Below the pieces are notes generated by a model, which did no database searches, was not told where the DNA came from, and saw only the letters and a program-made list of their open reading frames with translations. A stretch of DNA of 64,000 nt from Salipiger abyssi (GTDB lineage Bacteria; Pseudomonadota; Alphaproteobacteria; Rhodobacterales; Rhodobacteraceae): positions 1 through 64,000 of the forward strand of contig NZ_JAEKIS010000002.1 in NCBI RefSeq assembly GCF_017311415.1. Direction: 5' to 3'. Every line of letters starts with the position of its first letter. Within the stretch, counting starts at the first letter, position 1. Shown here piece after piece: positions 1-64,000 of this stretch. Both the position numbers and the translations under genes were made by a program.

Positions 1-147
1 GAAAATCGCGGCGGCTGATTTGTGGTTAAGGCCGGTCAGTGAGGCGGCGCGATCAGCGGTGATATCGGTTGCGAAGAGGCGCAGAAGATCCCGGAACTTT
101 CTCTCCGAAATTCTCCCCCGAAATAGATACCGGTTTTTCTGAGACAT
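1..147 (-). CDS. IS1595-type transposase, N-terminal fragment cut by the window edge
   Basis: The minus strand reads from an ATG at 147 and stays open to base 1, giving about 49 residues that start MSQKNRYLFRGRISERKFRD and continue with FATDITADRAASLTGLNHKS. This resembles the N-terminal helix-turn-helix of IS1595-family transposases, where a line of the type ITADRAASLTGLNRNT precedes the zinc-binding part. The zinc ligands and DDE/DDN catalytic residues would lie off the window, so the family call rests on remembered N-terminal similarity. An AAGGTG-like ribosome site lies just upstream. Whether the transposase is intact cannot be judged. Confidence 0.65.
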   Translation of the reverse strand, partial: MSQKNRYLFRGRISERKFRDLLRLFATDITADRAASLTGLNHKSAAAIF

Positions 148-194
148 GAGAGCACCTTAGCATACTCTCAGAACACCTCAGCTGGAATAGACCC
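1..194 (-). mobile_element. IS1595-like insertion sequence, left part only
   Basis: The transposase start at 147 is preceded by about 47 bp that should hold the terminal inverted repeat. On the minus strand this end begins GGGTCTATTCCAGC at 194. Immediately outside it (195-210) is a truncated copy of the GAGTATTT-type repeat found elsewhere in this window, so the boundary is placed at 194/195. The other IS end and the expected target duplication are outside the window, so the boundary is inference. Confidence 0.5.
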
Positions 195-215
195 TTCCGC
201 AAATACTCCCGCCGG
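195..215 (-). repeat. GAGTATTT-type intergenic repeat, interrupted by the IS
   Basis: Read on the minus strand this is GGCGGGAGTATTTGCGGAA. It matches the first half of the copy at 50508, which continues into AGATGAA, but here the sequence switches to the IS end after GCGGAA. Other copies lie at 13879-13900 (inverted) and 38728-38748. Confidence 0.55.
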
Positions 216-231
216 AGGCGTCCCGCCCGGG

Positions 232-1428
232 TCACTCGGCGCTGCGGGTCGCGGTCAGTTCGACGATCACCTCGACCTCATGGCTGAGCTGCCCGGCATC
301 GGCCATGTTCTCGCCGATGCCGTAATTCATCCGGTCGAGTGTGGTGCGCCCACTCATCCGCGCGGTATCGCCGTCGAGCGTCAGCGAGAAGGGCAGCGAG
401 ACCGGCACCTCGGCACCTTTCAGGGTCAGCGTGCCCTCGGCGACATAGCCATCGGCGGCATTCATCAGATCTGCTTGGAAAGTGGCGGTCGGGTGCGTCT
501 CGGCGGCAAAGAAATCCGGCCCCAGCGCCTGCGAGGTGACAGAGCCCAGCGTCAGCGACGGGATCGAGATCGTCACCGTCACCTCGCCGGTATTGCCCGG
601 TGCGTCCTGCGGCTCGAAGGCGATGGCGGCGGTCCAGTCGGCAAAGCTGCCGGTGACTTCGGAGCCCATCTGTACGAGGCTGATCGACAGTGTGCCCTCC
701 TGCACCTGCCAGTCGCTCGCCGCCTGTTCCAGCGCCGGGCCCTCCGCGCGCTCATCCTGCGCGAAATAACCCGCCGCCGCGCCACCGCCCAGCACGCCGG
801 CCCAGACCAGCAGTGCCAGCGCCAGCGGCAGGGCAAAGCCATGGCCATGGCCCTCGCCGCCGGCATGGGTGCCGCGCGCCATGCGTGCCAGCGTCGCGTC
901 GCGGTCCATCAGCGTGTGTTTCAGAGCGCCCACGATATGCAGGGCCAGCGCGCCCACAAGTGCCCATTGCGACAGGAAATGCACCGTTGCGGCGGTCTCG
1001 GCCACTTGCGGCGAGCTCGGCACGAAGGGCAGGTTTTGTCCGAAGGGCCAGAGGATCGGCGCAAACCCGTCGGTCGCCGCATGCTCGATCCAGCCCGAAA
1101 GCGGCACCAACACCAGCGCCGCGTAAAGCACCCAGTGGATCGCCTCGGCAAGCAGCGTCTCGCCCTTGCGGTGCGGGTGCAGCGGCACCGGCTTCGGCTG
1201 CACCAGTGCCCAGAGGATGCGCGCCAGCGCCAGGAGGAACAGCGCCACGCCCAGTGTCTTGTGAACCGAAAACAGCGTGGTCTTGAGCGCGATCTGATCG
1301 GCGTCCTGCATCGGCGCCAGATGCGCGATCCAGCCCAGCGGGATCATCAGCAGAATGCCGAGCGCGATCAGCCAGTGAAAGGCGCGCGCGACCGGGCCGT
1401 AGGTGGTGGGCGAATTGGCGAGGGGCAT
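232..1428 (-). CDS. Cytochrome b561 fused to a periplasmic YceI domain
   Basis: This 398-residue protein joins two functions that are separate neighbouring genes in Escherichia coli (yceJ and yceI). Residues 1 to about 185 form a four-helix cytochrome b561-type membrane domain with histidines suited to heme binding (ARAFHWLIALG, VHKTLG, AIHWVLY, ALHIVGALKH). A further membrane helix lies near residues 195-220, after the Gly-His stretch GGEGHGHG. Residues about 235-398 are a YceI-like lipocalin domain (VTGSFADWTAAIAFEP, GRTTLDRMNYGIG). YceI domains bind isoprenoid or lipid ligands, so the fusion probably handles quinone-type redox chemistry at the periplasmic face. The substrate is unknown. 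It is transcribed divergently from fabD. Confidence 0.88.
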   Translation of the reverse strand: MPLANSPTTYGPVARAFHWLIALGILLMIPLGWIAHLAPMQDADQIALKTTLFSVHKTLGVALFLLALARILWALVQPKPVPLHPHRKGETLLAEAIHWVLYAALVLVPLSGWIEHAATDGFAPILWPFGQNLPFVPSSPQVAETAATVHFLSQWALVGALALHIVGALKHTLMDRDATLARMARGTHAGGEGHGHGFALPLALALLVWAGVLGGGAAAGYFAQDERAEGPALEQAASDWQVQEGTLSISLVQMGSEVTGSFADWTAAIAFEPQDAPGNTGEVTVTISIPSLTLGSVTSQALGPDFFAAETHPTATFQADLMNAADGYVAEGTLTLKGAEVPVSLPFSLTLDGDTARMSGRTTLDRMNYGIGENMADAGQLSHEVEVIVELTATRSAE

Positions 1429-1527
1429 CTTGCGGCTCCTGAGGGTTGTGCTCCAGCTTCGTCCCTACCTAGCGGTGCTGCGCTGCGGCGCAATTGCGAA
1501 GCTGCGCACATTCAGCGTGCATGAGCG

Positions 1528-1556
1528 TTGCGAAAGCGTTGAGAGACCGCTATGGG
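1528..1556 (+). promoter_or_regulatory. Candidate promoter for fabD-fabG
   Basis: TTGCGA at 1528-1533 and TATGGG at 1551-1556 are separated by 17 bases and lie 57 bases before the fabD start, in the gap between two divergent genes. The -35 box is fair and the -10 box weak. This is read by eye only. Confidence 0.35.
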
Positions 1557-1612
1557 AGGCGCCCAAACCGCTGTGTTACCGCAGAAACCGCATCCGATGG
1601 GAGGAGCCGTCC

Positions 1613-2557
1613 ATGTCCCGAGCATTCATATTCCCCGGCCAGGGCGCCCAGGCGATCGGCATGGGCCGGGCGCTGGCCGAGGCCTATCCGGCGGCGCAGG
1701 CCGTGTTCGACGAGGTCGACGCGGCACTGGGAGAGAAGCTCTCGGCGCTGATCTGGGAGGGCGACGCCGAGACGCTGACGCTGACCGAGAATGCGCAGCC
1801 GGCGCTGATGGCGACCTCGATGGCGGCGCTGCGGGCGCTGGAGGCCGAGGGCATCCAGGTGTCGAGCGCAAGCTTTGTCGCTGGCCATTCGCTGGGCGAA
1901 TATTCCGCGCTGACCGCCGCGGGCGCGCTGAGCATCGCCGATGCGGCGCGGCTGCTGCGCACGCGCGGCCTTGCCATGCAACAGGCGGTGCCGGTGGGCG
2001 AGGGCGCCATGGCGGCGCTGCTGGGGCTCGATCTTGCCACCGCGCGCGAGGTGGCGGAGGCCGCCGCCGCACCGGGCGAGGTCTGTGCCGCCGCCAATGA
2101 CAACGATCCGGGCCAGGTGGTAATCTCTGGCAGCAAGGCCGCCGTCGAGCGCGCCGTGGCGCTGGCCAAGGAAAAGGGCGCCAAGCGCGCGCTGATGCTG
2201 CCGGTGAGCGCGCCCTTCCATTGCGCGCTGATGGCGCCCGCCGCCGAGGTCATGGCCGAGGCGCTTGCCGGCGTCGAGATCGCATCCCCCTCGGTGCCGC
2301 TGGTGGCCAATGTGCGCGCCGCCGCGGTGACCGATCCGGCAGAGATCCGCGCGCTGCTGGTCGAGCAGGTCACGGGCTCTGTCCGCTGGCGTGAATCGGT
2401 GGAATACATGGTGGCGCAGGGCGTCACCGAGTTCTGGGAAATCGGAGCCGGCAAGGCGCTCTCGGGCATGGTCCGGCGCATCCACCGCGCCGCCGCCGTG
2501 CAGGCGGTGGGCACGCCCGAGGACGTGGCCAAGGTGCTCGAGGCCGCATCGGCCTGA
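1613..2557 (+). CDS. fabD: Malonyl-CoA:ACP transacylase
   Basis: FabD moves the malonyl group from CoA to acyl carrier protein, supplying the extender unit for type II fatty-acid synthesis. The 314-residue protein has the N-terminal FPGQGAQ motif and the nucleophile elbow GHSLGEYSAL with Ser93. The frame is open upstream, but the ATG at 1613 is preceded by GGGAGGAG and begins the family-typical MSRAFIFPGQG, so it is the chosen start. It stands 35 bases before fabG and about 1 kb before acpP, a standard fatty-acid cluster. FabF is encoded separately at 45225. Confidence 0.96.
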   Translation: MSRAFIFPGQGAQAIGMGRALAEAYPAAQAVFDEVDAALGEKLSALIWEGDAETLTLTENAQPALMATSMAALRALEAEGIQVSSASFVAGHSLGEYSALTAAGALSIADAARLLRTRGLAMQQAVPVGEGAMAALLGLDLATAREVAEAAAAPGEVCAAANDNDPGQVVISGSKAAVERAVALAKEKGAKRALMLPVSAPFHCALMAPAAEVMAEALAGVEIASPSVPLVANVRAAAVTDPAEIRALLVEQVTGSVRWRESVEYMVAQGVTEFWEIGAGKALSGMVRRIHRAAAVQAVGTPEDVAKVLEAASA

Positions 2558-2592
2558 GCGGCACGGGAAACGAGGCAGGGAGTTATACGGAC

Positions 2593-3330
2593 ATGTTCGA
2601 TCTTACGGGAAAATGCGCGCTGATCACCGGCGCGTCGGGCGGCATTGGCGGGTCCATCGCCAAGGCGCTGCATCAGGCGGGCGCCACGGTGGGGCTCTCG
2701 GGCACCCGCGAGGCGCCGCTTCAGGCGCTGGCCGAGGAACTGGGCGAGCGTGCCTTTGTGCTGCCCTGTAACCTCTCGGATGCCGAGGCCGTGGCGGCGC
2801 TGCCGAAACAGGCGGCGGAGGCCATGGGCAGCGTCGACATTCTGGTGAACAATGCCGGCATCACCCGCGACAACCTGTTCATGCGGATGTCGGACGAGGA
2901 ATGGCAGTCGGTGCTGGACGTGAACCTCACCGCGACCTTCAAGCTCTGCAAGGGCGTGCTGCGCGGCATGATGAAGGCGCGCTGGGGCCGGATCGTGAAC
3001 ATCTCCTCCATCGTGGGCGCCACCGGCAATCCCGGTCAGGGCAACTATGCCGCCGCCAAGGCCGGCATGGTGGGCATGTCGAAATCGCTTGCCTATGAGG
3101 TCGCCTCGCGCGGGGTGACGGTGAATGCCGTCGCGCCGGGCTTTATCGAGACCGCGATGACCGACAAACTGAACGACGACCAGAAGGCCGCGATCATGGG
3201 GCAGATCCCCGCCGGACGCATGGGTTCGCCCGAGGAAATCGCCGCCGCCGTGCTCTATCTTTCGAGCGCCGAGGCCGGTTACGTGACGGGCTCGACCCTG
3301 CACGTAAACGGTGGCATGGCGATGCTGTAA
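2593..3330 (+). CDS. fabG: 3-oxoacyl-ACP reductase
   Basis: FabG reduces 3-ketoacyl-ACP with NADPH in the fatty-acid elongation cycle. This is a 245-residue short-chain dehydrogenase. It shows the cofactor loop TGASGGIGGS (residues 13-21), NNAG (86-89), the catalytic Ser near 139 and the YAAAK motif with Tyr152 and Lys156. The C-terminal TGSTLHVNGGMAML is typical of FabG rather than of other reductases. It lies directly behind fabD and probably shares its transcript. Confidence 0.96.
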   Translation: MFDLTGKCALITGASGGIGGSIAKALHQAGATVGLSGTREAPLQALAEELGERAFVLPCNLSDAEAVAALPKQAAEAMGSVDILVNNAGITRDNLFMRMSDEEWQSVLDVNLTATFKLCKGVLRGMMKARWGRIVNISSIVGATGNPGQGNYAAAKAGMVGMSKSLAYEVASRGVTVNAVAPGFIETAMTDKLNDDQKAAIMGQIPAGRMGSPEEIAAAVLYLSSAEAGYVTGSTLHVNGGMAML

Positions 3331-3349
3331 GGGCAGGGGCGGAAAGCAT

Positions 3350-3377
3350 TTGCCAAGCGGTCGCCTTATGGTATAGG
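3350..3377 (+). promoter_or_regulatory. Candidate acpP promoter
   Basis: TTGCCA (3350-3355) and TATAGG (3372-3377) are spaced 16 bases apart, just after fabG. A promoter here would give acpP a leader of about 150 bases and let it be expressed above fabD-fabG, as is usual for this abundant protein. Confidence 0.5.
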
Positions 3378-3401
3378 CGCGCAAGGAATGAGGCCGGGGG
3401 G

Positions 3402-3485
3402 CGCGGTTTACCGCGTTGCAAGGCCGGTCCCGGGCATCCGGGAAGAGCCGCCCGTTTCGGGCGTGAAAAGCCTCCACCCCGGTGG
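3402..3485 (+). promoter_or_regulatory. acpP leader with a row of small GC-rich hairpins
   Basis: Four inverted repeats follow each other in the region between fabG and acpP: CGCGG/CCGCG (3402-3415), TCCCGG/CCGGGA (3428-3443), CGCCCG/CGGGCG with a TTT loop (3449-3463) and CCACC/GGTGG (3474-3485). They may stabilise or tune the acpP mRNA, or partly terminate fabG transcription. Only the arms are directly seen; function is inference. Confidence 0.4.
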
Positions 3486-3535
3486 GGCAAGGGCAGAACG
3501 GGGCCGCGGGCCCGGAGAAATGTGAGGACGGAATA

Positions 3536-3769
3536 ATGAGCGATATCCCTGATCGCGTGCGCAAGATCGTTGTCGAGCATCTCGGCGTGGAAGAGGACAA
3601 GGTGACCGAGAGCGCGTCGTTCATCGACGATCTGGGCGCAGACAGCCTCGACACCGTCGAACTGGTCATGGCCTTCGAGGAAGAATTCGGGATCGAGATT
3701 CCGGACGATGCGGCCGAGACCATCCAGACCTTCGGCGATGCGGTGAAGTTCATCAAGGAAGCGTCGTAA
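3536..3769 (+). CDS. acpP: Acyl carrier protein
   Basis: AcpP carries growing acyl chains on a phosphopantetheine arm through fatty-acid synthesis. The 77-residue acidic protein has the attachment motif [13 protein letters not shown] with Ser37 as the pantetheinylated residue. The frame is open upstream, but the ATG at 3536, following GAGGACGG, gives the expected [12 protein letters not shown] start and the normal family length. It is followed by a clear terminator. Confidence 0.97.
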
Positions 3770-3800
3770 GGCGCTTTCCGGAGCCTCCGGACTATTGCAG

Positions 3801-3832
3801 CGGCGTCCCTTGCGGGCGCCGTTTCGCGTTTT
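3801..3832 (+). terminator. Rho-independent terminator after acpP
   Basis: An 8-bp stem CGGCGTCC/GGGCGCCG with one G-T pair and a CTTGC loop (3801-3821) is followed by TTTCGCGTTTT. It lies 31 bases after the acpP stop. Confidence 0.7.
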
Positions 3833-3891
3833 GGGGGAGTGTGGTGGTCGGAAATACAGATCGCCGATTTATGGGCGCCATGCTAGGGCGA

Positions 3892-4032
3892 GCCGCGCCA
3901 TCGCCGGCCCGTGGGGTGGCGATCTCAGCTCTGAACCTCTCGATTTATCCCGGCCAAACCCGAAAGACCTAAACACGCGGCGCTGTTGTCACCAAATCGC
4001 CAGCCCGGGGGACGGGCCGGCGATGGCGCGGC
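3892..4032. repeat. MITE-like element, copy A (141 bp, 21-bp perfect terminal inverted repeats)
   Basis: The ends 3892-3912 and 4012-4032 are exact reverse complements over 21 bases; the left end begins GCCGCGCCATCGCCGGCC. Inside them GGCGAT (3918-3923) and ATCGCC (3996-4001) form a second inverted pair. A related copy lies at 32462-32647 and shares much of the internal sequence, including a stretch around TTTATCCCGGCCAA and one around CACCAAATCGCCAGCCC. It has no coding capacity. The rest of the 389-base gap between acpP and the next gene (4033-4158) contains only the weak inverted repeat listed next. Confidence 0.75.
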
Positions 4033-4127
4033 GGCTTCGCCTTGATTCCGCGCAGGTCGACGCTCAAATGCAGGCTGGTGGCGAGTATCACCCGCTCCAT
4101 TCTGGACGTCCCGAGCGCGAAGCATAT

Positions 4128-4151
4128 GGGCCGCACGCCAGGGCGCGGCCC
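4128..4151 (-). terminator. Weak hairpin downstream of the iron-binding-protein gene
   Basis: GGGCCGC (4128-4134) and GCGGCCC (4145-4151) pair across ten bases just after the stop at 4159 of the leftward gene. No T-run follows on the minus strand, so termination is uncertain. Confidence 0.3.
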
Positions 4152-4158
4152 AAATTAA

Positions 4159-5160
4159 TCACCCGTCGAAATCGACCTCTTCGATGAGCCGCAGCGCTTC
4201 GGCGCGGTGATCGGCGAGCTCCATCAGGTTCACGTCATCGGCGGTGAAGCTGCCCCAGCTCTTCACCAGATCGTCGGCCTCGGTGCCCGGCGCGACGGGG
4301 TATTCGTAATTGGCATGTGCATAGATCTCCTGCGCCTCGGGCGAGGTCAGGAATTCCATCATCTTCAGTGCGTTCTCGCGGTTCGGTGCCGCTTTGGTCA
4401 TCGCCACGCCCGAGATGTTCTCATGCGTGCCGCCGCCCTCGAAGACCGGGAACAGCACATTGACCGATTCCGCCCATTCCACCTGTTCGGGATCGTTCAG
4501 CATTTGGCCCATGTAATAGGTGTTGCCGAGCGCGATATCGCATTCGCCGGCCCAGACCGCGCGGACCTGCGCCCGGTCGTTACCCTGCGGCTTGCGCGCC
4601 AGATTGGCCTTGAGCCCTTCGAGCCAGGCCTTCGTCTCTTCCTCGCCATGGTGGTAGAGATAGGCCGCCGCCAGCGCGACGTTATAAGGATGCGTGCCCG
4701 AGCGGGTGCAGAGACGCCCGCGCCATTTCGGATCGGCAAGATCCTCGTATGTGGTCACCTCGGAGGGATCGACCCGCTCCTTGGAGGCATAGGCGATGCG
4801 CGCCCGCGTCGTCAGACCGAACCACTGGTTGCCCGGGTCGCGGTATTGCGCCGGCACGTTTTCCTCCAGCACGGCGCTGTCCACCGGTTGGGTCACGCCG
4901 GCATTCACGATGGCCGAGAGCCGCGCGATATCGACGGTAAAGACCAGATCGGCGGGCGAGCGGTCGCCCTCGGCCTGCAACCGTTCCACCAGACCGCTGC
5001 TGAGATAGGCGACATTGACGTCGATCCCTGTCGCCTCGGTGAAGGCGTCGGTCAGCGGCGCCAGCAGCTCCGGCTGGCGGTAGGAATAGAGGTTGACCTC
5101 TTCGGCCAGGGCCGGGCTGGCGGCAGCGAGCAGGGCGATGGCGGTGGATGCAAGGCGCAT
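4159..5160 (-). CDS. Periplasmic Fe(3+)-type ABC transporter binding protein
   Basis: This 333-residue exported protein begins with a signal peptide ending in SPALAEE. The mature part opens with VNLYSYRQPELL, typical of FbpA/FutA ferric-iron binding proteins, and contains a tyrosine pair in GNTYYMGQM, as used by that family to bind iron. It would capture Fe3+ in the periplasm for an FbpBC-like transporter. No permease or ATPase gene is adjacent, so its partners must be encoded elsewhere. Thiamine or another small ligand is a less likely alternative within the same superfamily. Confidence 0.85.
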   Translation of the reverse strand: MRLASTAIALLAAASPALAEEVNLYSYRQPELLAPLTDAFTEATGIDVNVAYLSSGLVERLQAEGDRSPADLVFTVDIARLSAIVNAGVTQPVDSAVLEENVPAQYRDPGNQWFGLTTRARIAYASKERVDPSEVTTYEDLADPKWRGRLCTRSGTHPYNVALAAAYLYHHGEEETKAWLEGLKANLARKPQGNDRAQVRAVWAGECDIALGNTYYMGQMLNDPEQVEWAESVNVLFPVFEGGGTHENISGVAMTKAAPNRENALKMMEFLTSPEAQEIYAHANYEYPVAPGTEADDLVKSWGSFTADDVNLMELADHRAEALRLIEEVDFDG

Positions 5161-5195
5161 AAGGTTGACTCCGGTCTTGCGGTTACAATTGCCGG

Positions 5196-5225
5196 ATAGA
5201 AACCCGATTAAAACTGTCGGGTCAA
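5196..5225 (-). promoter_or_regulatory. Promoter with an inverted-repeat operator for the iron-binding-protein gene
   Basis: On the minus strand TTGACC (5225-5220) and TTCTAT (5201-5196) are 18 bases apart, 36 bases before the start codon. An inverted repeat, ACCCGA/TCGGGT (5202-5207 and 5217-5222), fills the spacer and touches the -35 box, a position where a repressor would block polymerase. The same arms could instead form a weak terminator for mazG. Confidence 0.45.
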
Positions 5226-5241
5226 TCTTTGTGCACAGCTT

Positions 5242-6054
5242 TCAGGCGTTTTTCGCTTTTTCCCGGCGCTTTTCCGCATCCCAGAGCGCGTCCATCTCCT
5301 CCAGCGTGCTGTCCTCCGGGCGGCGGCCCTTTTCGGCCAGCGCTGCCTCGACCGCGCCGAAGCGGCGGGTGAACTTGGCATTGGCGGCGCGCAGCGCGGC
5401 CTCGGGGTCGATCTTCATGTGCCGTGCGAGATTGGCCATGACAAAGAGCAGATCGCCGAATTCCTCCTCGATATGGTCCGGGTCGGTGGCCTCGCGCAGC
5501 TCCTGCGCCTCTTCCACGATCTTGTCGATCACCTGATCGGTTGACGGCCAATCAAACCCCACCCGTGCCGCACGCTTTTGCAGCTTTACCGCGCGGAGCA
5601 GCGCCGGCAGCCCCATCGCCACGCCGTCGAGCACACCCTTTTCCGCCTTGGCCGCGCGCTCCTGCGCCTTGATCGCCTCCCAGTCGGCGGTCTGCTGCTC
5701 CGGTGTCTTGGCGTTCGACTCGTCGCCGAACACATGCGGGTGCCGCGCCACCATCTTGTCCGACATGGTGTCCGCGACCTCGTCGAAGCTGAAAAGGCCC
5801 TTTTCGCTCGCCATCTGCGCATGAAACACCGACTGGAACAGCAAATCGCCCAGCTCGCCCTTCAGCTCGCCCCAGGCCTCGCGCTCGATTGCATCGGCGA
5901 CCTCATAGGCCTCTTCGATCGTGTAAGGCGCGATGGAGGCGAAATCCTGTTCGATATCCCAGGGGCAGCCGGTCTCCGGATCGCGCAGCCGCCGCATGAT
6001 CTCCAGCAGCCGCGGCATTCCGCCCTTGGGGTTGTGGATCAGATCGTCGCTCAT
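5242..6054 (-). CDS. mazG: Nucleoside triphosphate pyrophosphohydrolase MazG
   Basis: MazG hydrolyses (d)NTPs to monophosphate and pyrophosphate and removes aberrant nucleotides. The 270-residue protein has the family signature RRLRDPETGCPWDIEQ near its N-terminus, an EEAYEVADAIE helix with metal-binding acidic residues, and a second MazG-like half (EEAQELREA, EEEFGDLLFVMAN). The start at 6054 is preferred over one five codons earlier because GGGGGAAG sits at the correct distance. It is divergent from the M20 hydrolase pair. Confidence 0.94.
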   Translation of the reverse strand: MSDDLIHNPKGGMPRLLEIMRRLRDPETGCPWDIEQDFASIAPYTIEEAYEVADAIEREAWGELKGELGDLLFQSVFHAQMASEKGLFSFDEVADTMSDKMVARHPHVFGDESNAKTPEQQTADWEAIKAQERAAKAEKGVLDGVAMGLPALLRAVKLQKRAARVGFDWPSTDQVIDKIVEEAQELREATDPDHIEEEFGDLLFVMANLARHMKIDPEAALRAANAKFTRRFGAVEAALAEKGRRPEDSTLEEMDALWDAEKRREKAKNA

Positions 6055-6116
6055 GGACTTCCCCCGCATTTCGGTATTGGCTCAGTCCTGCGACATGCAT
6101 CCCCCGGAGTCCACCC

Positions 6117-7277
6117 ATGCCCATCGTCAACCGCATCGCCGATTACGCCGGAGAGATGAAAACCTGGCGCCGCCACCTGCACCGCCACCCCGAGCTGAGC
6201 CTCGATTGCCACCAGACAGCAGCCTTCGTGGTTGGGAAGCTGCGGGAATTCGGTATTTCGGAAATACACGAAGGGATCGCGCAAAGCGGCGTCGTGGCGG
6301 TGATCGAGGGGCAGGGCGACGGCCCGGTGACCGGGCTGCGCGCCGATATGGACGCGCTGCCGATGGAGGAGGAGACCGGGGCGGACTATGCCTCCGAAGT
6401 GCCCGGGCGGATGCATGCCTGCGGTCATGACGGCCACACGACGATGCTGCTGGGGGCGGCGAAATACCTCGCCGAGACGCGGAAATTCGCGGGCAGGGTG
6501 GTGCTGATCTTTCAGCCGGCGGAAGAGACCATCGGCGGCGGACGTATCATGGTCGAGGAAGGCATCATGGAGCGGTTCGGCGTCGAGGAGGTCTATGCGC
6601 TGCATACCGATCCCTCGCGCCCGCTGGGCGAGATCGCCACGCGCACCGGCCCGCTGATGGCGGCGGTGGACGATTTCGAGCTGCACCTCACCGGGCGCGG
6701 CGGTCATGCTGCGCATCCCGACACCTGTATCGACCCGATCCCCTGCGCGCTGGCCATCGGTCAGGCGCTGCAAACCGTGCCCTCACGCAACACCGATCCG
6801 CTGGAATCGCTGGTGGTGTCGCTGACCGTGGTGCAGACGGGCTCGGCCACCAATGTGATCCCCGAGACCGCCTATCTGGCCGGCACCGTGCGCAGCTTCG
6901 ATCCCGGCATCCGTGACATGACGGAAAAGCGCATCCGCGAGATCGTCGCCGGGCAGGCCATGGCCTATGGCGTCACGGCCGAGCTCGACTATCAGCGCAA
7001 CTACCCGCCCACCATCAACCACGCGAAACAGACGGAGTTTGCCGTCTCCGTCGCACGCGGGATCGTGCCGGAGGTGGAGGACGAGTCCGTGCCCTCGATG
7101 GGGGCAGAGGATTTCTCCTACATGCTGGAGGCGCGTCCCGGTGCCTTTCTCTACATGGGCCAGGGCGAGGGGCCGTTTTGCCATCACCCGAAATTCGATT
7201 TCAACGACGAGGCGGCGCCCATCGGGGCCAGCTTCTTCGCCCGGCTGATCGAGACCCGCCACCCCTTGAAGGGCTGA
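6117..7277 (+). CDS. M20 metallo-amidohydrolase, tandem copy 1
   Basis: This 386-residue member of the M20D (HipO/IAA-amino-acid hydrolase) family probably cleaves the amide bond of an N-acyl amino acid. It has the metal-site motif ACGHDGH (101-107), the QPAEE segment with the catalytic glutamate pair, and a C-terminal histidine ligand in CHHPKFDFND. It is a close paralogue of the next gene; the two share long identical DNA blocks at a fixed 1200-base offset. The natural substrate is not evident. Next to agmatinase, a role in using nitrogen from modified amino acids is plausible. Confidence 0.88.
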   Translation: MPIVNRIADYAGEMKTWRRHLHRHPELSLDCHQTAAFVVGKLREFGISEIHEGIAQSGVVAVIEGQGDGPVTGLRADMDALPMEEETGADYASEVPGRMHACGHDGHTTMLLGAAKYLAETRKFAGRVVLIFQPAEETIGGGRIMVEEGIMERFGVEEVYALHTDPSRPLGEIATRTGPLMAAVDDFELHLTGRGGHAAHPDTCIDPIPCALAIGQALQTVPSRNTDPLESLVVSLTVVQTGSATNVIPETAYLAGTVRSFDPGIRDMTEKRIREIVAGQAMAYGVTAELDYQRNYPPTINHAKQTEFAVSVARGIVPEVEDESVPSMGAEDFSYMLEARPGAFLYMGQGEGPFCHHPKFDFNDEAAPIGASFFARLIETRHPLKG

Positions 7278-7316
7278 ACGCTTTCGCGTTTTCATGGCCC
7301 GCATAAGGAGATCCCC

Positions 7317-8483
7317 ATGCCCGTGATCAATTCCATCGCCGCCGAGGCCGACACGCTGACGGAATGGCGCCGCCATCTGCACCGACATCCCGAGCTCTTG
7401 TTCGATTGCGTGAAGACCGCCGCCTTTGTGACTGAAAAGCTGAGATCTTTCGGTATTTCGGAAATACACGAAGGGATCGCGCAGACTGGCGTCGTCGCGG
7501 TGATCGAGGGCCGCGCGCCGGGCCGCACCATCGCGCTGCGCGCCGATATGGACGCGCTGCCGATGGAGGATCTCTCGGGCACGGATCACGCCTCCACCGT
7601 GCCGGGCATGGCCCATACCTGCGGCCATGACGGCCATACGACGATGCTTCTGGGGGCAGCGAAATACCTTGCCGAGACGCGCAATTTCGCCGGCCGCGCG
7701 GTACTGCTGTTCCAGCCCGCCGAAGAGGGCGGTGGCGGCGGCAAGGTTATGGTCGAGGAAGGCGTGATGGACCGCTTCGACGTCGAGGAGGTCTATGGCA
7801 TCCACAATTCCCCGGGCGAGCCCGAGGGCCATATCCTGACCGCGCCCGGCCCGCTGATGGCCTCGGCGGACGAGTTCCGCATCGAGATCGCCGGGCAGGG
7901 CGGCCATGGCGCCGAGCCGCATATGAGCACCGATCCGGTGCCCGCCGCCGCCGCCATGGTCGGCGCCTTGCAGACCATCGTCAGCCGTAATGTCAGCGCC
8001 ATCGACCGGCTGGTGGTCTCGGTCACCGAGATCCATGCCGGCACCGCGCATAATATCATCCCCGGCACCGCCTGGCTGGGCGGCACGGTGCGCAGTTTCA
8101 GCCCCGAGACCCGGGATCTGGCCGAGCGCCGGCTGCGCGAGATCGCCGAGGCGCAGGCCGCCGTCTATGGCTGCACAGCCAAGGTGATCTACGATCGCGG
8201 CTATCCACCCACGGTGAATCACGCCGCACAGGCCGCTTTTGCCGCAGAGGTGGCGCGCGCGGTGGTGGGCGACGACAAGGTGCGCGACGATATCGACCCG
8301 ATCATGCCGGCAGAGGATTTCTCCTACATGCTGGAGGCACGCGCCGGCGCCTATCTCTTCCTCGGGCAGGGCGACACACCCAATTGCCACCACCCGAAAT
8401 ACGATTTCAACGACACCATCGCGCCCATCGGCGCGTCGTTCTTCGCGCGGCTGGTGGAAACCGCGCTGCCCCTGAAAAGCTGA
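7317..8483 (+). CDS. M20 metallo-amidohydrolase, tandem copy 2
   Basis: The 388-residue product is the sister of the preceding enzyme, with the same TCGHDGH metal motif, QPAEEGGGGG and NCHHPKYDFND ligands. It starts behind a strong AAGGAG site and begins MPVINSIAAEADTLTEWRRH, parallel to MPIVNRIADYAGEMKTWRRH in copy 1. The agmatinase gene follows after eight bases, so the three genes look like one operon. Divergence is concentrated in the dimerisation/lid domain (residues about 170-290), suggesting different acyl or amino-acid preferences. Confidence 0.88.
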   Translation: MPVINSIAAEADTLTEWRRHLHRHPELLFDCVKTAAFVTEKLRSFGISEIHEGIAQTGVVAVIEGRAPGRTIALRADMDALPMEDLSGTDHASTVPGMAHTCGHDGHTTMLLGAAKYLAETRNFAGRAVLLFQPAEEGGGGGKVMVEEGVMDRFDVEEVYGIHNSPGEPEGHILTAPGPLMASADEFRIEIAGQGGHGAEPHMSTDPVPAAAAMVGALQTIVSRNVSAIDRLVVSVTEIHAGTAHNIIPGTAWLGGTVRSFSPETRDLAERRLREIAEAQAAVYGCTAKVIYDRGYPPTVNHAAQAAFAAEVARAVVGDDKVRDDIDPIMPAEDFSYMLEARAGAYLFLGQGDTPNCHHPKYDFNDTIAPIGASFFARLVETALPLKS

Positions 8484-8491
8484 GGGATCTC

Positions 8492-9457
8492 ATGGCACTG
8501 GAAGACGCGAAAACCCAGATCGACCACGCTTTCACCCGCGAGGATCTGAAGGGGCCGAGCTTTGAGAACGTGTTCGGCGGCGCCACCTCCTTCCTGCGGC
8601 GCAAATACACCAAGGATCTGCGCGGGGTGGATATCGCCGTGACCGGCGTGCCCTTCGACCAGGCGGTGACCAACCGCACGGGCACGCGGCTCGGGCCGCG
8701 CGCGATCCGCGAGGCGAGCGCGCTGCAACCCTGCGACGCGCCCTATGGCTGGGGCTACGATGTGCTGAGCGAATTCGCCATCGCCGATTACGGCGATCTG
8801 GCCTTTGATTATGCAAATGTTTCGGCCTTTCCCGAAACGCTGGAAAAACATATTTCGGGAATCCTCGAACAAGGCGCCGCGACGGTGACGCTGGGCGGCG
8901 ATCACTCGATCACCCTGCCGATTCTCAAGGCCCATGCGGAGAAATACGGGCCCCTGAGCGTGATCCAGTTCGATGCCCATACGGACACCTGGGCCGATGA
9001 CGATTTCAGCCGCATCGACCATGGTACCTTCATGTATAAGGCGGTGAAGCTCGGCTATGTGGACCCGGCGCGCTCGGTTCAGATCGGCATCCGCACCGAC
9101 AATCCCGACACGATGGGCTTTCACATCCTCGACGCCCGCGAGGTGCATCGCGAGGGGCCCGAGACCGTCGCCGCCCGCATCCACGACATCGTCGAGCGCC
9201 ACCCGGTCTATCTGACCTTCGACATCGACGCGCTCGACCCCGCCTTTGCGCCGGGCACCGGCACGCCGGTCTGGGGCGGGCTCAGCAGCCATCAGGCGGC
9301 GGTGATGCTGCGCGGCCTGGCAGGGATCAACCTCAAGGGCGGTGACGTGGTCGAGGTCTCGCCGCCCTTCGACACCACCGGTGCCACCGCCATCGCGGCG
9401 GCGCATGTGGCGACCGAGCTGCTCTGCCTCTGGGGCTGGACGCGACGTAAAGGTTGA
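8492..9457 (+). CDS. speB: Agmatinase / ureohydrolase
   Basis: Ureohydrolases of this family split urea from agmatine (giving putrescine) or from related guanidino compounds. The 321-residue protein carries the binuclear-manganese motifs GGDHS (135-139), DAHTD (161-165) and DIDALDP (244-250), followed by PGTGTP. The ATG at 8492 gives a standard N-terminus; the longer open frame only overlaps the upstream gene. Guanidinobutyrase or guanidinopropionase activity cannot be excluded, because these enzymes share all of these motifs. Confidence 0.92.
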   Translation: MALEDAKTQIDHAFTREDLKGPSFENVFGGATSFLRRKYTKDLRGVDIAVTGVPFDQAVTNRTGTRLGPRAIREASALQPCDAPYGWGYDVLSEFAIADYGDLAFDYANVSAFPETLEKHISGILEQGAATVTLGGDHSITLPILKAHAEKYGPLSVIQFDAHTDTWADDDFSRIDHGTFMYKAVKLGYVDPARSVQIGIRTDNPDTMGFHILDAREVHREGPETVAARIHDIVERHPVYLTFDIDALDPAFAPGTGTPVWGGLSSHQAAVMLRGLAGINLKGGDVVEVSPPFDTTGATAIAAAHVATELLCLWGWTRRKG

Positions 9458-9616
9458 ATGCGCTTCGGCGGATTCCCGCGATTGTGAGCGCAACGGCCTT
9501 TTCCCGCCGGGCAGAATCATGTGAACAGAAGAGCGCGCGGCCCGGGCAGGGGTTTGCTGTGCCTGGATTGCACGGCGCTGCCGGATCGCGATGTTCAAAC
9601 GAAAGGGCCGTTCCTC

Positions 9617-10027
9617 TTGCGGATTCTGTTCTGGATCATTCTGCTCGCCGTGATCGGCGGGCTCGCCTGGATCCGTCTTGCCCCCTCCGATCCCGCCGTC
9701 TGGCATGTGGATCCCAAGGTGAGCGCGGATCAGGATCTGGCCAGCGGCGTGCGGCGGCGCGTCCCCGGCGGCGAGGCGGTCTTTGCCGCGCTGCATCGCA
9801 TCATCCTGGAGACGCCGCGCACCGAGGTGCTGGCCGGTACGCCGGACGAGGGGCGGGTGACCTATATCACCCGTTCGCAATGGATGGGCTTTCCCGATTA
9901 CACCACGGTGCAGCTCGGCGAGGGGCATCTTGAGCTTTACGCACGCCAGCGCTTCGGCCAGTCGGATCTCGGCGTGAACCGGACGCGTGTAGAGGGCTGG
10001 CTGGGCCAGCTCGGCGCCGCGGAGTGA
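9617..10027 (+). CDS. DUF1499 family membrane-anchored protein
   Basis: With a TTG start at 9617 the product has 136 residues: one N-terminal membrane helix (RILFWIILLAVIGGLAWI), then RLAPSDPAVWHVDP and a DUF1499 domain containing TRSQWMGFPDYTTVQL. The family is widespread in proteobacteria and has no settled function. A longer reading from GTG at 9521 exists, but it adds 32 residues unlike the family. AAAGGG precedes the TTG. The start is therefore uncertain. The 159 bases before it show no other feature. Confidence 0.72.
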   Translation: MRILFWIILLAVIGGLAWIRLAPSDPAVWHVDPKVSADQDLASGVRRRVPGGEAVFAALHRIILETPRTEVLAGTPDEGRVTYITRSQWMGFPDYTTVQLGEGHLELYARQRFGQSDLGVNRTRVEGWLGQLGAAE

Positions 10028-10029
10028 CG

Positions 10030-10074
10030 GCAAATTCCTTTTAAGGAATTTGCAAATCTCTTCGAAGAGATTTG
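10030..10074. repeat. Tandem palindrome element, copy 1
   Basis: Two palindromes abut: GCAAATTCCTT/AAGGAATTTGC with a TT centre (10030-10053) and a perfect 22-base palindrome centred on TTCGAA (10053-10074, arms CAAATCTCTTC). The element lies two bases after the DUF1499 stop codon. A sister element at 50401-50446 sits just behind cysS. Either may act as an mRNA-end structure. Confidence 0.7.
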
Positions 10075-10119
10075 TGCCGCCCTTGACGCCTGCGCGGTTT
10101 CGGGGAAGACAGTGGCGCC

Positions 10120-11169
10120 ATGATCCCCGCAGACCGTCTTCAGCAGATCCGAGAGCGTTTCGAATATCTTGAGGCCCGCATGGCCGAGGGATCGGGTGAT
10201 ATTGCCGCTCTGGGCCGCGAATATGCCGAGCTGAAGCCGGTGGTCGATCAGATCGCCGAGTGGGACAGCCTCCAGTCCGATCTTGCCGAGGCCGAGGCGA
10301 TGCTGGCCGATCCCGAGATGAAGGCGCTGGCCGAGGAGGAGCTGCCTTTGCTGCGCGCGCGGCTGCCCGAGGCGGAGCAGGCGCTTCAGCTCTCGCTGCT
10401 GCCCAAGGATGCCGCCGATGCGCGCCCGGCAATCCTCGAGATCCGCCCCGGAACGGGCGGCGAGGAGGCGGCGCTCTTCGCCGGCGATCTTGCGCGCATG
10501 TATCAGCGCTATGCCGAGGCGCGCGGCTGGCGCTGGGAGGTGATCGAGGAGCAGCCGACCGAGCTCGGTGGGCTGCGCGAGCTGGTGGTGCGGATCGAGG
10601 GTGACAATGTCTTTGCCCGGCTGAAATTCGAATCCGGCGTGCACCGCGTGCAGCGCGTGCCCGAGACCGAGAGCGGCGGCCGCATCCACACCTCCGCCGC
10701 CACCGTCGCCGTGCTGCCCGAGGCCGAGGCGGTGGATATCGACATCGCCCCCGGCGATATCCGCATCGACACGATGCGCAGCTCCGGCGCGGGTGGCCAG
10801 CACGTCAACACCACCGACTCGGCGGTGCGGATCACCCACCTGCCCACCGGCATCGTGGTCACCAGCTCGGAAAAATCGCAGCACCGTAACCGCGAGATCG
10901 CGATGAACGTGCTGCGCGCCCGGCTCTTCGACATGGAGCGCCAGAAGGCCGCGCAGGACCGCGCCTCGGACCGCCGCAGCCAGGTCGGCAGCGGCGACCG
11001 CTCCGAGCGCATCCGCACCTATAACTTTCCCCAGGGCCGGATGACCGATCACCGTATCGGGCTGACGCTCTACCGGCTCGACCAGATCCTCGGCGGCGAT
11101 ATCGACGAGATCGTCGATGCGCTCACCGCCGATGCGCAGGCGGCGCAGCTTGCGGAGATGGGCGCGTGA
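10120..11169 (+). CDS. prfA: Peptide chain release factor 1
   Basis: RF1 reads UAA and UAG stop codons and triggers peptide release. The 349-residue protein contains the universal GGQ motif (225-227 in [12 protein letters not shown]) and the stop-codon tripeptide in the PxT form (PET, 181-183), which separates RF1 from RF2. The neighbouring gene prmC encodes the enzyme that methylates the glutamine of GGQ, a conserved pairing. Confidence 0.97.
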
Positions 11170-11212
11170 GGCGCGCCGGGGCGGGGGGAAAAGAACTTTC
11201 GGAGGAAAATTC

Positions 11213-12070
11213 TTGGGCGCGCCGGTGACGGGCGCGGCGCTTCTGGCCGAGGCCGTGCGACAGCTGGCAGAGGCGGGCATCCCCGATCCCGCCCGCGATG
11301 CGCGCCGGCTGCTGGCGCATGTGCTCGGCATCGCGCCCGGTCGGCTGACGCTGGTGCTGCCCGATCCGGTCTCTCAGGACCATGCCGCCGCCTTCGCCGC
11401 CCTGATCGCCCGCCGCGCCGCCCGGGCGCCGGTCTCGCATCTGATCGGCCAGCGCGCCTTTTACGGACGCAGCTTTCGGGTCACCCCGGATGTGCTCGAC
11501 CCGCGCCCCGAGACCGAGATCCTCATCGGCGCGGCGCTGGAGCAGCCCTTCACACATCTGCTCGACCTCGGCACCGGCTCCGGCTGCATCCTGCTCACGC
11601 TGCTGGCGGAGCGCTCCGAGAGCCGGGGCATCGGCACCGATCTCTCGGACGCCGCGCTCGCCGTCGCAGCGCGCAACCGCGACGCTCTGAACCTCACCCC
11701 ACGCGCGACATTGAGGCAGGGCGACTGGTATGCCGCGCTTGGGGAGGGGCCGGAACGCTTCGATCTGATCGTCTCGAACCCGCCCTATATCGCGCTGGCC
11801 GAGATGCCGGGGCTGGAAGACGAGGTGCGCCTACACGAGCCGCGTCTCGCGCTGACCGACGAGGGCGACGGGCTCGGCGCCTATCGCGCCATTGCCGCCG
11901 GCGCGGCGCGGCATCTTGTCCCGGGCGGGCGGATTCTCGTCGAGATCGGCCCCAGCCAGGCGTCGGCGGTCTGCGCCCTGATGAGGCAGGCCGGGCTGGG
12001 CGATGTCGCGGTGACGCGTGATTTCGACGGGCGCGACCGGGTGGTTTCGGCCCGTCTGCAAACGCTTTGA
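11213..12070 (+). CDS. prmC: Release factor glutamine methyltransferase
   Basis: PrmC N5-methylates the GGQ glutamine of release factors using S-adenosylmethionine. The product has the SAM loop DLGTGSG (118-124) and the substrate-glutamine motif NPPY (189-192). The start is taken as TTG at 11213, because GGAGG at 11201-11205 stands seven bases before it and the protein then begins like other PrmC proteins (285 residues). A longer reading overlaps prfA without a good ribosome site. Confidence 0.94.
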   Translation: MGAPVTGAALLAEAVRQLAEAGIPDPARDARRLLAHVLGIAPGRLTLVLPDPVSQDHAAAFAALIARRAARAPVSHLIGQRAFYGRSFRVTPDVLDPRPETEILIGAALEQPFTHLLDLGTGSGCILLTLLAERSESRGIGTDLSDAALAVAARNRDALNLTPRATLRQGDWYAALGEGPERFDLIVSNPPYIALAEMPGLEDEVRLHEPRLALTDEGDGLGAYRAIAAGAARHLVPGGRILVEIGPSQASAVCALMRQAGLGDVAVTRDFDGRDRVVSARLQTL

Positions 12071-12215
12071 GTCGAATGAGACGCGGATTTCTGCCGGATT
12101 TCCGGTCACCTTCACCGATTTTCCCTTGTTTCCGGGCCCCGGACATGGTTAGTCATGAGTGATCGGAGCGGTGGATGCCTTTCGGCGGTCCCGCCCGACA
12201 TTAACCCTACATAAG

Positions 12216-12259
12216 TGTGACCCCGCATCGGATGGCGCCCAAAGCGCCGCAGGGTCACA
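12216..12259 (+). promoter_or_regulatory. Inverted repeat in the DUF4167 gene leader
   Basis: Perfect 8-base arms TGTGACCC (12216-12223) and GGGTCACA (12252-12259) enclose a GC-rich loop with further pairing (GGCGC/GCGCC). It lies 35 bases before the start codon and could be a 5-prime UTR hairpin or an operator. The rest of the 224-base gap after prmC shows nothing else clear. Confidence 0.4.
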
Positions 12260-12294
12260 GGGACAGTCAGACACAAGGCTGATAGCAGAACAAC

Positions 12295-12975
12295 ATGCGA
12301 TCCTCGAAATCCCGTTCGCGGTCGAAGAACAACCGCAACCGCAACTCGCTGGGCAATGTCGTCAACCGGGTGTTCGACAGCTCTGGCCCCGAGGGCAAGG
12401 TGCGCGGTACGCCGCAGCAGATCATCGACAAGTACAACCAGCTGGCGCGCGACGCCTCGCTGGGCAATGACCGTGTCGCCGCCGAGAACTTCCAGCAGCA
12501 TGCCGAGCATTACATGCGCATGCTGTCGGAGGCGCAGCGTGAGGTCGATGCCCGGCGCGAGCAGCAGGAGCGCGAGAATCGCGAGCGCCAGTCGCAGCGT
12601 GACCGGGAACGTGCCGAGCGCGATGCGCAGAAATCCTCCGACCGCGAGGAGGGCGACGCGCAGTCGCAAGCGCAACCACAGCCACAGCCGCAGGATACGC
12701 CGCGTCCCCAGGAGAGCGGCACGCCGCAATCCGACGTGATCGATATGGGCGGCTCTGACGATGCCGGTCTGGTGGAAACGCCGGAAAACCGCGAAACCCC
12801 GCCGCCCGCCGCGGAGGAAAAGCCCAAACGCCCGCGCCGCCCGCGCAAGAAGGCCGAGCCGGTCGCCGAAGAGGGCGCAACTGCGGAGGAAAAACCCGCC
12901 CGCAGCCGCGCGCCCCGCAAGAAAGCCGATAAAACCGATAAGGGTGAGGCTCCGACCCCCGACGCCGCCGAATAG
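12295..12975 (+). CDS. DUF4167 protein, basic N-terminus with a low-complexity tail
   Basis: The 226-residue protein begins MRSSKSRSRSKNNRNRN, continues with the conserved DUF4167 core (residues about 15-85: NVVNRVFDSSGPEGKVRGTP, ARDASLGNDRVAAENFQQHA), then a charged Gln/Arg/Glu region likely to form a helix or coiled coil, and ends in a Pro/Lys/Glu-rich disordered tail. DUF4167 is nearly confined to Alphaproteobacteria and often follows prfA-prmC, as here. The basic head suggests nucleic-acid or ribosome binding, but function is unproven. Confidence 0.9.
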   Translation: MRSSKSRSRSKNNRNRNSLGNVVNRVFDSSGPEGKVRGTPQQIIDKYNQLARDASLGNDRVAAENFQQHAEHYMRMLSEAQREVDARREQQERENRERQSQRDRERAERDAQKSSDREEGDAQSQAQPQPQPQDTPRPQESGTPQSDVIDMGGSDDAGLVETPENRETPPPAAEEKPKRPRRPRKKAEPVAEEGATAEEKPARSRAPRKKADKTDKGEAPTPDAAE

Positions 12976-12997
12976 GCGTATTCGATCAGAGAAACAG

Positions 12998-13034
12998 AAA
13001 CGCCGCGCTCCGGTATTACCGGGGCGCGGCGTTT
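12998..13034. terminator. Bidirectional terminator between the DUF4167 gene and rsmA
   Basis: A long hairpin with arms AAACGCCGCG...CGCGGCGTTT around CTCCGG/CCGGGG separates two convergent genes. It ends in T-runs on both strands. Confidence 0.85.
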
Positions 13035-13039
13035 GCGTG

Positions 13040-13876
13040 TCAGGCCAACGCGCGGGCCAGTGCGCAGAACTGTTCCAGCGACACCTGCTCGGCCCGCTCC
13101 GTGGGCGCGATGCCCGCCGCTTCCAGCCGGTCCTCGATATCCGGCGCCAGCCCCTTCAGCGCGGCACGCAACATCTTGCGGCGCTGGTTGAAGGCGGCGG
13201 CGACCACGCGCTCGAGCACCGCGCGCTCGGCGGGAAAACGCGGCTCGGGCAGGGCGCGCAGATGCACCACCGCAGAGGAGACCTTGGGCGGCGGGGTGAA
13301 GGCCGAGGGTGGCAGGCTGAGCACGATCCGCGCCTCGGCGCGCCACTGCGCCAGCACCGCCAGCCGCCCGTAAGCCTTGCTGCCCGGCTGGGCCACGATG
13401 CGCTCGGCCACCTCGCGCTGGAACATCAGCGTCAGCGTGGTCCAGAACGGCGGCCAGATCTCCGGCGTCAGCCAGCGCACCAGCAGCTCGGTACCGACAT
13501 TGTAGGGCAGGTTCGCGCAGATCGCGATGGGCGGGGTCAGATGCGCCAGCGGGTCGACCTGCAACGCATCGCCCGAGATCACCTCCAGTCGCCCGGGATA
13601 GGCCTCGGCGATCTCCGCCAGTGCGGGCAGGCAGCGCGTGTCCTTTTCGATGGCCAGCACCTTGCGCGCGCCCTCGGCCAGAAGCCCCCGGGTCAGCCCG
13701 CCCGGGCCGGGCCCGACCTCCAGCACATCCATGCCCGAGAGATCGCCCGCCTGCCGCGCGATCTTGGCGGTCAGGTTGAGATCCAGCAGAAAGTTCTGCC
13801 CCAGCGATTTCTTTGCCGAGAGCTCATGCGTCGCGATCACTTCGCGCAGCGGCGGCAGCCCGTCGATCCCGCTCAT
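13040..13876 (-). CDS. rsmA: 16S rRNA dimethyladenosine transferase RsmA
   Basis: RsmA (KsgA) dimethylates two adjacent adenosines in the 3-prime hairpin of 16S rRNA late in 30S assembly. The 278-residue protein shows KKSLGQNFL, the SAM loop [10 protein letters not shown] and the NLPYN catalytic motif. It is the last gene of the lptF-lptG-lptD-surA-pdxA-rsmA operon. The 84-base gap upstream contains a GAGTATTT-type repeat whose AAAGATGAA end falls just before the start codon. Confidence 0.96.
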
Positions 13877-13878
13877 GT

Positions 13879-13900
13879 CTTCATCTTTCTCAAAATACTC
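13879..13900 (-). repeat. GAGTATTT-type repeat before rsmA
   Basis: On the minus strand it reads GAGTATTTTGAGAAAGATGAAG and ends two bases before the rsmA ATG. It matches 38728-38748 and 50508-50528 except in the four bases between TATTT and AAAGATG. Confidence 0.6.
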
Positions 13901-13960
13901 ACCGCGATGCGGGACGCCTTCGCGGCGCCCGGCATGGGCCGCGACCCGTCCGCCCGCCGG

Positions 13961-14938
13961 TCAAACCGTGCCACCGGCCATGCGCCAGGCCAGCTTCAGC
14001 GCCTCCACCGTCGAGGAGGGGTTGGCAATGCCCTTTCCGGCGATGCCGAAGGCGGTGCCGTGATCGGGCGATGTGCGGATGAAAGGCAGGCCCAGCGTCA
14101 CGTTCACACCTTTGTCGAAACCCAGCGTCTTGATCGGGATCAGCGCCTGGTCGTGATACATGCAGACCGCCGCGTCATAGCTCGCCCGCGCCTCGGCATG
14201 AAACATCGTATCGGCGGGCAGCGGACCTGCCAGATCCATTCCCTCACCGCGCAGCCGGTCGAGTACCGGGACGATCAGCTCGATCTCCTCGCGGCCCATG
14301 CGCCCGCCTTCGCCCGCATGGGGGTTGAGCCCGGCCACGGCGATGCGCGGCGCGGCGATGCCGAACTGCGCGATGAGCGCCGCATGGGTGATGCGCAGGC
14401 GCTTTTCCAGCAGCCCGGCGGTCAGCGCGCGCGGCACCTCGGAGAGCGCGATATGGATGGTGGCGGGCACGACGCGCAGCTCGTCGGAGGCCAGCATCAT
14501 CACCACCTCCTCGGCGCCCGCCAGCGCGGCGAGATATTCCGTGTGGCCGGGATAGGCAAAGCCCGCACCCTCGGCCAGCGCCTGTTTCGAGATCGGCAGC
14601 GTGCAGAGCGCCGAACAGGCGCCCTCCTGTACCAGCGCGACGCCGCGCGCGATGGCCTCGATCACCCCGGCGGCCTGTTCGGGCTGCGGCATGCCGGGCT
14701 CGCGCGGGCCGGGCAGGGCGAGCGGCAGCACCGGCAGACCCTGTGTGGCGGCCTGCGCCACCTCTTCGGGGCTGCTCACAAGCACATGCGGCACGCGGCC
14801 CGGCAGATGCGCGGGCTCGCCGATCCAGACGAAGGGCAGCACCGCGCCGAGGATCTCCCAGGCGCTTTCGGCCAGTTCCGGGCCGATCCCCGACGGTTCC
14901 CCGCAGCTCATGGCGACGGGTGCGGGGGCGGCGCTCAT
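13961..14938 (-). CDS. pdxA: 4-hydroxythreonine-4-phosphate dehydrogenase
   Basis: PdxA oxidises 4-phosphohydroxy-L-threonine in the DXP-dependent pathway to pyridoxal phosphate. The 325-residue product has the opening SCGEPSGIGPE, the metal-ligand histidines of YPGHTEY and MYHDQALIPIK, and the TSPDHGTAFGIAGKG motif. Its ATG overlaps the surA stop by four bases, so the two are translationally coupled. The surA-pdxA-rsmA order is also conserved in enterobacteria. Confidence 0.95.
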   Translation of the reverse strand: MSAAPAPVAMSCGEPSGIGPELAESAWEILGAVLPFVWIGEPAHLPGRVPHVLVSSPEEVAQAATQGLPVLPLALPGPREPGMPQPEQAAGVIEAIARGVALVQEGACSALCTLPISKQALAEGAGFAYPGHTEYLAALAGAEEVVMMLASDELRVVPATIHIALSEVPRALTAGLLEKRLRITHAALIAQFGIAAPRIAVAGLNPHAGEGGRMGREEIELIVPVLDRLRGEGMDLAGPLPADTMFHAEARASYDAAVCMYHDQALIPIKTLGFDKGVNVTLGLPFIRTSPDHGTAFGIAGKGIANPSSTVEALKLAWRMAGGTV

Positions 14939-16167
14939 TTCTCGACGATGCGGGCGTTGGCGCGCAGCTGCGCGAGATAGGCATCGACCAGCGCTCCGAC
15001 GCGGCGGTTGCGCAGCCCCATCTCGACCTCCGCGCGGTCGGCATCCTCGGAGACCTCGGCGGTGCGTCCGCAGAGCATCAGGAAGACCAGCGTTTGTCCG
15101 TCCGAGCGCGTCAGCGCGGTCGAGACCTCGCCGGGATCGAGTTTGGAAAGCTCATAGGCGATGTCGGTGGGGATCTCGGCGGGCGGCAGCGTGCCGCGGT
15201 CCAGCACGTTTTCCGGCTGGCCCTTGGCGATGCCGTAAAGATCGTCGCAGCGGTCGACGCGCTCCGCCAGCACCCGCGCCTTGGCCAGCGTTTCGGCGCT
15301 GCGCCCGCCCGGCATGTAATAGGCGGCGTATTCAACGGCAGCGATTTCGGCCGGGGTATAGCCGGTCTCTTCGATATCGCGCAGCTGGAAAAGCGCGATG
15401 GCGCCGGGGATGGGCAGCGGGTCGGTCACTTCGCCGGGCGCCAGGCCGAGCAGCAGCGGACGCATCTGCGGCGGAAGCTCGTTCAACTCGCGCCAGGGCA
15501 GACGGCCACCGGCGCCGCGTGTGGCGGTGGCCGAATAGCGCCGCGCCTCGGCGGAGAATTCGGAGAGCGAGTCGATCTGAGAGATCCGCGCGGCGCGGGC
15601 GCGCACCTCCTCGGCGTTCTGCGGCGTCATCGGCATGATCAGCTCGGAGAGCAGCACCCGCACATTGGAGCCGCCGCCCGCCCCGGCCAGCGCGCGGTCG
15701 ATCTCGTCTGGCGAGACCTGGGCGCGCTGCGCGAAGCGCCCCTGCACCAGCGTCCGCCAGGCAGTGCCGGCGCGGATGAAATCGCGGAAGGTCTCTTCGG
15801 CGACGCCGCCGCGCGCCAGTGCCGCGATGAACTCCTCACGGTTGAGCTCGGCTCGGGCCGCGAACTCCTCCATGCCGTCGAGGATCTCCTGCTCGCTGGG
15901 CTCGATCCCGGCGTCGCGGGCCGCCAGCAGGCGCAGCCTGTCGTCGATCAACTGCTCGCGAGCGAGCTCCGCCGGGTTGCCCGGTGCGTTGAGCAGGGTC
16001 AGCATCTGCGTGCGCTGGTCGATCTCGTATTGCGTGATGACCATCTCGTCGACGGTGATCGCCGGTGCGAACAGCCCCTGCGCCGGGGCCGTTGCGGGGG
16101 TCACGGCAAGTGCGACCCCCGCGGCGAGAACGAGCGAGCGGATGAGGCGGGCAGAGGTCAGTTGCAT
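14935..16167 (-). CDS. surA: Periplasmic peptidyl-prolyl isomerase SurA
   Basis: SurA chaperones outer-membrane proteins, including LptD, through the periplasm. With the ATG at 16167 the 410-residue protein has a signal peptide (SLVLAAGVALAVTPATAPAQ), a SurA N-domain (VITQYEIDQRTQML, LIDDRLRLLAARDAGI) and a parvulin-type domain (GGRLPWRELNELPPQMRP, followed by VTDPLPIPGAIALFQL). Only one clear parvulin domain is visible, as is usual in alphaproteobacteria. Its start overlaps the lptD stop by 10 bases, supporting this choice over the longer open frame. Confidence 0.92.
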   Translation of the reverse strand: MQLTSARLIRSLVLAAGVALAVTPATAPAQGLFAPAITVDEMVITQYEIDQRTQMLTLLNAPGNPAELAREQLIDDRLRLLAARDAGIEPSEQEILDGMEEFAARAELNREEFIAALARGGVAEETFRDFIRAGTAWRTLVQGRFAQRAQVSPDEIDRALAGAGGGSNVRVLLSELIMPMTPQNAEEVRARAARISQIDSLSEFSAEARRYSATATRGAGGRLPWRELNELPPQMRPLLLGLAPGEVTDPLPIPGAIALFQLRDIEETGYTPAEIAAVEYAAYYMPGGRSAETLAKARVLAERVDRCDDLYGIAKGQPENVLDRGTLPPAEIPTDIAYELSKLDPGEVSTALTRSDGQTLVFLMLCGRTAEVSEDADRAEVEMGLRNRRVGALVDAYLAQLRANARIVEK

Positions 16168-18344
16168 GTGCGTCGGTACTCCTTGGCGCTGCCTGTGGTG
16201 CCAAAGCCTGTCAGCGCCACTGTCAGGCCGAAATCTGTGGACGGTTCTAGGTTGGTCGAGGAGGCCAGCTTGCGCATCACCGAAAAATCCACCTGAACGC
16301 ATTCATTGCGGTATTGCAGCCCCAGACCGGTGCGGTCAAGCCGCTGGTCGGCAAGGTCATAGCGCCACTCTGCCGAACCGGTCCAGTAGCGGTTGATCCG
16401 GTAGGAGCCGTCAAAGCCCCATTCCGCCTGGCCTTCGTCACGGTCTTCGTCGTCGTCCTGCACCATCATCACATAGGTGGCGCCGAGATCCATGCGCGCA
16501 TTGGCCCAGCTGGCGCGCGCCTCGGCCTTGCTGAACTCGGCGCTTTCGTCGAGCAGCCCGCGCGCCGAGATGCGCAGCCCCAGCGGGTTGGTGAAGCCGC
16601 CGGCGATCAGCCAGTCCGAAGCCTCGCCCTCAAGGCCCGAGGAGCGGCTGAAATCATCGTCCACCCGGTCGCGCCAGACCCGGCCGAGGGTCAGCGCGGC
16701 GGTCCAGCCCGCCGGCGCCTCGTGCAGCCAGCGCAGCCCGGCGGCGAGCAGCCGGCCGCGCTCGTGCCGGTCGTCGGCGGGGAAGCGCGACAGCGACAGC
16801 AGGTTGGCCTCGTCGAACTCGACCCGGGTGCTTTCGTCGTTGGGGATGTTCGGGCGGTCGCCGCCGACCCAGCCATATTGCAGCACCGGCTCCAGCAGGG
16901 TGCGCTCGCCATAGGCGCCGCGCCGGATCAGCGGCCAGCGCAGCTCCAGCGCCGCGCCGGGGGTGAGCTGCGAGGCTTCGCTGTCGGAGGCGGCATCGTC
17001 GCGCACCGCGTAGCGGTCGGCCCAGAGATAACCCGAGACACCGGCCCGGATGCCGCCCGCCAGCGTCCAGCGCCGCTGCCAGCTCGCCTCCGCCGAGAGC
17101 CGCGCCATGTCGCGCCCGTCGACGACGCTGTCGTCGTCATTGCTGTCGATATCGAGATCCGAGCGTCGGTAATGCGAATGCACCATCGCGCCGAGCCGCA
17201 GCTCGCCGCCCATGCGCGTGGGGAAGAACCGCCGCTCGTACATGGCGTTGATCATGGTGGAGGGCTGGGTGTCGTTCTCCTCGGCGGCGCGCAGCGTCTC
17301 GTAATAGAGCAGATCGCCCTGGATATATTCGTCCTTGCGGGCGCGGCTGACAGTCAGCCCGCTTTCGAGCCGTTCGCTGGGGCCGTAATCGTATTCGTTG
17401 AAATAGGCGTCGTCCGAGACGCTCTGGATATCGAATTCGAGCTTGAAATCGTCGCGCAGGTCGAAATCGCCTTCGATGAAGAGATAGCCGCGGGTGTCGT
17501 CGGGCCTGAGCGTGTCCTTGGTCACCGCGCCGTTCACCTCGATCGTGCCATTGGCGAAGGCGCGGCGATAACGTGCCTCCAGCGTGCGGGTTTCCGACGA
17601 GACATAGGGCGTCAGGGTGATGTCCTGATGATCGCCGAGAGGGATGAAATAGGGCACGCGCAACCCGGTGCCGAGCAGCGTCGTGCTGCGGATCGTCGGC
17701 GTCAGAAAGCCGCGCGCGCGCTTCAGCGACGGGTCGGGCAGGCGCATATGCGGCAGCCAGAAGATCGGCACATCGAGCAGGCGGAACTGCGCGCCCTCGA
17801 AATAGAGCTGGCGCTCCTCCTGATCGTGGATCACCCGGTTGGCGCGGATCTGCCAGAGCGGCACCTGGTTGCGGCCGCAGACCTGGCACGAGGTGACCGC
17901 GACGCGCGAAAGCTGGGTGTAGCGCCCCTCGACCCGCTGCGCCTCGACCGCCGCCAGTTGCAGCTGGTCGTCCATCACCATGCGGGCGCCCTTCAGCAGC
18001 CCGTTGCGCAGGCCTTCCTCCATCTCGGCGGCATCGGCGAGCAGCAGGTTGCCCGCCTCGTCGGTGATCCGGATCGGCCCCTCGATGGTCAGCGTGCCGT
18101 TCTTCTGGTCGAAGAGGATGTGCGTGGCGGTCATGCGCATGCCGTCATGCAGCGCCTCGACATTGCCGGAGGCGACGAGCCGCGTGCCGTCCTCGACAAA
18201 GACCGAATCCGCGATGAGCAGCGCGGGCTCGGTGCTTTCGTCCTGCGCATCGGCGGCGATGGTGGTGGTCTGTGCGAGCACCGGCAGCGGCGCCGAGAGC
18301 GCGAGCAGGGCGGCGAGGCAGAGCGGGCGGGCGAGGCGGATCAT
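16158..18344 (-). CDS. lptD: LPS-assembly outer-membrane protein LptD
   Basis: LptD forms the outer-membrane barrel that inserts lipopolysaccharide on the cell surface. The 728-residue product has a signal peptide ending SAPLPVLAQ, an OstA-like beta-jellyroll (SGNVEALHDGMRMTATHILFD) and a C-terminal barrel. Cysteines in SCQVCGRNQVPLW and near the C-terminus (RNECVQVDF, RRTCN) are positioned for the disulfides needed in LptD. It is encoded directly after lptG, linking the inner-membrane and outer-membrane ends of the Lpt bridge. Confidence 0.95.
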   Translation of the reverse strand: MIRLARPLCLAALLALSAPLPVLAQTTTIAADAQDESTEPALLIADSVFVEDGTRLVASGNVEALHDGMRMTATHILFDQKNGTLTIEGPIRITDEAGNLLLADAAEMEEGLRNGLLKGARMVMDDQLQLAAVEAQRVEGRYTQLSRVAVTSCQVCGRNQVPLWQIRANRVIHDQEERQLYFEGAQFRLLDVPIFWLPHMRLPDPSLKRARGFLTPTIRSTTLLGTGLRVPYFIPLGDHQDITLTPYVSSETRTLEARYRRAFANGTIEVNGAVTKDTLRPDDTRGYLFIEGDFDLRDDFKLEFDIQSVSDDAYFNEYDYGPSERLESGLTVSRARKDEYIQGDLLYYETLRAAEENDTQPSTMINAMYERRFFPTRMGGELRLGAMVHSHYRRSDLDIDSNDDDSVVDGRDMARLSAEASWQRRWTLAGGIRAGVSGYLWADRYAVRDDAASDSEASQLTPGAALELRWPLIRRGAYGERTLLEPVLQYGWVGGDRPNIPNDESTRVEFDEANLLSLSRFPADDRHERGRLLAAGLRWLHEAPAGWTAALTLGRVWRDRVDDDFSRSSGLEGEASDWLIAGGFTNPLGLRISARGLLDESAEFSKAEARASWANARMDLGATYVMMVQDDDEDRDEGQAEWGFDGSYRINRYWTGSAEWRYDLADQRLDRTGLGLQYRNECVQVDFSVMRKLASSTNLEPSTDFGLTVALTGFGTTGSAKEYRRTCN

Positions 18345-19438
18345 CAGCCGTCCTCCATCTGAAGGACGAGTCCCAGCGCCAGCAGCAGCGAGGCCACCGG
18401 CGGGATCCAGGCGGCGAGGATCGGCGGCAGCTGGCCGTTCTCACCCATGATCTGCGCGAAATTGCGCACGTAGTAGAGGCCGAAGCCAAGCAGCACGGCG
18501 GCCAGCACATGCAGGCCGGTGCGTCCCAGCCGCGCCGGGCGCATGGTAAAGCCCGCGGCGACGAGCACCATGGCGATCAGAAAGACGGGCCGCGCCAGCT
18601 CCATCTGGAACCAGACCACATGGCGGCGCGCGGAAAAGCCCGCCTGTTCCAGTCCGCCGATGAATGCCGGCAGATCCCAGATCGCGATGGCCGAGGGCTT
18701 GCCGAAACGGTCGCGGATGCCGTCCTGTGTCAGATCCGACTCGATGCGCAGCACGTCGTGGCGCTCGGCGGAGCTTTCGGGGTTGAGCCCGGCGGCGAGC
18801 GGCCAGGCCTTGGCGTCGCGCAGCACCCAGGCGCCATCCTCCAGCGCCGCCTCGGCGGCCTGAATGCGACGCACCGGCCCGCCATCGGGGGCATAGGCGA
18901 GAAAGCTCACGTCATAGAGCACCGTCGCATCGGGATTGGCCCGGTCGGCGCGGATCACCGTCTGACCGCGCTCACCGCCCTGACGCAGCCAAAGCCCTTC
19001 CTTGCCGATGGAGATCACCGAGGCGCCGTCGCTCTCGTAGCTTTCGGTCAGGTCGCTGGCGCGTTTCGAGGTGGCGGCAACGAGCGGGTTGAGCATCGCC
19101 ACGGTGATGCCGCTGATCACCAGCGCCACCAGCACCGGCCCCAGCAGCGCGGTGAGTCCGGCACGCCCGGCGGCGCGCACCACCACCAGCTCGGAGCTGC
19201 GCGCCAGCATCAGAAACAGCGCCGCGGTGGCGAGGATCATCACCAGCGGCAGGATCTCGTAGAGCCCCTCGGGCAGTTTCAGCAGCGTCACCTGCACCAC
19301 CTGGCCAAAGCTCACGTCGCTGTCGAACTTGCGCAACTGCTCGACCAGATCGACGAGGCCGAGGAACAGCGCGAAGATGCCGAGGATCGACATGAACATC
19401 CAGAAGAAGCGCCGGGCGAAATAGCGGTGCAGGATCAT
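18344..19438 (-). CDS. lptG: LPS export ABC permease LptG
   Basis: LptG pairs with LptF in the LptB2FG transporter that extracts LPS from the inner membrane. The 364-residue protein begins MILHRYFARRFFWMF and has three N-terminal helices, a large periplasmic beta-jellyroll (about residues 130-270) and three C-terminal helices. The coupling helix region LARSSELVVVRAAGRAG is typical of the family. It overlaps lptF by four bases and abuts lptD. Confidence 0.95.
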   Translation of the reverse strand: MILHRYFARRFFWMFMSILGIFALFLGLVDLVEQLRKFDSDVSFGQVVQVTLLKLPEGLYEILPLVMILATAALFLMLARSSELVVVRAAGRAGLTALLGPVLVALVISGITVAMLNPLVAATSKRASDLTESYESDGASVISIGKEGLWLRQGGERGQTVIRADRANPDATVLYDVSFLAYAPDGGPVRRIQAAEAALEDGAWVLRDAKAWPLAAGLNPESSAERHDVLRIESDLTQDGIRDRFGKPSAIAIWDLPAFIGGLEQAGFSARRHVVWFQMELARPVFLIAMVLVAAGFTMRPARLGRTGLHVLAAVLLGFGLYYVRNFAQIMGENGQLPPILAAWIPPVASLLLALGLVLQMEDG

Positions 19439-20571
19439 GCGGGCGCCGCCTCCGTCTCGGGGGCGGGCTTGCCGGGGCGGAAGGGCCGCGAGGCGCGCCA
19501 GAGCAGCACGCCGGCGATGCCGGTGCCGATGACGCTCGGCAGGTAGATCAGCGGCCAGAGCGCCGCATTGGCGCGCACCGGATCGCTCACCGCGCTTTCC
19601 ACCAGTTTCACCAGCACCAGCAGAAAGATCGCGCCGACGATCTGGCGGGTGATGCCGAAGCGCGAGAAGGTGCCGGTCATCAGCGCTGCATAGCCGATCA
19701 GCGCCGCCACCACGCAGAGCAGCGGCTGCTCGAAGCGCATATGCGCCTCCTCCAGCACCTCGCCGATGCTGTCATTGACCTCTGCGGCCACGGCATTCGT
19801 CTCGGTCAGCAGCTCCCAGGTGGAGATCTGACGGGTGCGCCGCCCGGGCTGGTTGCCGGCGGAGACCAGCTCGCTGATATCGTAGGTGAGATCGGTGAAA
19901 TTGGTGGTCGAGAGCGTCTCTTCGGCGCGCAGGAAGGTCTGTGCGATGCCCGATTTCATCGCCAGCTTCGGCCCGGAATCGTCGCGCAGGATATAGGCGG
20001 TCTCTGCCGTGTAGGTCATCGAGCGCCGGGAATCGCGGCGGTCGGACAGGTAGACGTCCTTCAGCTCGCCTTCGGGGGTGATGTCGCGGATATAGAAGGT
20101 CACGCCACGGGTCGGGTGCAGAAAGGTGCCCTCATGCAGCAGCCTCGCCGAGACCGAGCCGGAGATCTGCGACTCGCGCAGGCGCAGCTGGGCGATGGAG
20201 GCGGGCACCAGAAGGTGGCTGAGAATCGCCATCATCGCACCGATCACCAGCCCGAACACCAGCACCGGGCGCGCGATGCGCCAGGGCGAGTAGCCCATGG
20301 TCTTGATCACCGTCAGCTCGGATTCGTTCGACATGCGGTTGGTGACATAGACCGCCGCGCCAAAGGCCGCGATGGGCAGCACGATGGCGATGACGCCCGG
20401 CAGGCTCAACAGCGTGAATTCGAGAAAGATGCCCGCGGTATGGCCATCGGCGATCAGCTCGTCGAACAGGCTCACCGACCGGTTGACCCAATAGACCATC
20501 ACCAGCACAAGGGCAAAAAACCCAAAGACCACCATGAGTTGCGACAGCACATATCTGTCGAATCTCTGCAC
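19435..20571 (-). CDS. lptF: LPS export ABC permease LptF
   Basis: LptF is the partner permease of LptG. With GTG at 20571 as start the 378-residue protein begins MQRFDRYVLSQLMVVFGFFA, the usual LptF N-terminus, and GGGGGGAA stands upstream. The longer open reading would add 26 unlikely residues. It has the six-helix layout with a periplasmic domain and the cytosolic motif NRMSNESELTVIKTMGYSP. As the first gene of the leftward envelope operon, it shares a 127-base divergent promoter region with pepA. Confidence 0.93.
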   Translation of the reverse strand: MQRFDRYVLSQLMVVFGFFALVLVMVYWVNRSVSLFDELIADGHTAGIFLEFTLLSLPGVIAIVLPIAAFGAAVYVTNRMSNESELTVIKTMGYSPWRIARPVLVFGLVIGAMMAILSHLLVPASIAQLRLRESQISGSVSARLLHEGTFLHPTRGVTFYIRDITPEGELKDVYLSDRRDSRRSMTYTAETAYILRDDSGPKLAMKSGIAQTFLRAEETLSTTNFTDLTYDISELVSAGNQPGRRTRQISTWELLTETNAVAAEVNDSIGEVLEEAHMRFEQPLLCVVAALIGYAALMTGTFSRFGITRQIVGAIFLLVLVKLVESAVSDPVRANAALWPLIYLPSVIGTGIAGVLLWRASRPFRPGKPAPETEAAPA

Positions 20572-20698
20572 GCCCGCGTTCCCCCCAGAACCTGTGTTTC
20601 GGCCGACCCTAGACGATCGGTGTTTGGGGGAAAAGGTGCCTCTGGTCAATGCTGCCGCGCGGCTCTACCACTTGGGTCAGGAAACACGGGAGACCACG

Positions 20699-22171
20699 AT
20701 GACCGACCTGCGCAAGATCAGCTTTGCCGAAACCGACCTGGACGCCCTGAAAGACGCGGTGGGGCGCATCGCCGTCTTTGTGAACGGCGAAGGCCAGCTT
20801 GGGCGCGGGGCACGGCGGCTGAACCGGCTGACCAAAGGGGCGGTCGCGCGCGCGGTCGAGGGCGAGGGCTGGGAAAAGCGCGCCGAGGGGGATGTGCTGA
20901 GCCTTGCCTTTCCGGCGGGCATGGCCGCCGATGCGATTGATATCGTCAAGCTGGAGCGCCGCCCGGATGTGGCCGATGCGCGCAAGGCGGGCGGGGCCAT
21001 CGCCAAGGCGGCGGGCAGCAGTGCCGTGACGGTGCTCGGCGACACCCAGATGCGTCTTGCCGAGACGGTGATGGGCCTCGCGCTGCGCGGCTATAGCTTC
21101 ACCGACCACAAGAGCGAAAAGGGCACGCCGCTGGCCCCCGCGCTGGTCTATTGCAGCAAGCCCGAGACGGTGGAGGCCGAAGCCGCCGCCGCGCTCGCCG
21201 TGGCCGAGGGCGTGTTCTTCACCCGCGATCTGGTCAACGAGCCCGCCAATGTGCTGACCACCACCGAATTCGCCACGCGGCTGGAGGCACTGCGCGATCT
21301 CGGTGTCGAGGTCGAGGTGCTGGAGGAGGACAGGCTCGCCGAGCTCGGCATGGGCGCGCTGCTCTGCGTCGGGCAGGGCTCTGCCGCGCCGTCGAAAGTG
21401 GTGGTGATGCGCTGGAAAGGCGCCGAGGCCGCGCCGCTGGCGCTGGTCGGCAAGGGCGTGGTCTTTGACACCGGCGGCATCTCGCTGAAGCCGGCGGCGG
21501 GCATGGAGGACATGACCATGGACATGGGCGGCGCCGGCGTCGTCTCCGGCGTGATGAAGGCGCTGGCGCTGCGCAAGGCGCCGGCCCATGTGGTGGGGCT
21601 CGTCGGGCTGGTCGAGAACATGCCGTCGGGCGAGGCGGTGCGCCCGGGCGATGTGGTGACCTCGATGAAGGGCGACACGATCGAGGTGGTCAACACCGAT
21701 GCCGAGGGCCGGCTCGTGCTGTGTGACGTGATGTGGTACGCGCAGGAGCATATCAAGCCCGCGGCGATGGTCGATCTCGCCACGCTCACCGGCGCCTGCA
21801 TCGTGGCGCTGGGGCATGAGAACGCCGCCGTCTATTCCAATGACGAACCCTTCGCCGGTGCCTTCCTGAAATCCGCAGGGACAGAGGGCGAGGGCGCCTG
21901 GCGCATGCCGATGGGCAAGGCCTATGACGACATGCTGAAATCGCCGGTGGCGGATATGAAGAACATTGGCGGCCGCCCGGCGGGCTCGATCACCGCCGCG
22001 CAGTTCTTGGGCCGTTTCGTGAAGCCGGACGTGCCGTGGATCCATCTCGACATCGCCGGCGTCGCGCATGTGAAGAGCGACGGCGCGCTGGCGCCCAGGG
22101 GCGCGACCGGCTGGGGCGTGATGGCGCTCGACCGGCTGGTGCGCGACCGCTTCGAGACGAAAGAGGGCTGA
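20699..22171 (+). CDS. pepA: Leucyl (cytosol) aminopeptidase
   Basis: This M17 aminopeptidase removes N-terminal residues from peptides with two bound metals. The 490-residue protein has VGKGVVFDTGGISLKP (metal-binding lysine and aspartate), the family signature NTDAEGRLVL and the GPAGSI-like loop near GGRPAGSITAAQFL. The start at 20699 follows GGGAGACC and gives the family-length protein. VOC-family and holC genes follow with very short spacing. Confidence 0.95.
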   Translation: MTDLRKISFAETDLDALKDAVGRIAVFVNGEGQLGRGARRLNRLTKGAVARAVEGEGWEKRAEGDVLSLAFPAGMAADAIDIVKLERRPDVADARKAGGAIAKAAGSSAVTVLGDTQMRLAETVMGLALRGYSFTDHKSEKGTPLAPALVYCSKPETVEAEAAAALAVAEGVFFTRDLVNEPANVLTTTEFATRLEALRDLGVEVEVLEEDRLAELGMGALLCVGQGSAAPSKVVVMRWKGAEAAPLALVGKGVVFDTGGISLKPAAGMEDMTMDMGGAGVVSGVMKALALRKAPAHVVGLVGLVENMPSGEAVRPGDVVTSMKGDTIEVVNTDAEGRLVLCDVMWYAQEHIKPAAMVDLATLTGACIVALGHENAAVYSNDEPFAGAFLKSAGTEGEGAWRMPMGKAYDDMLKSPVADMKNIGGRPAGSITAAQFLGRFVKPDVPWIHLDIAGVAHVKSDGALAPRGATGWGVMALDRLVRDRFETKEG

Positions 22172-22173
22172 GC

Positions 22174-22581
22174 ATGATCGTTCCCGCCACGCGCTATCGG
22201 GATTGCGACGCGGCGCTCGACTTTCTCACCGGCGCCCTGGGCTTTGCCGAGCATGCGGTCTATCGCGATGCCGACGGGAAGATCCTGCATGTGGAGCTGT
22301 CGCAGGGCGGCGGGTATTTCATGTTCGGCCCCGAGCATCGCGACAGCCCGTTCGGGCGGCACATGCGCAGCCCCGCCGAGGCGGGGGGCGAGACCACCTC
22401 GGTCTATGTCTGTGTGACCAATGTGGCGGGGCATTTCGCCCGCGCCGTGGCCGCCGGGGCCGAGATCCTGATGCCGCTGGAAGAGCAGCCCTATGGCGGG
22501 CAGAGCTATTCGGTGCGCGATCCGGAGGGGCATCTTTTCACCTTCGGCGAATACCACCCCGAAGGCGACCACGGAGGCTGA
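22174..22581 (+). CDS. VOC (glyoxalase/bleomycin-resistance fold) protein
   Basis: The 135-residue protein has the paired beta-alpha-beta-beta-beta layout of the VOC superfamily, with the C-terminal signature YSVRDPEGHLFTFGEY. It starts two bases after the pepA stop. The opening MIVPATRYRDCDAALDFLTG resembles PhnB/YdcJ-type members that are often annotated as glyoxalases. Metal ligands and substrate cannot be fixed from sequence. Confidence 0.85.
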   Translation: MIVPATRYRDCDAALDFLTGALGFAEHAVYRDADGKILHVELSQGGGYFMFGPEHRDSPFGRHMRSPAEAGGETTSVYVCVTNVAGHFARAVAAGAEILMPLEEQPYGGQSYSVRDPEGHLFTFGEYHPEGDHGG

Positions 22582-22584
22582 GCG

Positions 22585-23043
22585 ATGGGCGCCGCCTATT
22601 TCTACCACCTGACCCAGCGCCCGCTGGAGGCGACCCTGCCGGTGCTGCTGGAGAAATCGCTGGCCGCCGGCTGGCGCGTGGCGGTGCGCGGCACCGATCC
22701 GGCGCGCATGGACTGGCTCGACCAGCGGCTCTGGCTGGGGCCGGAGGAGGGCTTCCTGCCGCACGGGCTCGCCGGCGGCAAACACGACGCGCTCCAGCCG
22801 GTGCTGCTGACCGTGCAGACCGCCATGCCCAACGACGCTGCCTGCCTGATGGCGGTGGACGGTGCCGAGGTCGCGCCCGACGAGGTGAGCCGGCTGGACC
22901 GGGTCTGCATCCTCTTCGACGGGCATGACGCCATGGCGGTGGAGGCGGCGCGCGGCCAGTGGCGCGCGCTGACCGGCGCGGGCTGCAAGGCGCAGTACTG
23001 GTCCGAGGAAAGCGGGCGCTGGGAGAAGAAGGCCGAGGCCTGA
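22585..23043 (+). CDS. holC: DNA polymerase III chi subunit
   Basis: HolC links the clamp-loader complex to single-strand binding protein. The 152-residue protein begins MGAAYFYHLTQRPLEATLPV and shows the chi pattern DWLDQRLWLGPEEGFLPHG and DGHDAMAVEAARGQWRA. The pepA-holC linkage is widely conserved in proteobacteria. It starts three bases behind the VOC gene. Confidence 0.94.
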   Translation: MGAAYFYHLTQRPLEATLPVLLEKSLAAGWRVAVRGTDPARMDWLDQRLWLGPEEGFLPHGLAGGKHDALQPVLLTVQTAMPNDAACLMAVDGAEVAPDEVSRLDRVCILFDGHDAMAVEAARGQWRALTGAGCKAQYWSEESGRWEKKAEA

Positions 23044-23217
23044 GCGTCGCGATATCGCCCGTAGATTGAGCGCGCGGCGGCGACAATCGCCCGAAAATGC
23101 GCGGATTTTCGCCGAAGCCTGTAACATCCTCTTTGCAAAACGTGTGAGATCGTCAAAGACTTTTGACCATCCCCGGGGACAGCGGGGTCGGGCAGAACGA
23201 TACGAGACGAGGGACGA

Positions 23218-23769
23218 ATGAGCGTGACCGGTGCGCGTAAAGCGCGGCTAGGCCTGCCGCTACTCTGTGCAATACTCCTGACAACCGCCGCGTGTTCGAC
23301 CAAGGGTCCGGACATCGCCTATTCCTCGGACGGGATCGATCTCGACCGCCGGGCGATGGCGCTTCGCGAGGTGGATATCCTGCAATCGAAGGGCCAGCGC
23401 GTCTGGTGCGTGCCCTTCGCGCGCAATGCCAGCGGCATTCAGATCCGCGGCAATGCCGAGACCTGGTGGGGCAAGGCGAGCGGGCTCTACGACCGTGGCG
23501 CCAAGCCGGTGGTGGGCGCGGTGATGGCCTTCGCCTCGACGCGCGGCATGCCGATGGGCCATGTGGCGGTGGTCTCGGATGTGGTCTCCGAGCGCGAGAT
23601 CCGCGTCGACCACGCCAACTGGACCCGCAACGAGGTCTCGCTGGGCATGTCGATCAAGGACGTCTCGGCGCGGAACGACTGGTCGGCGGTACGGGTGGAA
23701 AGCAACCCCGGCACCTATGGCCAGACCTATCCGATCAGCGGCTTCATCTACCCCTCGCGGATGCAGTGA
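23218..23769 (+). CDS. CHAP-domain lipoprotein, putative peptidoglycan amidase
   Basis: The 183-residue protein carries a lipoprotein signal with lipobox TTAAC (Cys26). The CHAP-type domain has a candidate catalytic cysteine in RVWCVPFAR (Cys64) and histidine in MGHVAVVSDV (His115). CHAP amidases or endopeptidases cut peptidoglycan cross-bridges or stem peptides. It would be an outer-membrane-anchored cell-wall hydrolase. It has its own upstream region (23044-23217), in which I see no strong promoter. Confidence 0.83.
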   Translation: MSVTGARKARLGLPLLCAILLTTAACSTKGPDIAYSSDGIDLDRRAMALREVDILQSKGQRVWCVPFARNASGIQIRGNAETWWGKASGLYDRGAKPVVGAVMAFASTRGMPMGHVAVVSDVVSEREIRVDHANWTRNEVSLGMSIKDVSARNDWSAVRVESNPGTYGQTYPISGFIYPSRMQ

Positions 23770-23782
23770 GCTTTGTCGCAGC

Positions 23783-23808
23783 GGTGGGCAGAATTGCCCA
23801 CCCTACGG
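23783..23808. repeat. GGTGGGCA palindromic repeat, copy 1
   Basis: A short palindrome, GGTGGGCA(GAAT)TGCCCACC, is followed by CTACGG. It is one of five such copies in the window (others at 32434, 32688 inverted, 48670 and 48781). This copy follows the CHAP lipoprotein gene by 13 bases. Confidence 0.7.
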
Positions 23809-23866
23809 TTCATCGCTGGAGGTCCGGAGCGTCGGTGCAGTCACATTTTTCGCGACCACGATGCCG

Positions 23867-24238
23867 CTAATCTGCCGATATGCGTTCGGCGATTGCGAAG
23901 TATGACATACGTATTTCTAACGGAAGTGCCGTATTGAACATATCGTATTGCTGTACCGCCTGCGCTGTCTGATCCAGCTTGATTTCTTTGAGCGTGAAGC
24001 AATCCAAATAGGTACTTGCCTGAATGAAATCGGCAGCGTTTTTCCTGGTCGGGCGATCACTGAATTTTCTCAGACTTGTAAGATAGGCGTCCGATGCGCT
24101 GAACCATGCGAGCGTATTTCGCTGCTCGTCAGTGAGATTTGCGGCGCTCGCCTCGGAAAGATCGCTTTGAATCCTGTTCTGGCAAAACCGGTTTGACGGA
24201 GGGCTCATATTGTCGGGCGCAATCACAGGACATGTCAT
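23867..24238 (-). CDS. Hypothetical protein with unusual base composition
   Basis: I do not recognise this gene. From the ATG at 24238 it encodes 123 residues beginning MTCPVIAPDNMSPPSNRFCQ, rich in polar residues, with no membrane helix. Its codons are much richer in A and T than any neighbour (CATATCGTATTG-type stretches), suggesting recent acquisition or a decaying gene. A longer reading from 24286 exists, but it would run through the hairpin at 24248-24274. It might be a real orphan or an inactive remnant. Confidence 0.45.
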   Translation of the reverse strand: MTCPVIAPDNMSPPSNRFCQNRIQSDLSEASAANLTDEQRNTLAWFSASDAYLTSLRKFSDRPTRKNAADFIQASTYLDCFTLKEIKLDQTAQAVQQYDMFNTALPLEIRMSYFAIAERISAD

Positions 24239-24247
24239 CTTCGTGAT

Positions 24248-24274
24248 AGGGCGCGCCGCTTGGGCAAGCGCGCC
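24248..24274 (-). terminator. Hairpin behind the DUF427 gene
   Basis: GGGCGC...GCTT and AAGC...GCGCCC pair (10 bp with a 3-base bulge) directly after the stop codon at 24283. It lacks a strong T-run but is well placed for the leftward gene. Confidence 0.5.
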
Positions 24275-24282
24275 CCTGATCG

Positions 24283-24627
24283 TCACACCTGTTCGACAGC
24301 GACCCCGTCCTGAACCTGAAAGGCCAGATAGCCGGCGAGTTCCGTCGCCTCGTCCTTCGGCGCCTCATAGGACCAGACGGCGTTTTCGTAGCTGCGGCTC
24401 TTGGAGGCGATGTTGAAATAGGTCGCCTCGCCCATCCACTGGTTCACCGTGCGGTAGTCGGTGGGCTCCAGAAAGGCCATGGCGATGTCGTCGCGCGGGA
24501 AATAGATGACGCCGGGCATATCGCCCTCGGTCAACTCCAGTGCGCGGCTGCTTTCTCCCAGAACCGCGCCACCGGCACGGATCACCCAAGTGCCCGCCGC
24601 CGGGCGGATTGCGATATGTCTCAGCAT
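24283..24627 (-). CDS. DUF427 domain protein
   Basis: This is a 114-residue single-domain protein of the DUF427 family, with the signature NQWMGEATYFNI and a central PGVIYFPRDDIAMAFLE. The fold is a small beta-barrel with a conserved pocket; biochemical function is unknown. It is followed by a hairpin and separated by 57 bases from the upstream peptidase gene. Confidence 0.88.
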   Translation of the reverse strand: MLRHIAIRPAAGTWVIRAGGAVLGESSRALELTEGDMPGVIYFPRDDIAMAFLEPTDYRTVNQWMGEATYFNIASKSRSYENAVWSYEAPKDEATELAGYLAFQVQDGVAVEQV

Positions 24628-24684
24628 CTGTTTCTCCCCGTATGATCGCGGATCATATACCAGCCGCTTTGCGACACTCCTGTG

Positions 24685-26463
24685 TCAAAGCGGCGCGCAG
24701 GCCCTTTTGAGCCAATCCGCATCCTCTCCCTCCACCAGCGGGCCGATCCGCGCCAGAACCTGCGCGTGATAGCCGTCGAGCCAGTCGCGCTCGGGCCGTG
24801 ACAGCTGATCGGTCACGATCAGCCGCCGGTCGATCGGCACCCATGTGAGGGTCTCGAACCGCAACATCTTCGGCACGACTTGCCCCGGAAGGGGCGGAGC
24901 TGGCTCGACCGCGATGAGGTTCTCGATCCGGATACCATAAGCGCCCTCGCGGTAAAAGCCCGGCTCGTTGGAAAGGATCATGCCCCGAGCAAAGGGCACG
25001 GTGCCGGTGCGGGCGATGCGCGCCGGGCCCTCATGCACGCTGAGATAGGCGCCGACGCCGTGGCCGGTGCCGTGGCCGTAATCGAGCCCCGCCTCCCAGA
25101 GCGCCGCGCGGGCCAGCACGTCGATATCGCGCCCGGCGAGCCCCTCGGGAAAGCGCAGCCGCGAGAGCGCGATCATGCCCCTGAGCACGCGGGTGAAATT
25201 GGTGCGCTCCTCGTCGCCCACTTTGCCCACGGGAACGGTGCGGGTGATGTCGGTGGTGCCGTCGACATATTGCCCGCCGCTGTCGACCAGCAGCAGCTGC
25301 CCGGCCTCGACGGTCCGGTCGGTGTTTTCGGTCACGCGGTAATGCACGATGGCGCCGTTGGGGCCGGTGCCGGCGATGGTCTCGAAGGAGATGTCGCGCA
25401 GCGCGTTGGTGGCGCGGCGGAAATTTTCCAGCGCGGTGACCACCCCGGTCTCGGTCAGGCTGCCCGGCGGCTGGCGGTCGAGCCAGGCCAGAAAGCGCAC
25501 CATGGCGGCGCCGTCGCGCAGATGCGCGGCGCGGGTGCCGTCGAGCTCGGCGGCGTTCTTGCAGGCCTTGGGCAGAAGGCAGGGGTCGGGCGCCTCGGTG
25601 ATCTCGCGGCCCTCCAGCGCATCGGCTACCGCCACCGGGCAGCTTGCCGGGTCGATCTGCACCGGGCCCTCCAGCGCGCCGAGCGCCTCCAGAAAGCGCG
25701 CGGGCGGAGCGATCTCGACCTCGGGGCCGAGATGGTCGCCAAGCCCGTCGAGCTTGCGAGCGTCCATGAAGAGCGTGACGCGCCCGCCCGCATGCAGGAT
25801 GGCAAAGCCATGCGGCACCGGGTTGCGCGGTATATCGGTGCCGCGGATATTGAGCAGCCAGGCGATGCTGTCGGGCAGGGTGATTACGCAGGCCGCAGCA
25901 CTGCCGAGCCCTCTGGCCAGCCGTGCGATCTTGTCACCATGCGCCTCGCCGGCGAGCTCCACCGGCTGGGCAAAGACCGCCCCCAGCGGCGGTGCCGGCT
26001 GATCGTGCCAGATCCGGTCCACCAGATTGTCGACCCGGCGCAGCGCCACCTTGCCGAGCTTTTCCTCCAGCCCGCGCATCTGCGCCACCGGGAAGAGCCA
26101 TGGGTCGATGCCCACCGTGCCGCCCTCCGGCAGCTTGGCCACGATCCACTCCGCCAGCCCGGTTTCGGGCCAGTCCACCGGGGTGAACTCGCTCGCCACC
26201 TGCGCCTTGACCTGCACCCGATAGCGCCCGTCGACAAAGACCCCGGCCTCGCCGGTCAGCGCCACGCAATAGCCCGCCGAGCCGGTGAAGCCGGTGAGCC
26301 AGGCCAGCCGGTCGTCATGCGGGGCGACATATTCGCCCTGATGGGCGTCGGCGCGCGGCACGATGACCCCGTCGAGCCCCTCGCGTGCCAGCTCCTCGCG
26401 CAGCGCGGCGAGGCGGGGCGGGCCCTGTTCGGGGCGGGCGGTTTCCTGAAAGCTCTGGAACAT
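24685..26463 (-). CDS. M24B aminopeptidase P family Xaa-Pro peptidase
   Basis: This 592-residue enzyme belongs to the long, three-domain aminopeptidase P type. It has two creatinase-like N-domains (EELAREGLDGVIVPRADAHQ; a second from about residue 160) and a pita-bread catalytic domain. Metal ligands are visible in DSGGQYVDGTTDITRT, HGTGHGVGAYLSVHEGP, NEPGFYREG and IRIENL. It removes N-terminal residues before proline in peptides, using two manganese or cobalt ions. It is cytosolic, as no signal peptide is seen. Confidence 0.92.
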   Translation of the reverse strand: MFQSFQETARPEQGPPRLAALREELAREGLDGVIVPRADAHQGEYVAPHDDRLAWLTGFTGSAGYCVALTGEAGVFVDGRYRVQVKAQVASEFTPVDWPETGLAEWIVAKLPEGGTVGIDPWLFPVAQMRGLEEKLGKVALRRVDNLVDRIWHDQPAPPLGAVFAQPVELAGEAHGDKIARLARGLGSAAACVITLPDSIAWLLNIRGTDIPRNPVPHGFAILHAGGRVTLFMDARKLDGLGDHLGPEVEIAPPARFLEALGALEGPVQIDPASCPVAVADALEGREITEAPDPCLLPKACKNAAELDGTRAAHLRDGAAMVRFLAWLDRQPPGSLTETGVVTALENFRRATNALRDISFETIAGTGPNGAIVHYRVTENTDRTVEAGQLLLVDSGGQYVDGTTDITRTVPVGKVGDEERTNFTRVLRGMIALSRLRFPEGLAGRDIDVLARAALWEAGLDYGHGTGHGVGAYLSVHEGPARIARTGTVPFARGMILSNEPGFYREGAYGIRIENLIAVEPAPPLPGQVVPKMLRFETLTWVPIDRRLIVTDQLSRPERDWLDGYHAQVLARIGPLVEGEDADWLKRACAPL

Positions 26464-26526
26464 GGCGATGCGCTCCTGTCTGCGGCGGCACGCCCGGCCG
26501 CGCGGTCGTGGGGGCGTATGTCCGAA

Positions 26527-26555
26527 AGAGAAGACGCATCGGGCGCGTCTTCTCT
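26527..26555. terminator. Strong symmetric hairpin between cobT and the peptidase gene
   Basis: Perfect 11-base arms, AGAGAAGACGC and GCGTCTTCTCT, surround a 7-base loop. Both strands continue with a short T-run (TTTG on plus, TTCG on minus). It probably acts as a second stop behind the cobT terminator. Confidence 0.5.
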
Positions 26556-26567
26556 TTGCAAATACGC

Positions 26568-26603
26568 AAAAAAATCCCCGGCCATCCGAGATGAGGGCCG
26601 GGG
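26568..26603 (-). terminator. Rho-independent terminator of the cobS-cobT operon
   Basis: On the minus strand CCCCGGCC/GGCCGGGG (26603-26576) is followed by ATTTTTTTG. It begins 15 bases after the cobT stop. Confidence 0.9.
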
Positions 26604-26617
26604 TGTCTTGGGGTCGG

Positions 26618-28495
26618 TCAGCTGGCGCGCTTGATGCCCATGAAACGGGCGCGCGCGCGCGGGTCGCTGTCGAAGAGCGCCGCGAGCTGTTCGGTCATGG
26701 CGCCCGCAAGCTGTTCGACATCGGTGATCGTCACCGCACGCTCGTAATAGCGGGTGACGTCATGGCCGATGCCGATGGCCAGCAGCTCGACCTGCTTCTT
26801 ACGCTCGACCATCGCGATCACGTCGCGCAGGTGCTTTTCGAGATAATTCGCCGGGTTCACCGAGAGCGTGGAATCGTCCACCGGCGCGCCGTCGGAGATC
26901 ACCATGAGGATCTTGCGCGCCTCGGGGCGGCCGGCCATGCGGCGATGCGCCCATTCCAGCGCCTCGCCGTCGATGTTTTCCTTCAGCAGACCCTCTTTCA
27001 TCATCAGCCCGAGATTGTCGCGCACCCGGCGCCAGGGCGCATCGGCACGCTTGTAGATGATGTGGCGCAGGTCGTTGAGCCGGCCCGGCTGCTGCTCGCG
27101 GCCTTCGTTGAGCCATTTCTCGCGCGCCAGCCCGCCTTTCCACGCGCGGGTGGTGAAGCCGAGGATCTCGACCTTGACCGAGCAGCGCTCCAGCGTGCGC
27201 GCCAGCACGTCGGCGCAGATCGCCGCGATCGAGATCGGGCGGCCGCGCATGGAGCCGGAATTGTCCAGAAGCAGCGTCACCACCGTGTCGCGGAACTCGG
27301 TGTCCTTCTCGATCTTGAACGACAGCGGCGTGGTGGGGTTGGCCACCACCCGTGCCAGACGGCCCGCATCGAGAATGCCTTCCTCGCGGTCGAATTCCCA
27401 GCTGCGGTTCTGCTGCGCCTGAAGCCGGCGTTGCAGCTTGTTGGCAAGCCGCGAGACCGCGCCTTTCAGCGGGTCGAGCTGCTGGTCGAGATAGGCGCGC
27501 AGGCGCTCCAGCTCGGCGGGTTCGGCCAGCTCCTCGGCGGGGATTTCCTCGTCATGGGTGCTGTCATAGACCTTGTAGGCGGGATCGGCCTCGGAGACCG
27601 GCGCGGGGGCGGGCGGCTCCATCGGCGCCTCCCCCTCGGGCATCTCGGTTTCCTCGCCGAGCTCCTGATCGGCCATGTCATCGGCAGAGACCTGCGCCTG
27701 GCTGGCATCCTGCGTTTCGTCCTGGCTCTGCTCGGGCGAGGCTTCGGCCTCGTCCTGATCGTCCTGATCCTCGCCGGTCGAGTCGGGCTGTTCCTCCTCG
27801 CCGCTTTCGGGTTCGGCCTCGTCCTGGCTCTCGTCGTCGAGCTGGTCGGGATCCTCGCCGAGCTGGTCGCCATAGCCCAGATCGGTGATCATCTGGCGGG
27901 CGAATTTGGCAAAGGCGGCCTGATCGGCAAGCGTGTCTTCGAGCCCGTCCAGCGTGCCGCCGGCCTGCTCCTCGATAAAGCCACGCCAGAGATCCATCAC
28001 ATGGCTGGCGTCCTTGGGCAGCTCGCGCCCGGTGGCGAGATGGCGGATGAGATATCCGGCGGCCACAGGCAGCGGCGCCTCGGCGGCCTGGGTGATCTGG
28101 CCATAGCCGCGTCGCGCCGCCTCGTGGCCGATCTTGGCGTCGATATTGCCGGCGGTGCCGGGCATGTCGCGCGCGCCCATCGCCTCGCAGCGGGCGGTTT
28201 CCATCGCCTCGTAAAGCTCGCGCGCCATGTCGCCCGGCGGGGCGTAGCGGGCATGGGTGGCGCCGTCATGGTATCGGCGGTGCAGCGCCAGCGCGTCGGC
28301 GGTGCCGCGGGCCAGCAGCACCTCGTCGCGGGTCATCCGGCGGCTGACTTGCGGCAGTCGCATGATGTCGCCGGAGACGCCCGAGGGGTCCACGGTGTAA
28401 TTGACCGAAAGCTCCGGGTCGTCGGCCATGACCTTGGTGGCCTCGGCCAGCGCCTTCTTGAAGGGATCTGCGGGGTTGTCGTCATTGCGCGCCAT
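26618..28495 (-). CDS. cobT: Aerobic cobaltochelatase subunit CobT
   Basis: CobT acts with CobS and CobN to insert cobalt into hydrogenobyrinate a,c-diamide during aerobic vitamin B12 synthesis. The 625-residue protein starts [16 protein letters not shown] (ATG at 28495, preferred to a start 12 codons upstream). It contains a long acidic Asp/Glu/Gln-rich linker near residues 205-290 and a C-terminal von Willebrand A domain with the metal motif LDNSGSMRG. CobS is encoded at the head of the same leftward operon. CobN is not in the window. Confidence 0.95.
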
Positions 28496-28549
28496 GGCCA
28501 CAGGTTTCGCGCCCCGCGCGGCGATTGGCAAGGGGCAAAAATGCCCGCG

Positions 28550-28954
28550 TCAGCCCGGCAGCATTGCAGCGCAGGCGGCACGGTGGCGGCTGGCCAGCAG
28601 GCGGGCACGGGCGGCGCGGCGCGGATCGGTGCCGAACTCTGCGTCATGCAGCAGACGCGCCTGCGCCGCCTTGGCCGCGAGGCGGCGATGCAGCAGCGCA
28701 CGCCCGTCGAGCCCGGCGGCGCGCGCATCGGGCAGGATCGCGGCAATCAGCGCCTCGAACCCGCTGCGCAGCGCCTGATCGCGGCCGCCGTCGCCGCGCT
28801 GCATCAGCCAGGTGAATTCCACGCTTGCCGAGAGCCGCCCGGCGCAATCCGCAAAGAGCCGCGCGCGGTCTGTCACCCGGGCCGGCGCCTCGCCGGGAGG
28901 GGCGGCAGCGAGCGCCAGCATGGCGGCGCAGAGGATGCTCTGAACGATGCCCAT
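28550..28954 (-). CDS. Small exported hypothetical protein
   Basis: From the ATG at 28954 this encodes 134 residues with a likely signal peptide (SILCAAMLALAAAPPGEA) and an alanine/arginine-rich helical body containing FADCAGRLSASVEFTW and RHRAACAAMLPG. I do not recognise a named family. It lies between cobT and another small exported protein in the cobS...cobT operon. The reading frame has normal codon use for the region. Confidence 0.6.
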   Translation of the reverse strand: MGIVQSILCAAMLALAAAPPGEAPARVTDRARLFADCAGRLSASVEFTWLMQRGDGGRDQALRSGFEALIAAILPDARAAGLDGRALLHRRLAAKAAQARLLHDAEFGTDPRRAARARLLASRHRAACAAMLPG

Positions 28955-29006
28955 GCCGCCGAGGCTGGCACGGAAAGCTTGCGAAAGAATGAGCGCGGCG
29001 GGCGGC

Positions 29007-29324
29007 TCAGGGGCGCGGCAGCAGCGCGTCGCAGCGGGTGGCGATGCGGGTGAAGAGATCGCTGCTCTGGGAATCGCCATCGATCAGCCCGCGATAGAGC
29101 AGCCGGTAGCCGGCGACATGCGCCTCGGCCACGCCGGTCTCGCTCAGTGCGGAGAACTCTGCCACCAGCGCCAGCGCCGCGTCGGGGGCGACGCCAAGTC
29201 CCGGCATGGCGCGCTGCTCGGCGGCGACGCCGCTCCAGAACGCGGCGCATTCGGCAGGGGTTTCGGAGAGGGCCGGGCTCGCAACCCCGGCAAGAAGCAG
29301 GAACGCGGCGCGCCGCGCGCTCAC
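29007..29324 (-). CDS. Small exported hypothetical protein
   Basis: This 105-residue protein has a clear signal peptide (RRAAFLLLAGVASPALSETP) and two cysteines that could form a disulfide (AECAAFW and ATRCDALLP). Its start overlaps the stop of the racemase-like gene by four bases, so expression is coupled. The function is unknown. The Cys-x-x-Phe opening and helical mature domain resemble the neighbouring protein at 28550 only loosely. Confidence 0.65.
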   Translation of the reverse strand: MSARRAAFLLLAGVASPALSETPAECAAFWSGVAAEQRAMPGLGVAPDAALALVAEFSALSETGVAEAHVAGYRLLYRGLIDGDSQSSDLFTRIATRCDALLPRP

Positions 29325-30016
29325 AGCGCCGCCCGGCCGGTGGCAAGCCGCGCGAGCAGGTCCACATGCACGTCGAGCGCGTCGATCACCCGGTAGCCGG
29401 GATCGCTGGCGCCGTCGAAGGCGAGATTGAGATCGGTGCCCGCCAGCACCACGGCCTCGGCGCCCCGATCCTCGACCAGCGCGCGGCCCGCATCATAAAA
29501 CAGTGCGCGCAGCTCGGGCGTGCAGAGCCCGGCGACCGCCATGTCCTGATAGCTCTGGCCCAGCTCTTCGGTGCGCTCGTCGAGCGCCACCGCTTCGGTC
29601 TTTGCGAGCTGGCCGTAAAGCCGCGTGCGCATCACCACGCGGGTGCCGAGCAGGCCGACGCGTTTCAGCCCCTCGGCGGCGAAATAGTCGTCGAGCGGCG
29701 TCACCGCCGAGACCAGCGGCAGCGGCGACCGCGCCGCCGTCTCGTCATAGCAGAAATGCCCGCCGAGCGAGGTGATCGCGGCGCAGTCGCAGCCGGCGGC
29801 CTTCAGGCGGTCGAGCAGGCCGAGATAGATCTCGGCTTGCTCCGCGCGATTGTCGGCGAGGTTGTTGCGGATCAGCTCATGCACATCCGCATGCACGATG
29901 GTCAGCTCCAGCCTGCCGCCGAGCCGCTGCACGGCGGCGGTCAGGCGCTGGTAATAGACCACGGTCGCGGCCACGCCGATGCCGCCGATCAGTCCGATAT
30001 GCAGCGGCGCGGGCAT
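29321..30016 (-). CDS. Aspartate/glutamate-racemase-like protein lacking both catalytic cysteines
   Basis: The 231-residue protein has the Asp/Glu racemase fold pattern: opening HIGLIGGIGVAATVVYYQRL, central VGLLGTRVVM and C-terminal PGYRVIDALDVHVD. In the active enzymes two cysteines sit in CNT-type and GCTE-type motifs. Here the corresponding places read ITSLGGHFCY and LAGTDLNLAF, so the first cysteine is Ser and the second Gly. A cysteine four residues on (HFC) might substitute. It probably is not a standard two-base racemase. It is encoded between cobS and cobT, seven bases after the cobS stop. Confidence 0.8.
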   Translation of the reverse strand: MPAPLHIGLIGGIGVAATVVYYQRLTAAVQRLGGRLELTIVHADVHELIRNNLADNRAEQAEIYLGLLDRLKAAGCDCAAITSLGGHFCYDETAARSPLPLVSAVTPLDDYFAAEGLKRVGLLGTRVVMRTRLYGQLAKTEAVALDERTEELGQSYQDMAVAGLCTPELRALFYDAGRALVEDRGAEAVVLAGTDLNLAFDGASDPGYRVIDALDVHVDLLARLATGRAAL

Positions 30017-30022
30017 TGCGGA

Positions 30023-31006
30023 TCAGACGAGGCTCAGGCTCGCCGCGCTTTCCGGCAGCTCTTCGTCAAAGCAGCGCTGGTAGAACTCGGCCACGGTCTG
30101 GCGCTCGAGCTCGTCGCATTTGTTGAGGAAGGAGACGCGGAAGGCGTAGCCGACATTGCGGAAGATCTCGGAATTGGTCGCCCAGGCGATCACCGTCCGG
30201 GGCGACATCACCGTCGAGAGCTCGCCGTTCATGAAGGCGCGGCGGGTGAAATCGGCCACGGTGACCATCTGGCGGATGGTCTTGCGGCCTTTCTCGTTGT
30301 TGTAATGCGGCGCCTTGGACAGCACGATATTCACCTCGGCGTCGATGCTGAGATAGTTCAGCGTCGCCACCAGCGACCAGCGGTCCATCTGACCCTGGTT
30401 GATCTGCTGGGTGCCGTGATAGAGGCCCGTCGTGTCGCCGAGGCCCACGGTGTTGGCGGTGGCGAAGATGCGGAAATACTTGTGCGGCGTCAGCACCTGG
30501 TTCTGATCGAGCAGGGTGAGCTTGCCGTCGGTTTCCAGAACCCGCTGGATCACGAACATCACGTCGGCCCGGCCCGCGTCGTATTCGTCGAAGACGATGG
30601 CGGTGGGGTTGCGCAGCGCCCAGGGCAGGATGCCTTCCTGAAACTGGGTGGTCTGCTTGCCGTCCACCAGCTTGATCGCGTCCTTGCCGATCAGGTCGAT
30701 CCGGGAGATGTGGCTGTCGAGGTTGACCCGCACGCAGGGCCAGTTGAGCCGGGCGGCCACCTGTTCGATATGGGTGGATTTCCCGGTGCCGTGATAGCCC
30801 TGGATCATCACCCGGCGGTTGTTGCGAAAGCCCGCGAGGATGGCCAGCGTGGTGTCGGGGTCGAACTTGTAGGTGCTGTCGAGATCCGGCACCCGGTCGG
30901 TGCGGTCGGGAAAGCCATGGACGACCATGTCGGTGTCGATGCCGAAGACTTCGCGGACCGCGATCTCTTCGGTCGGTTTCGCATTGACGTCGATCTCGCT
31001 GCTCAT
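30023..31006 (-). CDS. cobS: Aerobic cobaltochelatase subunit CobS
   Basis: CobS is the AAA+ ATPase that drives cobalt insertion with CobT and CobN. The 327-residue protein has Walker A GYHGTGKS (70-77), Walker B AIVFDEYD (136-143) and the family opening [15 protein letters not shown]. The ATG at 31006 is chosen; a much longer open frame upstream is an artefact running antisense to the sigma-factor gene. It heads a five-gene operon ending with cobT. No cobalamin riboswitch is visible in the 159-base upstream gap. Confidence 0.95.
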
Positions 31007-31165
31007 GGCGTGCCTCTGTACGGTCGTGAACTCTGTTGGCCCCCGTGGTGCCCCATATCTTCGGGAAGGGCAAGAGCACGGGCAGGTTGCGGATAGGGTT
31101 TGCTCCCGCTGCGCTGCCGCGATAGGCTCCGGGCAAGAAAAGACCCTGTTCAGGCGCCGCACCCC

Positions 31166-31723
31166 GTGACCACCCCGCAAGCCGAGATCGAAGATCTGAT
31201 CGCCCGGATCGCCATGGGCGACCGCGCCGCCTTTCGTCTGCTCTATGACCGGACGGCGGCGAAACTTTTCGGCGTCTGCCTGCGTGTCTTGGATGACAGG
31301 GCGCTGGCCGAAGAGGCGCTTCAGGACGTTTACTGCAAGATCTGGGCGCGCGCCGGGCAGTATCGGGTGAACGGGTTTTCGCCGATGACCTGGCTGATCA
31401 CGCTGGCGCGCAACGCCGCCGTCGATCGGCGCCGCCGGCGCGATGCTGGGACAGGGCGGGTGACCGACCCGATCGACGCGGCGGATCTGATCGCCGATCC
31501 GGCACCGGGCCCGGCACAGCATGCCGAGGCGCGCGGCGAGGCGCAGGCACTGGCGTCCTGCATGGCCGAGCTGCCGCCCGAGCGCGCCGAGATGGTGCGC
31601 CGCGCCTATCTCGACGGCGATACCTATGCCGAGCTTGCCACCGCCACCGGCGTCAAGCTGAACACCGTTAGAACCTGGCTGCGCCGCAGCCTGATGCAAT
31701 TGAGGGAGTGCCTGAGCCGATGA
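31166..31723 (+). CDS. ECF-type RNA polymerase sigma factor
   Basis: The 185-residue product has a region 2 ([28 protein letters not shown]) and a region 4 helix-turn-helix ([22 protein letters not shown]) joined by a short linker, with no region 1 or 3. A GTG start at 31166 gives the standard N-terminus; an upstream TTG is possible. Its stop overlaps the anti-sigma start by four bases. The pair matches the SigK/RskA type that responds to envelope or redox stress; the actual signal is not evident. Confidence 0.9.
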
Positions 31724-32412
31724 GCGGGCCAGAGGAAACAGATCTTCCGGGCGGCTGGGAAGCCGCGACGGCGGAGTATGTCCTCGGGCTGCTGTCGGAG
31801 GAGGAGACCGCCGCCTTCGAGGCGCGGCTGGCACAGGACCGCGATCTGCGTCAGGACGTGGAGGCATGGGAAGAATATTTCGCCACGCTCACCGATCCCA
31901 TCGCCGAGGTCGCGCCGCCGCCGCAGGTGCTGCGCCGCGCGGAGGCGGAGCTTTTCGGGCGCCGGTCGCAGCCTGCCTGGCGGCAGCTGCTGCCCTATCT
32001 TCTGGGCGCCGTCACCGCGGCGGCGATTGCCTGGGCGGTGAGCTTCAGCGGACTGCTCGACACGCGCGACGCGCCGCATCTTTATGCGGATCTGGAGACG
32101 CCCTCGCGCGGGCTGGTGATGCTGGCGCATTACGCGCCCGACAGCGGCACCTTCATGGTGCGGCGCGATGCGGGCGATTATCCGGAGGACCGCTCGCTGG
32201 AGATCTGGCTGATCGCGGATGAGGACAGCGCACCGATGTCGCTGGGGCTGGTCGATCGCGAGGGGCTGACCGAGATCCCGGTGCCGCGCGCCATCGCCCG
32301 GCAGATTCCGGGCGCGGCGGTGGCGATCTCCGAAGAGCCCGAGGGCGGCTCGCCCACCGGTCAGCCGACCGGGCCGGTTCTGGCGCTCGGGCAGATGGCG
32401 CCACGCGGATAG
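31720..32412 (+). CDS. RskA-type membrane anti-sigma factor
   Basis: The 230-residue protein has an N-terminal anti-sigma domain ([20 protein letters not shown]), one membrane helix ([20 protein letters not shown]) and a C-terminal RskA domain ([30 protein letters not shown]). It would hold the co-encoded ECF factor at the inner membrane until a periplasmic signal or proteolysis releases it. No zinc-binding HxxxCxxC motif is present, so a ZAS-type redox switch is unlikely. Confidence 0.9.
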
Positions 32413-32433
32413 GCGGATTTTGGGTGCGTGGGC

Positions 32434-32712
32434 GGTGGGCAGATTGCCCACCCTACGGTGAGCCGCGCCATCGCCGGCCCGTGGGGCGGCGATCTTTTCT
32501 CTGAACCCCTTAATTTATCCCGGCCAAGTCCGAATGACCTCGAAACACGGCATGGCGTCACCAAATCGCCAGCCCGTCACGCCATAGGCGTGCCAACTAT
32601 AAACAGCGCACCTCCGGTGCGACGGGACGGGCCGGCGATGGCGCAGCGGCCTGCTGCCTTGTCCCCCGCCCGGAGCAACGTTCTGGTGTAGGGTGGGCAA
32701 TCTGCCCACCGC
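32434..32712. repeat. Nested palindromic repeat island
   Basis: The 312-base gap between the anti-sigma gene and the ABC permease gene is almost all repeat. The outer layer is a pair of GGTGGGCA-type repeats in opposite orientation (32434-32459 and 32688-32712). Inside lies MITE-like copy B (32462-32647). Copy B contains further small hairpins (CACGCC/GGCGTG at 32578-32592, GCACC/GGTGC near 32608-32620). The whole tract can fold as one long hairpin and has no coding capacity. Confidence 0.8.
32462..32647. repeat. MITE-like element, copy B (186 bp)
   Basis: The ends 32462-32482 and 32627-32647 are inverted repeats matching in 20 of 21 bases. The left end is identical to that of copy A (3892-3912). 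The interior follows copy A but carries about 50 extra bases near 32577-32626, made of small hairpins. Neither copy encodes a transposase, so any mobility would need a factor supplied in trans. Confidence 0.75.
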
Positions 32713-32724
32713 TCACGGCATCCC

Positions 32725-33705
32725 TTACCGCCCGCGAATCCGCGGATCGAGCGCGTCGCGCAGCCCGTCGCCGAGATAGTTCACCCCCAGCACCGTCAGC
32801 GAGATCGCGATCCCCGGCAGCATCACGCGTTCGGGGAAATCCTCCATCCGCGCCACCGCGTCGGCCAGCATCTTGCCCCAGGTCGGGAAATCCGACGGGA
32901 AGCCCACGCCGAGAAAGCTCAGCGCCGACTCGGTGATGATCGCCGTCGCCAGACCCAGCGTCGCCGACACCATGATCGGAGACAGCACGTTGGGCAGCAG
33001 ATGCCGCTTGATGATCTGGAAGGGCCGCGTGCCGATGGACCGCGCTGCCAGCACGAATTCGCGCTCCTTGATGGCGAGGATGTCGCCGCGCACGATCCGC
33101 GCCGTGGGCATCCAGGAGGTAATTCCCACGACCGTCACGATGAGGATGAACATGCCGCCCTCGGGGCCGAAATTGGCGCGCAGCGGCTGGCGGAACAGCG
33201 TCACCGCCACCAGCAGCAGCGGCAGGATCGGCAGCGACAGGAACAGGTCAGTCAGGCGCATCAGCGGCCCGTCGAGTTTCTTGAAGAACCCCGCCATCAC
33301 GCCGACGCCGGTGCCGATGATCAGCGACAGCAGCATCGCCGCCCAGCCCACCGCCATCGAGGCGCGCCCGCCGGCGATGAGCTGCGCGAGGTTGTCGCGG
33401 CCGAGCTGGTCGGAGCCCAGCGGGTGGTTCCAGCCGGTCTTCGCCGAGGAATCCCAGATCGCCGTATACATCGGCCGCATGTCCTTGGAGCGGATATCCA
33501 GCGCCTGCGGGTCCAGCGTCCAGATATACGGCCCGAACAGCACGCCGAGCGTGATGAAGATCAGGAAGAACGCGCCCAGCATGGCGCCCTTGTGCTTGCG
33601 GAACTGCTCCCAGACATCGCGCCATTTCGAGCGCGGCGGCGCCTGCGGGCCCTTGTCCTTGAGCGCTTCGATGGGGGCGGGCGAGGAGGGGACGGGCTCA
33701 GTCAT
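32725..33705 (-). CDS. Peptide-type ABC transporter permease (DppC/OppC class)
   Basis: This 326-residue inner-membrane protein has the OppC N-terminal helix and a six-helix permease core. The EAA-type loop that contacts the ATPase reads FVLAARSIGTRPFQIIKRHL, followed by LPN. It overlaps its DppB-type partner by eight bases. With the binding protein at 34840 and the divergent double ATPase at 36793 it forms a complete importer for peptides or related compounds. Confidence 0.93.
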   Translation of the reverse strand: MTEPVPSSPAPIEALKDKGPQAPPRSKWRDVWEQFRKHKGAMLGAFFLIFITLGVLFGPYIWTLDPQALDIRSKDMRPMYTAIWDSSAKTGWNHPLGSDQLGRDNLAQLIAGGRASMAVGWAAMLLSLIIGTGVGVMAGFFKKLDGPLMRLTDLFLSLPILPLLLVAVTLFRQPLRANFGPEGGMFILIVTVVGITSWMPTARIVRGDILAIKEREFVLAARSIGTRPFQIIKRHLLPNVLSPIMVSATLGLATAIITESALSFLGVGFPSDFPTWGKMLADAVARMEDFPERVMLPGIAISLTVLGVNYLGDGLRDALDPRIRGR

Positions 33706-34735
33706 AGCGGATCCTCGGGTCGAGAAGGCCGTAGAGGATATCGGCGATCAGGTTGAAGAGCACGATCAGGAAGGCGAAGATGAAGGTCAGCGTCATCACC
33801 ATCGGCAGATCGTTGGCAAAGAGCGCGGTGATCAGAAGCTGGCCGATGCCGTTCACCTTGAACACGTTCTCGGTGATGATCGCGCCTCCGAAGATGGCCG
33901 GCACGCCGAGCGCGATCACGGTGACCACCGGGATCATCGAGTTGCGCAGCACATGCACCATCACGACGATGGACTCCGACAGGCCCTTGGCCCGCGCGGT
34001 GCGCACGTAATCCTGGTTGAGATTGTCGAGCATCGAGGCGCGCATGTAGCGGCTCAACTGCGCGGTGGTTTGCAGCGCCAGCACCATCACCGGCATGATC
34101 ATCTGTTGCAGCTGGTATTTGAAGCTCGCCCAGTCCCGCACCTCATGGGTGGTGTCGTAGATCGACGGGAACCAGCCCAGATAGACCGAAAAGATCACGA
34201 TGAGCAGCGGCCCGGTGAAGAAGGGCGGAATCGAAAAGCCCACCATGGTGATGAAGGTCCCCGCCTGATCGAAGACGGAATATTGCCGGTAGGCGGAATA
34301 GATCCCGATGGGCAGCGCGATCAGCACGCCGACGATATAGGACATGCCGACGACCCACAGCGTCTGCGGAATGCGTTGCAGCACGATATCCATCACCGGC
34401 GAGCGCGTCTGCCAGGAGATCACCCGCAGCTCGCCCTGATAAAGCGCGGTATCTGGCAGCCAGCCCAGCAGGAAGCTGTCGCGGGTCAGCCAGTCGATAA
34501 AGATCTTGGGCTCGGTCCAGAACACCTGCACCAGCCATTTCCAGTATTGCACCAGTGGCGGCTCGCCGAGGCCGAGCGCCTGGCGCATCTTCTCTTTCAC
34601 CTCCGGCGGCACGGTGAGCGGAACCTGCGCCATGGGATCGCCGGGGGCGAGCTGGAGGAGCATGAAGATCACGAAACTGATGAACAGAAGCGTCGGGATC
34701 GACAGGATCAATCGTCGGGTTGCATAGGTCAGCAT
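33698..34735 (-). CDS. Peptide-type ABC transporter permease (DppB/OppB class)
   Basis: The 345-residue protein begins MLTYATRRLILSIPTLLFIS, a standard DppB start, and has the ATPase-contact loop DYVRTARAKGLSESIVVMVH followed by VLRNSMIPV. It sits between the binding-protein gene and its DppC-type partner. The 104-base gap before it contains a strong hairpin that may lower permease expression relative to the binding protein. Confidence 0.93.
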   Translation of the reverse strand: MLTYATRRLILSIPTLLFISFVIFMLLQLAPGDPMAQVPLTVPPEVKEKMRQALGLGEPPLVQYWKWLVQVFWTEPKIFIDWLTRDSFLLGWLPDTALYQGELRVISWQTRSPVMDIVLQRIPQTLWVVGMSYIVGVLIALPIGIYSAYRQYSVFDQAGTFITMVGFSIPPFFTGPLLIVIFSVYLGWFPSIYDTTHEVRDWASFKYQLQQMIMPVMVLALQTTAQLSRYMRASMLDNLNQDYVRTARAKGLSESIVVMVHVLRNSMIPVVTVIALGVPAIFGGAIITENVFKVNGIGQLLITALFANDLPMVMTLTFIFAFLIVLFNLIADILYGLLDPRIRYD

Positions 34736-34788
34736 GCGGCGCCTCGGGTCATGAGTTCAGCTATCCTCCGGTCGGGGACTGGCGGGAG

Positions 34789-34814
34789 ACGGGGCGGCGC
34801 AGGGGCCGCCCCGT
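34789..34814. promoter_or_regulatory. Intercistronic hairpin between binding-protein and permease genes
   Basis: Perfect 10-base arms, ACGGGGCGGC and GCCGCCCCGT, flank a 6-base loop, 26 bases after the binding-protein stop. A T-run follows only on the plus strand, so on the coding strand it is more likely an mRNA-stabilising or attenuating structure than a full terminator. Confidence 0.55.
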
Positions 34815-34839
34815 TTTCGTCAGGGGTTTCAGGTGGCGA

Positions 34840-36546
34840 TCAGCCGTCGATGCGATACCAGTCGGCGGCGTTCCAGAGCTCGGAATCCCAGGTGTTCAGG
34901 ACCACGCCGCCCAGCGTGTTGGAATGCGCCGAGACGCGGCCACGGTCGACCAGCGGGACGATGGTCATCGTGTCCTTGGTCAGCATCTCGTTGAGTTTCT
35001 TGGCGATCTCGCCGCGCTTTTCCAGCTCGCCGGTCTTCGCCAGCTCGTCGAGCAGCGCATCGTATTCCGGGTCGCAGAAGCGGTTGATGTTCTCGCCCTG
35101 CCACTGGCTCGACGGCTTCGGCTCGTTGCCGCAGCGATACATCGACAGGTAGGATTGCGGGTCGGTGCCGTCGAAGTTGTTGGCGTACATTTCCACGTCC
35201 GCATAGAACTTCTGGAAGGTGTCGGGCGAGCCCGGGTCACCGCCGAAGAACACCGAGCTGTCGACGTTGCGCAGTTCGGTCTCGACGCCGATCTGGCTCC
35301 ACCAGTCCTTGATCAGGGCCTGGAAGTCCTGGCGCACGGCGTTGGTCGAGGTCTGATAGAGCAGCGAAAGCTCCATGCCGTCCTTCTCGCGCACGCCGTC
35401 ACCGTCGGTGTCGGTCCAGCCGGCCTCTTCCAGCAGCGCCTTGGCGCCTTCGAGATCCTGCGTCAGGCATTCCTCGTTGGGCGAGGCGTAAAGCGCCGGG
35501 GCGGGAACCAGGTTACAGGTCGGACGGCCGGCCTGGCCATAGCCGATCTCGGTCAGAAGGCCGCGGTCGATGGCCATGGAGAGCGCCTTGCGCACGTTGA
35601 AATCCGACAGGATCGGGTGCGGATGCGCAACGGTGGAGCGCTCGCCCTCGGGCAGATCGGGCGAGGGATCGGTGAGGTTCATCTCGATCCGTTCGACCAG
35701 CGTGCCGAAGGCCGACACGGGCGTGCCGGTGCCGCCTTCGGACATCGAGGCGAGCACATCGGGGGCCAGCTGGAGGTTCCAGGCGTAATCGAACTCGCCG
35801 GTCTGAAGCACCGCGCGGGCCGCCGATTCCGCATCGCCGCCGCCTTTCAGCGTGGCCGTGGCAAAGGCGGGCTTGGCCGGATCACGGTAGTTGGGGTTGG
35901 CGGAGAGCGAAATCACGTCGTTCGGCTTGAACTCGTCGACCACGAAGGGGCCGGTGCCGACGGGGTAGAAATTCGCGTCGGTGCAGGACGAGGCATTGGC
36001 GCCGAGGCACTGTTCGAACTGCGCTTTCTGAAGAATCGGCGACTGGCCGCCCATGAACGGGCCGTAAGGGTTCGGCATCGGCTTGTCGAAATTCACCACC
36101 ACGGTCAGATCGTCCGGGGTTTCGATGCTTTCGACGCCGGTGAACTTGGCGAGCTGCGCGCAGCCGCCTTCGGGATGCATGCAGTATTCGCCGGTGAACT
36201 TCACATCCGCCGAGGTCACGGGGCTGCCGTCGGACCAGACGAGCCCGTCCTTAAGCGTCCAGGTGATCGAGGTCAGATCCTCGGACACGCCGCCGTTTTC
36301 CACGGTGGGGATTTCGGTGGCAAGATAGGGCACAAGCGCGCCGGTCTCGGTGTAACGGCCCAGCGGTTCAAGCACCAGCGAGGCGGCCTCGATGTCCTTC
36401 GTGCCGCCCGAAAGATAGGGGGTCATGATGGACGGCGCCTGCCAGTAGATGATGTTCACATGCCCGTCCTCGCCGCGCTCGGCAAAGGCGGCGGGGGCCA
36501 GCGCAGATGTGGCGACCGCCCCGAGCAAGAGGGTCTTGAGCGTCAT
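34840..36546 (-). CDS. Peptide ABC transporter periplasmic binding protein
   Basis: The 568-residue exported protein of the SBP_bac_5 (DppA/OppA) class has a signal peptide (LLLGAVATSALAPAAFAER) and family segments such as TWTLKDGLVWSDGSPVTSAD and VRKALSMAIDRGLL. At this length it is slightly larger than DppA and closer to OppA-like proteins. It captures the ligand for the adjacent permeases. Given the downstream deacylases, N-acylated amino acids or short peptides are reasonable ligands; this is inference. Confidence 0.92.
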   Translation of the reverse strand: MTLKTLLLGAVATSALAPAAFAERGEDGHVNIIYWQAPSIMTPYLSGGTKDIEAASLVLEPLGRYTETGALVPYLATEIPTVENGGVSEDLTSITWTLKDGLVWSDGSPVTSADVKFTGEYCMHPEGGCAQLAKFTGVESIETPDDLTVVVNFDKPMPNPYGPFMGGQSPILQKAQFEQCLGANASSCTDANFYPVGTGPFVVDEFKPNDVISLSANPNYRDPAKPAFATATLKGGGDAESAARAVLQTGEFDYAWNLQLAPDVLASMSEGGTGTPVSAFGTLVERIEMNLTDPSPDLPEGERSTVAHPHPILSDFNVRKALSMAIDRGLLTEIGYGQAGRPTCNLVPAPALYASPNEECLTQDLEGAKALLEEAGWTDTDGDGVREKDGMELSLLYQTSTNAVRQDFQALIKDWWSQIGVETELRNVDSSVFFGGDPGSPDTFQKFYADVEMYANNFDGTDPQSYLSMYRCGNEPKPSSQWQGENINRFCDPEYDALLDELAKTGELEKRGEIAKKLNEMLTKDTMTIVPLVDRGRVSAHSNTLGGVVLNTWDSELWNAADWYRIDG

Positions 36547-36732
36547 GAGTCTCTCCTTGTTGGGCTGCCGGCCACGGGGACCGGCTTTTGGTTTTTATGG
36601 AAGGGAATCACCCGAGCCCCGGCCGCGTTTCACAAGCGTCCTGAGCGCCGCGACGATCCCCGTCGTGCCAATCATCGAAACAGAACCCGTCAAAATTGCA
36701 AGCGCTGCCTTGGCGGAAACCATCGCGGGGGT

Positions 36733-36761
36733 TTGACAGTTTGGCGGGCCTGCCCGTAGCG
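36733..36761 (+). promoter_or_regulatory. Promoter for the double ATPase gene
   Basis: A consensus TTGACA (36733-36738) is followed after 17 bases by GTAGCG (36756-36761), about 30 bases before the start codon. The -10 box is weak. The 246-base divergent gap must also hold the leftward promoter; CGTCAA at 36688-36693 could be its -35 box. Confidence 0.5.
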
Positions 36762-36792
36762 TTTGCATTCATACATCTTCAGGAGTGCGCGC

Positions 36793-38613
36793 ATGCTCGA
36801 CAACCCCATCGCCCGGATCGACCGCCTTCGGGTCGAGTTCGAAACCAAGGACGGCACCGTCGCGGGCGTCGAGGATGTGAGCTTTGACGTCAATGCGGGC
36901 GAGACCGTCTGCATCGTCGGCGAATCGGGATCGGGCAAATCGGTCTCGTCGCTGTCGCTGATGCGGCTCATCGAGTTCGGCGGCGGCGAGATCGCCAATG
37001 GCCGCCTGCTTTTTGATCGCAAAGAGGGCGGCGAGCTGGATCTCGCCACCGCCGATCAGGATCTGATGCGCACGATCCGCGGCAACGAGATCGGCATGAT
37101 CTTTCAGGAGCCGATGACCGCGCTGAACCCGGTCTTCACCGTGGGCCGGCAGCTCACCGAGGGGCTGCGCGTGCATCGCGGCATGACCCGCGAACAGGCC
37201 GAGGCCCGCGCGCTGGAGCTGATGCAACAGGTGCGGATCCCCGAGCCCGAGCGGCGGCTTAAGCAATATCCGCACGAGCTTTCGGGCGGCATGCGCCAGC
37301 GCGTGGTGATCGCCATGGCGCTGGCCTGCAAGCCGCGTCTGCTCATTGCCGACGAGCCGACCACGGCGCTCGACGTAACGATTCAGGCCGAGATCCTGGC
37401 GCTGATGGACCGGCTCAAGCGCGAGACCGGCACGGCGGTGATGTTCATCACCCATGATATGGCGGTGGTGGCGCAGATGGCCGACCGCGTGGTCGTCATG
37501 TTCCGCGGCAACAAGGTCGAGGAGGGCACCGCCGAGGAGATCTTCGAACGCCCGCAGCACCCGTATACCAAGGCGCTGCTGGCGGCCGTGCCCAAGCTGG
37601 GCGAGATGAAGGGCAAGGCGCTGCCCGAGCCGATGCGGCTCCTGGGACGCGAACAGGACGAGGTGAAGCCGATCCCCGGTACCGACCAGCCGCTGCTGAC
37701 GGTCGAGGGGCTGACCACGCGCTTTCCGGTCAAGGGCGGCTTTTTTCGTCGCACCATCGCCAATGTGCATGCGGTCGAGGATCTGAACTTCGTGCTCAAC
37801 AAGGGCCAGACGCTGAGCCTCGTTGGGGAATCGGGCTGCGGCAAGTCGACGGCGGGCCGCTCGATTCTGCGGCTGGTGGAGCCGATGCGCGGGCGCGTCG
37901 ATCTCGATGGCACCGATATCATGGGGTTGGGGCCAAACATGCTGCGCGACGAGCGGCGGCAGATGCAGATGATCTTTCAGGATCCCTTTGCCTCGCTCAA
38001 TCCGCAGATGAACCTCGCCGATCAAGTGGCCGAGCCGATGCGGAATTACGGCACCCATTCGGGATCGGCGATGATGGACCGGGTGGCGATGCTCTTCGAC
38101 CGGGTGGAGCTGCCGCGCAGCTTCATGCGCCGATTCCCGCACGAGCTGTCTGGCGGGCAGCGGCAACGGATCGCCATCGCCCGGGCGCTGGCGCTGAACC
38201 CCAAGCTGATCGTCTCGGACGAGGCGGTCTCGGCGCTGGACGTGTCGGTGCAGGCGCAGGTGCTGAACCTGATGATGGAATTGCAGGCGGAGATGGGGCT
38301 CTCCTATCTCTTCATCAGCCACGACATGGCGGTGGTCGAGCGGGTGAGCCACAAGGTGGGGGTGATGTATCTCGGGCGCATCGTCGAGATCGGCCCGCGC
38401 GCGGCGGTATTCGAGAATCCGCAGCACCCTTATACCCAAGCGCTGATGAAGGCGGTGCCGATTGCCGACCCGCATATGCGGAAATCCGAAAAGGATCTGA
38501 ATTTCAAACCGATTCCCTCGCCCATTCACCCGGTGGGCTATGAGCCCGAGCCCAATGTTTATGATGAGGTGGCGCCGGGGCATTTCGTGCTGACCTCGGA
38601 TAGCGGCTACTAG
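36793..38613 (+). CDS. Double ATP-binding subunit of the peptide ABC transporter (DppD-DppF fusion)
   Basis: One 606-residue protein contains two complete ABC ATPase domains. The first has Walker A GESGSGKS, signature LSGGMRQR and Walker B LLIADEPT. The second has GESGCGKST, LSGGQRQR and LIVSDEAVSALD. Each is followed by the oligopeptide-type C-terminal segment (HPYTKALL and HPYTQALM). It powers the divergently encoded permease pair. The ATG at 36793 is preceded by AGGAG, so the upstream extension of the frame is discarded. Confidence 0.94.
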   Translation: MLDNPIARIDRLRVEFETKDGTVAGVEDVSFDVNAGETVCIVGESGSGKSVSSLSLMRLIEFGGGEIANGRLLFDRKEGGELDLATADQDLMRTIRGNEIGMIFQEPMTALNPVFTVGRQLTEGLRVHRGMTREQAEARALELMQQVRIPEPERRLKQYPHELSGGMRQRVVIAMALACKPRLLIADEPTTALDVTIQAEILALMDRLKRETGTAVMFITHDMAVVAQMADRVVVMFRGNKVEEGTAEEIFERPQHPYTKALLAAVPKLGEMKGKALPEPMRLLGREQDEVKPIPGTDQPLLTVEGLTTRFPVKGGFFRRTIANVHAVEDLNFVLNKGQTLSLVGESGCGKSTAGRSILRLVEPMRGRVDLDGTDIMGLGPNMLRDERRQMQMIFQDPFASLNPQMNLADQVAEPMRNYGTHSGSAMMDRVAMLFDRVELPRSFMRRFPHELSGGQRQRIAIARALALNPKLIVSDEAVSALDVSVQAQVLNLMMELQAEMGLSYLFISHDMAVVERVSHKVGVMYLGRIVEIGPRAAVFENPQHPYTQALMKAVPIADPHMRKSEKDLNFKPIPSPIHPVGYEPEPNVYDEVAPGHFVLTSDSGY

Positions 38614-38727
38614 GGGAGAGGCGCGGGGCTCCGCCCCCGCGACCCCCGTTCCGCTCGCGCTCGTTGACAGGGGCGCTGCGTATGAAAAGGGGGGCGTTGC
38701 CCCTCGCGCGACGGGGCGCGCTCACCC

Positions 38728-38748
38728 GAGTATTTCCGGAAAGATGAA
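38728..38748 (+). repeat. GAGTATTT-type repeat before the ArgE-like gene
   Basis: GAGTATTTCCGGAAAGATGAA matches the copies at 13879 (inverted) and 50508. It lies within a 257-base gap (38614-38870) whose first part is also GC-rich inverted sequence (GCGGGGCTCCGCCCCCGC). Here the repeat ends 122 bases before the next start codon. Confidence 0.6.
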
Positions 38749-38870
38749 CCTGGCTTTTGTGAGGGAAATTTGGGCGGGGTCGGTCTTCGGATGCCGGCTA
38801 TGCGGCGGGCGCTCTTGCGGGCCGCTCGGGGCGGGCTTAGGTCATTGGTGAACGAACAAAGGACCCCCAA

Positions 38871-40037
38871 ATGCCGACCCGCCTGTCCCCGCGCGAGATC
38901 CTCGCGCATCTGGTGAGCTTTCCCACCGTCAGCCGCGATACCAACCTGCCGCTGATCGACTGGGTGGAGGGCTATCTGGGCAAGCACGGCATCGACAGCC
39001 ACCGCCATTACAAAGAGGCCGAGCCCGATCTCAAGGCGGCGCTCTTTGCCCATGTGGGGCCGGCGGAGGAAGGCGGCGTGGTGCTCTCGGGGCATACGGA
39101 TGTGGTGCCGGTCGACGGGCAGGAATGGACCTCCGATCCCTGGACACTGACCGAACGCGACGGGCGGCTCTACGGGCGCGGTTCCACCGATATGAAGGGC
39201 TTTGACGCGCTGGCGATCTGGGCGCTGGTCGAGGCGAAGCATCGCGGCGTGATGCGGCCCCTGCAACTGGCGCTGACCTATGACGAAGAGATCGGCTGCA
39301 CCGGCGCCGCCGATCTGGTGGCGGCGATGCAGGGTGTGGTGCCCAAGGCGGCCTCGGCGATCATCGGCGAGCCGACGATGATCAAGGCGGTGACCGGTCA
39401 CAAGGGCGGGGTGAATTTCTGGATCCATGTGCATGGGGTCGAGGTGCACAGCTCGATCCTGCATACCGGCGTCTCGGCGATCATGTGGGGCGCGAAGCTC
39501 ATCGAATGGGCCAATGCGCAGAACGCCGCAAATGCCGCCGCCAAGCCCGGCGAGATCGCCGCGCTCTTCGATCCGCCTTACACCAACGTGCATGTGGGCC
39601 AGATCCATGGCGGCACCGCGCACAACATCACCGCCAAGGATTGCGCATTCGGCATGAGCTTTCGCGTCATCCCCGGCGAAGACCCGGAGGATTGGGCGCG
39701 GCGTCTGATGGAGGCGGTGACCGCGCTGGAGGCAGAGATGAAGGCGGTGCATCCCGATGCCTGGATCGAGGTCACGCGGATGTTCGATCTGCCGCCGCTT
39801 AAACCCACCGAGGGCAACAGCGCCGAGGAACTGGTGCGTCAGGTCACCGGCGACAACGGTGTGATGCAGGTGAGCTACGGCACCGAGGCCAGCCATTTTC
39901 AGGCCGGCGGCTACGACGCGGTGGTCTGCGGACCGAGCGACATCACCATCGCCCACAAGCCCGACGAATATATCGAGATCTCGCAGCTCGACGCCGGGCA
40001 GCGCTTTATGGACGGGCTGCTGGAGCGGTTGCGATGA
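38871..40037 (+). CDS. argE: Acetylornithine deacetylase-like M20 peptidase
   Basis: The 388-residue protein is of the ArgE/DapE M20A type and removes the acetyl group from N-acetylornithine or a similar N-acyl amino acid. Metal-site residues are seen in SGHTDVVPVDG, YGRGSTDMKGF and TYDEEIGCTGA, and the C-terminal ligand in GPSDITIAHKPDEY. Its position ahead of an FAD amino-acid oxidase-type gene and an M20D amidohydrolase points to catabolic rather than arginine-biosynthetic use, so the symbol is tentative. Confidence 0.85.
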   Translation: MPTRLSPREILAHLVSFPTVSRDTNLPLIDWVEGYLGKHGIDSHRHYKEAEPDLKAALFAHVGPAEEGGVVLSGHTDVVPVDGQEWTSDPWTLTERDGRLYGRGSTDMKGFDALAIWALVEAKHRGVMRPLQLALTYDEEIGCTGAADLVAAMQGVVPKAASAIIGEPTMIKAVTGHKGGVNFWIHVHGVEVHSSILHTGVSAIMWGAKLIEWANAQNAANAAAKPGEIAALFDPPYTNVHVGQIHGGTAHNITAKDCAFGMSFRVIPGEDPEDWARRLMEAVTALEAEMKAVHPDAWIEVTRMFDLPPLKPTEGNSAEELVRQVTGDNGVMQVSYGTEASHFQAGGYDAVVCGPSDITIAHKPDEYIEISQLDAGQRFMDGLLERLR

Positions 40038-41377
40038 TCTTTCCGTTCCGCGACGAGGGGCCCGTCGAGCACGATGGCCCGCTGCCCGAGGCCTGCGATC
40101 TCGCGGTGATCGGCGGCGGGGTGATCGGCATCTCGACGGCGCTTTACGCGGCGCGGGCAGGGCTGAACGTGGTGCTGCTGGAAAAGGGCCGGGTGGCCGC
40201 CGAGCAGAGCTCGCGCAACTGGGGCTGGATCCGGGTGCAGGGCCGCGACATGGCCGAGATCCCGATCGCGCTTGAGGCGCAGGATCTCTGGCCGCAGCTC
40301 GACGCGGACTGCGGCGGGCGGCTCGGCGTGAAACAGGTGGGGGTGAGCTATCTCGCCCGCAGCGACAAGGAGATGGCGGGCTTTGCCGGCTGGTTGGAAG
40401 AGGCCAGACCGCTCGGCGTGTCGTCCTGCCTGCTGGATGCCGAAGAAACCAGAACGTTGCTCGGCGCCGAAGACAGCCCCTGGGTCGGCGCGCTGCATAC
40501 GCCCACCGACATGAAGGGCGAGCCCTGGGTGGCGGTGCCGGAGCTGGCGCGGCTCGCGAGTTCCGAGGGCGCCACGATCCGCGAGCGCTGTGCCGTGCGC
40601 GGGCTCGACATGCAGGGCGGCAGGGTCGCCGGGGTCGTCACCGAAAAGGGCCGCATCGCCTGCGCGCAGGTGGTGCTGGCGGGCGGGGCGTGGTCCTCGC
40701 TCTTCCTGCGCCGGCACGGGGTGCGCATCCCGCAACTCTCGGTGCGCTCCACCGCCATGGCGACGGAGCGGCTGCCGCAGGGGGTGAACACCGCGGCGGT
40801 GGACGATGCGCTGGCCTTTCGTCCGCGCGACGATGGCGGCTACACGCTGGCGCCGGCAGGGTTTGCCGAGCTCTTCATCGGGCCGGATGCGTTTCGCGGG
40901 CTCAAGACCTATCTGCCGCTGGCGATCTCGGGCGATTTCGACGTGCATCTGCGAGCGCCGGCGCCGGCAGGCTATCCGGATGCCTGGGGCACGCCGCGCC
41001 GCTGGGGCGACGGTGACGAGACGCCTTTCGAGCGCATGCGCATTCTCTCTCCCGAGCCCAACGCCGCCAAGGTCGCCGAGATGCGCCGGCGGTTCGGGCA
41101 GCATTTCCCGCAGATGGGCGAGGTGCCCTTGCAGGCCGCCTGGGCCGGGATGATCGACGTGATGCCCGATGTGGTGCCGGTGGTCGACCGGGTGCCGGAG
41201 CTGCCGGGGCTGAACGCGGTCACCGGCATGTGCGGCCACGGGTTCGGCATCGGCCCCGCCTTCGGGCGCATCGCCGCAGACATGGCGCAGGAGCGCGATC
41301 CCGGCCACGATCTGAACCGCTTCCGCATCACGCGCTTTTCCGACGGGTCGAAACTGATCCCCGGACCCAATATCTGA
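40034..41377 (+). CDS. FAD-dependent amino-acid oxidoreductase (DAO family)
   Basis: The 447-residue protein has the FAD dinucleotide motif VIGGGVIGIS near residue 28, the second contact LLEKGRVAAEQSSRNWGWIR and a C-terminal GMCGHGFGIGPAFG loop. It belongs to the DadA/glycine-oxidase-like DAO group and probably oxidises a D- or N-substituted amino acid. Its start overlaps the preceding gene by four bases. The substrate may be the product of the adjacent deacylases. Confidence 0.88.
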   Translation: MIFPFRDEGPVEHDGPLPEACDLAVIGGGVIGISTALYAARAGLNVVLLEKGRVAAEQSSRNWGWIRVQGRDMAEIPIALEAQDLWPQLDADCGGRLGVKQVGVSYLARSDKEMAGFAGWLEEARPLGVSSCLLDAEETRTLLGAEDSPWVGALHTPTDMKGEPWVAVPELARLASSEGATIRERCAVRGLDMQGGRVAGVVTEKGRIACAQVVLAGGAWSSLFLRRHGVRIPQLSVRSTAMATERLPQGVNTAAVDDALAFRPRDDGGYTLAPAGFAELFIGPDAFRGLKTYLPLAISGDFDVHLRAPAPAGYPDAWGTPRRWGDGDETPFERMRILSPEPNAAKVAEMRRRFGQHFPQMGEVPLQAAWAGMIDVMPDVVPVVDRVPELPGLNAVTGMCGHGFGIGPAFGRIAADMAQERDPGHDLNRFRITRFSDGSKLIPGPNI

Positions 41378-41456
41378 CATCCAATCAGGCCGCGCTTGCC
41401 GCCCGCACCGGGCGGTGGCAGGCTTTTCGCAAGATACGACAACAGGAGCCAAAGAC

Positions 41457-42620
41457 ATGCCCGTCAAGAACCGTTTCGCCGAGTTGCAGGACGAAATCAC
41501 CGCCTGGCGACGCGATTTCCACGAAAACCCGGAGATCCTCTTCGACACCCACCGCACCGCCGGCATCGTCGCTGAAAAGCTGCGCGAATTCGGTTGCGAC
41601 GAGGTGACCGAGGGCATCGGCCGCACCGGTGTGGTCGGCGTCATCAAGGGCAAGGCCAGCGGCTCGGGCAAGGTGATCGGGCTGCGCGCCGATATGGATG
41701 CGCTCCCGATCCACGAGGCGACGGGGCTCGACTATGCCTCCAAGACTCCGGGCGCCATGCATGCCTGCGGTCATGACGGCCACACCGCCATGCTGCTGGG
41801 GGCGGCGAAATACCTCTCCGAGACGCGCAATTTCGACGGCACCGTGGTGGTGATTTTCCAACCCGCCGAAGAGGGCGGCGGCGGCGGGCGCTTCATGTGC
41901 GAGGATGGGCTGATGGAGCGCTGGGGCATCCAGGAGGTCTACGGCATGCACAACTGGCCCGGCGTGCCCACAGGGCAGTTCGCCATCCGGCCCGGCGCCT
42001 TCTTTGCCGCCACCGATCAGTTCGAGATCACCGTGCACGGCAAGGGCGGTCACGCCGCCAAGCCGCATCAGGCCACCGACCCTCTGGTGACATCGGCGCA
42101 TGTGGTGACCGCGCTGCAAAGCATCGTCAGCCGCAATTCCGACCCCGACGATCAGATGGTGATCTCTGTCACCTCGATCGAAAGCTCGTCGAAGGCCTTC
42201 AACGTGATCCCCGCCGCCGTCACCATGCGCGGCACCATGCGCACCATGTCGAAGGCGAACCGGGACCTTGGCGAGGAGCGGATCAAGGCCCTGGTCGCCG
42301 CCACTGCGCAGGCGCTCGGCTGCGAGGCCGAAATCAAATGGATTCCGGGCTATCCGGCGATGGTCAACAGCGAGGCTCAGACCGAGTTCGCCGCCGATGT
42401 GGCCGAAGCGATTGCCGGCGCCTGCGAGCGGGATGCGCCGATCACCATGGGCGGCGAGGATTTCGCCTATATGCTCGAAGAACGCCCCGGCGCCTATATC
42501 CTCGTGGGCAACGGCCCCTCTGCCGATGTTCACAACCCCGAGTACAACTTCAACGACGAGGCAATTCCCGCAGGCTGTTCGTGGTGGGCCGAGGTCGTGG
42601 AGCGGCGGATGCCTGCCTGA
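41457..42620 (+). CDS. M20 metallo-amidohydrolase, third paralogue
   Basis: This 387-residue M20D enzyme is related to the tandem pair at 6117 and 7317, with HACGHDGHTAMLLGAAKYL, QPAEEGGGGG and HNPEYNFND. The ATG at 41457 follows AGGAG at a good distance. It closes the transporter/deacylase/oxidase cluster. The AATAC-type DNA block shared by the tandem pair is absent here, so this is an older paralogue. Confidence 0.88.
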   Translation: MPVKNRFAELQDEITAWRRDFHENPEILFDTHRTAGIVAEKLREFGCDEVTEGIGRTGVVGVIKGKASGSGKVIGLRADMDALPIHEATGLDYASKTPGAMHACGHDGHTAMLLGAAKYLSETRNFDGTVVVIFQPAEEGGGGGRFMCEDGLMERWGIQEVYGMHNWPGVPTGQFAIRPGAFFAATDQFEITVHGKGGHAAKPHQATDPLVTSAHVVTALQSIVSRNSDPDDQMVISVTSIESSSKAFNVIPAAVTMRGTMRTMSKANRDLGEERIKALVAATAQALGCEAEIKWIPGYPAMVNSEAQTEFAADVAEAIAGACERDAPITMGGEDFAYMLEERPGAYILVGNGPSADVHNPEYNFNDEAIPAGCSWWAEVVERRMPA

Positions 42621-42713
42621 GGGTTGGGCAGATGACGCTCGCTCACGAAAAGGTCAAAAAGATTCTGTAGGTTACATTTTTATTCTAACATTCAGATGTG
42701 TACCATCTAGGGG

Positions 42714-42741
42714 ACCGGCGCGGCGTCACACCCGCGCCGGT
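42714..42741 (+). promoter_or_regulatory. Strong hairpin in the cytochrome c-prime gene leader
   Basis: Perfect 10-base arms, ACCGGCGCGG and CCGCGCCGGT, enclose CGTCACAC. An AT-rich stretch (42667-42710) just upstream probably holds the cytochrome promoter. The hairpin could end the M20 transcript or protect the cytochrome mRNA. Confidence 0.5.
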
Positions 42742-42779
42742 TCTGTGTTCAACCCATGTTACAAGGGATCTCATCCGAC

Positions 42780-43241
42780 ATGCGCAAGGTTCTCCTCTCA
42801 GCTTTGATCGCTGCCGTTCCCGCCACGATGGCACTGGCGCAAACCGCCGAAAACGAAACCGTCAAGGCGCGCCGCGCCTTCTACACCATGCTTGGCTTTG
42901 AAATGGGCGGTCTTGCCGCCATGGCGCAGGGCAAGGTCGAGTACGACGCCGAAGCCGCACAGGCCCACGCCGCCGATATGGTCACGCTGACCGGGCTTCA
43001 CACGGCGGATTTCTATGCGCCGGGCACCTCCAAGGACGATCTGCCGGGCGAGACCCGGGCGCTGCCGGTGATCTGGGAAGACATGGGCGCGTTCCAGGAA
43101 AAGGGTCAGGCCTTTGGCGCCGCCCTGGCAGAGCTCAACACCGCCGCGGGCGGTGGGCTCGACGCGCTGCGCCCCGCCGTGGGCAAGCTCGGCGGCGCCT
43201 GCAAGGCCTGCCACGACGATTTCCGCGCCGCGGATTTCTGA
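42780..43241 (+). CDS. Cytochrome c-prime-type class II cytochrome
   Basis: The 153-residue exported protein has a signal peptide (VLLSALIAAVPATMALAQ) and a single heme attachment site, CKACH (141-145), at the C-terminal end, as in four-helix cytochromes c-prime and c556. These proteins bind NO or carry electrons in the periplasm. The next gene, encoding a cytochrome b561, follows after three bases, forming a likely two-component membrane-to-periplasm electron path. Confidence 0.9.
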   Translation: MRKVLLSALIAAVPATMALAQTAENETVKARRAFYTMLGFEMGGLAAMAQGKVEYDAEAAQAHAADMVTLTGLHTADFYAPGTSKDDLPGETRALPVIWEDMGAFQEKGQAFGAALAELNTAAGGGLDALRPAVGKLGGACKACHDDFRAADF

Positions 43242-43244
43242 GCC

Positions 43245-43847
43245 GTGAGCATTGCCGAAAACACCGGCCGGGGGGCAGCGCCCTCCGGTTCCGGAGACCA
43301 GCTCTGGGATCCGGTCGTGCGCGTCCTGCACTGGGCGCTGGTGATCGCCTTTGCCGCCGCCTGGGGGCTGGGCAAGTTCGGGCCGTCGCAGATGACGCTG
43401 CATTTCTATGCCGGCTACACCGTCGCCGGGATCGTGCTGCTGCGCGTGGTCTGGGGCTTTGTCGGGCCGCGCACCGCGCGGTTTGCGAGCTTTGTGAAGG
43501 GGCCGCGCGCGGTGCTGGCTTATGCGCGCCAGATGCCCGCGCGCAAGCCGTCCAATAGCTGGGGGCACAATCCGGTGGGCGCGCTCTTTGTCGTGGGTGT
43601 GCTGTTTGTGCTCGCCTTGCAGGTGCTCTCGGGGCTGCTGGCCGATCCGGAGGATTACGTCAATGTCGGGCCGCTGGCGCAATATGTCTCGGCGGATATC
43701 ACCCGCAAGGCGCTGGCGCTGCACGAACCGCTCTCGACGCTGCTGCTGATCATGGTGATCGGCCATATCGCCGCCATCGGGTTTTACCGCCGCTGGAAGG
43801 GCGAAGACCTGATCACCCCGATGATCACCGGTCGCAAGAAAGGGTAA
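43245..43847 (+). CDS. Cytochrome b561 family membrane protein
   Basis: The 200-residue product has four membrane helices with heme-ligand histidines (VVRVLHWALVIAF, LHFYAGYTVAG, KALALHEPLSTLL, VIGHIAAIGFYRRW). It is of the Ni,Fe-hydrogenase I cytochrome-b/b561 type and likely passes quinol electrons to the c-type cytochrome encoded directly upstream. GTG is the start codon. The same class of domain is fused to YceI in the gene at 232-1428. Confidence 0.9.
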   Translation: MSIAENTGRGAAPSGSGDQLWDPVVRVLHWALVIAFAAAWGLGKFGPSQMTLHFYAGYTVAGIVLLRVVWGFVGPRTARFASFVKGPRAVLAYARQMPARKPSNSWGHNPVGALFVVGVLFVLALQVLSGLLADPEDYVNVGPLAQYVSADITRKALALHEPLSTLLLIMVIGHIAAIGFYRRWKGEDLITPMITGRKKG

Positions 43848-43877
43848 GGCGGGATTTCCCGCCGCCCGTTTCCCCGC

Positions 43878-44150
43878 TCAGACCTCGGATTTCGCCTTGG
43901 CCTTGCGCGGCTTGGCAGCTTTTTTCTCGGCGGTTTTCGCCTTTGCCTTGGGCTTTTCGGCCGCCGCCTTCGCCTTGGCGCCGGCCTTCTTCGCCGCCGG
44001 CTTGCGCTTGGGTTTCGGCGCGGCGTCGCTCAGGCTGGCGCTGGCCTCGGCCCAGTGCAGGGCCTGCTTGCCCTCTGGGCAGCCTTCGTTGAGCCACAGG
44101 AAATAGGCCGCTTCGGCGATCTGGGCCTCGGTGGGGGCGGCAGTGCTCAT
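43878..44150 (-). CDS. DUF2934 protein with a lysine/alanine-rich tail
   Basis: This encodes a 90-residue protein. Its first 35 residues (EAQIAEAAYFLWLNEGCPEG...HWAEA) match the DUF2934 motif. The rest is almost entirely Lys, Ala and Pro (KPKRKPAAKKAGAKAKAAAE), like histone H1-type tails, suggesting DNA binding. The ATG at 44150 has AGGAAG upstream. It is convergent with the cytochrome b561 gene, 30 bases away. Confidence 0.78.
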   Translation of the reverse strand: MSTAAPTEAQIAEAAYFLWLNEGCPEGKQALHWAEASASLSDAAPKPKRKPAAKKAGAKAKAAAEKPKAKAKTAEKKAAKPRKAKAKSEV

Positions 44151-44341
44151 CCGCATCTTCCTCATCTTTAAAGTGAGTCGTAAAGCCGGTGAAAAACCGG
44201 AGGGTGTCAGTGTGCCACAGCCATGTCGCGGGGCAATGACGCGGCGGCATCCTTGCTGCGCGGCGTGACGATTTGCCCAACGGGATGGCACAGCCCGGCG
44301 CTTTGGGCTAAAGCCCGGGCAAAGCCGTTCGGAGACCAGGC

Positions 44342-45142
44342 GTGACGCAAAGAGCCAATATCATCTGCATCAAATGGGGCACGGCCTTTGGCCCGGAATA
44401 TGTCAACCGCCTCTATTCCGGGGTGCGGCGGCACATGTTGCGCCCGATCCGGTTCTTCTGCATGACCGAACATGCCGAGGGTCTGCACCCGGATGTGGAG
44501 ATCCTGCCGCTGCCGATCGAGCCCTTTGCCGAGCCCATGGCCGCCGCGCTCGCGGTGGCGAACCGGCAGGGGGCGATGCGCAAGGTGTCGCTCTTCCGGC
44601 CCGGGCTGGTGCCGGATCTGGAGGGGCCGTTCCTCGGCTTCGACCTGGATGTGGTGATCACCGGATCGCTCGACGAGATCCACGATCTGGCGCCCGGCAC
44701 CGTGGCGATGCGCCACGACTGGACGGAAAAGCGCAAGGGCCGGCCCACCGGTCACGGCTCGGTCTTCCGCTTCGATCCGGCCCAGCACGGGTTTCTCTAC
44801 GAGGATCTGGCGGCCAATGCCTATGCAGAGGTGGAAAAGGCGCGCGGCTCCGAGCAGCGCTATACCAGCCACAAGGCGATGGATCGCGGCGTTTTCACCT
44901 ATATCCCCGAGCCCTGGGTGGTGTCGTTCAAGTATGACTGCAACCCGTTCCCGGGAAACTGGTTGCACGCGCCGCGCCTGCCGGACGACGCCCGCGTCGT
45001 CTGCTTCCACGGGCATCCGAAAATGACCGAGGCGCTCGACGGTTACAGCGGCAGCTTCATCCGCCATTCCAAGCCCTGCGACTGGCTGCGCGAGCACTGG
45101 ATAGAGCGGGCGGTCGCCGATCTCGGCCCGGACTGGGCCTGA
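44342..45142 (+). CDS. Glycosyltransferase-like protein
   Basis: The 266-residue protein has a Rossmann-type start (RANIICIKWGTAFGPEYVNRLY) and a DxD-like motif in LGFDLDVVITGSLDE, as in family-8-like glycosyltransferases. HGSVFRF and CFHGHPKM could complete a metal/nucleotide-sugar site. No membrane helix is present. Neighbours do not suggest an acceptor. The GTG start is the only good one in the 191-base gap after the divergent DUF2934 gene. Confidence 0.7.
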   Translation: MTQRANIICIKWGTAFGPEYVNRLYSGVRRHMLRPIRFFCMTEHAEGLHPDVEILPLPIEPFAEPMAAALAVANRQGAMRKVSLFRPGLVPDLEGPFLGFDLDVVITGSLDEIHDLAPGTVAMRHDWTEKRKGRPTGHGSVFRFDPAQHGFLYEDLAANAYAEVEKARGSEQRYTSHKAMDRGVFTYIPEPWVVSFKYDCNPFPGNWLHAPRLPDDARVVCFHGHPKMTEALDGYSGSFIRHSKPCDWLREHWIERAVADLGPDWA

Positions 45143-45224
45143 GCGGCTTCGAAGGCTTGCCCCGCCCCGCGCGGGCAGGGTAAGAGCGAGGCCACGAAAG
45201 AAGTCTGAGGGAAGGGCAGTGCGC

Positions 45225-46484
45225 ATGCGTCGCGTCGTTGTTACCGGGCTGGGGCTGGTCACACCCCTGGCAGACGGTGTGGAAAAGAGCTGGGAACGGA
45301 TCCTTGACGGGCAGTCGGGCGCCGGCCCGATCACCGGGTTCGATCCCGAGGGGCTGGTCACGACCTATGCCTGCGAAGTGCCGCTTGGCGACGGGTCGGA
45401 CGGCACCTTCAATGCCGACACCTACATGGAGCCGAAGGAGCAGCGCAAGGTCGACACCTTCATCCTCTTCGGCATGGCCGCCGCCGATCAGGCGGTGAAG
45501 GATTCCGGCTGGATGCCCACCGACAAGGAAGAGCTCGAACGCACCGGCGTTCTGATCGGTTCCGGCATCGGCGGGCTGAATTCCATCGCCAACACCGCCG
45601 TGATGATGGAGGCCAAGGGCCCGCGCCGCGTGTCGCCCTTCTTTGTGCCCGGCGCGCTGATCAACCTGATTTCCGGTCAGGTGTCGATCCGCTACGGCTT
45701 CAAGGGGCCGAACCATTCGGTGGTGACCGCCTGTTCCACCGGCGCCCATGCCATCGGCGACGCGATGCGGCTGATCAAATACGGCGATGCCGACGTGATG
45801 GTCGCGGGCGGCGCCGAGGCGGCGATCTGCAAGATCGGCATCGCCGGCTTTAACGCCTGCAAGGCGCTCTCGACCAAGCGCGCCGACGATCCGCAAAAGG
45901 CCAGCCGGCCCTATGACGCCGACCGCGACGGGTTCGTTATGGGCGAGGGCGCGGGCATCGTCGTGCTGGAGGAATACGAGCACGCCAAGGCGCGCGGCGC
46001 CAAGATCTATGCCGAAGTGCTTGGCTATGGCCTCTCGGGCGACGCCTATCACATCACCGCGCCCTCCGAGGATGGCGAGGGCGGCGAGCGCTCCATGCGC
46101 GCGGCGCTGAAATCCGCCGGGCTGAGCCCGGAAGACATCGACTATATCAACGCGCATGGCACCTCGACCATGGCCGACACGATCGAGCTTGGCGCGGTCG
46201 AGCGGCTGCTGGGCGATCACGCGGCCAATGTCACCATGTCCTCCACGAAATCCGCCACCGGCCACCTTCTGGGGGCGGCGGGCGCGATTGAGGCGATCTT
46301 TTCGATCCTGGCGATCCGCGATCAGGTCGCGCCGCCGACGATCAACCTCGACAACCCGGCGGTGGAGACCCCCATCGACCTGGCGCCCAATGCCAAGCGC
46401 GAACGCAAGATCACCCATGCGCTGTCGAACTCCTTCGGATTCGGCGGGACCAATGCCAGCGTGATCTTCGGAAAGGCCGAATAA
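45225..46484 (+). CDS. fabF: 3-oxoacyl-ACP synthase II
   Basis: FabF condenses malonyl-ACP with acyl-ACP and controls unsaturated-chain elongation. The 419-residue thiolase-fold enzyme has the catalytic Cys170 in VVTACSTGAHAIG and the two histidines in INAHGTSTMADT and SATGHLLGAAG. The ATG at 45225 is eight bases from GAAGGG; the GTG at 45219 is too close to it. mltG starts immediately after the TAA stop. Confidence 0.96.
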   Translation: MRRVVVTGLGLVTPLADGVEKSWERILDGQSGAGPITGFDPEGLVTTYACEVPLGDGSDGTFNADTYMEPKEQRKVDTFILFGMAAADQAVKDSGWMPTDKEELERTGVLIGSGIGGLNSIANTAVMMEAKGPRRVSPFFVPGALINLISGQVSIRYGFKGPNHSVVTACSTGAHAIGDAMRLIKYGDADVMVAGGAEAAICKIGIAGFNACKALSTKRADDPQKASRPYDADRDGFVMGEGAGIVVLEEYEHAKARGAKIYAEVLGYGLSGDAYHITAPSEDGEGGERSMRAALKSAGLSPEDIDYINAHGTSTMADTIELGAVERLLGDHAANVTMSSTKSATGHLLGAAGAIEAIFSILAIRDQVAPPTINLDNPAVETPIDLAPNAKRERKITHALSNSFGFGGTNASVIFGKAE

Positions 46485-47648
46485 ATGTGGCGAAGCGTCG
46501 CCTCCAACGCGCTGACCTTTCTGGTGGTGCTGGTCTTCCTGTTCGGCGGTGTGCTGATCTGGGCGCAGAACGAGTATTCGGCGGAAGGCCCGCTGGATGC
46601 GGCGATCTGCCTTCAGGTCAATCGCGGCAGCAATTTCACCCGCGTCTCCGAGGATCTGGAGGGACAGGGCGCGATCTCGTCGGGCACGATCTTTCGCCTC
46701 GGCGCGGATTATGCCGACAAGACAGGGGATCTCAAGGCGGGCTCCTACCTGGTGCCCGAGCGCGCCTCGATGTCGGAGATCACCGAGATCGTCACCCGTG
46801 GCGGCGCCTCGACCTGCGGCACCGAGGTGGTCTACCGCATCGGCGTGACCCGCGCAGAGGTGCAGGTGCGCGAGCTCGATCCGTCCGTCGGGCGCTATGA
46901 GGAGGTGCTGGAATTCGATCCCGGCGCCGAAGAGATCCCGGCCGCCTATGAGGATTTCAAATCCGCTGTCGGCACCCGTTTCCGCATCGCGCTGGCCGAA
47001 GGCGTGACGAGCTGGCAGGTCGTCGAGGAGCTGAAACAGGTTGATGTGCTGGAGGGCGAGGTGGCCGAGCTACCCGTAGAGGGCTCGCTGGCGCCCGACA
47101 GCTACGAGGTGGTTGTGGGCGACGACCGCGCCGGGCTGATCGAGCGCATGCAGAACGCGCAGGAGGTCATCCTCGCCAATGCCTGGGCGAACCGCGCCGA
47201 TGGGCTGCCCTACGAGACGCCGGAGGAGGCGCTCACCATGGCCTCCATCGTCGAAAAGGAGACTGGCGGCGCAGAGGAACGCCCGCTGGTGGCCAGCGTT
47301 TTCGTCAACCGGCTAGAGCGCGGCATGCGGCTGCAAACGGACCCGACAGTGATCTATGGCATTACCCAGGGGCAGGGTCCGCTGGGGCGTGGGCTGCGCC
47401 AGTCCGAGCTTCGCCGCGAGACGCCCTACAATACCTATGTGATCGCCGGTCTGCCGCCGACGCCCATCGCCAACCCGGGCCGCGCCAGTATCGAGGCGGC
47501 GCTGAACCCGGCGGACTCCGATTACATCTATTTCGTCGCCAAGACCCTGGATCCTGCGGATGGGCACAATTTCGCGGAAACGCTCGACGCGCATAACCGC
47601 AATGTCGCCGCCTATCGCCGGCTCGAGGCGGAGCAGGCCAACCAGTAA
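46485..47648 (+). CDS. mltG: Endolytic murein transglycosylase MltG
   Basis: MltG cuts nascent glycan strands in the inner membrane and so helps set glycan length. The 387-residue protein has one N-terminal membrane helix (LTFLVVLVFLFGGVLIW), a LysM-like region and the YceG catalytic domain with MASIVEKETG, carrying the catalytic Glu, and YGITQGQGPLGRGL. There are zero bases between the fabF stop and this ATG, implying coupled translation. Confidence 0.95.
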   Translation: MWRSVASNALTFLVVLVFLFGGVLIWAQNEYSAEGPLDAAICLQVNRGSNFTRVSEDLEGQGAISSGTIFRLGADYADKTGDLKAGSYLVPERASMSEITEIVTRGGASTCGTEVVYRIGVTRAEVQVRELDPSVGRYEEVLEFDPGAEEIPAAYEDFKSAVGTRFRIALAEGVTSWQVVEELKQVDVLEGEVAELPVEGSLAPDSYEVVVGDDRAGLIERMQNAQEVILANAWANRADGLPYETPEEALTMASIVEKETGGAEERPLVASVFVNRLERGMRLQTDPTVIYGITQGQGPLGRGLRQSELRRETPYNTYVIAGLPPTPIANPGRASIEAALNPADSDYIYFVAKTLDPADGHNFAETLDAHNRNVAAYRRLEAEQANQ

Positions 47649-47765
47649 GGCGCCCGCCCGCATTCGGGGCAGGTCAGAGAACCGCGGGCGGGATCGGGCA
47701 ACCGGTTCCGCCCGTTGACGTTTCTCAGGCTTGGGGGCGCGCGCAGGCTCTGCTAAGGCAGGGCC

Positions 47766-48662
47766 ATGTCGCAGGATCGGATCGTTCTTATCGCCACGGT
47801 GATCGTGGCCCTGAGCGGGGTGCTCTGGGGGGTCTATTGGCTGCCGGTGCGCGCCATGGTGGCGCGCGGCCTGCCCGGCGCTTGGGGCACGGTGTTTGCC
47901 ACCGGTGTGGCAACGCTGGTGCTGGGTCCGCTGGTGCTGCCGCGCTGGCGCGATCTGATCCGGGCAGGGCCCGTGGCGCTCTGCGCCATCGCAATCGCGG
48001 GGGCGGCCTTCACGCTCTATTCCATCGGGCTGGTCTATGGCAGGGTGGCGATCATCATCCTGCTCTATTTCCTCACCCCTGTCTGGAGCACGCTGATCGG
48101 CCGCTATGTCATGGGCTGGCACACGCCGGTGCTGCGCATCGCGGCGGTCGGGCTGGGGCTTCTCGGCCTGGTGGTGATGTTGAGCGCCGGCGGCGAGGCG
48201 CCGTTGCCACGCGGTGCGGGCGAGTGGATGGCACTGATCTCCGGGCTGATGTGGTCGCTCGGCACCACGGGCATCCGCGCCAGATCGACGCTCGGGCCGC
48301 TGCCGGCGTCCTTCGTCTTTGCCGCGGGGGCGACGGTGACCGGGCTGACGCTGGCGCCGGTCTTCGATCCCTGGCCCGAGGGCCTGTCGCCCTGGGCGGA
48401 TCCCGTGCTGATCGGGCTGGCACTGGGGACGGGCGTTGTCTGGTGGGGGCTATCGCTGGTCCTGCTGATGTGGGCGACGCTGCGGCTCGACCCGGCGCGG
48501 GTGGGCATTTTGTTGCAGGCCGAGGTGCTGGTCGGTGCGCTTTCGGCGGCGCTGCTGGCGGGCGAGCATCTGCACCCGCTTGAGATCGCCGGCGGCGCGC
48601 TGGTGGTCGCGGCGGGCCTGCTGGAGGTCTGGCCGGTGCGGCGGCGGGCGCGGGTCGAGTAG
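47766..48662 (+). CDS. EamA/DMT family transporter
   Basis: The 298-residue membrane protein has about ten helices in two EamA repeats (ALSGVLWGVYWLPVRAM, and a second half starting GLMWSLGTTGIRAR). The substrate of such drug/metabolite exporters cannot be read from sequence. Its last 26 codons reappear in decayed form at 48717-48774. Confidence 0.87.
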   Translation: MSQDRIVLIATVIVALSGVLWGVYWLPVRAMVARGLPGAWGTVFATGVATLVLGPLVLPRWRDLIRAGPVALCAIAIAGAAFTLYSIGLVYGRVAIIILLYFLTPVWSTLIGRYVMGWHTPVLRIAAVGLGLLGLVVMLSAGGEAPLPRGAGEWMALISGLMWSLGTTGIRARSTLGPLPASFVFAAGATVTGLTLAPVFDPWPEGLSPWADPVLIGLALGTGVVWWGLSLVLLMWATLRLDPARVGILLQAEVLVGALSAALLAGEHLHPLEIAGGALVVAAGLLEVWPVRRRARVE

Positions 48663-48669
48663 GTTGGAC

Positions 48670-48694
48670 GGTGGGCAGGATTGCCCACCCTACA
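48670..48694. repeat. GGTGGGCA palindromic repeat, copy 4
   Basis: GGTGGGCAGGATTGCCCACC followed by CTACA, eight bases after the EamA stop codon. A second copy in the same direction follows at 48781. Confidence 0.7.
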
Positions 48695-48716
48695 GAGAGC
48701 GTCTGCAACCGCCGGG

Positions 48717-48774
48717 GATCGTGGGAGCGGCGCTGGTGGTCTGGCGGGGGCGGCGGCGGGCGCGGATCATTTAG
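48717..48774 (+). pseudogene. Decayed duplicate of the EamA gene 3-prime end
   Basis: Codon by codon this tract (ATC GTG GGA GCG GCG CTG GTG GTC TGG ... ending TAG) matches the last codons of the EamA gene (from 48585), apart from a seven-codon deletion and a few changes. Both versions stop with TAG and are followed within eight bases by a GGTGGGCA repeat. It encodes no full domain and is best seen as a remnant of a local duplication of about 85-110 bases. Confidence 0.6.
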
Positions 48775-48780
48775 ACGCAT

Positions 48781-48803
48781 GGTGGGCAGATTGCCCACCT
48801 TGT
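48781..48803. repeat. GGTGGGCA palindromic repeat, copy 5
   Basis: GGTGGGCAGATTGCCCACC followed by TTGTA, the same direction as copy 4, ending 30 bases before the promoter of the cysteine leader ORF. Confidence 0.65.
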
Positions 48804-48833
48804 AACGCAGGCTGACGGCACCGGGGATATGTC

Positions 48834-48863
48834 TGGACAGGACGGGCGCGATGCCGCTATAGA
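48834..48863 (+). promoter_or_regulatory. Promoter of the cysS leader ORF, predicted leaderless
   Basis: TGGACA (48834-48839) and TATAGA (48858-48863) are 18 bases apart. The expected start point, seven bases after the -10 box, is the A of the ATG at 48870. No ribosome binding site precedes that ATG, consistent with a leaderless transcript. Confidence 0.6.
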
Positions 48864-48869
48864 GCCGCC

Positions 48870-48917
48870 ATGACCACGCAAGCGACCCTCATCCGGATTT
48901 GCTGCATTACCTGCTGA
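48870..48917 (+). CDS. Cysteine-rich leader peptide upstream of cysS (15 codons)
   Basis: ATG ACC ACG CAA GCG ACC CTC ATC CGG ATT TGC TGC ATT ACC TGC TGA encodes [15 protein letters not shown]. Three of the last five sense codons are cysteine, a rare residue, and the downstream gene charges tRNA with cysteine. The ORF starts at the predicted transcription start and stops four bases before a hairpin. This is the layout of amino-acid-responsive leader peptides such as those of trp and his operons, and of the leaderless Cys-rich small ORFs described upstream of sulfur genes in mycobacteria. Translation is not proven. Confidence 0.6.
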
Positions 48918-48921
48918 CATC

Positions 48922-48939
48922 TGTCGGGTCCTTCCGACA
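48922..48939 (+). promoter_or_regulatory. Hairpin of the cysS leader, loop complementary to the cysS ribosome site
   Basis: TGTCGG (48922-48927) and CCGACA (48934-48939) form a perfect 6-bp stem. The loop GTCCTT contains TCCTT, the exact complement of AAGGA (49006-49010) in the cysS ribosome binding site. A ribosome paused on the last Cys codon of the leader ORF would cover the left arm. No T-run follows, so control of translation or Rho access is likelier than intrinsic termination. Confidence 0.5.
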
Positions 48940-49017
48940 AACGGCGGGCCGGTCTTCTATTCCCATCCAGAACCGAAGTTGCTACTCCCGCCGCGACCCT
49001 GTGCCAAGGAGCGCGCT

Positions 49018-50394
49018 ATGGACATCTGGCTGACCAATTCCCGCACCCGCAAGAAGGAGCGTTTCGAGCCCATCGACGCGGAGAATGTGCGGATCTATGT
49101 CTGCGGCCCCACGGTCTATGACCGGGCGCATCTGGGCAATGCCCGGCCCGCCATCGTCTTCGACGTGCTGTTCCGGCTGATGCGGCAGGTCTACGGGCCC
49201 GATCACGTCACCTATGTGCGCAACTTCACCGATGTGGACGACAAGATCAACGCGCGGGCCGAGGCCTCGGGGCGCAGCATCGGCGAGATCACCGCCGAGA
49301 CCACGCAATGGTATCTCGACGATATGGCCGCCGTGGGAGTGATGCAGCCCACCCATATGCCGCGCGCCACCGAATATATCGCTCAGATGATCGCGATGAT
49401 CTCGGACCTGATCGAGCGCGGCCATGCCTATGAGGCCGAGGGCCATGTGCTCTTTGCGGTGGAGAGCTACACGCAATATGGCGCGCTGTCGGGCCGTTCG
49501 GTCGACGACATGATCGCCGGCGCAAGGGTCGAGGTGGCGCCCTACAAGCGCAACCCGATGGATTTCGTGCTGTGGAAACCGTCCTCGCCGGAGCTGCCGG
49601 GCTGGGAGAGCCCCTGGGGCCGCGGGCGTCCGGGCTGGCATATCGAGTGCTCGGCGATGAGCTACGAACTGCTGGGGGCAACCTTCGACATCCATGGCGG
49701 CGGCAACGACCTGATGTTCCCGCATCACGAGAACGAGATCGCCCAGAGCTGCTGCGCCCATCCCGAGGGCGGCTTTGCCAGGGTCTGGCTGCACAATGAG
49801 ATGTTGCAGGTCGAGGGCAAGAAGATGTCCAAGAGCCTGGGCAATTTCTTCACCGTGCACGATCTGCTGGAGGGCCATGACGGGTTGCCCGGCGTGCCGG
49901 GTGAGGTGATCCGTTTCGTGATGCTCTCGACGCATTATCGCCGACCGATGGACTGGACGGCGGAGAAGGCGGCGCAGGCGGAGGCGGTGCTGCGCAAATG
50001 GCGCGGGCTGGTGGACGGTGTCGAGGCCGGGCCGGTGCCCGAGGCGGTGCTGGCGGCGCTGGCCGACGATCTCAACACCGCCGGCGCGATTGCCGAGCTG
50101 CACCGGCTGGCGGGTGCCGGTGAGGCCCCGGCCCTGAAGGCCGGGGCGGGTCTGCTCGGCTTGCTGGAGCCGGAGCTGGGCGCCTGGGCCGAGGCCTCGG
50201 TGGATCTCTCGGGGCTGACGGCGCGGCTGGCGGAGCTGCGCGCACAGGCGATGCAGAGCAAGGATTTCTCCGAGGTGGACCGGATGAAGGCGGCGCTGAT
50301 CGACGCGGGCGTCGAGGTGCGCATGTCGAAAGCCGGGGTGGAGCTGCTGCCCGGCGCCGGGTTTGACGCGGCGAAGCTGGAGGGCCTGTCGTGA
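49018..50394 (+). CDS. cysS: Cysteinyl-tRNA synthetase
   Basis: CysS joins cysteine to its tRNA. The 458-residue class I synthetase has the zinc/cysteine site residue in [15 protein letters not shown] (Cys29, with the HIGH-like HLGN), a HENE zinc-ligand segment ([11 protein letters not shown]) and the KMSKS loop ([10 protein letters not shown]). The ATG at 49018 is six bases from AAGGAG. The 355-base region before it (48663-49017) holds repeats, a decayed gene end, and the candidate cysteine-sensing leader. Confidence 0.96.
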
Positions 50395-50400
50395 GGCCGG

Positions 50401-50446
50401 GCAACTCTTTTCGAAAAGAGTTGCAAATTCCTTCGAAGGAATTTGC
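50401..50446. repeat. Tandem palindrome element, copy 2
   Basis: Two perfect 24-base palindromes share two bases: one with arms GCAACTCTTTTC (50401-50424) and one with arms GCAAATTCCTTC (50423-50446), both centred on TTCGAA. The element starts six bases after the cysS stop, mirroring the position of copy 1 behind the DUF1499 gene. Confidence 0.75.
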
Positions 50447-50507
50447 TGCGATGTTGGTGCGCGCGGTGCACTTGACCGGCGCGGCAGCAGATGGCCTGGC
50501 CAGCGGG

Positions 50508-50528
50508 GAGTATTTGCGGAAAGATGAA
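50508..50528 (+). repeat. GAGTATTT-type repeat before cimA
   Basis: GAGTATTTGCGGAAAGATGAA runs directly into AGGAGGGGG, the ribosome site of cimA, ending 13 bases before its ATG. The copy before rsmA is placed in the same way relative to a start codon. Confidence 0.65.
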
Positions 50529-50541
50529 AGGAGGGGGCGTC

Positions 50542-52164
50542 ATGGCTAAGGAGCGCCTCTATCTCTACGACACCACCCTGCGCGACGGGCAGCAGACCCA
50601 GGGGGTGCAGTTCTCCACCGGGGAAAAGCTGCGTATCGCGGAGGCGCTGGATGCGCTCGGGGTCGATTATATCGAGGGCGGCTGGCCCGGCGCCAACCCC
50701 ACCGACAGCGCGTTTTTCGACACGGTGGAGGCGACGCGCGCCACCATGACCGCCTTTGGCATGACCAAGCGGGCCGGGCGTTCGGCGGAGAACGATGACG
50801 TGCTGGCCGCCGTGCTGAATGCCGGCACCAGGGCGGTCTGTCTGGTGGGCAAGACCCATGATTACCACGTCACCGCGGCGCTGGGGATCACGCTCGAGGA
50901 GAATATCGAGAATATCCGCGCCTCGCTTGCTCATATCGTGGCGCAGGGCCGCGAGGCGCTGTTCGATGCGGAGCATTTCTTCGATGGCTGGAAGGCGAAT
51001 GCACCCTATGCGCTGGAGTGCCTGAAAGCCGCCCTTGAGGCCGGTGCGCGCTGGATCGTGCTTTGCGACACCAATGGCGGCACGCTGCCGCATGAGATCC
51101 ATGACATCGTGAAAGAGGTGATCGCCGGCGGTATCCCCGGCGCACGGCTGGGCATCCACACCCATAACGACACCGAGAACGCGGTGGCGGGGTCGCTGGC
51201 GGCGGTGGATGCCGGCGTGCGGCAGATCCAAGGCACGCTGAACGGGCTGGGCGAGCGCTGCGGCAATGCCAATCTCACCTCGCTGATCCCGACGCTGCGG
51301 CTCAAGGAACCCTATGCCCGCGCCTATGACATCGGCGTGAGCGGCGAGGCGCTGGAGGGGCTGACTCAGACCTCGCGCATGCTCGACGAAGTGCTGAACC
51401 GCGTGCCGATGCGGCAGGCGCCCTATGTGGGGTCCTCGGCCTTTGCCCACAAGGCGGGGCTGCATGCCAGCGCCATCCTCAAGGATCCGACGACCTACGA
51501 GCATATCGACCCGGGCGCGGTGGGCAATCGCCGCGTCATTCCGATGTCGAACCAGGCCGGGCAGTCGAACCTGCGCCGCCGGCTCGCCGAGGCGGGGTTC
51601 GAGGTGGAGAAGGGCGATCCGGCGCTGCCGCGCATCCTCGAGACCATCAAGGCGCGCGAGGCCGAGGGCTATACCTACGATACCGCGCAGGCCAGTTTCG
51701 AGCTGCTGGCGCGGGAAGAGCTGGGCCGACTGCCGGAGTTCTTCGAGGTCAAGCGCTACCGGGTCACCATCGAGCGGCGCAAGAACAAGTATGACAAGAT
51801 GGTCTCGCTCTCCGAGGCGGTCGTGGTGGTCAAGGTCGACGGGGTGAAGAAGCTCTCGGTCTCCGACAGTCTAGATACCGACGGTCACGATCGCGGGCCG
51901 GTGAACGCGCTCTCCAAGGCGCTGGCCAAGGATCTCGGCCCCTATCAGGCGGTGATCGACGATATGCGGCTGGTGGATTTCAAGGTGCGCATCACCCAGG
52001 GCGGCACCGAGGCGGTGACCCGCGTGATCATCGACAGCCAGGATGGCGCGGGCCGGCGCTGGCAGACCGTGGGGGTGAGCGCGAACATAGTGGATGCGTC
52101 TTTCGAGGCGCTGCTCGACGCGGTGCGCTGGAAGCTGATCCGCGATTGCGGAGAGACTGCGTGA
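50542..52164 (+). CDS. cimA: Citramalate synthase
   Basis: CimA condenses pyruvate with acetyl-CoA to citramalate, giving a threonine-independent route to isoleucine. The 540-residue product has the DRE-TIM metallolyase start YDTTLRDGQQTQGVQFS, the metal site HTHNDTENAV and a C-terminal LeuA-type allosteric dimerisation domain (from about residue 400). The length and the DTTLRDGQQT motif fit the CimA rather than the LeuA branch. A strong AGGAGG precedes the ATG at 50542. Confidence 0.93.
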   Translation: MAKERLYLYDTTLRDGQQTQGVQFSTGEKLRIAEALDALGVDYIEGGWPGANPTDSAFFDTVEATRATMTAFGMTKRAGRSAENDDVLAAVLNAGTRAVCLVGKTHDYHVTAALGITLEENIENIRASLAHIVAQGREALFDAEHFFDGWKANAPYALECLKAALEAGARWIVLCDTNGGTLPHEIHDIVKEVIAGGIPGARLGIHTHNDTENAVAGSLAAVDAGVRQIQGTLNGLGERCGNANLTSLIPTLRLKEPYARAYDIGVSGEALEGLTQTSRMLDEVLNRVPMRQAPYVGSSAFAHKAGLHASAILKDPTTYEHIDPGAVGNRRVIPMSNQAGQSNLRRRLAEAGFEVEKGDPALPRILETIKAREAEGYTYDTAQASFELLAREELGRLPEFFEVKRYRVTIERRKNKYDKMVSLSEAVVVVKVDGVKKLSVSDSLDTDGHDRGPVNALSKALAKDLGPYQAVIDDMRLVDFKVRITQGGTEAVTRVIIDSQDGAGRRWQTVGVSANIVDASFEALLDAVRWKLIRDCGETA

Positions 52165-52880
52165 TGGATCTGCCGGCGGAGTTCCTGACGCTGTACAGCC
52201 GGCTCGACCGGCAGGGGCCGGGCCTCTCCGGCGATGTGATCTGGGCACTGGAGCGGCTCGGGCTCTCGGGTCCGCTCGCGGTCTGCGATGCGGGCTGCGG
52301 CACCGGCGCCGATTGCGAGACGCTGGCCCGCGCGTTGCCCCGGGCGCGGATCGAGGGCGTGGAGGCTGTGCCGGCCTTTGTCGCGGCGGCGCAGCCCCGG
52401 CTGGCGGATCTGCCCAACGCGACTGTGCGTGTGGGCGATATGGGCGCGCTGGAGGGGCCCTACGATCTGATCTGGTCGGCAGGCGCGATCTATTTCCTCG
52501 GCGTGACCGAGGGGCTGCGTGCCTGGCGCGAGGCGCTGGCGCCGGGCGGGGCGGTGGCGTTTTCGCAAGGCGTTCTGCTCGGCGAGGACGAGCCGCAGGC
52601 GGTGCGCGATTTCTGGGCGCCGGAGCCGGGGATCACCACCTGCGAGGGCGTGCTGGAACAGGTCTCCGACGCCGGCTTCGAGGTGATCGACAGCAAGCTG
52701 CTCATCGGCGCGCCCTGGGCCGCCTATTACGACAGCCTGTCTGTGCAGATCGCGGCGCTGCGCCCGGGTGCGAGCGCGGCGATGGCCGGGGTGCTGGACG
52801 GCGCGGATCGGGAAATCGCGCTTTGGCGGCAGGCGCCGGAGCGCATCGCCTATCTTCTGGTGCTGGCGCGGCCCCGCTGA
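52164..52880 (+). CDS. Class I SAM-dependent methyltransferase
   Basis: The 238-residue protein has the SAM-binding loop VCDAGCGTGADCE, the acidic residue VEAVPAFV and the post-motif GALEGPYDLIWSAGAIYFLG. Its ATG overlaps the cimA stop codon by one base (TGATG), so the two are coupled, though no functional link is known. It resembles generic trans-aconitate-methyltransferase-like proteins; the acceptor is unknown. Confidence 0.82.
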   Translation: MDLPAEFLTLYSRLDRQGPGLSGDVIWALERLGLSGPLAVCDAGCGTGADCETLARALPRARIEGVEAVPAFVAAAQPRLADLPNATVRVGDMGALEGPYDLIWSAGAIYFLGVTEGLRAWREALAPGGAVAFSQGVLLGEDEPQAVRDFWAPEPGITTCEGVLEQVSDAGFEVIDSKLLIGAPWAAYYDSLSVQIAALRPGASAAMAGVLDGADREIALWRQAPERIAYLLVLARPR

Positions 52881-52918
52881 CCCTTTCCTTTGCAGCGCAA
52901 GCGGCTTAGGTGCAGCGC

Positions 52919-53695
52919 ATGGAATTCGATGACGATCTGACCGCATGCGCCAGCCTCGTGGAGCGCGGCGACCCCGACCGCTTCGCCGCCGCCATGGCGG
53001 CGCCGGTGCCGGCGCGCGCGGTGCTGTTCCCGCTCTATGCCTTCAATCTCGAGGTCGCGCGCGCGCCCTGGGTCACGCAGGAAAGCACCATCGCCGAGAT
53101 GCGGCTGCAATGGTGGCGCGACGCGTTGGAGGAGATCCGGGGCGGCGGCAAGGTGCGGCGGCATGAGGTTGTGACGCCGCTTTCCCGCGTGCTCGATGCC
53201 GAGAGCGCGGCGCTGCTCGACCGGCTGGTTGGCGCCCGGCGCTGGGACATCTACCGCGATCCGTTCGAGGATGCGGCGCATTTCACCCGCTATCTCGAAG
53301 AGACCTCCGGCCACCTGCTGCTTGCCGCCGGTCGTGCGCTTGGCGGCATGCCGGAGGCGGTGGCGCGGGATGCGGGCTATGCGGCGGGGCTGGCGCAGTT
53401 CCTGCGCGCGGTGCCGGAGCTCGAAGCCAACGGGCGCGTGCCGCTGGTGGATGGCCGTCCGGAGGCGGTGGCGGGACTGGCGCAGGAAGGGCTGGCGCGG
53501 CTGGCGCGGGCGCGCAAAGGTCTGGGGGAGGTGGCGCGCCCGGCGCGGGCGGCGCTGCTGGCGGGCTGGCAGGCCGGGCCGCTGCTGCGGCAGGCGGCGC
53601 AGGCGCCGGGCAGGGTGGCCGAAGGCACGCTTCAGCTCTCGGAATTCCGCCGCCGCGCCCGTCTTTTGCGGCTGGCGGCGACCGGCGGGATCTAA
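52919..53695 (+). CDS. Squalene/phytoene-synthase-fold protein without catalytic aspartates (NDUFAF6-like)
   Basis: The 258-residue protein has the fold pattern of squalene/phytoene synthases (RAVLFPLYAFNLEVARA, MRLQWWRDALEEI, YLEETSGHLLLAAGRALGG). The two Asp-rich Mg-binding motifs of active enzymes are absent: the first region reads EVARAPWVTQEST and the second FLRAVPELEA. This matches the NDUFAF6-type branch, an assembly factor of respiratory complex I in mitochondria. A role in complex I assembly is plausible but inferred. A strong terminator follows. Confidence 0.85.
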   Translation: MEFDDDLTACASLVERGDPDRFAAAMAAPVPARAVLFPLYAFNLEVARAPWVTQESTIAEMRLQWWRDALEEIRGGGKVRRHEVVTPLSRVLDAESAALLDRLVGARRWDIYRDPFEDAAHFTRYLEETSGHLLLAAGRALGGMPEAVARDAGYAAGLAQFLRAVPELEANGRVPLVDGRPEAVAGLAQEGLARLARARKGLGEVARPARAALLAGWQAGPLLRQAAQAPGRVAEGTLQLSEFRRRARLLRLAATGGI

Positions 53696-53710
53696 GACAC
53701 CGTCCCACGA

Positions 53711-53738
53711 AAAAGGCCGCCCCGGGAGGCGGCCTTTT
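53711..53738. terminator. Bidirectional terminator between the NDUFAF6-like gene and gltA
   Basis: AAAAGGCCGCC and GGCGGCCTTTT form a perfect 11-bp stem around CCGGGA, with T-runs on both strands, between convergent genes. Confidence 0.92.
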
Positions 53739-53758
53739 GTCTGTGCCGTGAGCGGCGC

Positions 53759-55057
53759 TCAGCGGTTTTCGATATCCACGTATTCGCGGATGGTGTTGCC
53801 GAGATAGAGCTGGCGCGGACGGCCGATCTTGTGCTGCGGATCGGCGAGCTGCTCTTTCCACTGCGACACCCAGCCGACGGTGCGCGACAGCGCAAAGATC
53901 GGCGTGAACATGGAGGTCGGGAACCCCATCGCTTCGAGAATGATGCCCGAATAGAAATCGACATTCGGGAACAGTTTCTTCTCGGCGAAATAGGGATCGG
54001 CCAGCGCCTGCTGTTCGAGCTCCTTCGCGGTGGCGAGGATCGGGTTGTTCTCGATCCCCATCAGGTCGAGCACCTCGTCGGCGGATTGCTTCATCACCGT
54101 CGCGCGCGGGTCGAAGTTCTTGTAGACGCGGTGGCCGAAGCCCATCAGGCGGAACGGGTCGTTCTTGTCCTTGGCGCGGGCGATATATTCCGGGATCTTG
54201 TCCGGCGAGCCGATCTCTTTCAGCATCTCCAGGCAGGCCTGGTTGGCGCCACCATGGGCGGGGCCCCAGAGGCAGGCGATGCCGGCGGCGATGCAGGCGA
54301 AGGGGTTGGCGCCCGAGGACGAGGCCAGACGCACCGTCGAGGTCGAGGCGTTCTGCTCGTGATCGGCGTGCAGGGTAAAGATCCGGTCCATGGCGCGGCT
54401 CAGGATCGGGTCGACGTCGTAACGCTCTGCCGGCACCGAGAAGCACATGTGCAGGAAGTTCGCCGCGTAATCGAGATCGTTGCGCGGATACACGAAGGGC
54501 TGGCCGATGGAGTATTTATAGGCCATCGCCGCGATGGTCGGCATCTTGGCGATCAGCCGGTGGCTGGCGATCTCGCGCTGGCGCGGGTCGCTGATATCGG
54601 TGCTGTCGTGATAGAAGGCCGACATGGCGCCGACCACACCCACCATGGTTGCCATCGGATGCGCATCGCGGCGGAAGCCGCGGAAGAAGTTGTGCATCTG
54701 CTCGTGGATCATGGTGTGGCGGGTGATGGTGTTCTCGAAATGCTCGAGTTCCGCCGCCGAGGGCAGCTCGCCATAAAGCAGCAGGTAGCAGACTTCCAGA
54801 TAGTGCGACTTTTCCGCCAGCTGGTCGATCGGATAGCCCCGGTGCAGCAGCTCGCCCTTGTCACCGTCGATGAAGGTGATGGTGCTGTCGCAGCTTGCGG
54901 TCGAGGTGAAGCCGGGATCGTAGGTGAAGACGCCCGCCTGCGCATAGAGCTTGCGGATGTCGATTACGTCCGGGCCGGCGGTCGGCGAATAGACCGGCAG
55001 CTCGACGCTTTTGTCGTCGATTGTCAGCGTCGCGGATTTCGTCGGAGTGTCAGCCAT
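53759..55057 (-). CDS. gltA: Citrate synthase
   Basis: GltA condenses acetyl-CoA and oxaloacetate, the entry step of the TCA cycle. The 432-residue protein is the long, NADH-sensitive hexameric type, with an N-terminal beta domain and catalytic residues in [22 protein letters not shown] (His) and NVDFYSG (Asp). Upstream lies gltX, also leftward, 107 bases away. Confidence 0.96.
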
Positions 55058-55164
55058 GCTTTTGCGTTCCTTTCGAAAAGGCCTGGGCGCAGGGTGCGCC
55101 GCGGCGGTCTATTTCTTTCTCACATGGCCTAACGAGCCGTTTCAGGAAACGCTCTTTCAGGCCT

Positions 55165-56571
55165 TTACCCCGTCTCAGAGGTTGCTGCGTGCTCGATCCG
55201 GCGGATTGTCTCGTCTTTCCCGAGCACAAGCATCATGTCGAAAACGCTCGGAGTCACCGCGCGCCCCGCAAGCGCAGCGCGCAGGGGTCCGGCAAGCTTG
55301 CCGAATTTCGTCCCCTGATCCTCTGCGAATGCGGCCGTGGCAGCTTCGAGCTCTTCCCGCGACCAGCTAGCATTTTGCAGATGCGGCGTCAACGCAACCA
55401 GTATACCACGGGATACAGGGTCTAGCGCCTTCTGCGCCTTCTCGTCCGGCTCGATCGGCGTATCCGTCAGGATAAAGTTCGCTTTTTCAAGAAGTTCCGG
55501 GAACGTCTTGGCGCGCTCTTTCAGACAGTACATGCCGCGTGCCATACCGTCGCGCTGACCTTCGGTCAGGGGCGTTTCTCCGGTCACCGAGAGATAGGCG
55601 TCGATTTCTTGCAGCAGCGCAGCATCGTCCGAGGCGGCGATATGCTGGCCGCAGAGATTCTCCAGCTTCTTGAAATCGAACCGCGCCGGGGATTTTCCGA
55701 TTCCCCCCAGATCGAACCATTCGGTCGCCTGTGCATCGGTAAAGAATTCGTCATCGCCATGGCTCCAGCCGAGCCGGGCGAGGTAATTGCGCATGCCCGC
55801 CGCCGGGTAGCCCATCTTCTGATATTCGTCGACGCCGAGCGCGCCGTGGCGTTTCGACAGCTTCTTGCCGTCCGGCCCGTGGATCAGCGGGATATGCGCC
55901 CAGACCGGCATGTCCCAGCCCATGGCGCTGTAGATGCCCATCTGCCGTGCCGCGTTGTTCAGGTGATCGTCCCCCCGGATCACATGGGTTACGCCCATGT
56001 CGTGGTCGTCGACGACGACCGCCAGCATATAGACCGGGGTGCCATCGGAACGTAACAGGATCATGTCGTCGAGCTGATCGTTGCGGATCACCACGCGGCC
56101 CTGCACCTGATCCTCGATCACCGTCTCGCCCTCCTGCGGCGTCTTCAGCCGGATCACATAGGGCGCATCGGGGTGGGTTGCCGGATCGGCATCGCGCCAG
56201 GGGCTCTGGAACAGGGTCGAGCGGCCCTCTTCCTTCGCTTTTTCGCGAAATGCCGAAATCTCCTCCTGGGAGGAGAAACACTTATAGGCCGCACCCTTGG
56301 CCAGCAGCTCCTGGGCCACCTCGGCATGGCGGGCGGCACCTTCGAACTGGCTGACCACATCGCCGTCATGGTCGAGCCCGAGCCAGTCGAGCCCCTTCAG
56401 AATCGCTGCGGTCGCCTCGGGGGTCGAGCGCGCGCGGTCGGTGTCTTCGATGCGCAGCAGGAATTTCCCGCCGCGGCCACGGGCGTAGAGCCAGTTGAAC
56501 AGCGCCGTGCGCGCGCCGCCGATATGCAGGAAGCCGGTGGGCGACGGCGCGAAACGGGTGACGACGGACAT
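55165..56571 (-). CDS. gltX: Glutamyl-tRNA synthetase
   Basis: GltX charges tRNA-Glu and, in most alphaproteobacteria, also tRNA-Gln before amidation by GatCAB. The 468-residue protein begins [20 protein letters not shown] (HIGH variant at 16-19) and has the KMSKS-type loop KKLSKRHGA. The frame is open far upstream, but that region overlaps comEC antisense and is not coding. Alphaproteobacteria often have two gltX genes; only this one lies in the window. Confidence 0.95.
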
Positions 56572-56649
56572 GCGGATTAACCTCTCGGTAACCATGGAGG
56601 GGGTAGCGTTTGCGGCGTTCCTTAACCAGCGGACGGGGCAGGGGCAAGT

Positions 56650-58680
56650 ATGCGGCAGATCGCAGCATGGCTCGCGGCAGGGCTTATCCGGCAGCGCGGG
56701 CATCTGTTTTCCTGGGCGCCGGTGGCGCTCGGTGGCGGGATCGGCCTGTACTTTGCGCTGCCCGCAGAGCCGCCGGTCTGGGGGCTGGTGCTGGCGGGCG
56801 GGGTCGGGGCGGCCCTGCTGGCGCTGTCGCGGCGGCTGGGGGTGGGGCACGCGCCCCTGGCCGTCGCCGCAGGGCTGATCGCGCTGGGGCTGGCGCTGGC
56901 CGGCGCGCGGGCGCATCTGCTGGCCGGGCCGCAGCTCGGCTTTCGCTATTACGGCCCGATCGAGGGGCGCATCACCGCCATCGACCGCTCTGCCTCGGAC
57001 GCGCTGCGCCTCACGCTCGACCGGGTGGTGCTGGAGCGCATGGCGCCCGACGACACACCGACGCGCGTGCGCGTCTCGCTGCATGGCACACAGGGCTTTC
57101 ACACACCGTTTCCCGGCGAGACGGTGATCCTGACCGGCCATCTCTCGCCGCCCGGCGGCGCGGTAGAGCCCGGCGGCTTCGATTTCCGCCGTCACGCCTG
57201 GTTTCTGCGGCTGGGCGCGGTCGGCTACACCCGCACGCCGCTGCTGCTTCTGGAGCCCGCACAGGGCGGCCAGCATGTGCTGCGCGCCCGCATGTGGCTC
57301 TCGGCGCGGGTGCAGGCGAAACTGCCTGGCGAGGCCGGCGCCTTTGCCGCCGCGATCATGACCGGCGACCGCTCCGGCATCGGACAGGAGGCGCTGGACG
57401 CGCTGCGCCACAGCAATCTGGCGCATCTTCTGGCGATCTCGGGCCTGCATATGGGGCTGCTCGCGGGCTTCGTCTTTTCCGCCACGCGGCTGGGCCTGCT
57501 GCTGCACCCGGTGAGCCGGCATTTCTGGCCGGGAAAAAAGCTCGCCGCCGGCGTCGCACTGGTCGCCGCTGCCGGCTATCTGGCGCTCTCGGGCGGCAAT
57601 GTGGCGACAGAGCGCGCCTTTGTCATGGTGGCGGTGATGCTGATGGCGGTGATCTTCGACCGCCGGGCGCTGTCGCTGCGCGCCGTGGCGCTGGCGGCGC
57701 TGATCGTGCTGCTGCTGCGCCCCGAAGCGCTGCTCGGCCCGGGCTTTCAGATGTCCTTTGCCGCCACCGTCGCGCTGGTGAGCGTCTTCGGCCTCTTGCG
57801 CCGGCTCGCCATCGAGCGCCGGGCGCCGGGCTGGGCACGGCCCGTCATGGCGCTGGTGGTCTCCTCGGTCACCGCGTCGCTCGCCACCGCGCCCGTCGCC
57901 ATGGCGCATTTCAACCTGCTGTCGCATTACGGGCTGGCCGCAAACCTTGCGGCGGTGCCGCTGATGGGCCTGCTGGTGGTGCCGATGGCGGTGGTGGCGG
58001 CACTGCTCATGCCGCTTGGGCTCGACGGGCTGGCGCTGGCGGTGATGCGTCCCGGGCTCGACTGGATCCTCGCGGTGGCGCGCACCGTCTCGGGATGGGA
58101 GGGGTCGCTCGGCCATATCGTCGCGCCGGGACCCTTGGTGTTGCCGCTGCTGGCGCTCGGCGGGCTCACGCTCTGCCTCTGGCAGGGGCGCGGCCGCTGG
58201 GCGGGGCTGGCCCCCATGGCGCTGGCAGCGGGGCTCTGGAGCCTCGCCGTGCGGCCCGACATCCTGATTGCCGATACCGGCACGCTGGTGGGCGCCATGA
58301 CCGAGCGTGGCCGGGCGCTCTCGCGAGAAAGCGGGTCGGGGTTTCTCGCCGGGGTCTGGCTGGAGAATGACGGGCAGGCGGGCGGGCAGGAACAGGCCGC
58401 AGCGCTCTGGCCCGGCGGGCGCGAGAACCGCACTGCGCGGATCTCGCTGGCGGGGCTGCGCCTGACCCATCTTCAGGGCAAGCGCGCGGCGGGCGGTTTT
58501 TCCGGCTGCGACGAGCCAGAGCTGGTGGTCTCCAGCGTCGATCTGCCGGCGATGCCCGGCTGCGACATCTACGATCCGAAACGCCTGCGCGGCACCGGCG
58601 CCGTGGCGATCTGGCTGGAGCCCGAGGGGCCGCGCGTGCTAACCGCCGCAGGACGGCGGCTCTGGCACGGCACTCAATAG
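56650..58680 (+). CDS. comEC: ComEC/Rec2 family DNA-uptake channel protein
   Basis: ComEC forms the inner-membrane channel for single-stranded DNA in natural transformation. The 676-residue protein has an N-terminal OB-like DUF4131 domain (about residues 80-210), a multi-helix Competence domain with [15 protein letters not shown], and a C-terminal region (about 550-676) where the metallo-hydrolase His/Asp motif is not recognisable. Shortened or degenerate C-domains are common in this class. It converges on lexA and overlaps it by seven bases. Confidence 0.9.
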
Positions 58681-59369
58681 GTGCGGATCAGCCCGACAAG
58701 CTTGCCCTGCACCTTGACGGCGCCTACAGGCAGCACGCGCGGCTCATAGGCCGCATTGGCGGCCTCCAGTACGATCATCTCGCCCTTGCGGCGAAAGCGC
58801 TTCAGCGTCGCCTCATAGCCCTCGACCTGCGCAACCACGATATCGCCGGCCTCCGCAGAGGAGGTTTCGCGGATGATCACCACATCGCCATCGTTGATCC
58901 CGGCCTCGATCATGGAATCGCCTTTGACTTCAAGCGCATAGTGGCGGGCATTGCTGGAGAGCATGGCGCCGGGCACGGCGATGTTGGGCGGGTTGTCGGC
59001 AATGGACTGGATCGGTTCGCCGGCAGCGATGCGGCCCAGAAGCGGCAGTTCCAGCGCCTCGATGGACGAGACCGGCTGCGCGTTGCCGGGGCGCCTGTCG
59101 GGCCGGTCCCCGTCGATCACCTGAGGCGCAAATCCCGAGGGCTTGCCGCCCAAGCTTTCCGGCAGATTCACGATCTCGATGGCGCGCGCCCTGTGCGCCA
59201 GCCGGCGGATGAAGCCGCGCTCTTCCAGCGCGGTGATCAGCCGGTGAATGCCAGATTTGGAGCGCAGATCCAGCGCCTCCTTCATCTCGTCAAAACTGGG
59301 CGGCACGCCGTCGCGCTGCATCCGCTTGTTGATGAAATCGAGTAGATCGAGCTGTTTCTTGGTCAGCAT
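58674..59369 (-). CDS. lexA: SOS repressor LexA
   Basis: LexA represses DNA-damage genes and cleaves itself when RecA is activated. The 231-residue protein has the winged helix ([23 protein letters not shown]), the cleavage bond Ala116-Gly117 in GRIAAGEPI and the Ser152/Lys190 dyad ([15 protein letters not shown]). Length and sequence fit the alphaproteobacterial type. A matching operator lies over its own promoter. Confidence 0.96.
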
Positions 59370-59402
59370 GCGCGCCGCTCCCCGCCGGTTTATCTCCCTT
59401 TT

Positions 59403-59431
59403 GTTCTACGCATGTTCTCTTTTTGTGTCAA
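59403..59431 (-). promoter_or_regulatory. lexA promoter with LexA operator
   Basis: On the minus strand TTGACA (59431-59426) and TAGAAC (59408-59403) are 17 bases apart. A perfect alphaproteobacterial LexA box of the GTTC-N7-GTTC type (plus-strand GTTCTACGCATGTTC, 59403-59417) covers the -10 box and part of the spacer. This shows autoregulation and gives lexA its own promoter behind moeA. Confidence 0.88.
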
Positions 59432-59452
59432 CATGCTGGGGATAATTCCGGA

Positions 59453-60619
59453 TCAGATGCGCACGATCTCCACCAGTTCGCCGGCGGCGCGGGCCGGATC
59501 GTTCGGCGGGCGGACAACCAGCGCATCCGCGGCGCCGAGCACGCTTAGGAGCGAGCTGTCCTGGCGCTCGAAAACGCTGACACCGGCAGTGCCGAGCCGG
59601 GCACGCATGTAATGTTCGCGAGGGCCGTTTGCGGGGATGGCGCGGGCAAGCGGCAGGCTTTCGCGCGGCGCGGGTTCGCTGCCCAGCCCAAGCATGGCGC
59701 GGATCACAGGCGCCATGAAGATATGCCCGCAAACCATTGCGGATACGGGATTTCCCGGAAGTCCGAGCATCATCGCATCACCTAGGCGGCCCGACATGAG
59801 CGGCTTGCCCGGGCGCATGGCAACTTTGTAAAACGCGCGCTCCAGCCCGAGATCGCCCGCCACCTTTGCAACCAGATCGCGGTCGCCCACGGAGGCGCCG
59901 CCGATGGTGATCACCAGATCCGCGTCATCGGCCAGCCCCAGCACCGTCTGCAACGAGGCTTCGCTGTCGCGCGCGATGGGCAGGAGACGCGGCTCGGCGC
60001 CCAGTTCCTGCAACAGCGCGTGGAGGCCGAAGGTGTTCGAGGCGATGATCTGGTCAGGGCCGGGCGTCTCTCCCGGCATCACAAGCTCGTCGCCGGTGGA
60101 GATCAGCGCCACCTTCGGGCGCCGCGCGACGGGCACCTGCGCGATGTTCATCGCGGCCAGCAGAGCGATGTCCTGCGGCGTGAGGCGGCGCGGGGCGGAG
60201 ACGGTCTCGCCGACGCGGAAATCATTGCCGTAGGGGCGGATATTGTCGCCACTGCCAAGCCGGTCTGTGATCAGAATCTCGTCGCCATCGCGGTCGACAT
60301 CCTCCTGAATGACAACGGTTTTTACCCCGTCCGGCACCGGCGCGCCGGTGAAGATACGCACCGCCTCGCCAGGGCCGACCGTGCCGGCGAAACGCTCTCC
60401 GGCGGCAGCTTCGCCGATGACGCGCAGGCGCATGCCCGGCGCGGCCTCGGTCACGCCATAGCCATCCATGGCGGAGGCGGCGAAAGGCGGCTGGTCGCGC
60501 TGCGCGGTGACGGGGCGGGCAAGCACGCGCTCGGCGGCCTGCCGGAGCGGCACCTCTTCGGCCTCCAGCGGTGTCACCAGAGCGAAAAGCCGGTCGAGCG
60601 CTTCGGATACAGAGATCAT
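59453..60619 (-). CDS. moeA: Molybdopterin molybdotransferase MoeA
   Basis: MoeA inserts molybdenum into adenylylated molybdopterin. The 388-residue protein has the MoeA N-domain (AMDGYGV), the MoCF-type domain with ISTGDELV and [11 protein letters not shown], and the [11 protein letters not shown] motif. Its ATG overlaps the moaC stop by four bases. Confidence 0.95.
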
Positions 60620-61092
60620 GTTGCCTCGTACCGGCCTGATTTTCCACCGTCTTTCAGGGTTACGCGGATGCCGCCAATCTCCATCGCCTTATCCACCGCC
60701 TTGGCCATGTCATAGACCGTGAGCGCCGCGGTGGAGACTGCCGTCAGCGCCTCCATCTCGACACCGGTCTGGCCGGTGGTCTTGACCGTCGCCTCGATGC
60801 GCAGCCCGGGCAGCGCGGCGTCGGGGATCAGCTCGACCGAAACCTTGGTGACAGGCAGCGGGTGGCAGAGCGGGATCAGCTCGGGCGTCTTCTTGGCGCC
60901 CATGATGCCCGCAAGCCGGGCGACGCTGATGACATCACCCTTCTTGGCGCGGCCTTCGGTAATGATCTCAAAGGTTTCCGGCGCCATCTTCACCCAACCC
61001 TCGGCGGTGGCGATGCGCGCGGTCACGGCTTTGTCGGAGACATCGACCATATGCGCGTCGCCCTTGGCGTCGAAATGGCTGAGCCCGCTCAT
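60616..61092 (-). CDS. moaC: Cyclic pyranopterin monophosphate synthase MoaC
   Basis: MoaC with MoaA converts GTP to cyclic pyranopterin monophosphate, the first step of molybdenum cofactor synthesis. The 158-residue protein shows [26 protein letters not shown] and DMAKAVDK, the conserved active-site blocks. The start at 61092 matches the family and overlaps the trpC stop by four bases. Confidence 0.95.
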
Positions 61093-61892
61093 GCCGCCAC
61101 CGGATCCCTGAGCAGCGCGCGGGTGGCGGCCTCGACATCGGCCTGCCGCATCAGGCTCTCGCCGATGAGGAAGGTGCGGGCGCCGCAAGCGGCCATATCG
61201 GCAAGATCGGCGGGGGTATTGAGCCCGCTTTCGGAGATCAGCAGACGCGCGCTCGGCACGGATTTGGAAAGCTCGCGCGTTGTCTCAAGAGTGGTCTCGA
61301 AGGTTTTGAGATTGCGGTTATTTATCCCGATGAGCGGCGATTTGAGTTCGAGCGCGCGGTCCAGCTCGGCGGCGTCATGCACCTCGATCAGCGCGTCCAT
61401 GCCCCAGCCGAAAGCGGCGTCTTCGAGTTCCGCCGCCTGCGCGTCGGAGACGCTGGCCATGATGATCAGGATACAGTCTGCCCCGAGCGCGCGTGCCTCC
61501 GCGACCTGGTAGGTGTCGTACATGAAATCCTTGCGCAGCGCTGGCAGCGCCGTGGCCGCGCGTGCCTCGGTCAGAAAGGATTTTGCGCCCTGAAAGGAGG
61601 GGGTATCGGTCAGCACCGAGAGGCAGGTGGCCCCACCCAACTCATAGGCGCGGGCCAGCGTCGCGGGGTGAAAATCCTCTCGGATCAAGCCCTTGGAGGG
61701 CGAGGCTTTCTTGACCTCGGCGATCAGGCCGTAGCCGCTGGCCGATGCCTCGCGCAGCGCCTTGGCGAAGGGGCGCACCGGCGTGGCGGCGCGCGCCTCG
61801 GTCTCGACCTCCGCCAGCGGTTTCGCGGCTTTGTCTGCGGCGATCTCTTCCAGCTTGTAGGCCTTGATCTTGTCGAGGATCGTCTGGGTCAT
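61089..61892 (-). CDS. trpC: Indole-3-glycerol-phosphate synthase
   Basis: TrpC closes the indole ring in tryptophan synthesis. The 267-residue TIM-barrel protein has [28 protein letters not shown] and LISESGL. The start at 61892 ([13 protein letters not shown]) overlaps the ung stop by four bases. It is separated from trpD by ung, unlike the usual trpGDC order. Confidence 0.95.
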
Positions 61893-62533
61893 GGCGTCGT
61901 CCAGTTTATCGGCGTGTCGCCCCTTGCAATAAGCCACTCGTTGACGCGGGAAAAGGGGCGCGATCCGAAAAAGCCGCGCCGGGCGGAGAGCGGCGATGGA
62001 TGGGCGGAGCGCAGGATCAGGTGATCCGGCCCGTGGATATGTTTGGCAAAGCCCTGCGCATGGTTGCCCCAGAGGATGAAGGCGCGGGGCTGTTCGGAAA
62101 GGCTTTCGATCACTTGCGCGGTGAGTTTCGACCAGCCGAGCCTGGCATGCGCACCGGCGCTGCCGGCGGGCACGGTGAGCGCGGTGTTGAGCAGCAGCAC
62201 GCCTTGCGCCGCCCAGAAGCGTAGATCGCCATTCGGCGGGCAGGCGCCGAATTCCTCGTGCAACTCCTTGTAGATATTGCTCAGCGAGCGCGGCAGCGGG
62301 CGCACATCGGGCGCGACGGAAAAGGCCAGCCCATGGGCGTGGCCGGGGGTCGGGTAGGGATCCTGACCGAGGATCACCACGCGCACCGCCTCAGGCGCGC
62401 AGGCGTCGAGCGCGGCAAAGATCTGCGGTGCGGGCGGCAGGATCTGGCGCCCGTCCTCGGCCAGCGCGGCCTCGATACGCGGCAGATCCTGCGTGAAGAA
62501 GGGCAGATGCGCCCAGGCCGGCGGCGGGGTCAT
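61889..62533 (-). CDS. ung: Uracil-DNA glycosylase
   Basis: Ung removes uracil from DNA to start base-excision repair. The 214-residue family-1 enzyme has GQDPYP (56-61, catalytic Asp58), [20 protein letters not shown] and [11 protein letters not shown]. It overlaps trpD and trpC by four bases at either end. Its place inside a trp operon ties a repair enzyme to tryptophan gene expression. Confidence 0.95.
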
Positions 62534-63552
62534 GCCGCCTGTTGCGTGGCCTCGGCCAGCGCCGCGACCTTGGCCTTTGCGGCGCCGCTGTCGATGCTCT
62601 GCGTGGCCATGGCGACGCCTTCGCGCAGATCGGCGGCCTTGCCCGCCACCACCAGCGCGGCGGCGGCGTTGAGCAGCACTGCATCGCGATAGGCGGTCTT
62701 GGCGCCATCGAGCAGGGCGCGGAAGGCCTCGGCGTTCTCGGCCGGAGTGCCGCCGACGATCTCCTCGAATGGGTGTTCGGGCAGGCCGGCATCCTCGGGG
62801 TGCAGCTCGACCTCGCGCACCGAGCCGTCCTCTTCCAGCGACGAGACCCAGCTCATGCCGGAAATCGCCAGCTCGTCGGTGCCGTCGGAGCCGTGCACCA
62901 GCCAGGCGCGTTCCGAGCCGAGCCGGCCCAGCGTCTCGGCCATGGGCCGCAGCAGGTCGCGGGAAAACGCGCCCGTAAGCTGGCGTTTCACCCCCGCCGG
63001 GTTGGTCAGCGGCCCGAGAATGTTGAAGATCGTGCGTGTGCCGAGCTCCATGCGTACCGGCGCCACATGTTTCATCGCCGGGTGATGCATCGGCGCCATC
63101 ATGAAGCAGATGCCGACCTTGTCGAGAATCGGCGCGATGGCGCTGGCGGGCAGCATGACCTCGATGCCCATCTGCCCGAGCGCATCCGCCGCGCCGGATT
63201 TCGACGACAGGTTGCGGTTGCCGTGCTTGGCGACGGTGACGCCGGCGCCGGCCACCACAAAAGCCGCGGCGGTGGAGATGTTCAACGTGCCCTTGCCGTC
63301 GCCGCCGGTGCCGACGATGTCCATGGCGCCGGCGGGGGCGGCGACCGGGTTGCACTTGGCGCGCATCACGCCGGCGGCGGCGGCGTATTCGTCCACCGTT
63401 TCGCCGCGCGTGCGCAGGGCCATCAGCAGCCCGCCCATCTGCGCCGGGGTCGCTTCGCCGTCGAACAGCACTTCAAAGGCGGCCTCGGCCTCCTCGCCGG
63501 TCAGCGGACGGGTGGCGGCGGTGCCGATCAACGGCTTCAGGCGGTCGCTCAT
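62530..63552 (-). CDS. trpD: Anthranilate phosphoribosyltransferase
   Basis: TrpD joins anthranilate to PRPP in tryptophan synthesis. The 340-residue protein has [15 protein letters not shown] (PRPP site), [16 protein letters not shown], and [14 protein letters not shown]. Both ends overlap neighbours by four bases. Confidence 0.96.
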
Positions 63553-64000
63553 GCGGGGACTTTCATCGTATTCAGGAAGTTCTGGATCAGCGCGTGCCCA
63601 TGCTCCGAGGCGATGCTCTCGGGGTGGAACTGCACACCGTGGATCGGCAGCTCACGGTGGCGCAGCCCCATGATGGTGCCGTCCTCGAGCCAGGCATTGA
63701 CCTCCAGCGTCTCGGGCAGAGTATCGCGGTCGACCACCAGCGAGTGATAGCGCGTCGCGTCGAAAGGCGAGGGCAGGCCGGAGAACACGCCGGTGGCGTC
63801 GTGATGCACGCGGCCCATCTTGCCATGCACGATCTCGGAATGCTGCACGACCTTGCCGCCAAAGGCCTGGCCGATGGCCTGATGGCCGAGACAGACCCCG
63901 AAGAGCGGCGTGCGCGTCTCGGCGGCGGCCTCGGTCAGCGCCAGGCAGATTCCCGCCTGATCCGGATCGCAGGGCCCGGGGCTCAGCAGGATGCCCGCCG
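63549..64000 (-). CDS. trpG: Anthranilate synthase glutamine amidotransferase subunit, 5-prime end missing
   Basis: The frame enters from the right edge and covers about 150 C-terminal residues of a class I glutamine amidotransferase. [12 protein letters not shown] and the nucleophile elbow [15 protein letters not shown] are visible, with the catalytic His/Glu in [15 protein letters not shown]. It supplies ammonia to TrpE. It overlaps trpD by four bases and starts beyond the window. Confidence 0.95.

Follow-up and report, generated by a model that had tools for sequence, protein, structure and literature searches.

The 64,000-nt stretch of DNA analysed here (hereafter the window), whose nearest named relatives are Rhodobacteraceae, carries upstream of cysS a short open reading frame (ORF) rich in cysteine codons, which raises the question of which amino acids such a leader would sense and which genes it would serve. 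Attenuators of the trp and his type combine control codons in a short leader with alternative RNA structures, the thrL leader reads both threonine and isoleucine, the trpL leader of S. meliloti holds Trp codons, and leaderless polycysteine leaders of mycobacteria are proposed sensors of Cys-tRNA before sulfur-assimilation genes. A preliminary description of the window had proposed a leader sensing charged tRNA-Cys for cysS and considered that no system of this kind was described for cysS in roseobacters.

This last statement was wrong, as the uORFC-8-2 motif, published in 2021 (PMC8632094, RNA Biol), comprises, according to the accessible part of that paper, 145 uORF examples located upstream of cysS and found exclusively in Rhodobacterales. 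It is depicted there with tandem Cys codons, mostly UGC and usually at codons 14-15, two stems, the first of which includes the Cys codons, and a U run, and a stalling-dependent read-through was proposed. The words isoleucine, cimA and leaderless are absent from the main text of PMC8632094, as far as it could be consulted. It was the only paper found under the name uORFC-8-2 in a literature search, most subscription papers being outside its scope, and within the same scope and the accessible texts no link of such leaders to isoleucine or cimA was found described. The window element shares with uORFC-8-2 the gene (cysS), the order, the AUG uORF and the tandem UGC codons, and differs by the position of the Cys pair (codons 11-12, as compared with the usual 14-15 in the published account). 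It is a member of this published motif, and the idea of a cysteine attenuator was right but not new. The present comparison would add the isoleucine content, the link with cimA, isoleucine-only leaders of cimA, leaders in Rhizobiales, a predicted leaderless start and a putative internal promoter; the Ile codons, the downstream cimA, the P0 helix and the possible internal promoter were absent from the preliminary description.

The leader, its promoter and its conservation

The positions of the features discussed are collected in Table 1. The 15-codon leader with Cys at codons 11, 12 and 15 (the first two being a tandem UGC UGC at 48900-48905) and a sigma70-like promoter (P1), whose predicted start point is the leader ATG, are both present as first described. 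TGGACA and TATAGA are separated by 18 nt and followed by six bases before the ATG at 48870. Across 149 genomes, 110 have their best TTGACA-like hexamer beginning at -36/-35 relative to the leader ATG and 129 have TA at -13 or -12; from this position, the A of the leader ATG is the predicted transcription start, and the promoter position fits a leaderless translation of the peptide. A strict promoter scan, whose rule demands T as the final base of the -10 element, gave no site. Rfam covariance models, T-box or other, had no match at E values up to 1 between positions 47000 and 51000. Upstream of P1, the inverted repeat GGTGGGCAG(G)ATTGCCCACC occurs twice in almost identical form, at 48670-48689 and 48781-48799.

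Table 1. Positions of the leader element, its putative signals and the neighbouring genes in the window
Feature	Positions	Strand	Basis or remark
P1 -35 element TGGACA	48834..48839	+	window letters; hexamer position conserved in relatives
P1 -10 element TATAGA	48858..48863	+	TA at -13/-12 from ATG in relatives
Leader ORF, Cys/Ile control codons	48870..48917	+	15 codons; stop TGA 48915-48917
P0 5' arm GACC, start of leader	48872..48875	+	pairing of leader start with segment 2b
Segment 1 CCUGCUG, 5' arm of stop-codon hairpin (1:2)	48910..48916	+	pairing and fold analyses
Lineage-specific insert TGTCGG-GTCCTT-CCGACA in 1:2 loop	48922..48939	+	gap-length survey
Segment 2 CGGCGGG, 3' arm of 1:2 or partner of segment 3	48942..48948	+	pairing analyses
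Segment 2b GGUC, P0 3' arm	48951..48954	+	pairing analysis
Pyrimidine-rich run UCUUCUAUUCCC, possible terminator tail	48953..48964	+	6 U of 12; overlaps putative P2 -35
Putative P2 -35 TTCCCA	48960..48965	+	by-eye pattern in leader-lacking or doubtful regions
Putative P2 extended -10 TGC-TACTCC	48980..48988	+	TTGNTA at similar distance from cysS with or without leader
Segment 3 CCCGCCG, pairs with segment 2	48987..48993	+	covariation on alignment A1
cysS ribosome-binding site AAGGAG	49006..49011	+	window letters
cysS, cysteine--tRNA ligase	49018..50394	+	TIGR00435, 414 bits, cut-off 340
cimA, citramalate synthase	50542..52164	+	TIGR00977, 602 bits, cut-off 450

Among 192 regions upstream of cysS (24 named loci, 20 from the genus and 148 from the family, with G005 in both the genus and family sets and L181 not placeable), 149 contain an ATG-initiated ORF with at least two Cys among its last six residues. 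In a set of 173 regions, from which most genus repeats were left out, such an ORF is found in 131 when dinucleotide shuffles predict 1.3, which places it far beyond chance, and an ORF with at least two Cys and at least two Ile in 139 (0.5 expected from the same shuffles). Predicted Cys/Ile leaders precede cysS in most Rhodobacteraceae surveyed. The preliminary description had suggested comparing these upstream regions across the family for Cys codons and for a hairpin at 48922-48939: the codons are conserved, the hairpin is not.

Leader calls combined ORF rules with hand decisions; those of L123, L140, L176, L208, L212 and L230 were set by hand, L011 and L021 were later omitted, and a set of 166 leaders remained after ten were struck and one of them restored. 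Most of these (141/166) have 13 or 14 residues. Cys occupies codon -4 in 114 and codon -5 in 122 of the 166, encoded overall by UGC (437 codons) far more than by UGU (34), and of the 156 leaders with Ile at codon -3, 150 use AUU, a near-invariance hinting at a nucleotide constraint at this place. The residues following the start are dominated by Ile (30.6%) and Cys (22.5%), with Leu (1.8%), Val (0.9%) and Phe (0.7%) rare, in 149 leaders with genus repeats left out; codons -6 to -3 include Cys in 146 of these, Ile in 148 and both in 145. Searches of the genome that carries the window, with the leader peptide and with the RNA model, each gave a single match. The RNA covariance model, R1, built from 70 leader elements, matches 130 of 149 genomes of the order wherever the match lies relative to cysS, at a single place except in three. 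The second matches are weak (E 1.4e-5 to 2.8e-4; G420:C12:80514-80568, G460:C3:201405-201507 and G066:C33:621409-621476).

Association of the leader with cimA

The gene following cysS encodes a citramalate synthase, which we take to catalyse the first step of threonine-independent isoleucine synthesis. Of 73 loci, 68 have it behind cysS in the same orientation, and three of the five misses are contig ends. In the window, the gap between the two genes contains tandem palindromes, GCAACTCTTTTCGAAAAGAGTTGC and AAATTCCTTCGAAGGAATTT (50401-50444), with no T run behind.

The adjacency survey covered 150 of the 197 family genomes with cysS. In 121 of them cimA adjoins cysS, 111 with a leader and ten without; it is located elsewhere on the cysS contig in two genomes without leader and absent from four others also without leader, and in 18 it falls outside the listed neighbourhood (15 with leader, three without). 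Four genomes with a leader and no cimA (G123, G158, G192 and G111) have a contig ending just after cysS and were set aside, as was G074, whose cimA sits at the edge of another contig. On this basis the leader is present in 111 of 121 genomes with adjoining genes and in none of the six with cimA elsewhere or absent (Fisher p 1.5e-6, a value ignoring relatedness, contig-end cases being out). If no case is set aside, the genomes with cimA absent or not adjoining comprise five with and six without leader; moving to the near group G168, whose cimA was counted as not next door but follows cysS in the same orientation at a distance of only about 1.8 kb, gives leader counts of 111/11 against 0/5. L139, L163, L187, L243 and L245 were scored leader-less by judgement and L245 may hold a leader. 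L181 was scored likewise though R1 matches its genome (G154), and enters neither column as its cimA is outside the listed neighbourhood. In G059, a family member with cimA far from cysS, no clear leader was found upstream of cimA.

Leaders of this kind also occur before cysS in Rhizobiales: MKTVICIICRKIIR in Ensifer and Rhizobium, MKTSFAICGICIIG in Mesorhizobium and MKTKCTIIACIITC in Devosia. They were found in 11 named genomes outside Rhodobacteraceae, and in all ten checked (L076 left out) cimA follows in the same orientation at a distance of 0.06 to about 3.2 kb, as seen within the locus in four, by reading along the stretch in four, where same-strand genes separate cysS from cimA, and by coordinates only in two (L038 and L048). 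The 16 leader-less genomes of this named alphaproteobacterial search, three of them Rhodobacteraceae, have cimA close in five and far or absent in 11. Over the 26 genomes, cimA is thus close in 10/10 with and 5/16 without leader (p 7e-4, relatedness ignored). A class survey with 28 readable loci found cimA within about 1 kb downstream in 14, of which two have a clear leader (one belonging to the family), three a possible one and nine none flagged. Together with the ten leader-less family genomes, and the five of 15 named genomes in which cimA is close and the leader missing, these nine indicate that the cysS-cimA operon is older or more widespread than the leader.

At L303-L306 (Rhizobium, Mesorhizobium and Devosia), same-strand ORFs with GGCQCGA motifs, presumably GFA-type, stand between cysS and cimA, with a further ORF that we take to be hydrolase-like at L304 and L306; given these additional same-strand ORFs, the regulated unit may be larger there. 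L265 (G320), from another family, has a longer Ile/Cys-rich ORF, MLTKNLLCIGIISLRGRIGCGAIICG, upstream of cysS and a cimA motif about 20 nt after it; L267 (G318), from yet another family, has the leader MKTAATIWCICCTIIIS before cysS and a cimA motif about 39 nt downstream.

Twenty regions upstream of cimA, nearly all apart from cysS, were fetched and 15 were readable. Ile-rich, Cys-free leaders were found in two, MNIINAIITKGLIISG (G224, L283) and MNPAHSIIQGLIISG (G347, L302, a Parvibaculaceae MAG), which have GLIISG in common, and the other 13 had no clear leader, weaker ORFs in L284 and L292 being dismissed by eye. A pattern search over 240 genomes returned a third such leader, MNIINAIIIKGLIISG (G498, L339), before a cimA-type gene, and one three-mismatch match in G217. 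These peptides possibly represent a separate isoleucine attenuator of cimA. G498 is of the same genus as G224, and a single lineage may account for the Ile-only leaders, which slightly lowers the odds of the broader two-amino-acid proposal made below.

Pairings and signals between the leader and cysS

Helix P0, the predicted pairing of the first leader nucleotides with segment 2b, has -8.5 kcal against -6.1 for permuted pairs in 151 leaders, a difference reached in 0/2000 permutations (z -14.7; relatedness is ignored in all permutation tests given here) and retained in 66 non-redundant leaders (z -10.9). No such signal was obtained with leader nucleotides 15-28 (z -0.4), loop 3b (+0.7) or the ribosome site (+4.3); the value of -3.0 for the 14 nt upstream of the leader is a warning of shared composition. 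The register of P0 varies among leaders: in a fixed register the helix is weakly supported, 57.8% of cells are paired and the covariation of the combined structure is matched by 15/500 shuffles, sliding the partners by one column raises covariation from 0.155 to 0.204, and taking the best of five registers gives 5.0 of 6 pairs against 4.4 permuted (0/500). In the window P0 amounts to only four pairs plus a small extension. A masking of the cysS ribosome site by segment 2b was considered and rejected (z 0.05), 2b pairing with the leader start instead.

Hairpin 1:2 joins the last two codons and the stop to GCGGG and exceeds shuffles in stability by a mean of 2.7 sd (0.7 for a control region). 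Its arms pair in 88.9% of the cells of A1, a sequence-based alignment in which the window is joined by 69 of the 113 relatives prepared (alignment A2 holds 51), whose rows come from leaders passing a stem filter (151/155). It shows no covariation (429/500 shuffles as high), as its 3' arm hardly varies; a looser duplex test gives z -5.2. Stem 2:3 is paired in 84.6% of A1 cells with a covariation of 0.127 against 0.068 in shuffles (0/500), one outer pair being G-C in 27 of the 70 rows and C-G in 17, with no pair in a further 22. In a hand-anchored alignment (122/151 rows kept, 113 non-redundant) 2:3 is present in every row, but the arms were chosen to pair, so the support for this stem is taken from A1; the duplex value of segments 2 and 3 (z -13.9) is biased likewise. 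RNAalifold returned no structure on a gappy alignment of 155 rows. In predicted folds from the leader to 2b, P0 occurs for 137 of the 151 leaders, 1:2 for 121 and the two together for 112, P0 enclosing the codons and 1:2 following them, while full-length folds of the same leaders contain 1:2 in 96 and 2:3 in 24.

Behind the stem by a few bases comes the pyrimidine-rich run, with a mean of 6.5 U per 12 nt over 151 leaders. A terminator scan gave no canonical intrinsic terminator here, and stem 2:3 was dropped as a terminator in itself because no U run lies behind it. Between segments 2 and 3 the leaders share a consensus, TTTCCA, 17 nt, TAAGCC, with TG before the -10 and the spacing usual for P1, which may constitute a second promoter (P2). 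In the 12 nt before its -35, leaders have a mean of 3.9 T and ten leader-less relatives a mean of 2.9. Among 22 leader-lacking or doubtful regions, a TTT..-TTGNTA pattern was seen by eye in ten, 29-43 nt before cysS, was absent in six and partial in the rest; the TTGNTA element of leader-bearing regions is about 40 nt before cysS. We infer from this pattern an internal promoter giving a baseline expression of cysS, and, should P2 be strong, the attenuator may matter little for this gene.

A proposed attenuator of two amino acids and its alternatives

We judge it probable that the element is a ribosome-mediated attenuator of the cysS-cimA operon, within uORFC-8-2, which would read the charging of tRNA-Cys and likely that of tRNA-Ile: the leader is richer in Ile than in Cys and cimA lies downstream, which points to two amino acids being read. 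We lean towards the broader proposal that one peptide reads both for the operon and that its codons follow the genes, with both kinds of codon at linked cysS-cimA pairs, only Ile codons at some separate cimA genes and no leader where cysS is without cimA. The leader would depend on cimA no less than on cysS, in Rhodobacterales as in Rhizobiales. Comparison among genomes supports the leader, its position, its Ile/Cys make-up, the link with cimA and the P0 and 2:3 pairings; termination, stalling and the direction of control are inferred, along with the activity of P2 and the co-transcription of cysS and cimA.

The P1 transcript would begin at the A of the leader ATG and be translated without ribosome site. 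On a ribosome-free leader, the 5' end would pair with segment 2b, while segment 2 would take up the final two codons together with the stop codon, and P0, 1:2 and the pyrimidine-rich run would jointly stop transcription from P1. Taking usual ribosome footprint lengths, a ribosome waiting at the early Ile codons would cover the P0 arm, and a ribosome stalled at Cys -5/-4 or at Ile -3 the 1:2 arm; in both cases the stop structure would be lost and the polymerase would read on to cysS and cimA. Segment 2 would then pair with segment 3, preventing the stop structure and perhaps leaving the cysS ribosome site open, P2 within the element supplying baseline cysS. Termination is the least certain step, given an imperfect U run that overlaps P2, and 2:3 cannot be a classical antiterminator, segment 3 being transcribed after the presumed stop.

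As in classical trp/his attenuators, control codons for the regulated amino acid stand in a short leader ORF; unlike in these, no antiterminator would form before the terminator, segment 3 being downstream of the pyrimidine-rich run. The window leader further differs from them and from thrL in being apparently leaderless and in preceding a tRNA synthetase gene together with a biosynthetic gene of another amino acid. With the mycobacterial leaders, which are leaderless as it appears to be, it shares, by description only, a Cys-rich short ORF and a proposed Cys-tRNA sensing, those leaders belonging to another phylum and having no cysS-cimA; the candidate cys leaders of mycobacteria have no obvious terminators in the part of PMC1262725 consulted. 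The trpL leader of S. meliloti is alphaproteobacterial and leaderless, as the window leader appears to be, and differs as an attenuator of trpE whose 14-residue peptide, peTrpL, has an additional role in antibiotic resistance, according to the accessible text of PMC10117765.

The main rival to termination is a translational control of cysS through segment 3, a serious though minority possibility, in which P0 and 1:2 would leave segment 3 available for covering the ribosome site of cysS, and a stalled ribosome would lead to 2:3 and an open site. Segment 3 does pair with the ribosome site better than permuted (z -3.9), no clean U tract is present, and the predicted openness of the site goes from 0.417 to 0.529 when segment 3 is left out, an increase seen in 118 of 150 leaders, with no control for the removal of sequence as such; the rise nevertheless exceeds 0.2 in only 40 of 150, with a fall of that size in four. 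A masking of the same site was proposed in the preliminary description, the loop UCCUU of the 6-bp hairpin at 48922-48939 being complementary to AAGGA and a stalled ribosome opening the hairpin. Of that proposal, the leader sensing charged tRNA-Cys for cysS probably stands, and the opening mechanism does not. The hairpin is present in the window, but a stop-to-stem gap of its size (22-49 nt) exists in only 11 of 155 aligned leaders and it is absent by eye in 13 of 20 genomes of the genus. Moreover, the native pairing of the post-stop segment with the ribosome site is weaker than permuted (z +3.6), for which reason the match with AAGGA looks like chance. As a conserved mechanism this switch is not tenable, and we give it practically no credence; what relatives retain in its stead are helix P0, hairpin 1:2 and the alternative stem 2:3. 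The leader RNA of the window is about 15 nt longer than usual and the hairpin sits in the 1:2 loop, where it brings the arms of 1:2 near each other, a more economical explanation than the masking of a ribosome site some 70 nt distant.

A cysteine-only attenuator, as published in PMC8632094 according to its accessible part, would assign the regulatory role to the tandem Cys; the Ile codons would be mere filler by which the RNA stays poorly structured, and cimA a passenger. The frequency of Cys at codons -4 and -5 (114 and 122 of 166) and the nearly constant AUU at -3, as if its nucleotides were fixed, agree with it. We nonetheless find it unlikely, as Ile is the commonest residue while the possible fillers Val, Leu, Phe, Tyr and Lys are rare, none of the six family genomes with cimA not adjoining has a leader once contig-end cases are out, and Ile leaders devoid of Cys precede two or three cimA genes. 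That the conserved sequence would be mainly the cysS promoter P2, with the hairpin arms as promoter features at the DNA level, appears quite improbable: the retention of TTT..-TTGNTA in ten of the 22 leader-lacking or doubtful regions speaks for it, the coding pattern and the P0 pairing are left unexplained, and P2 is compatible with an attenuator, so that both can hold.

If Ile is also read, as in the attenuator preferred here, a single short peptide would tie together the supplies of two amino acids that are unrelated, within an operon that is common in Rhodobacteraceae and also present in other Alphaproteobacteria. The citramalate pathway would thereby gain a proposed regulator at cimA, and a reason would be offered for cysS and cimA staying together. 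The natural series of codon swaps, with Cys and Ile, Ile only or neither, makes this two-signal idea directly testable.
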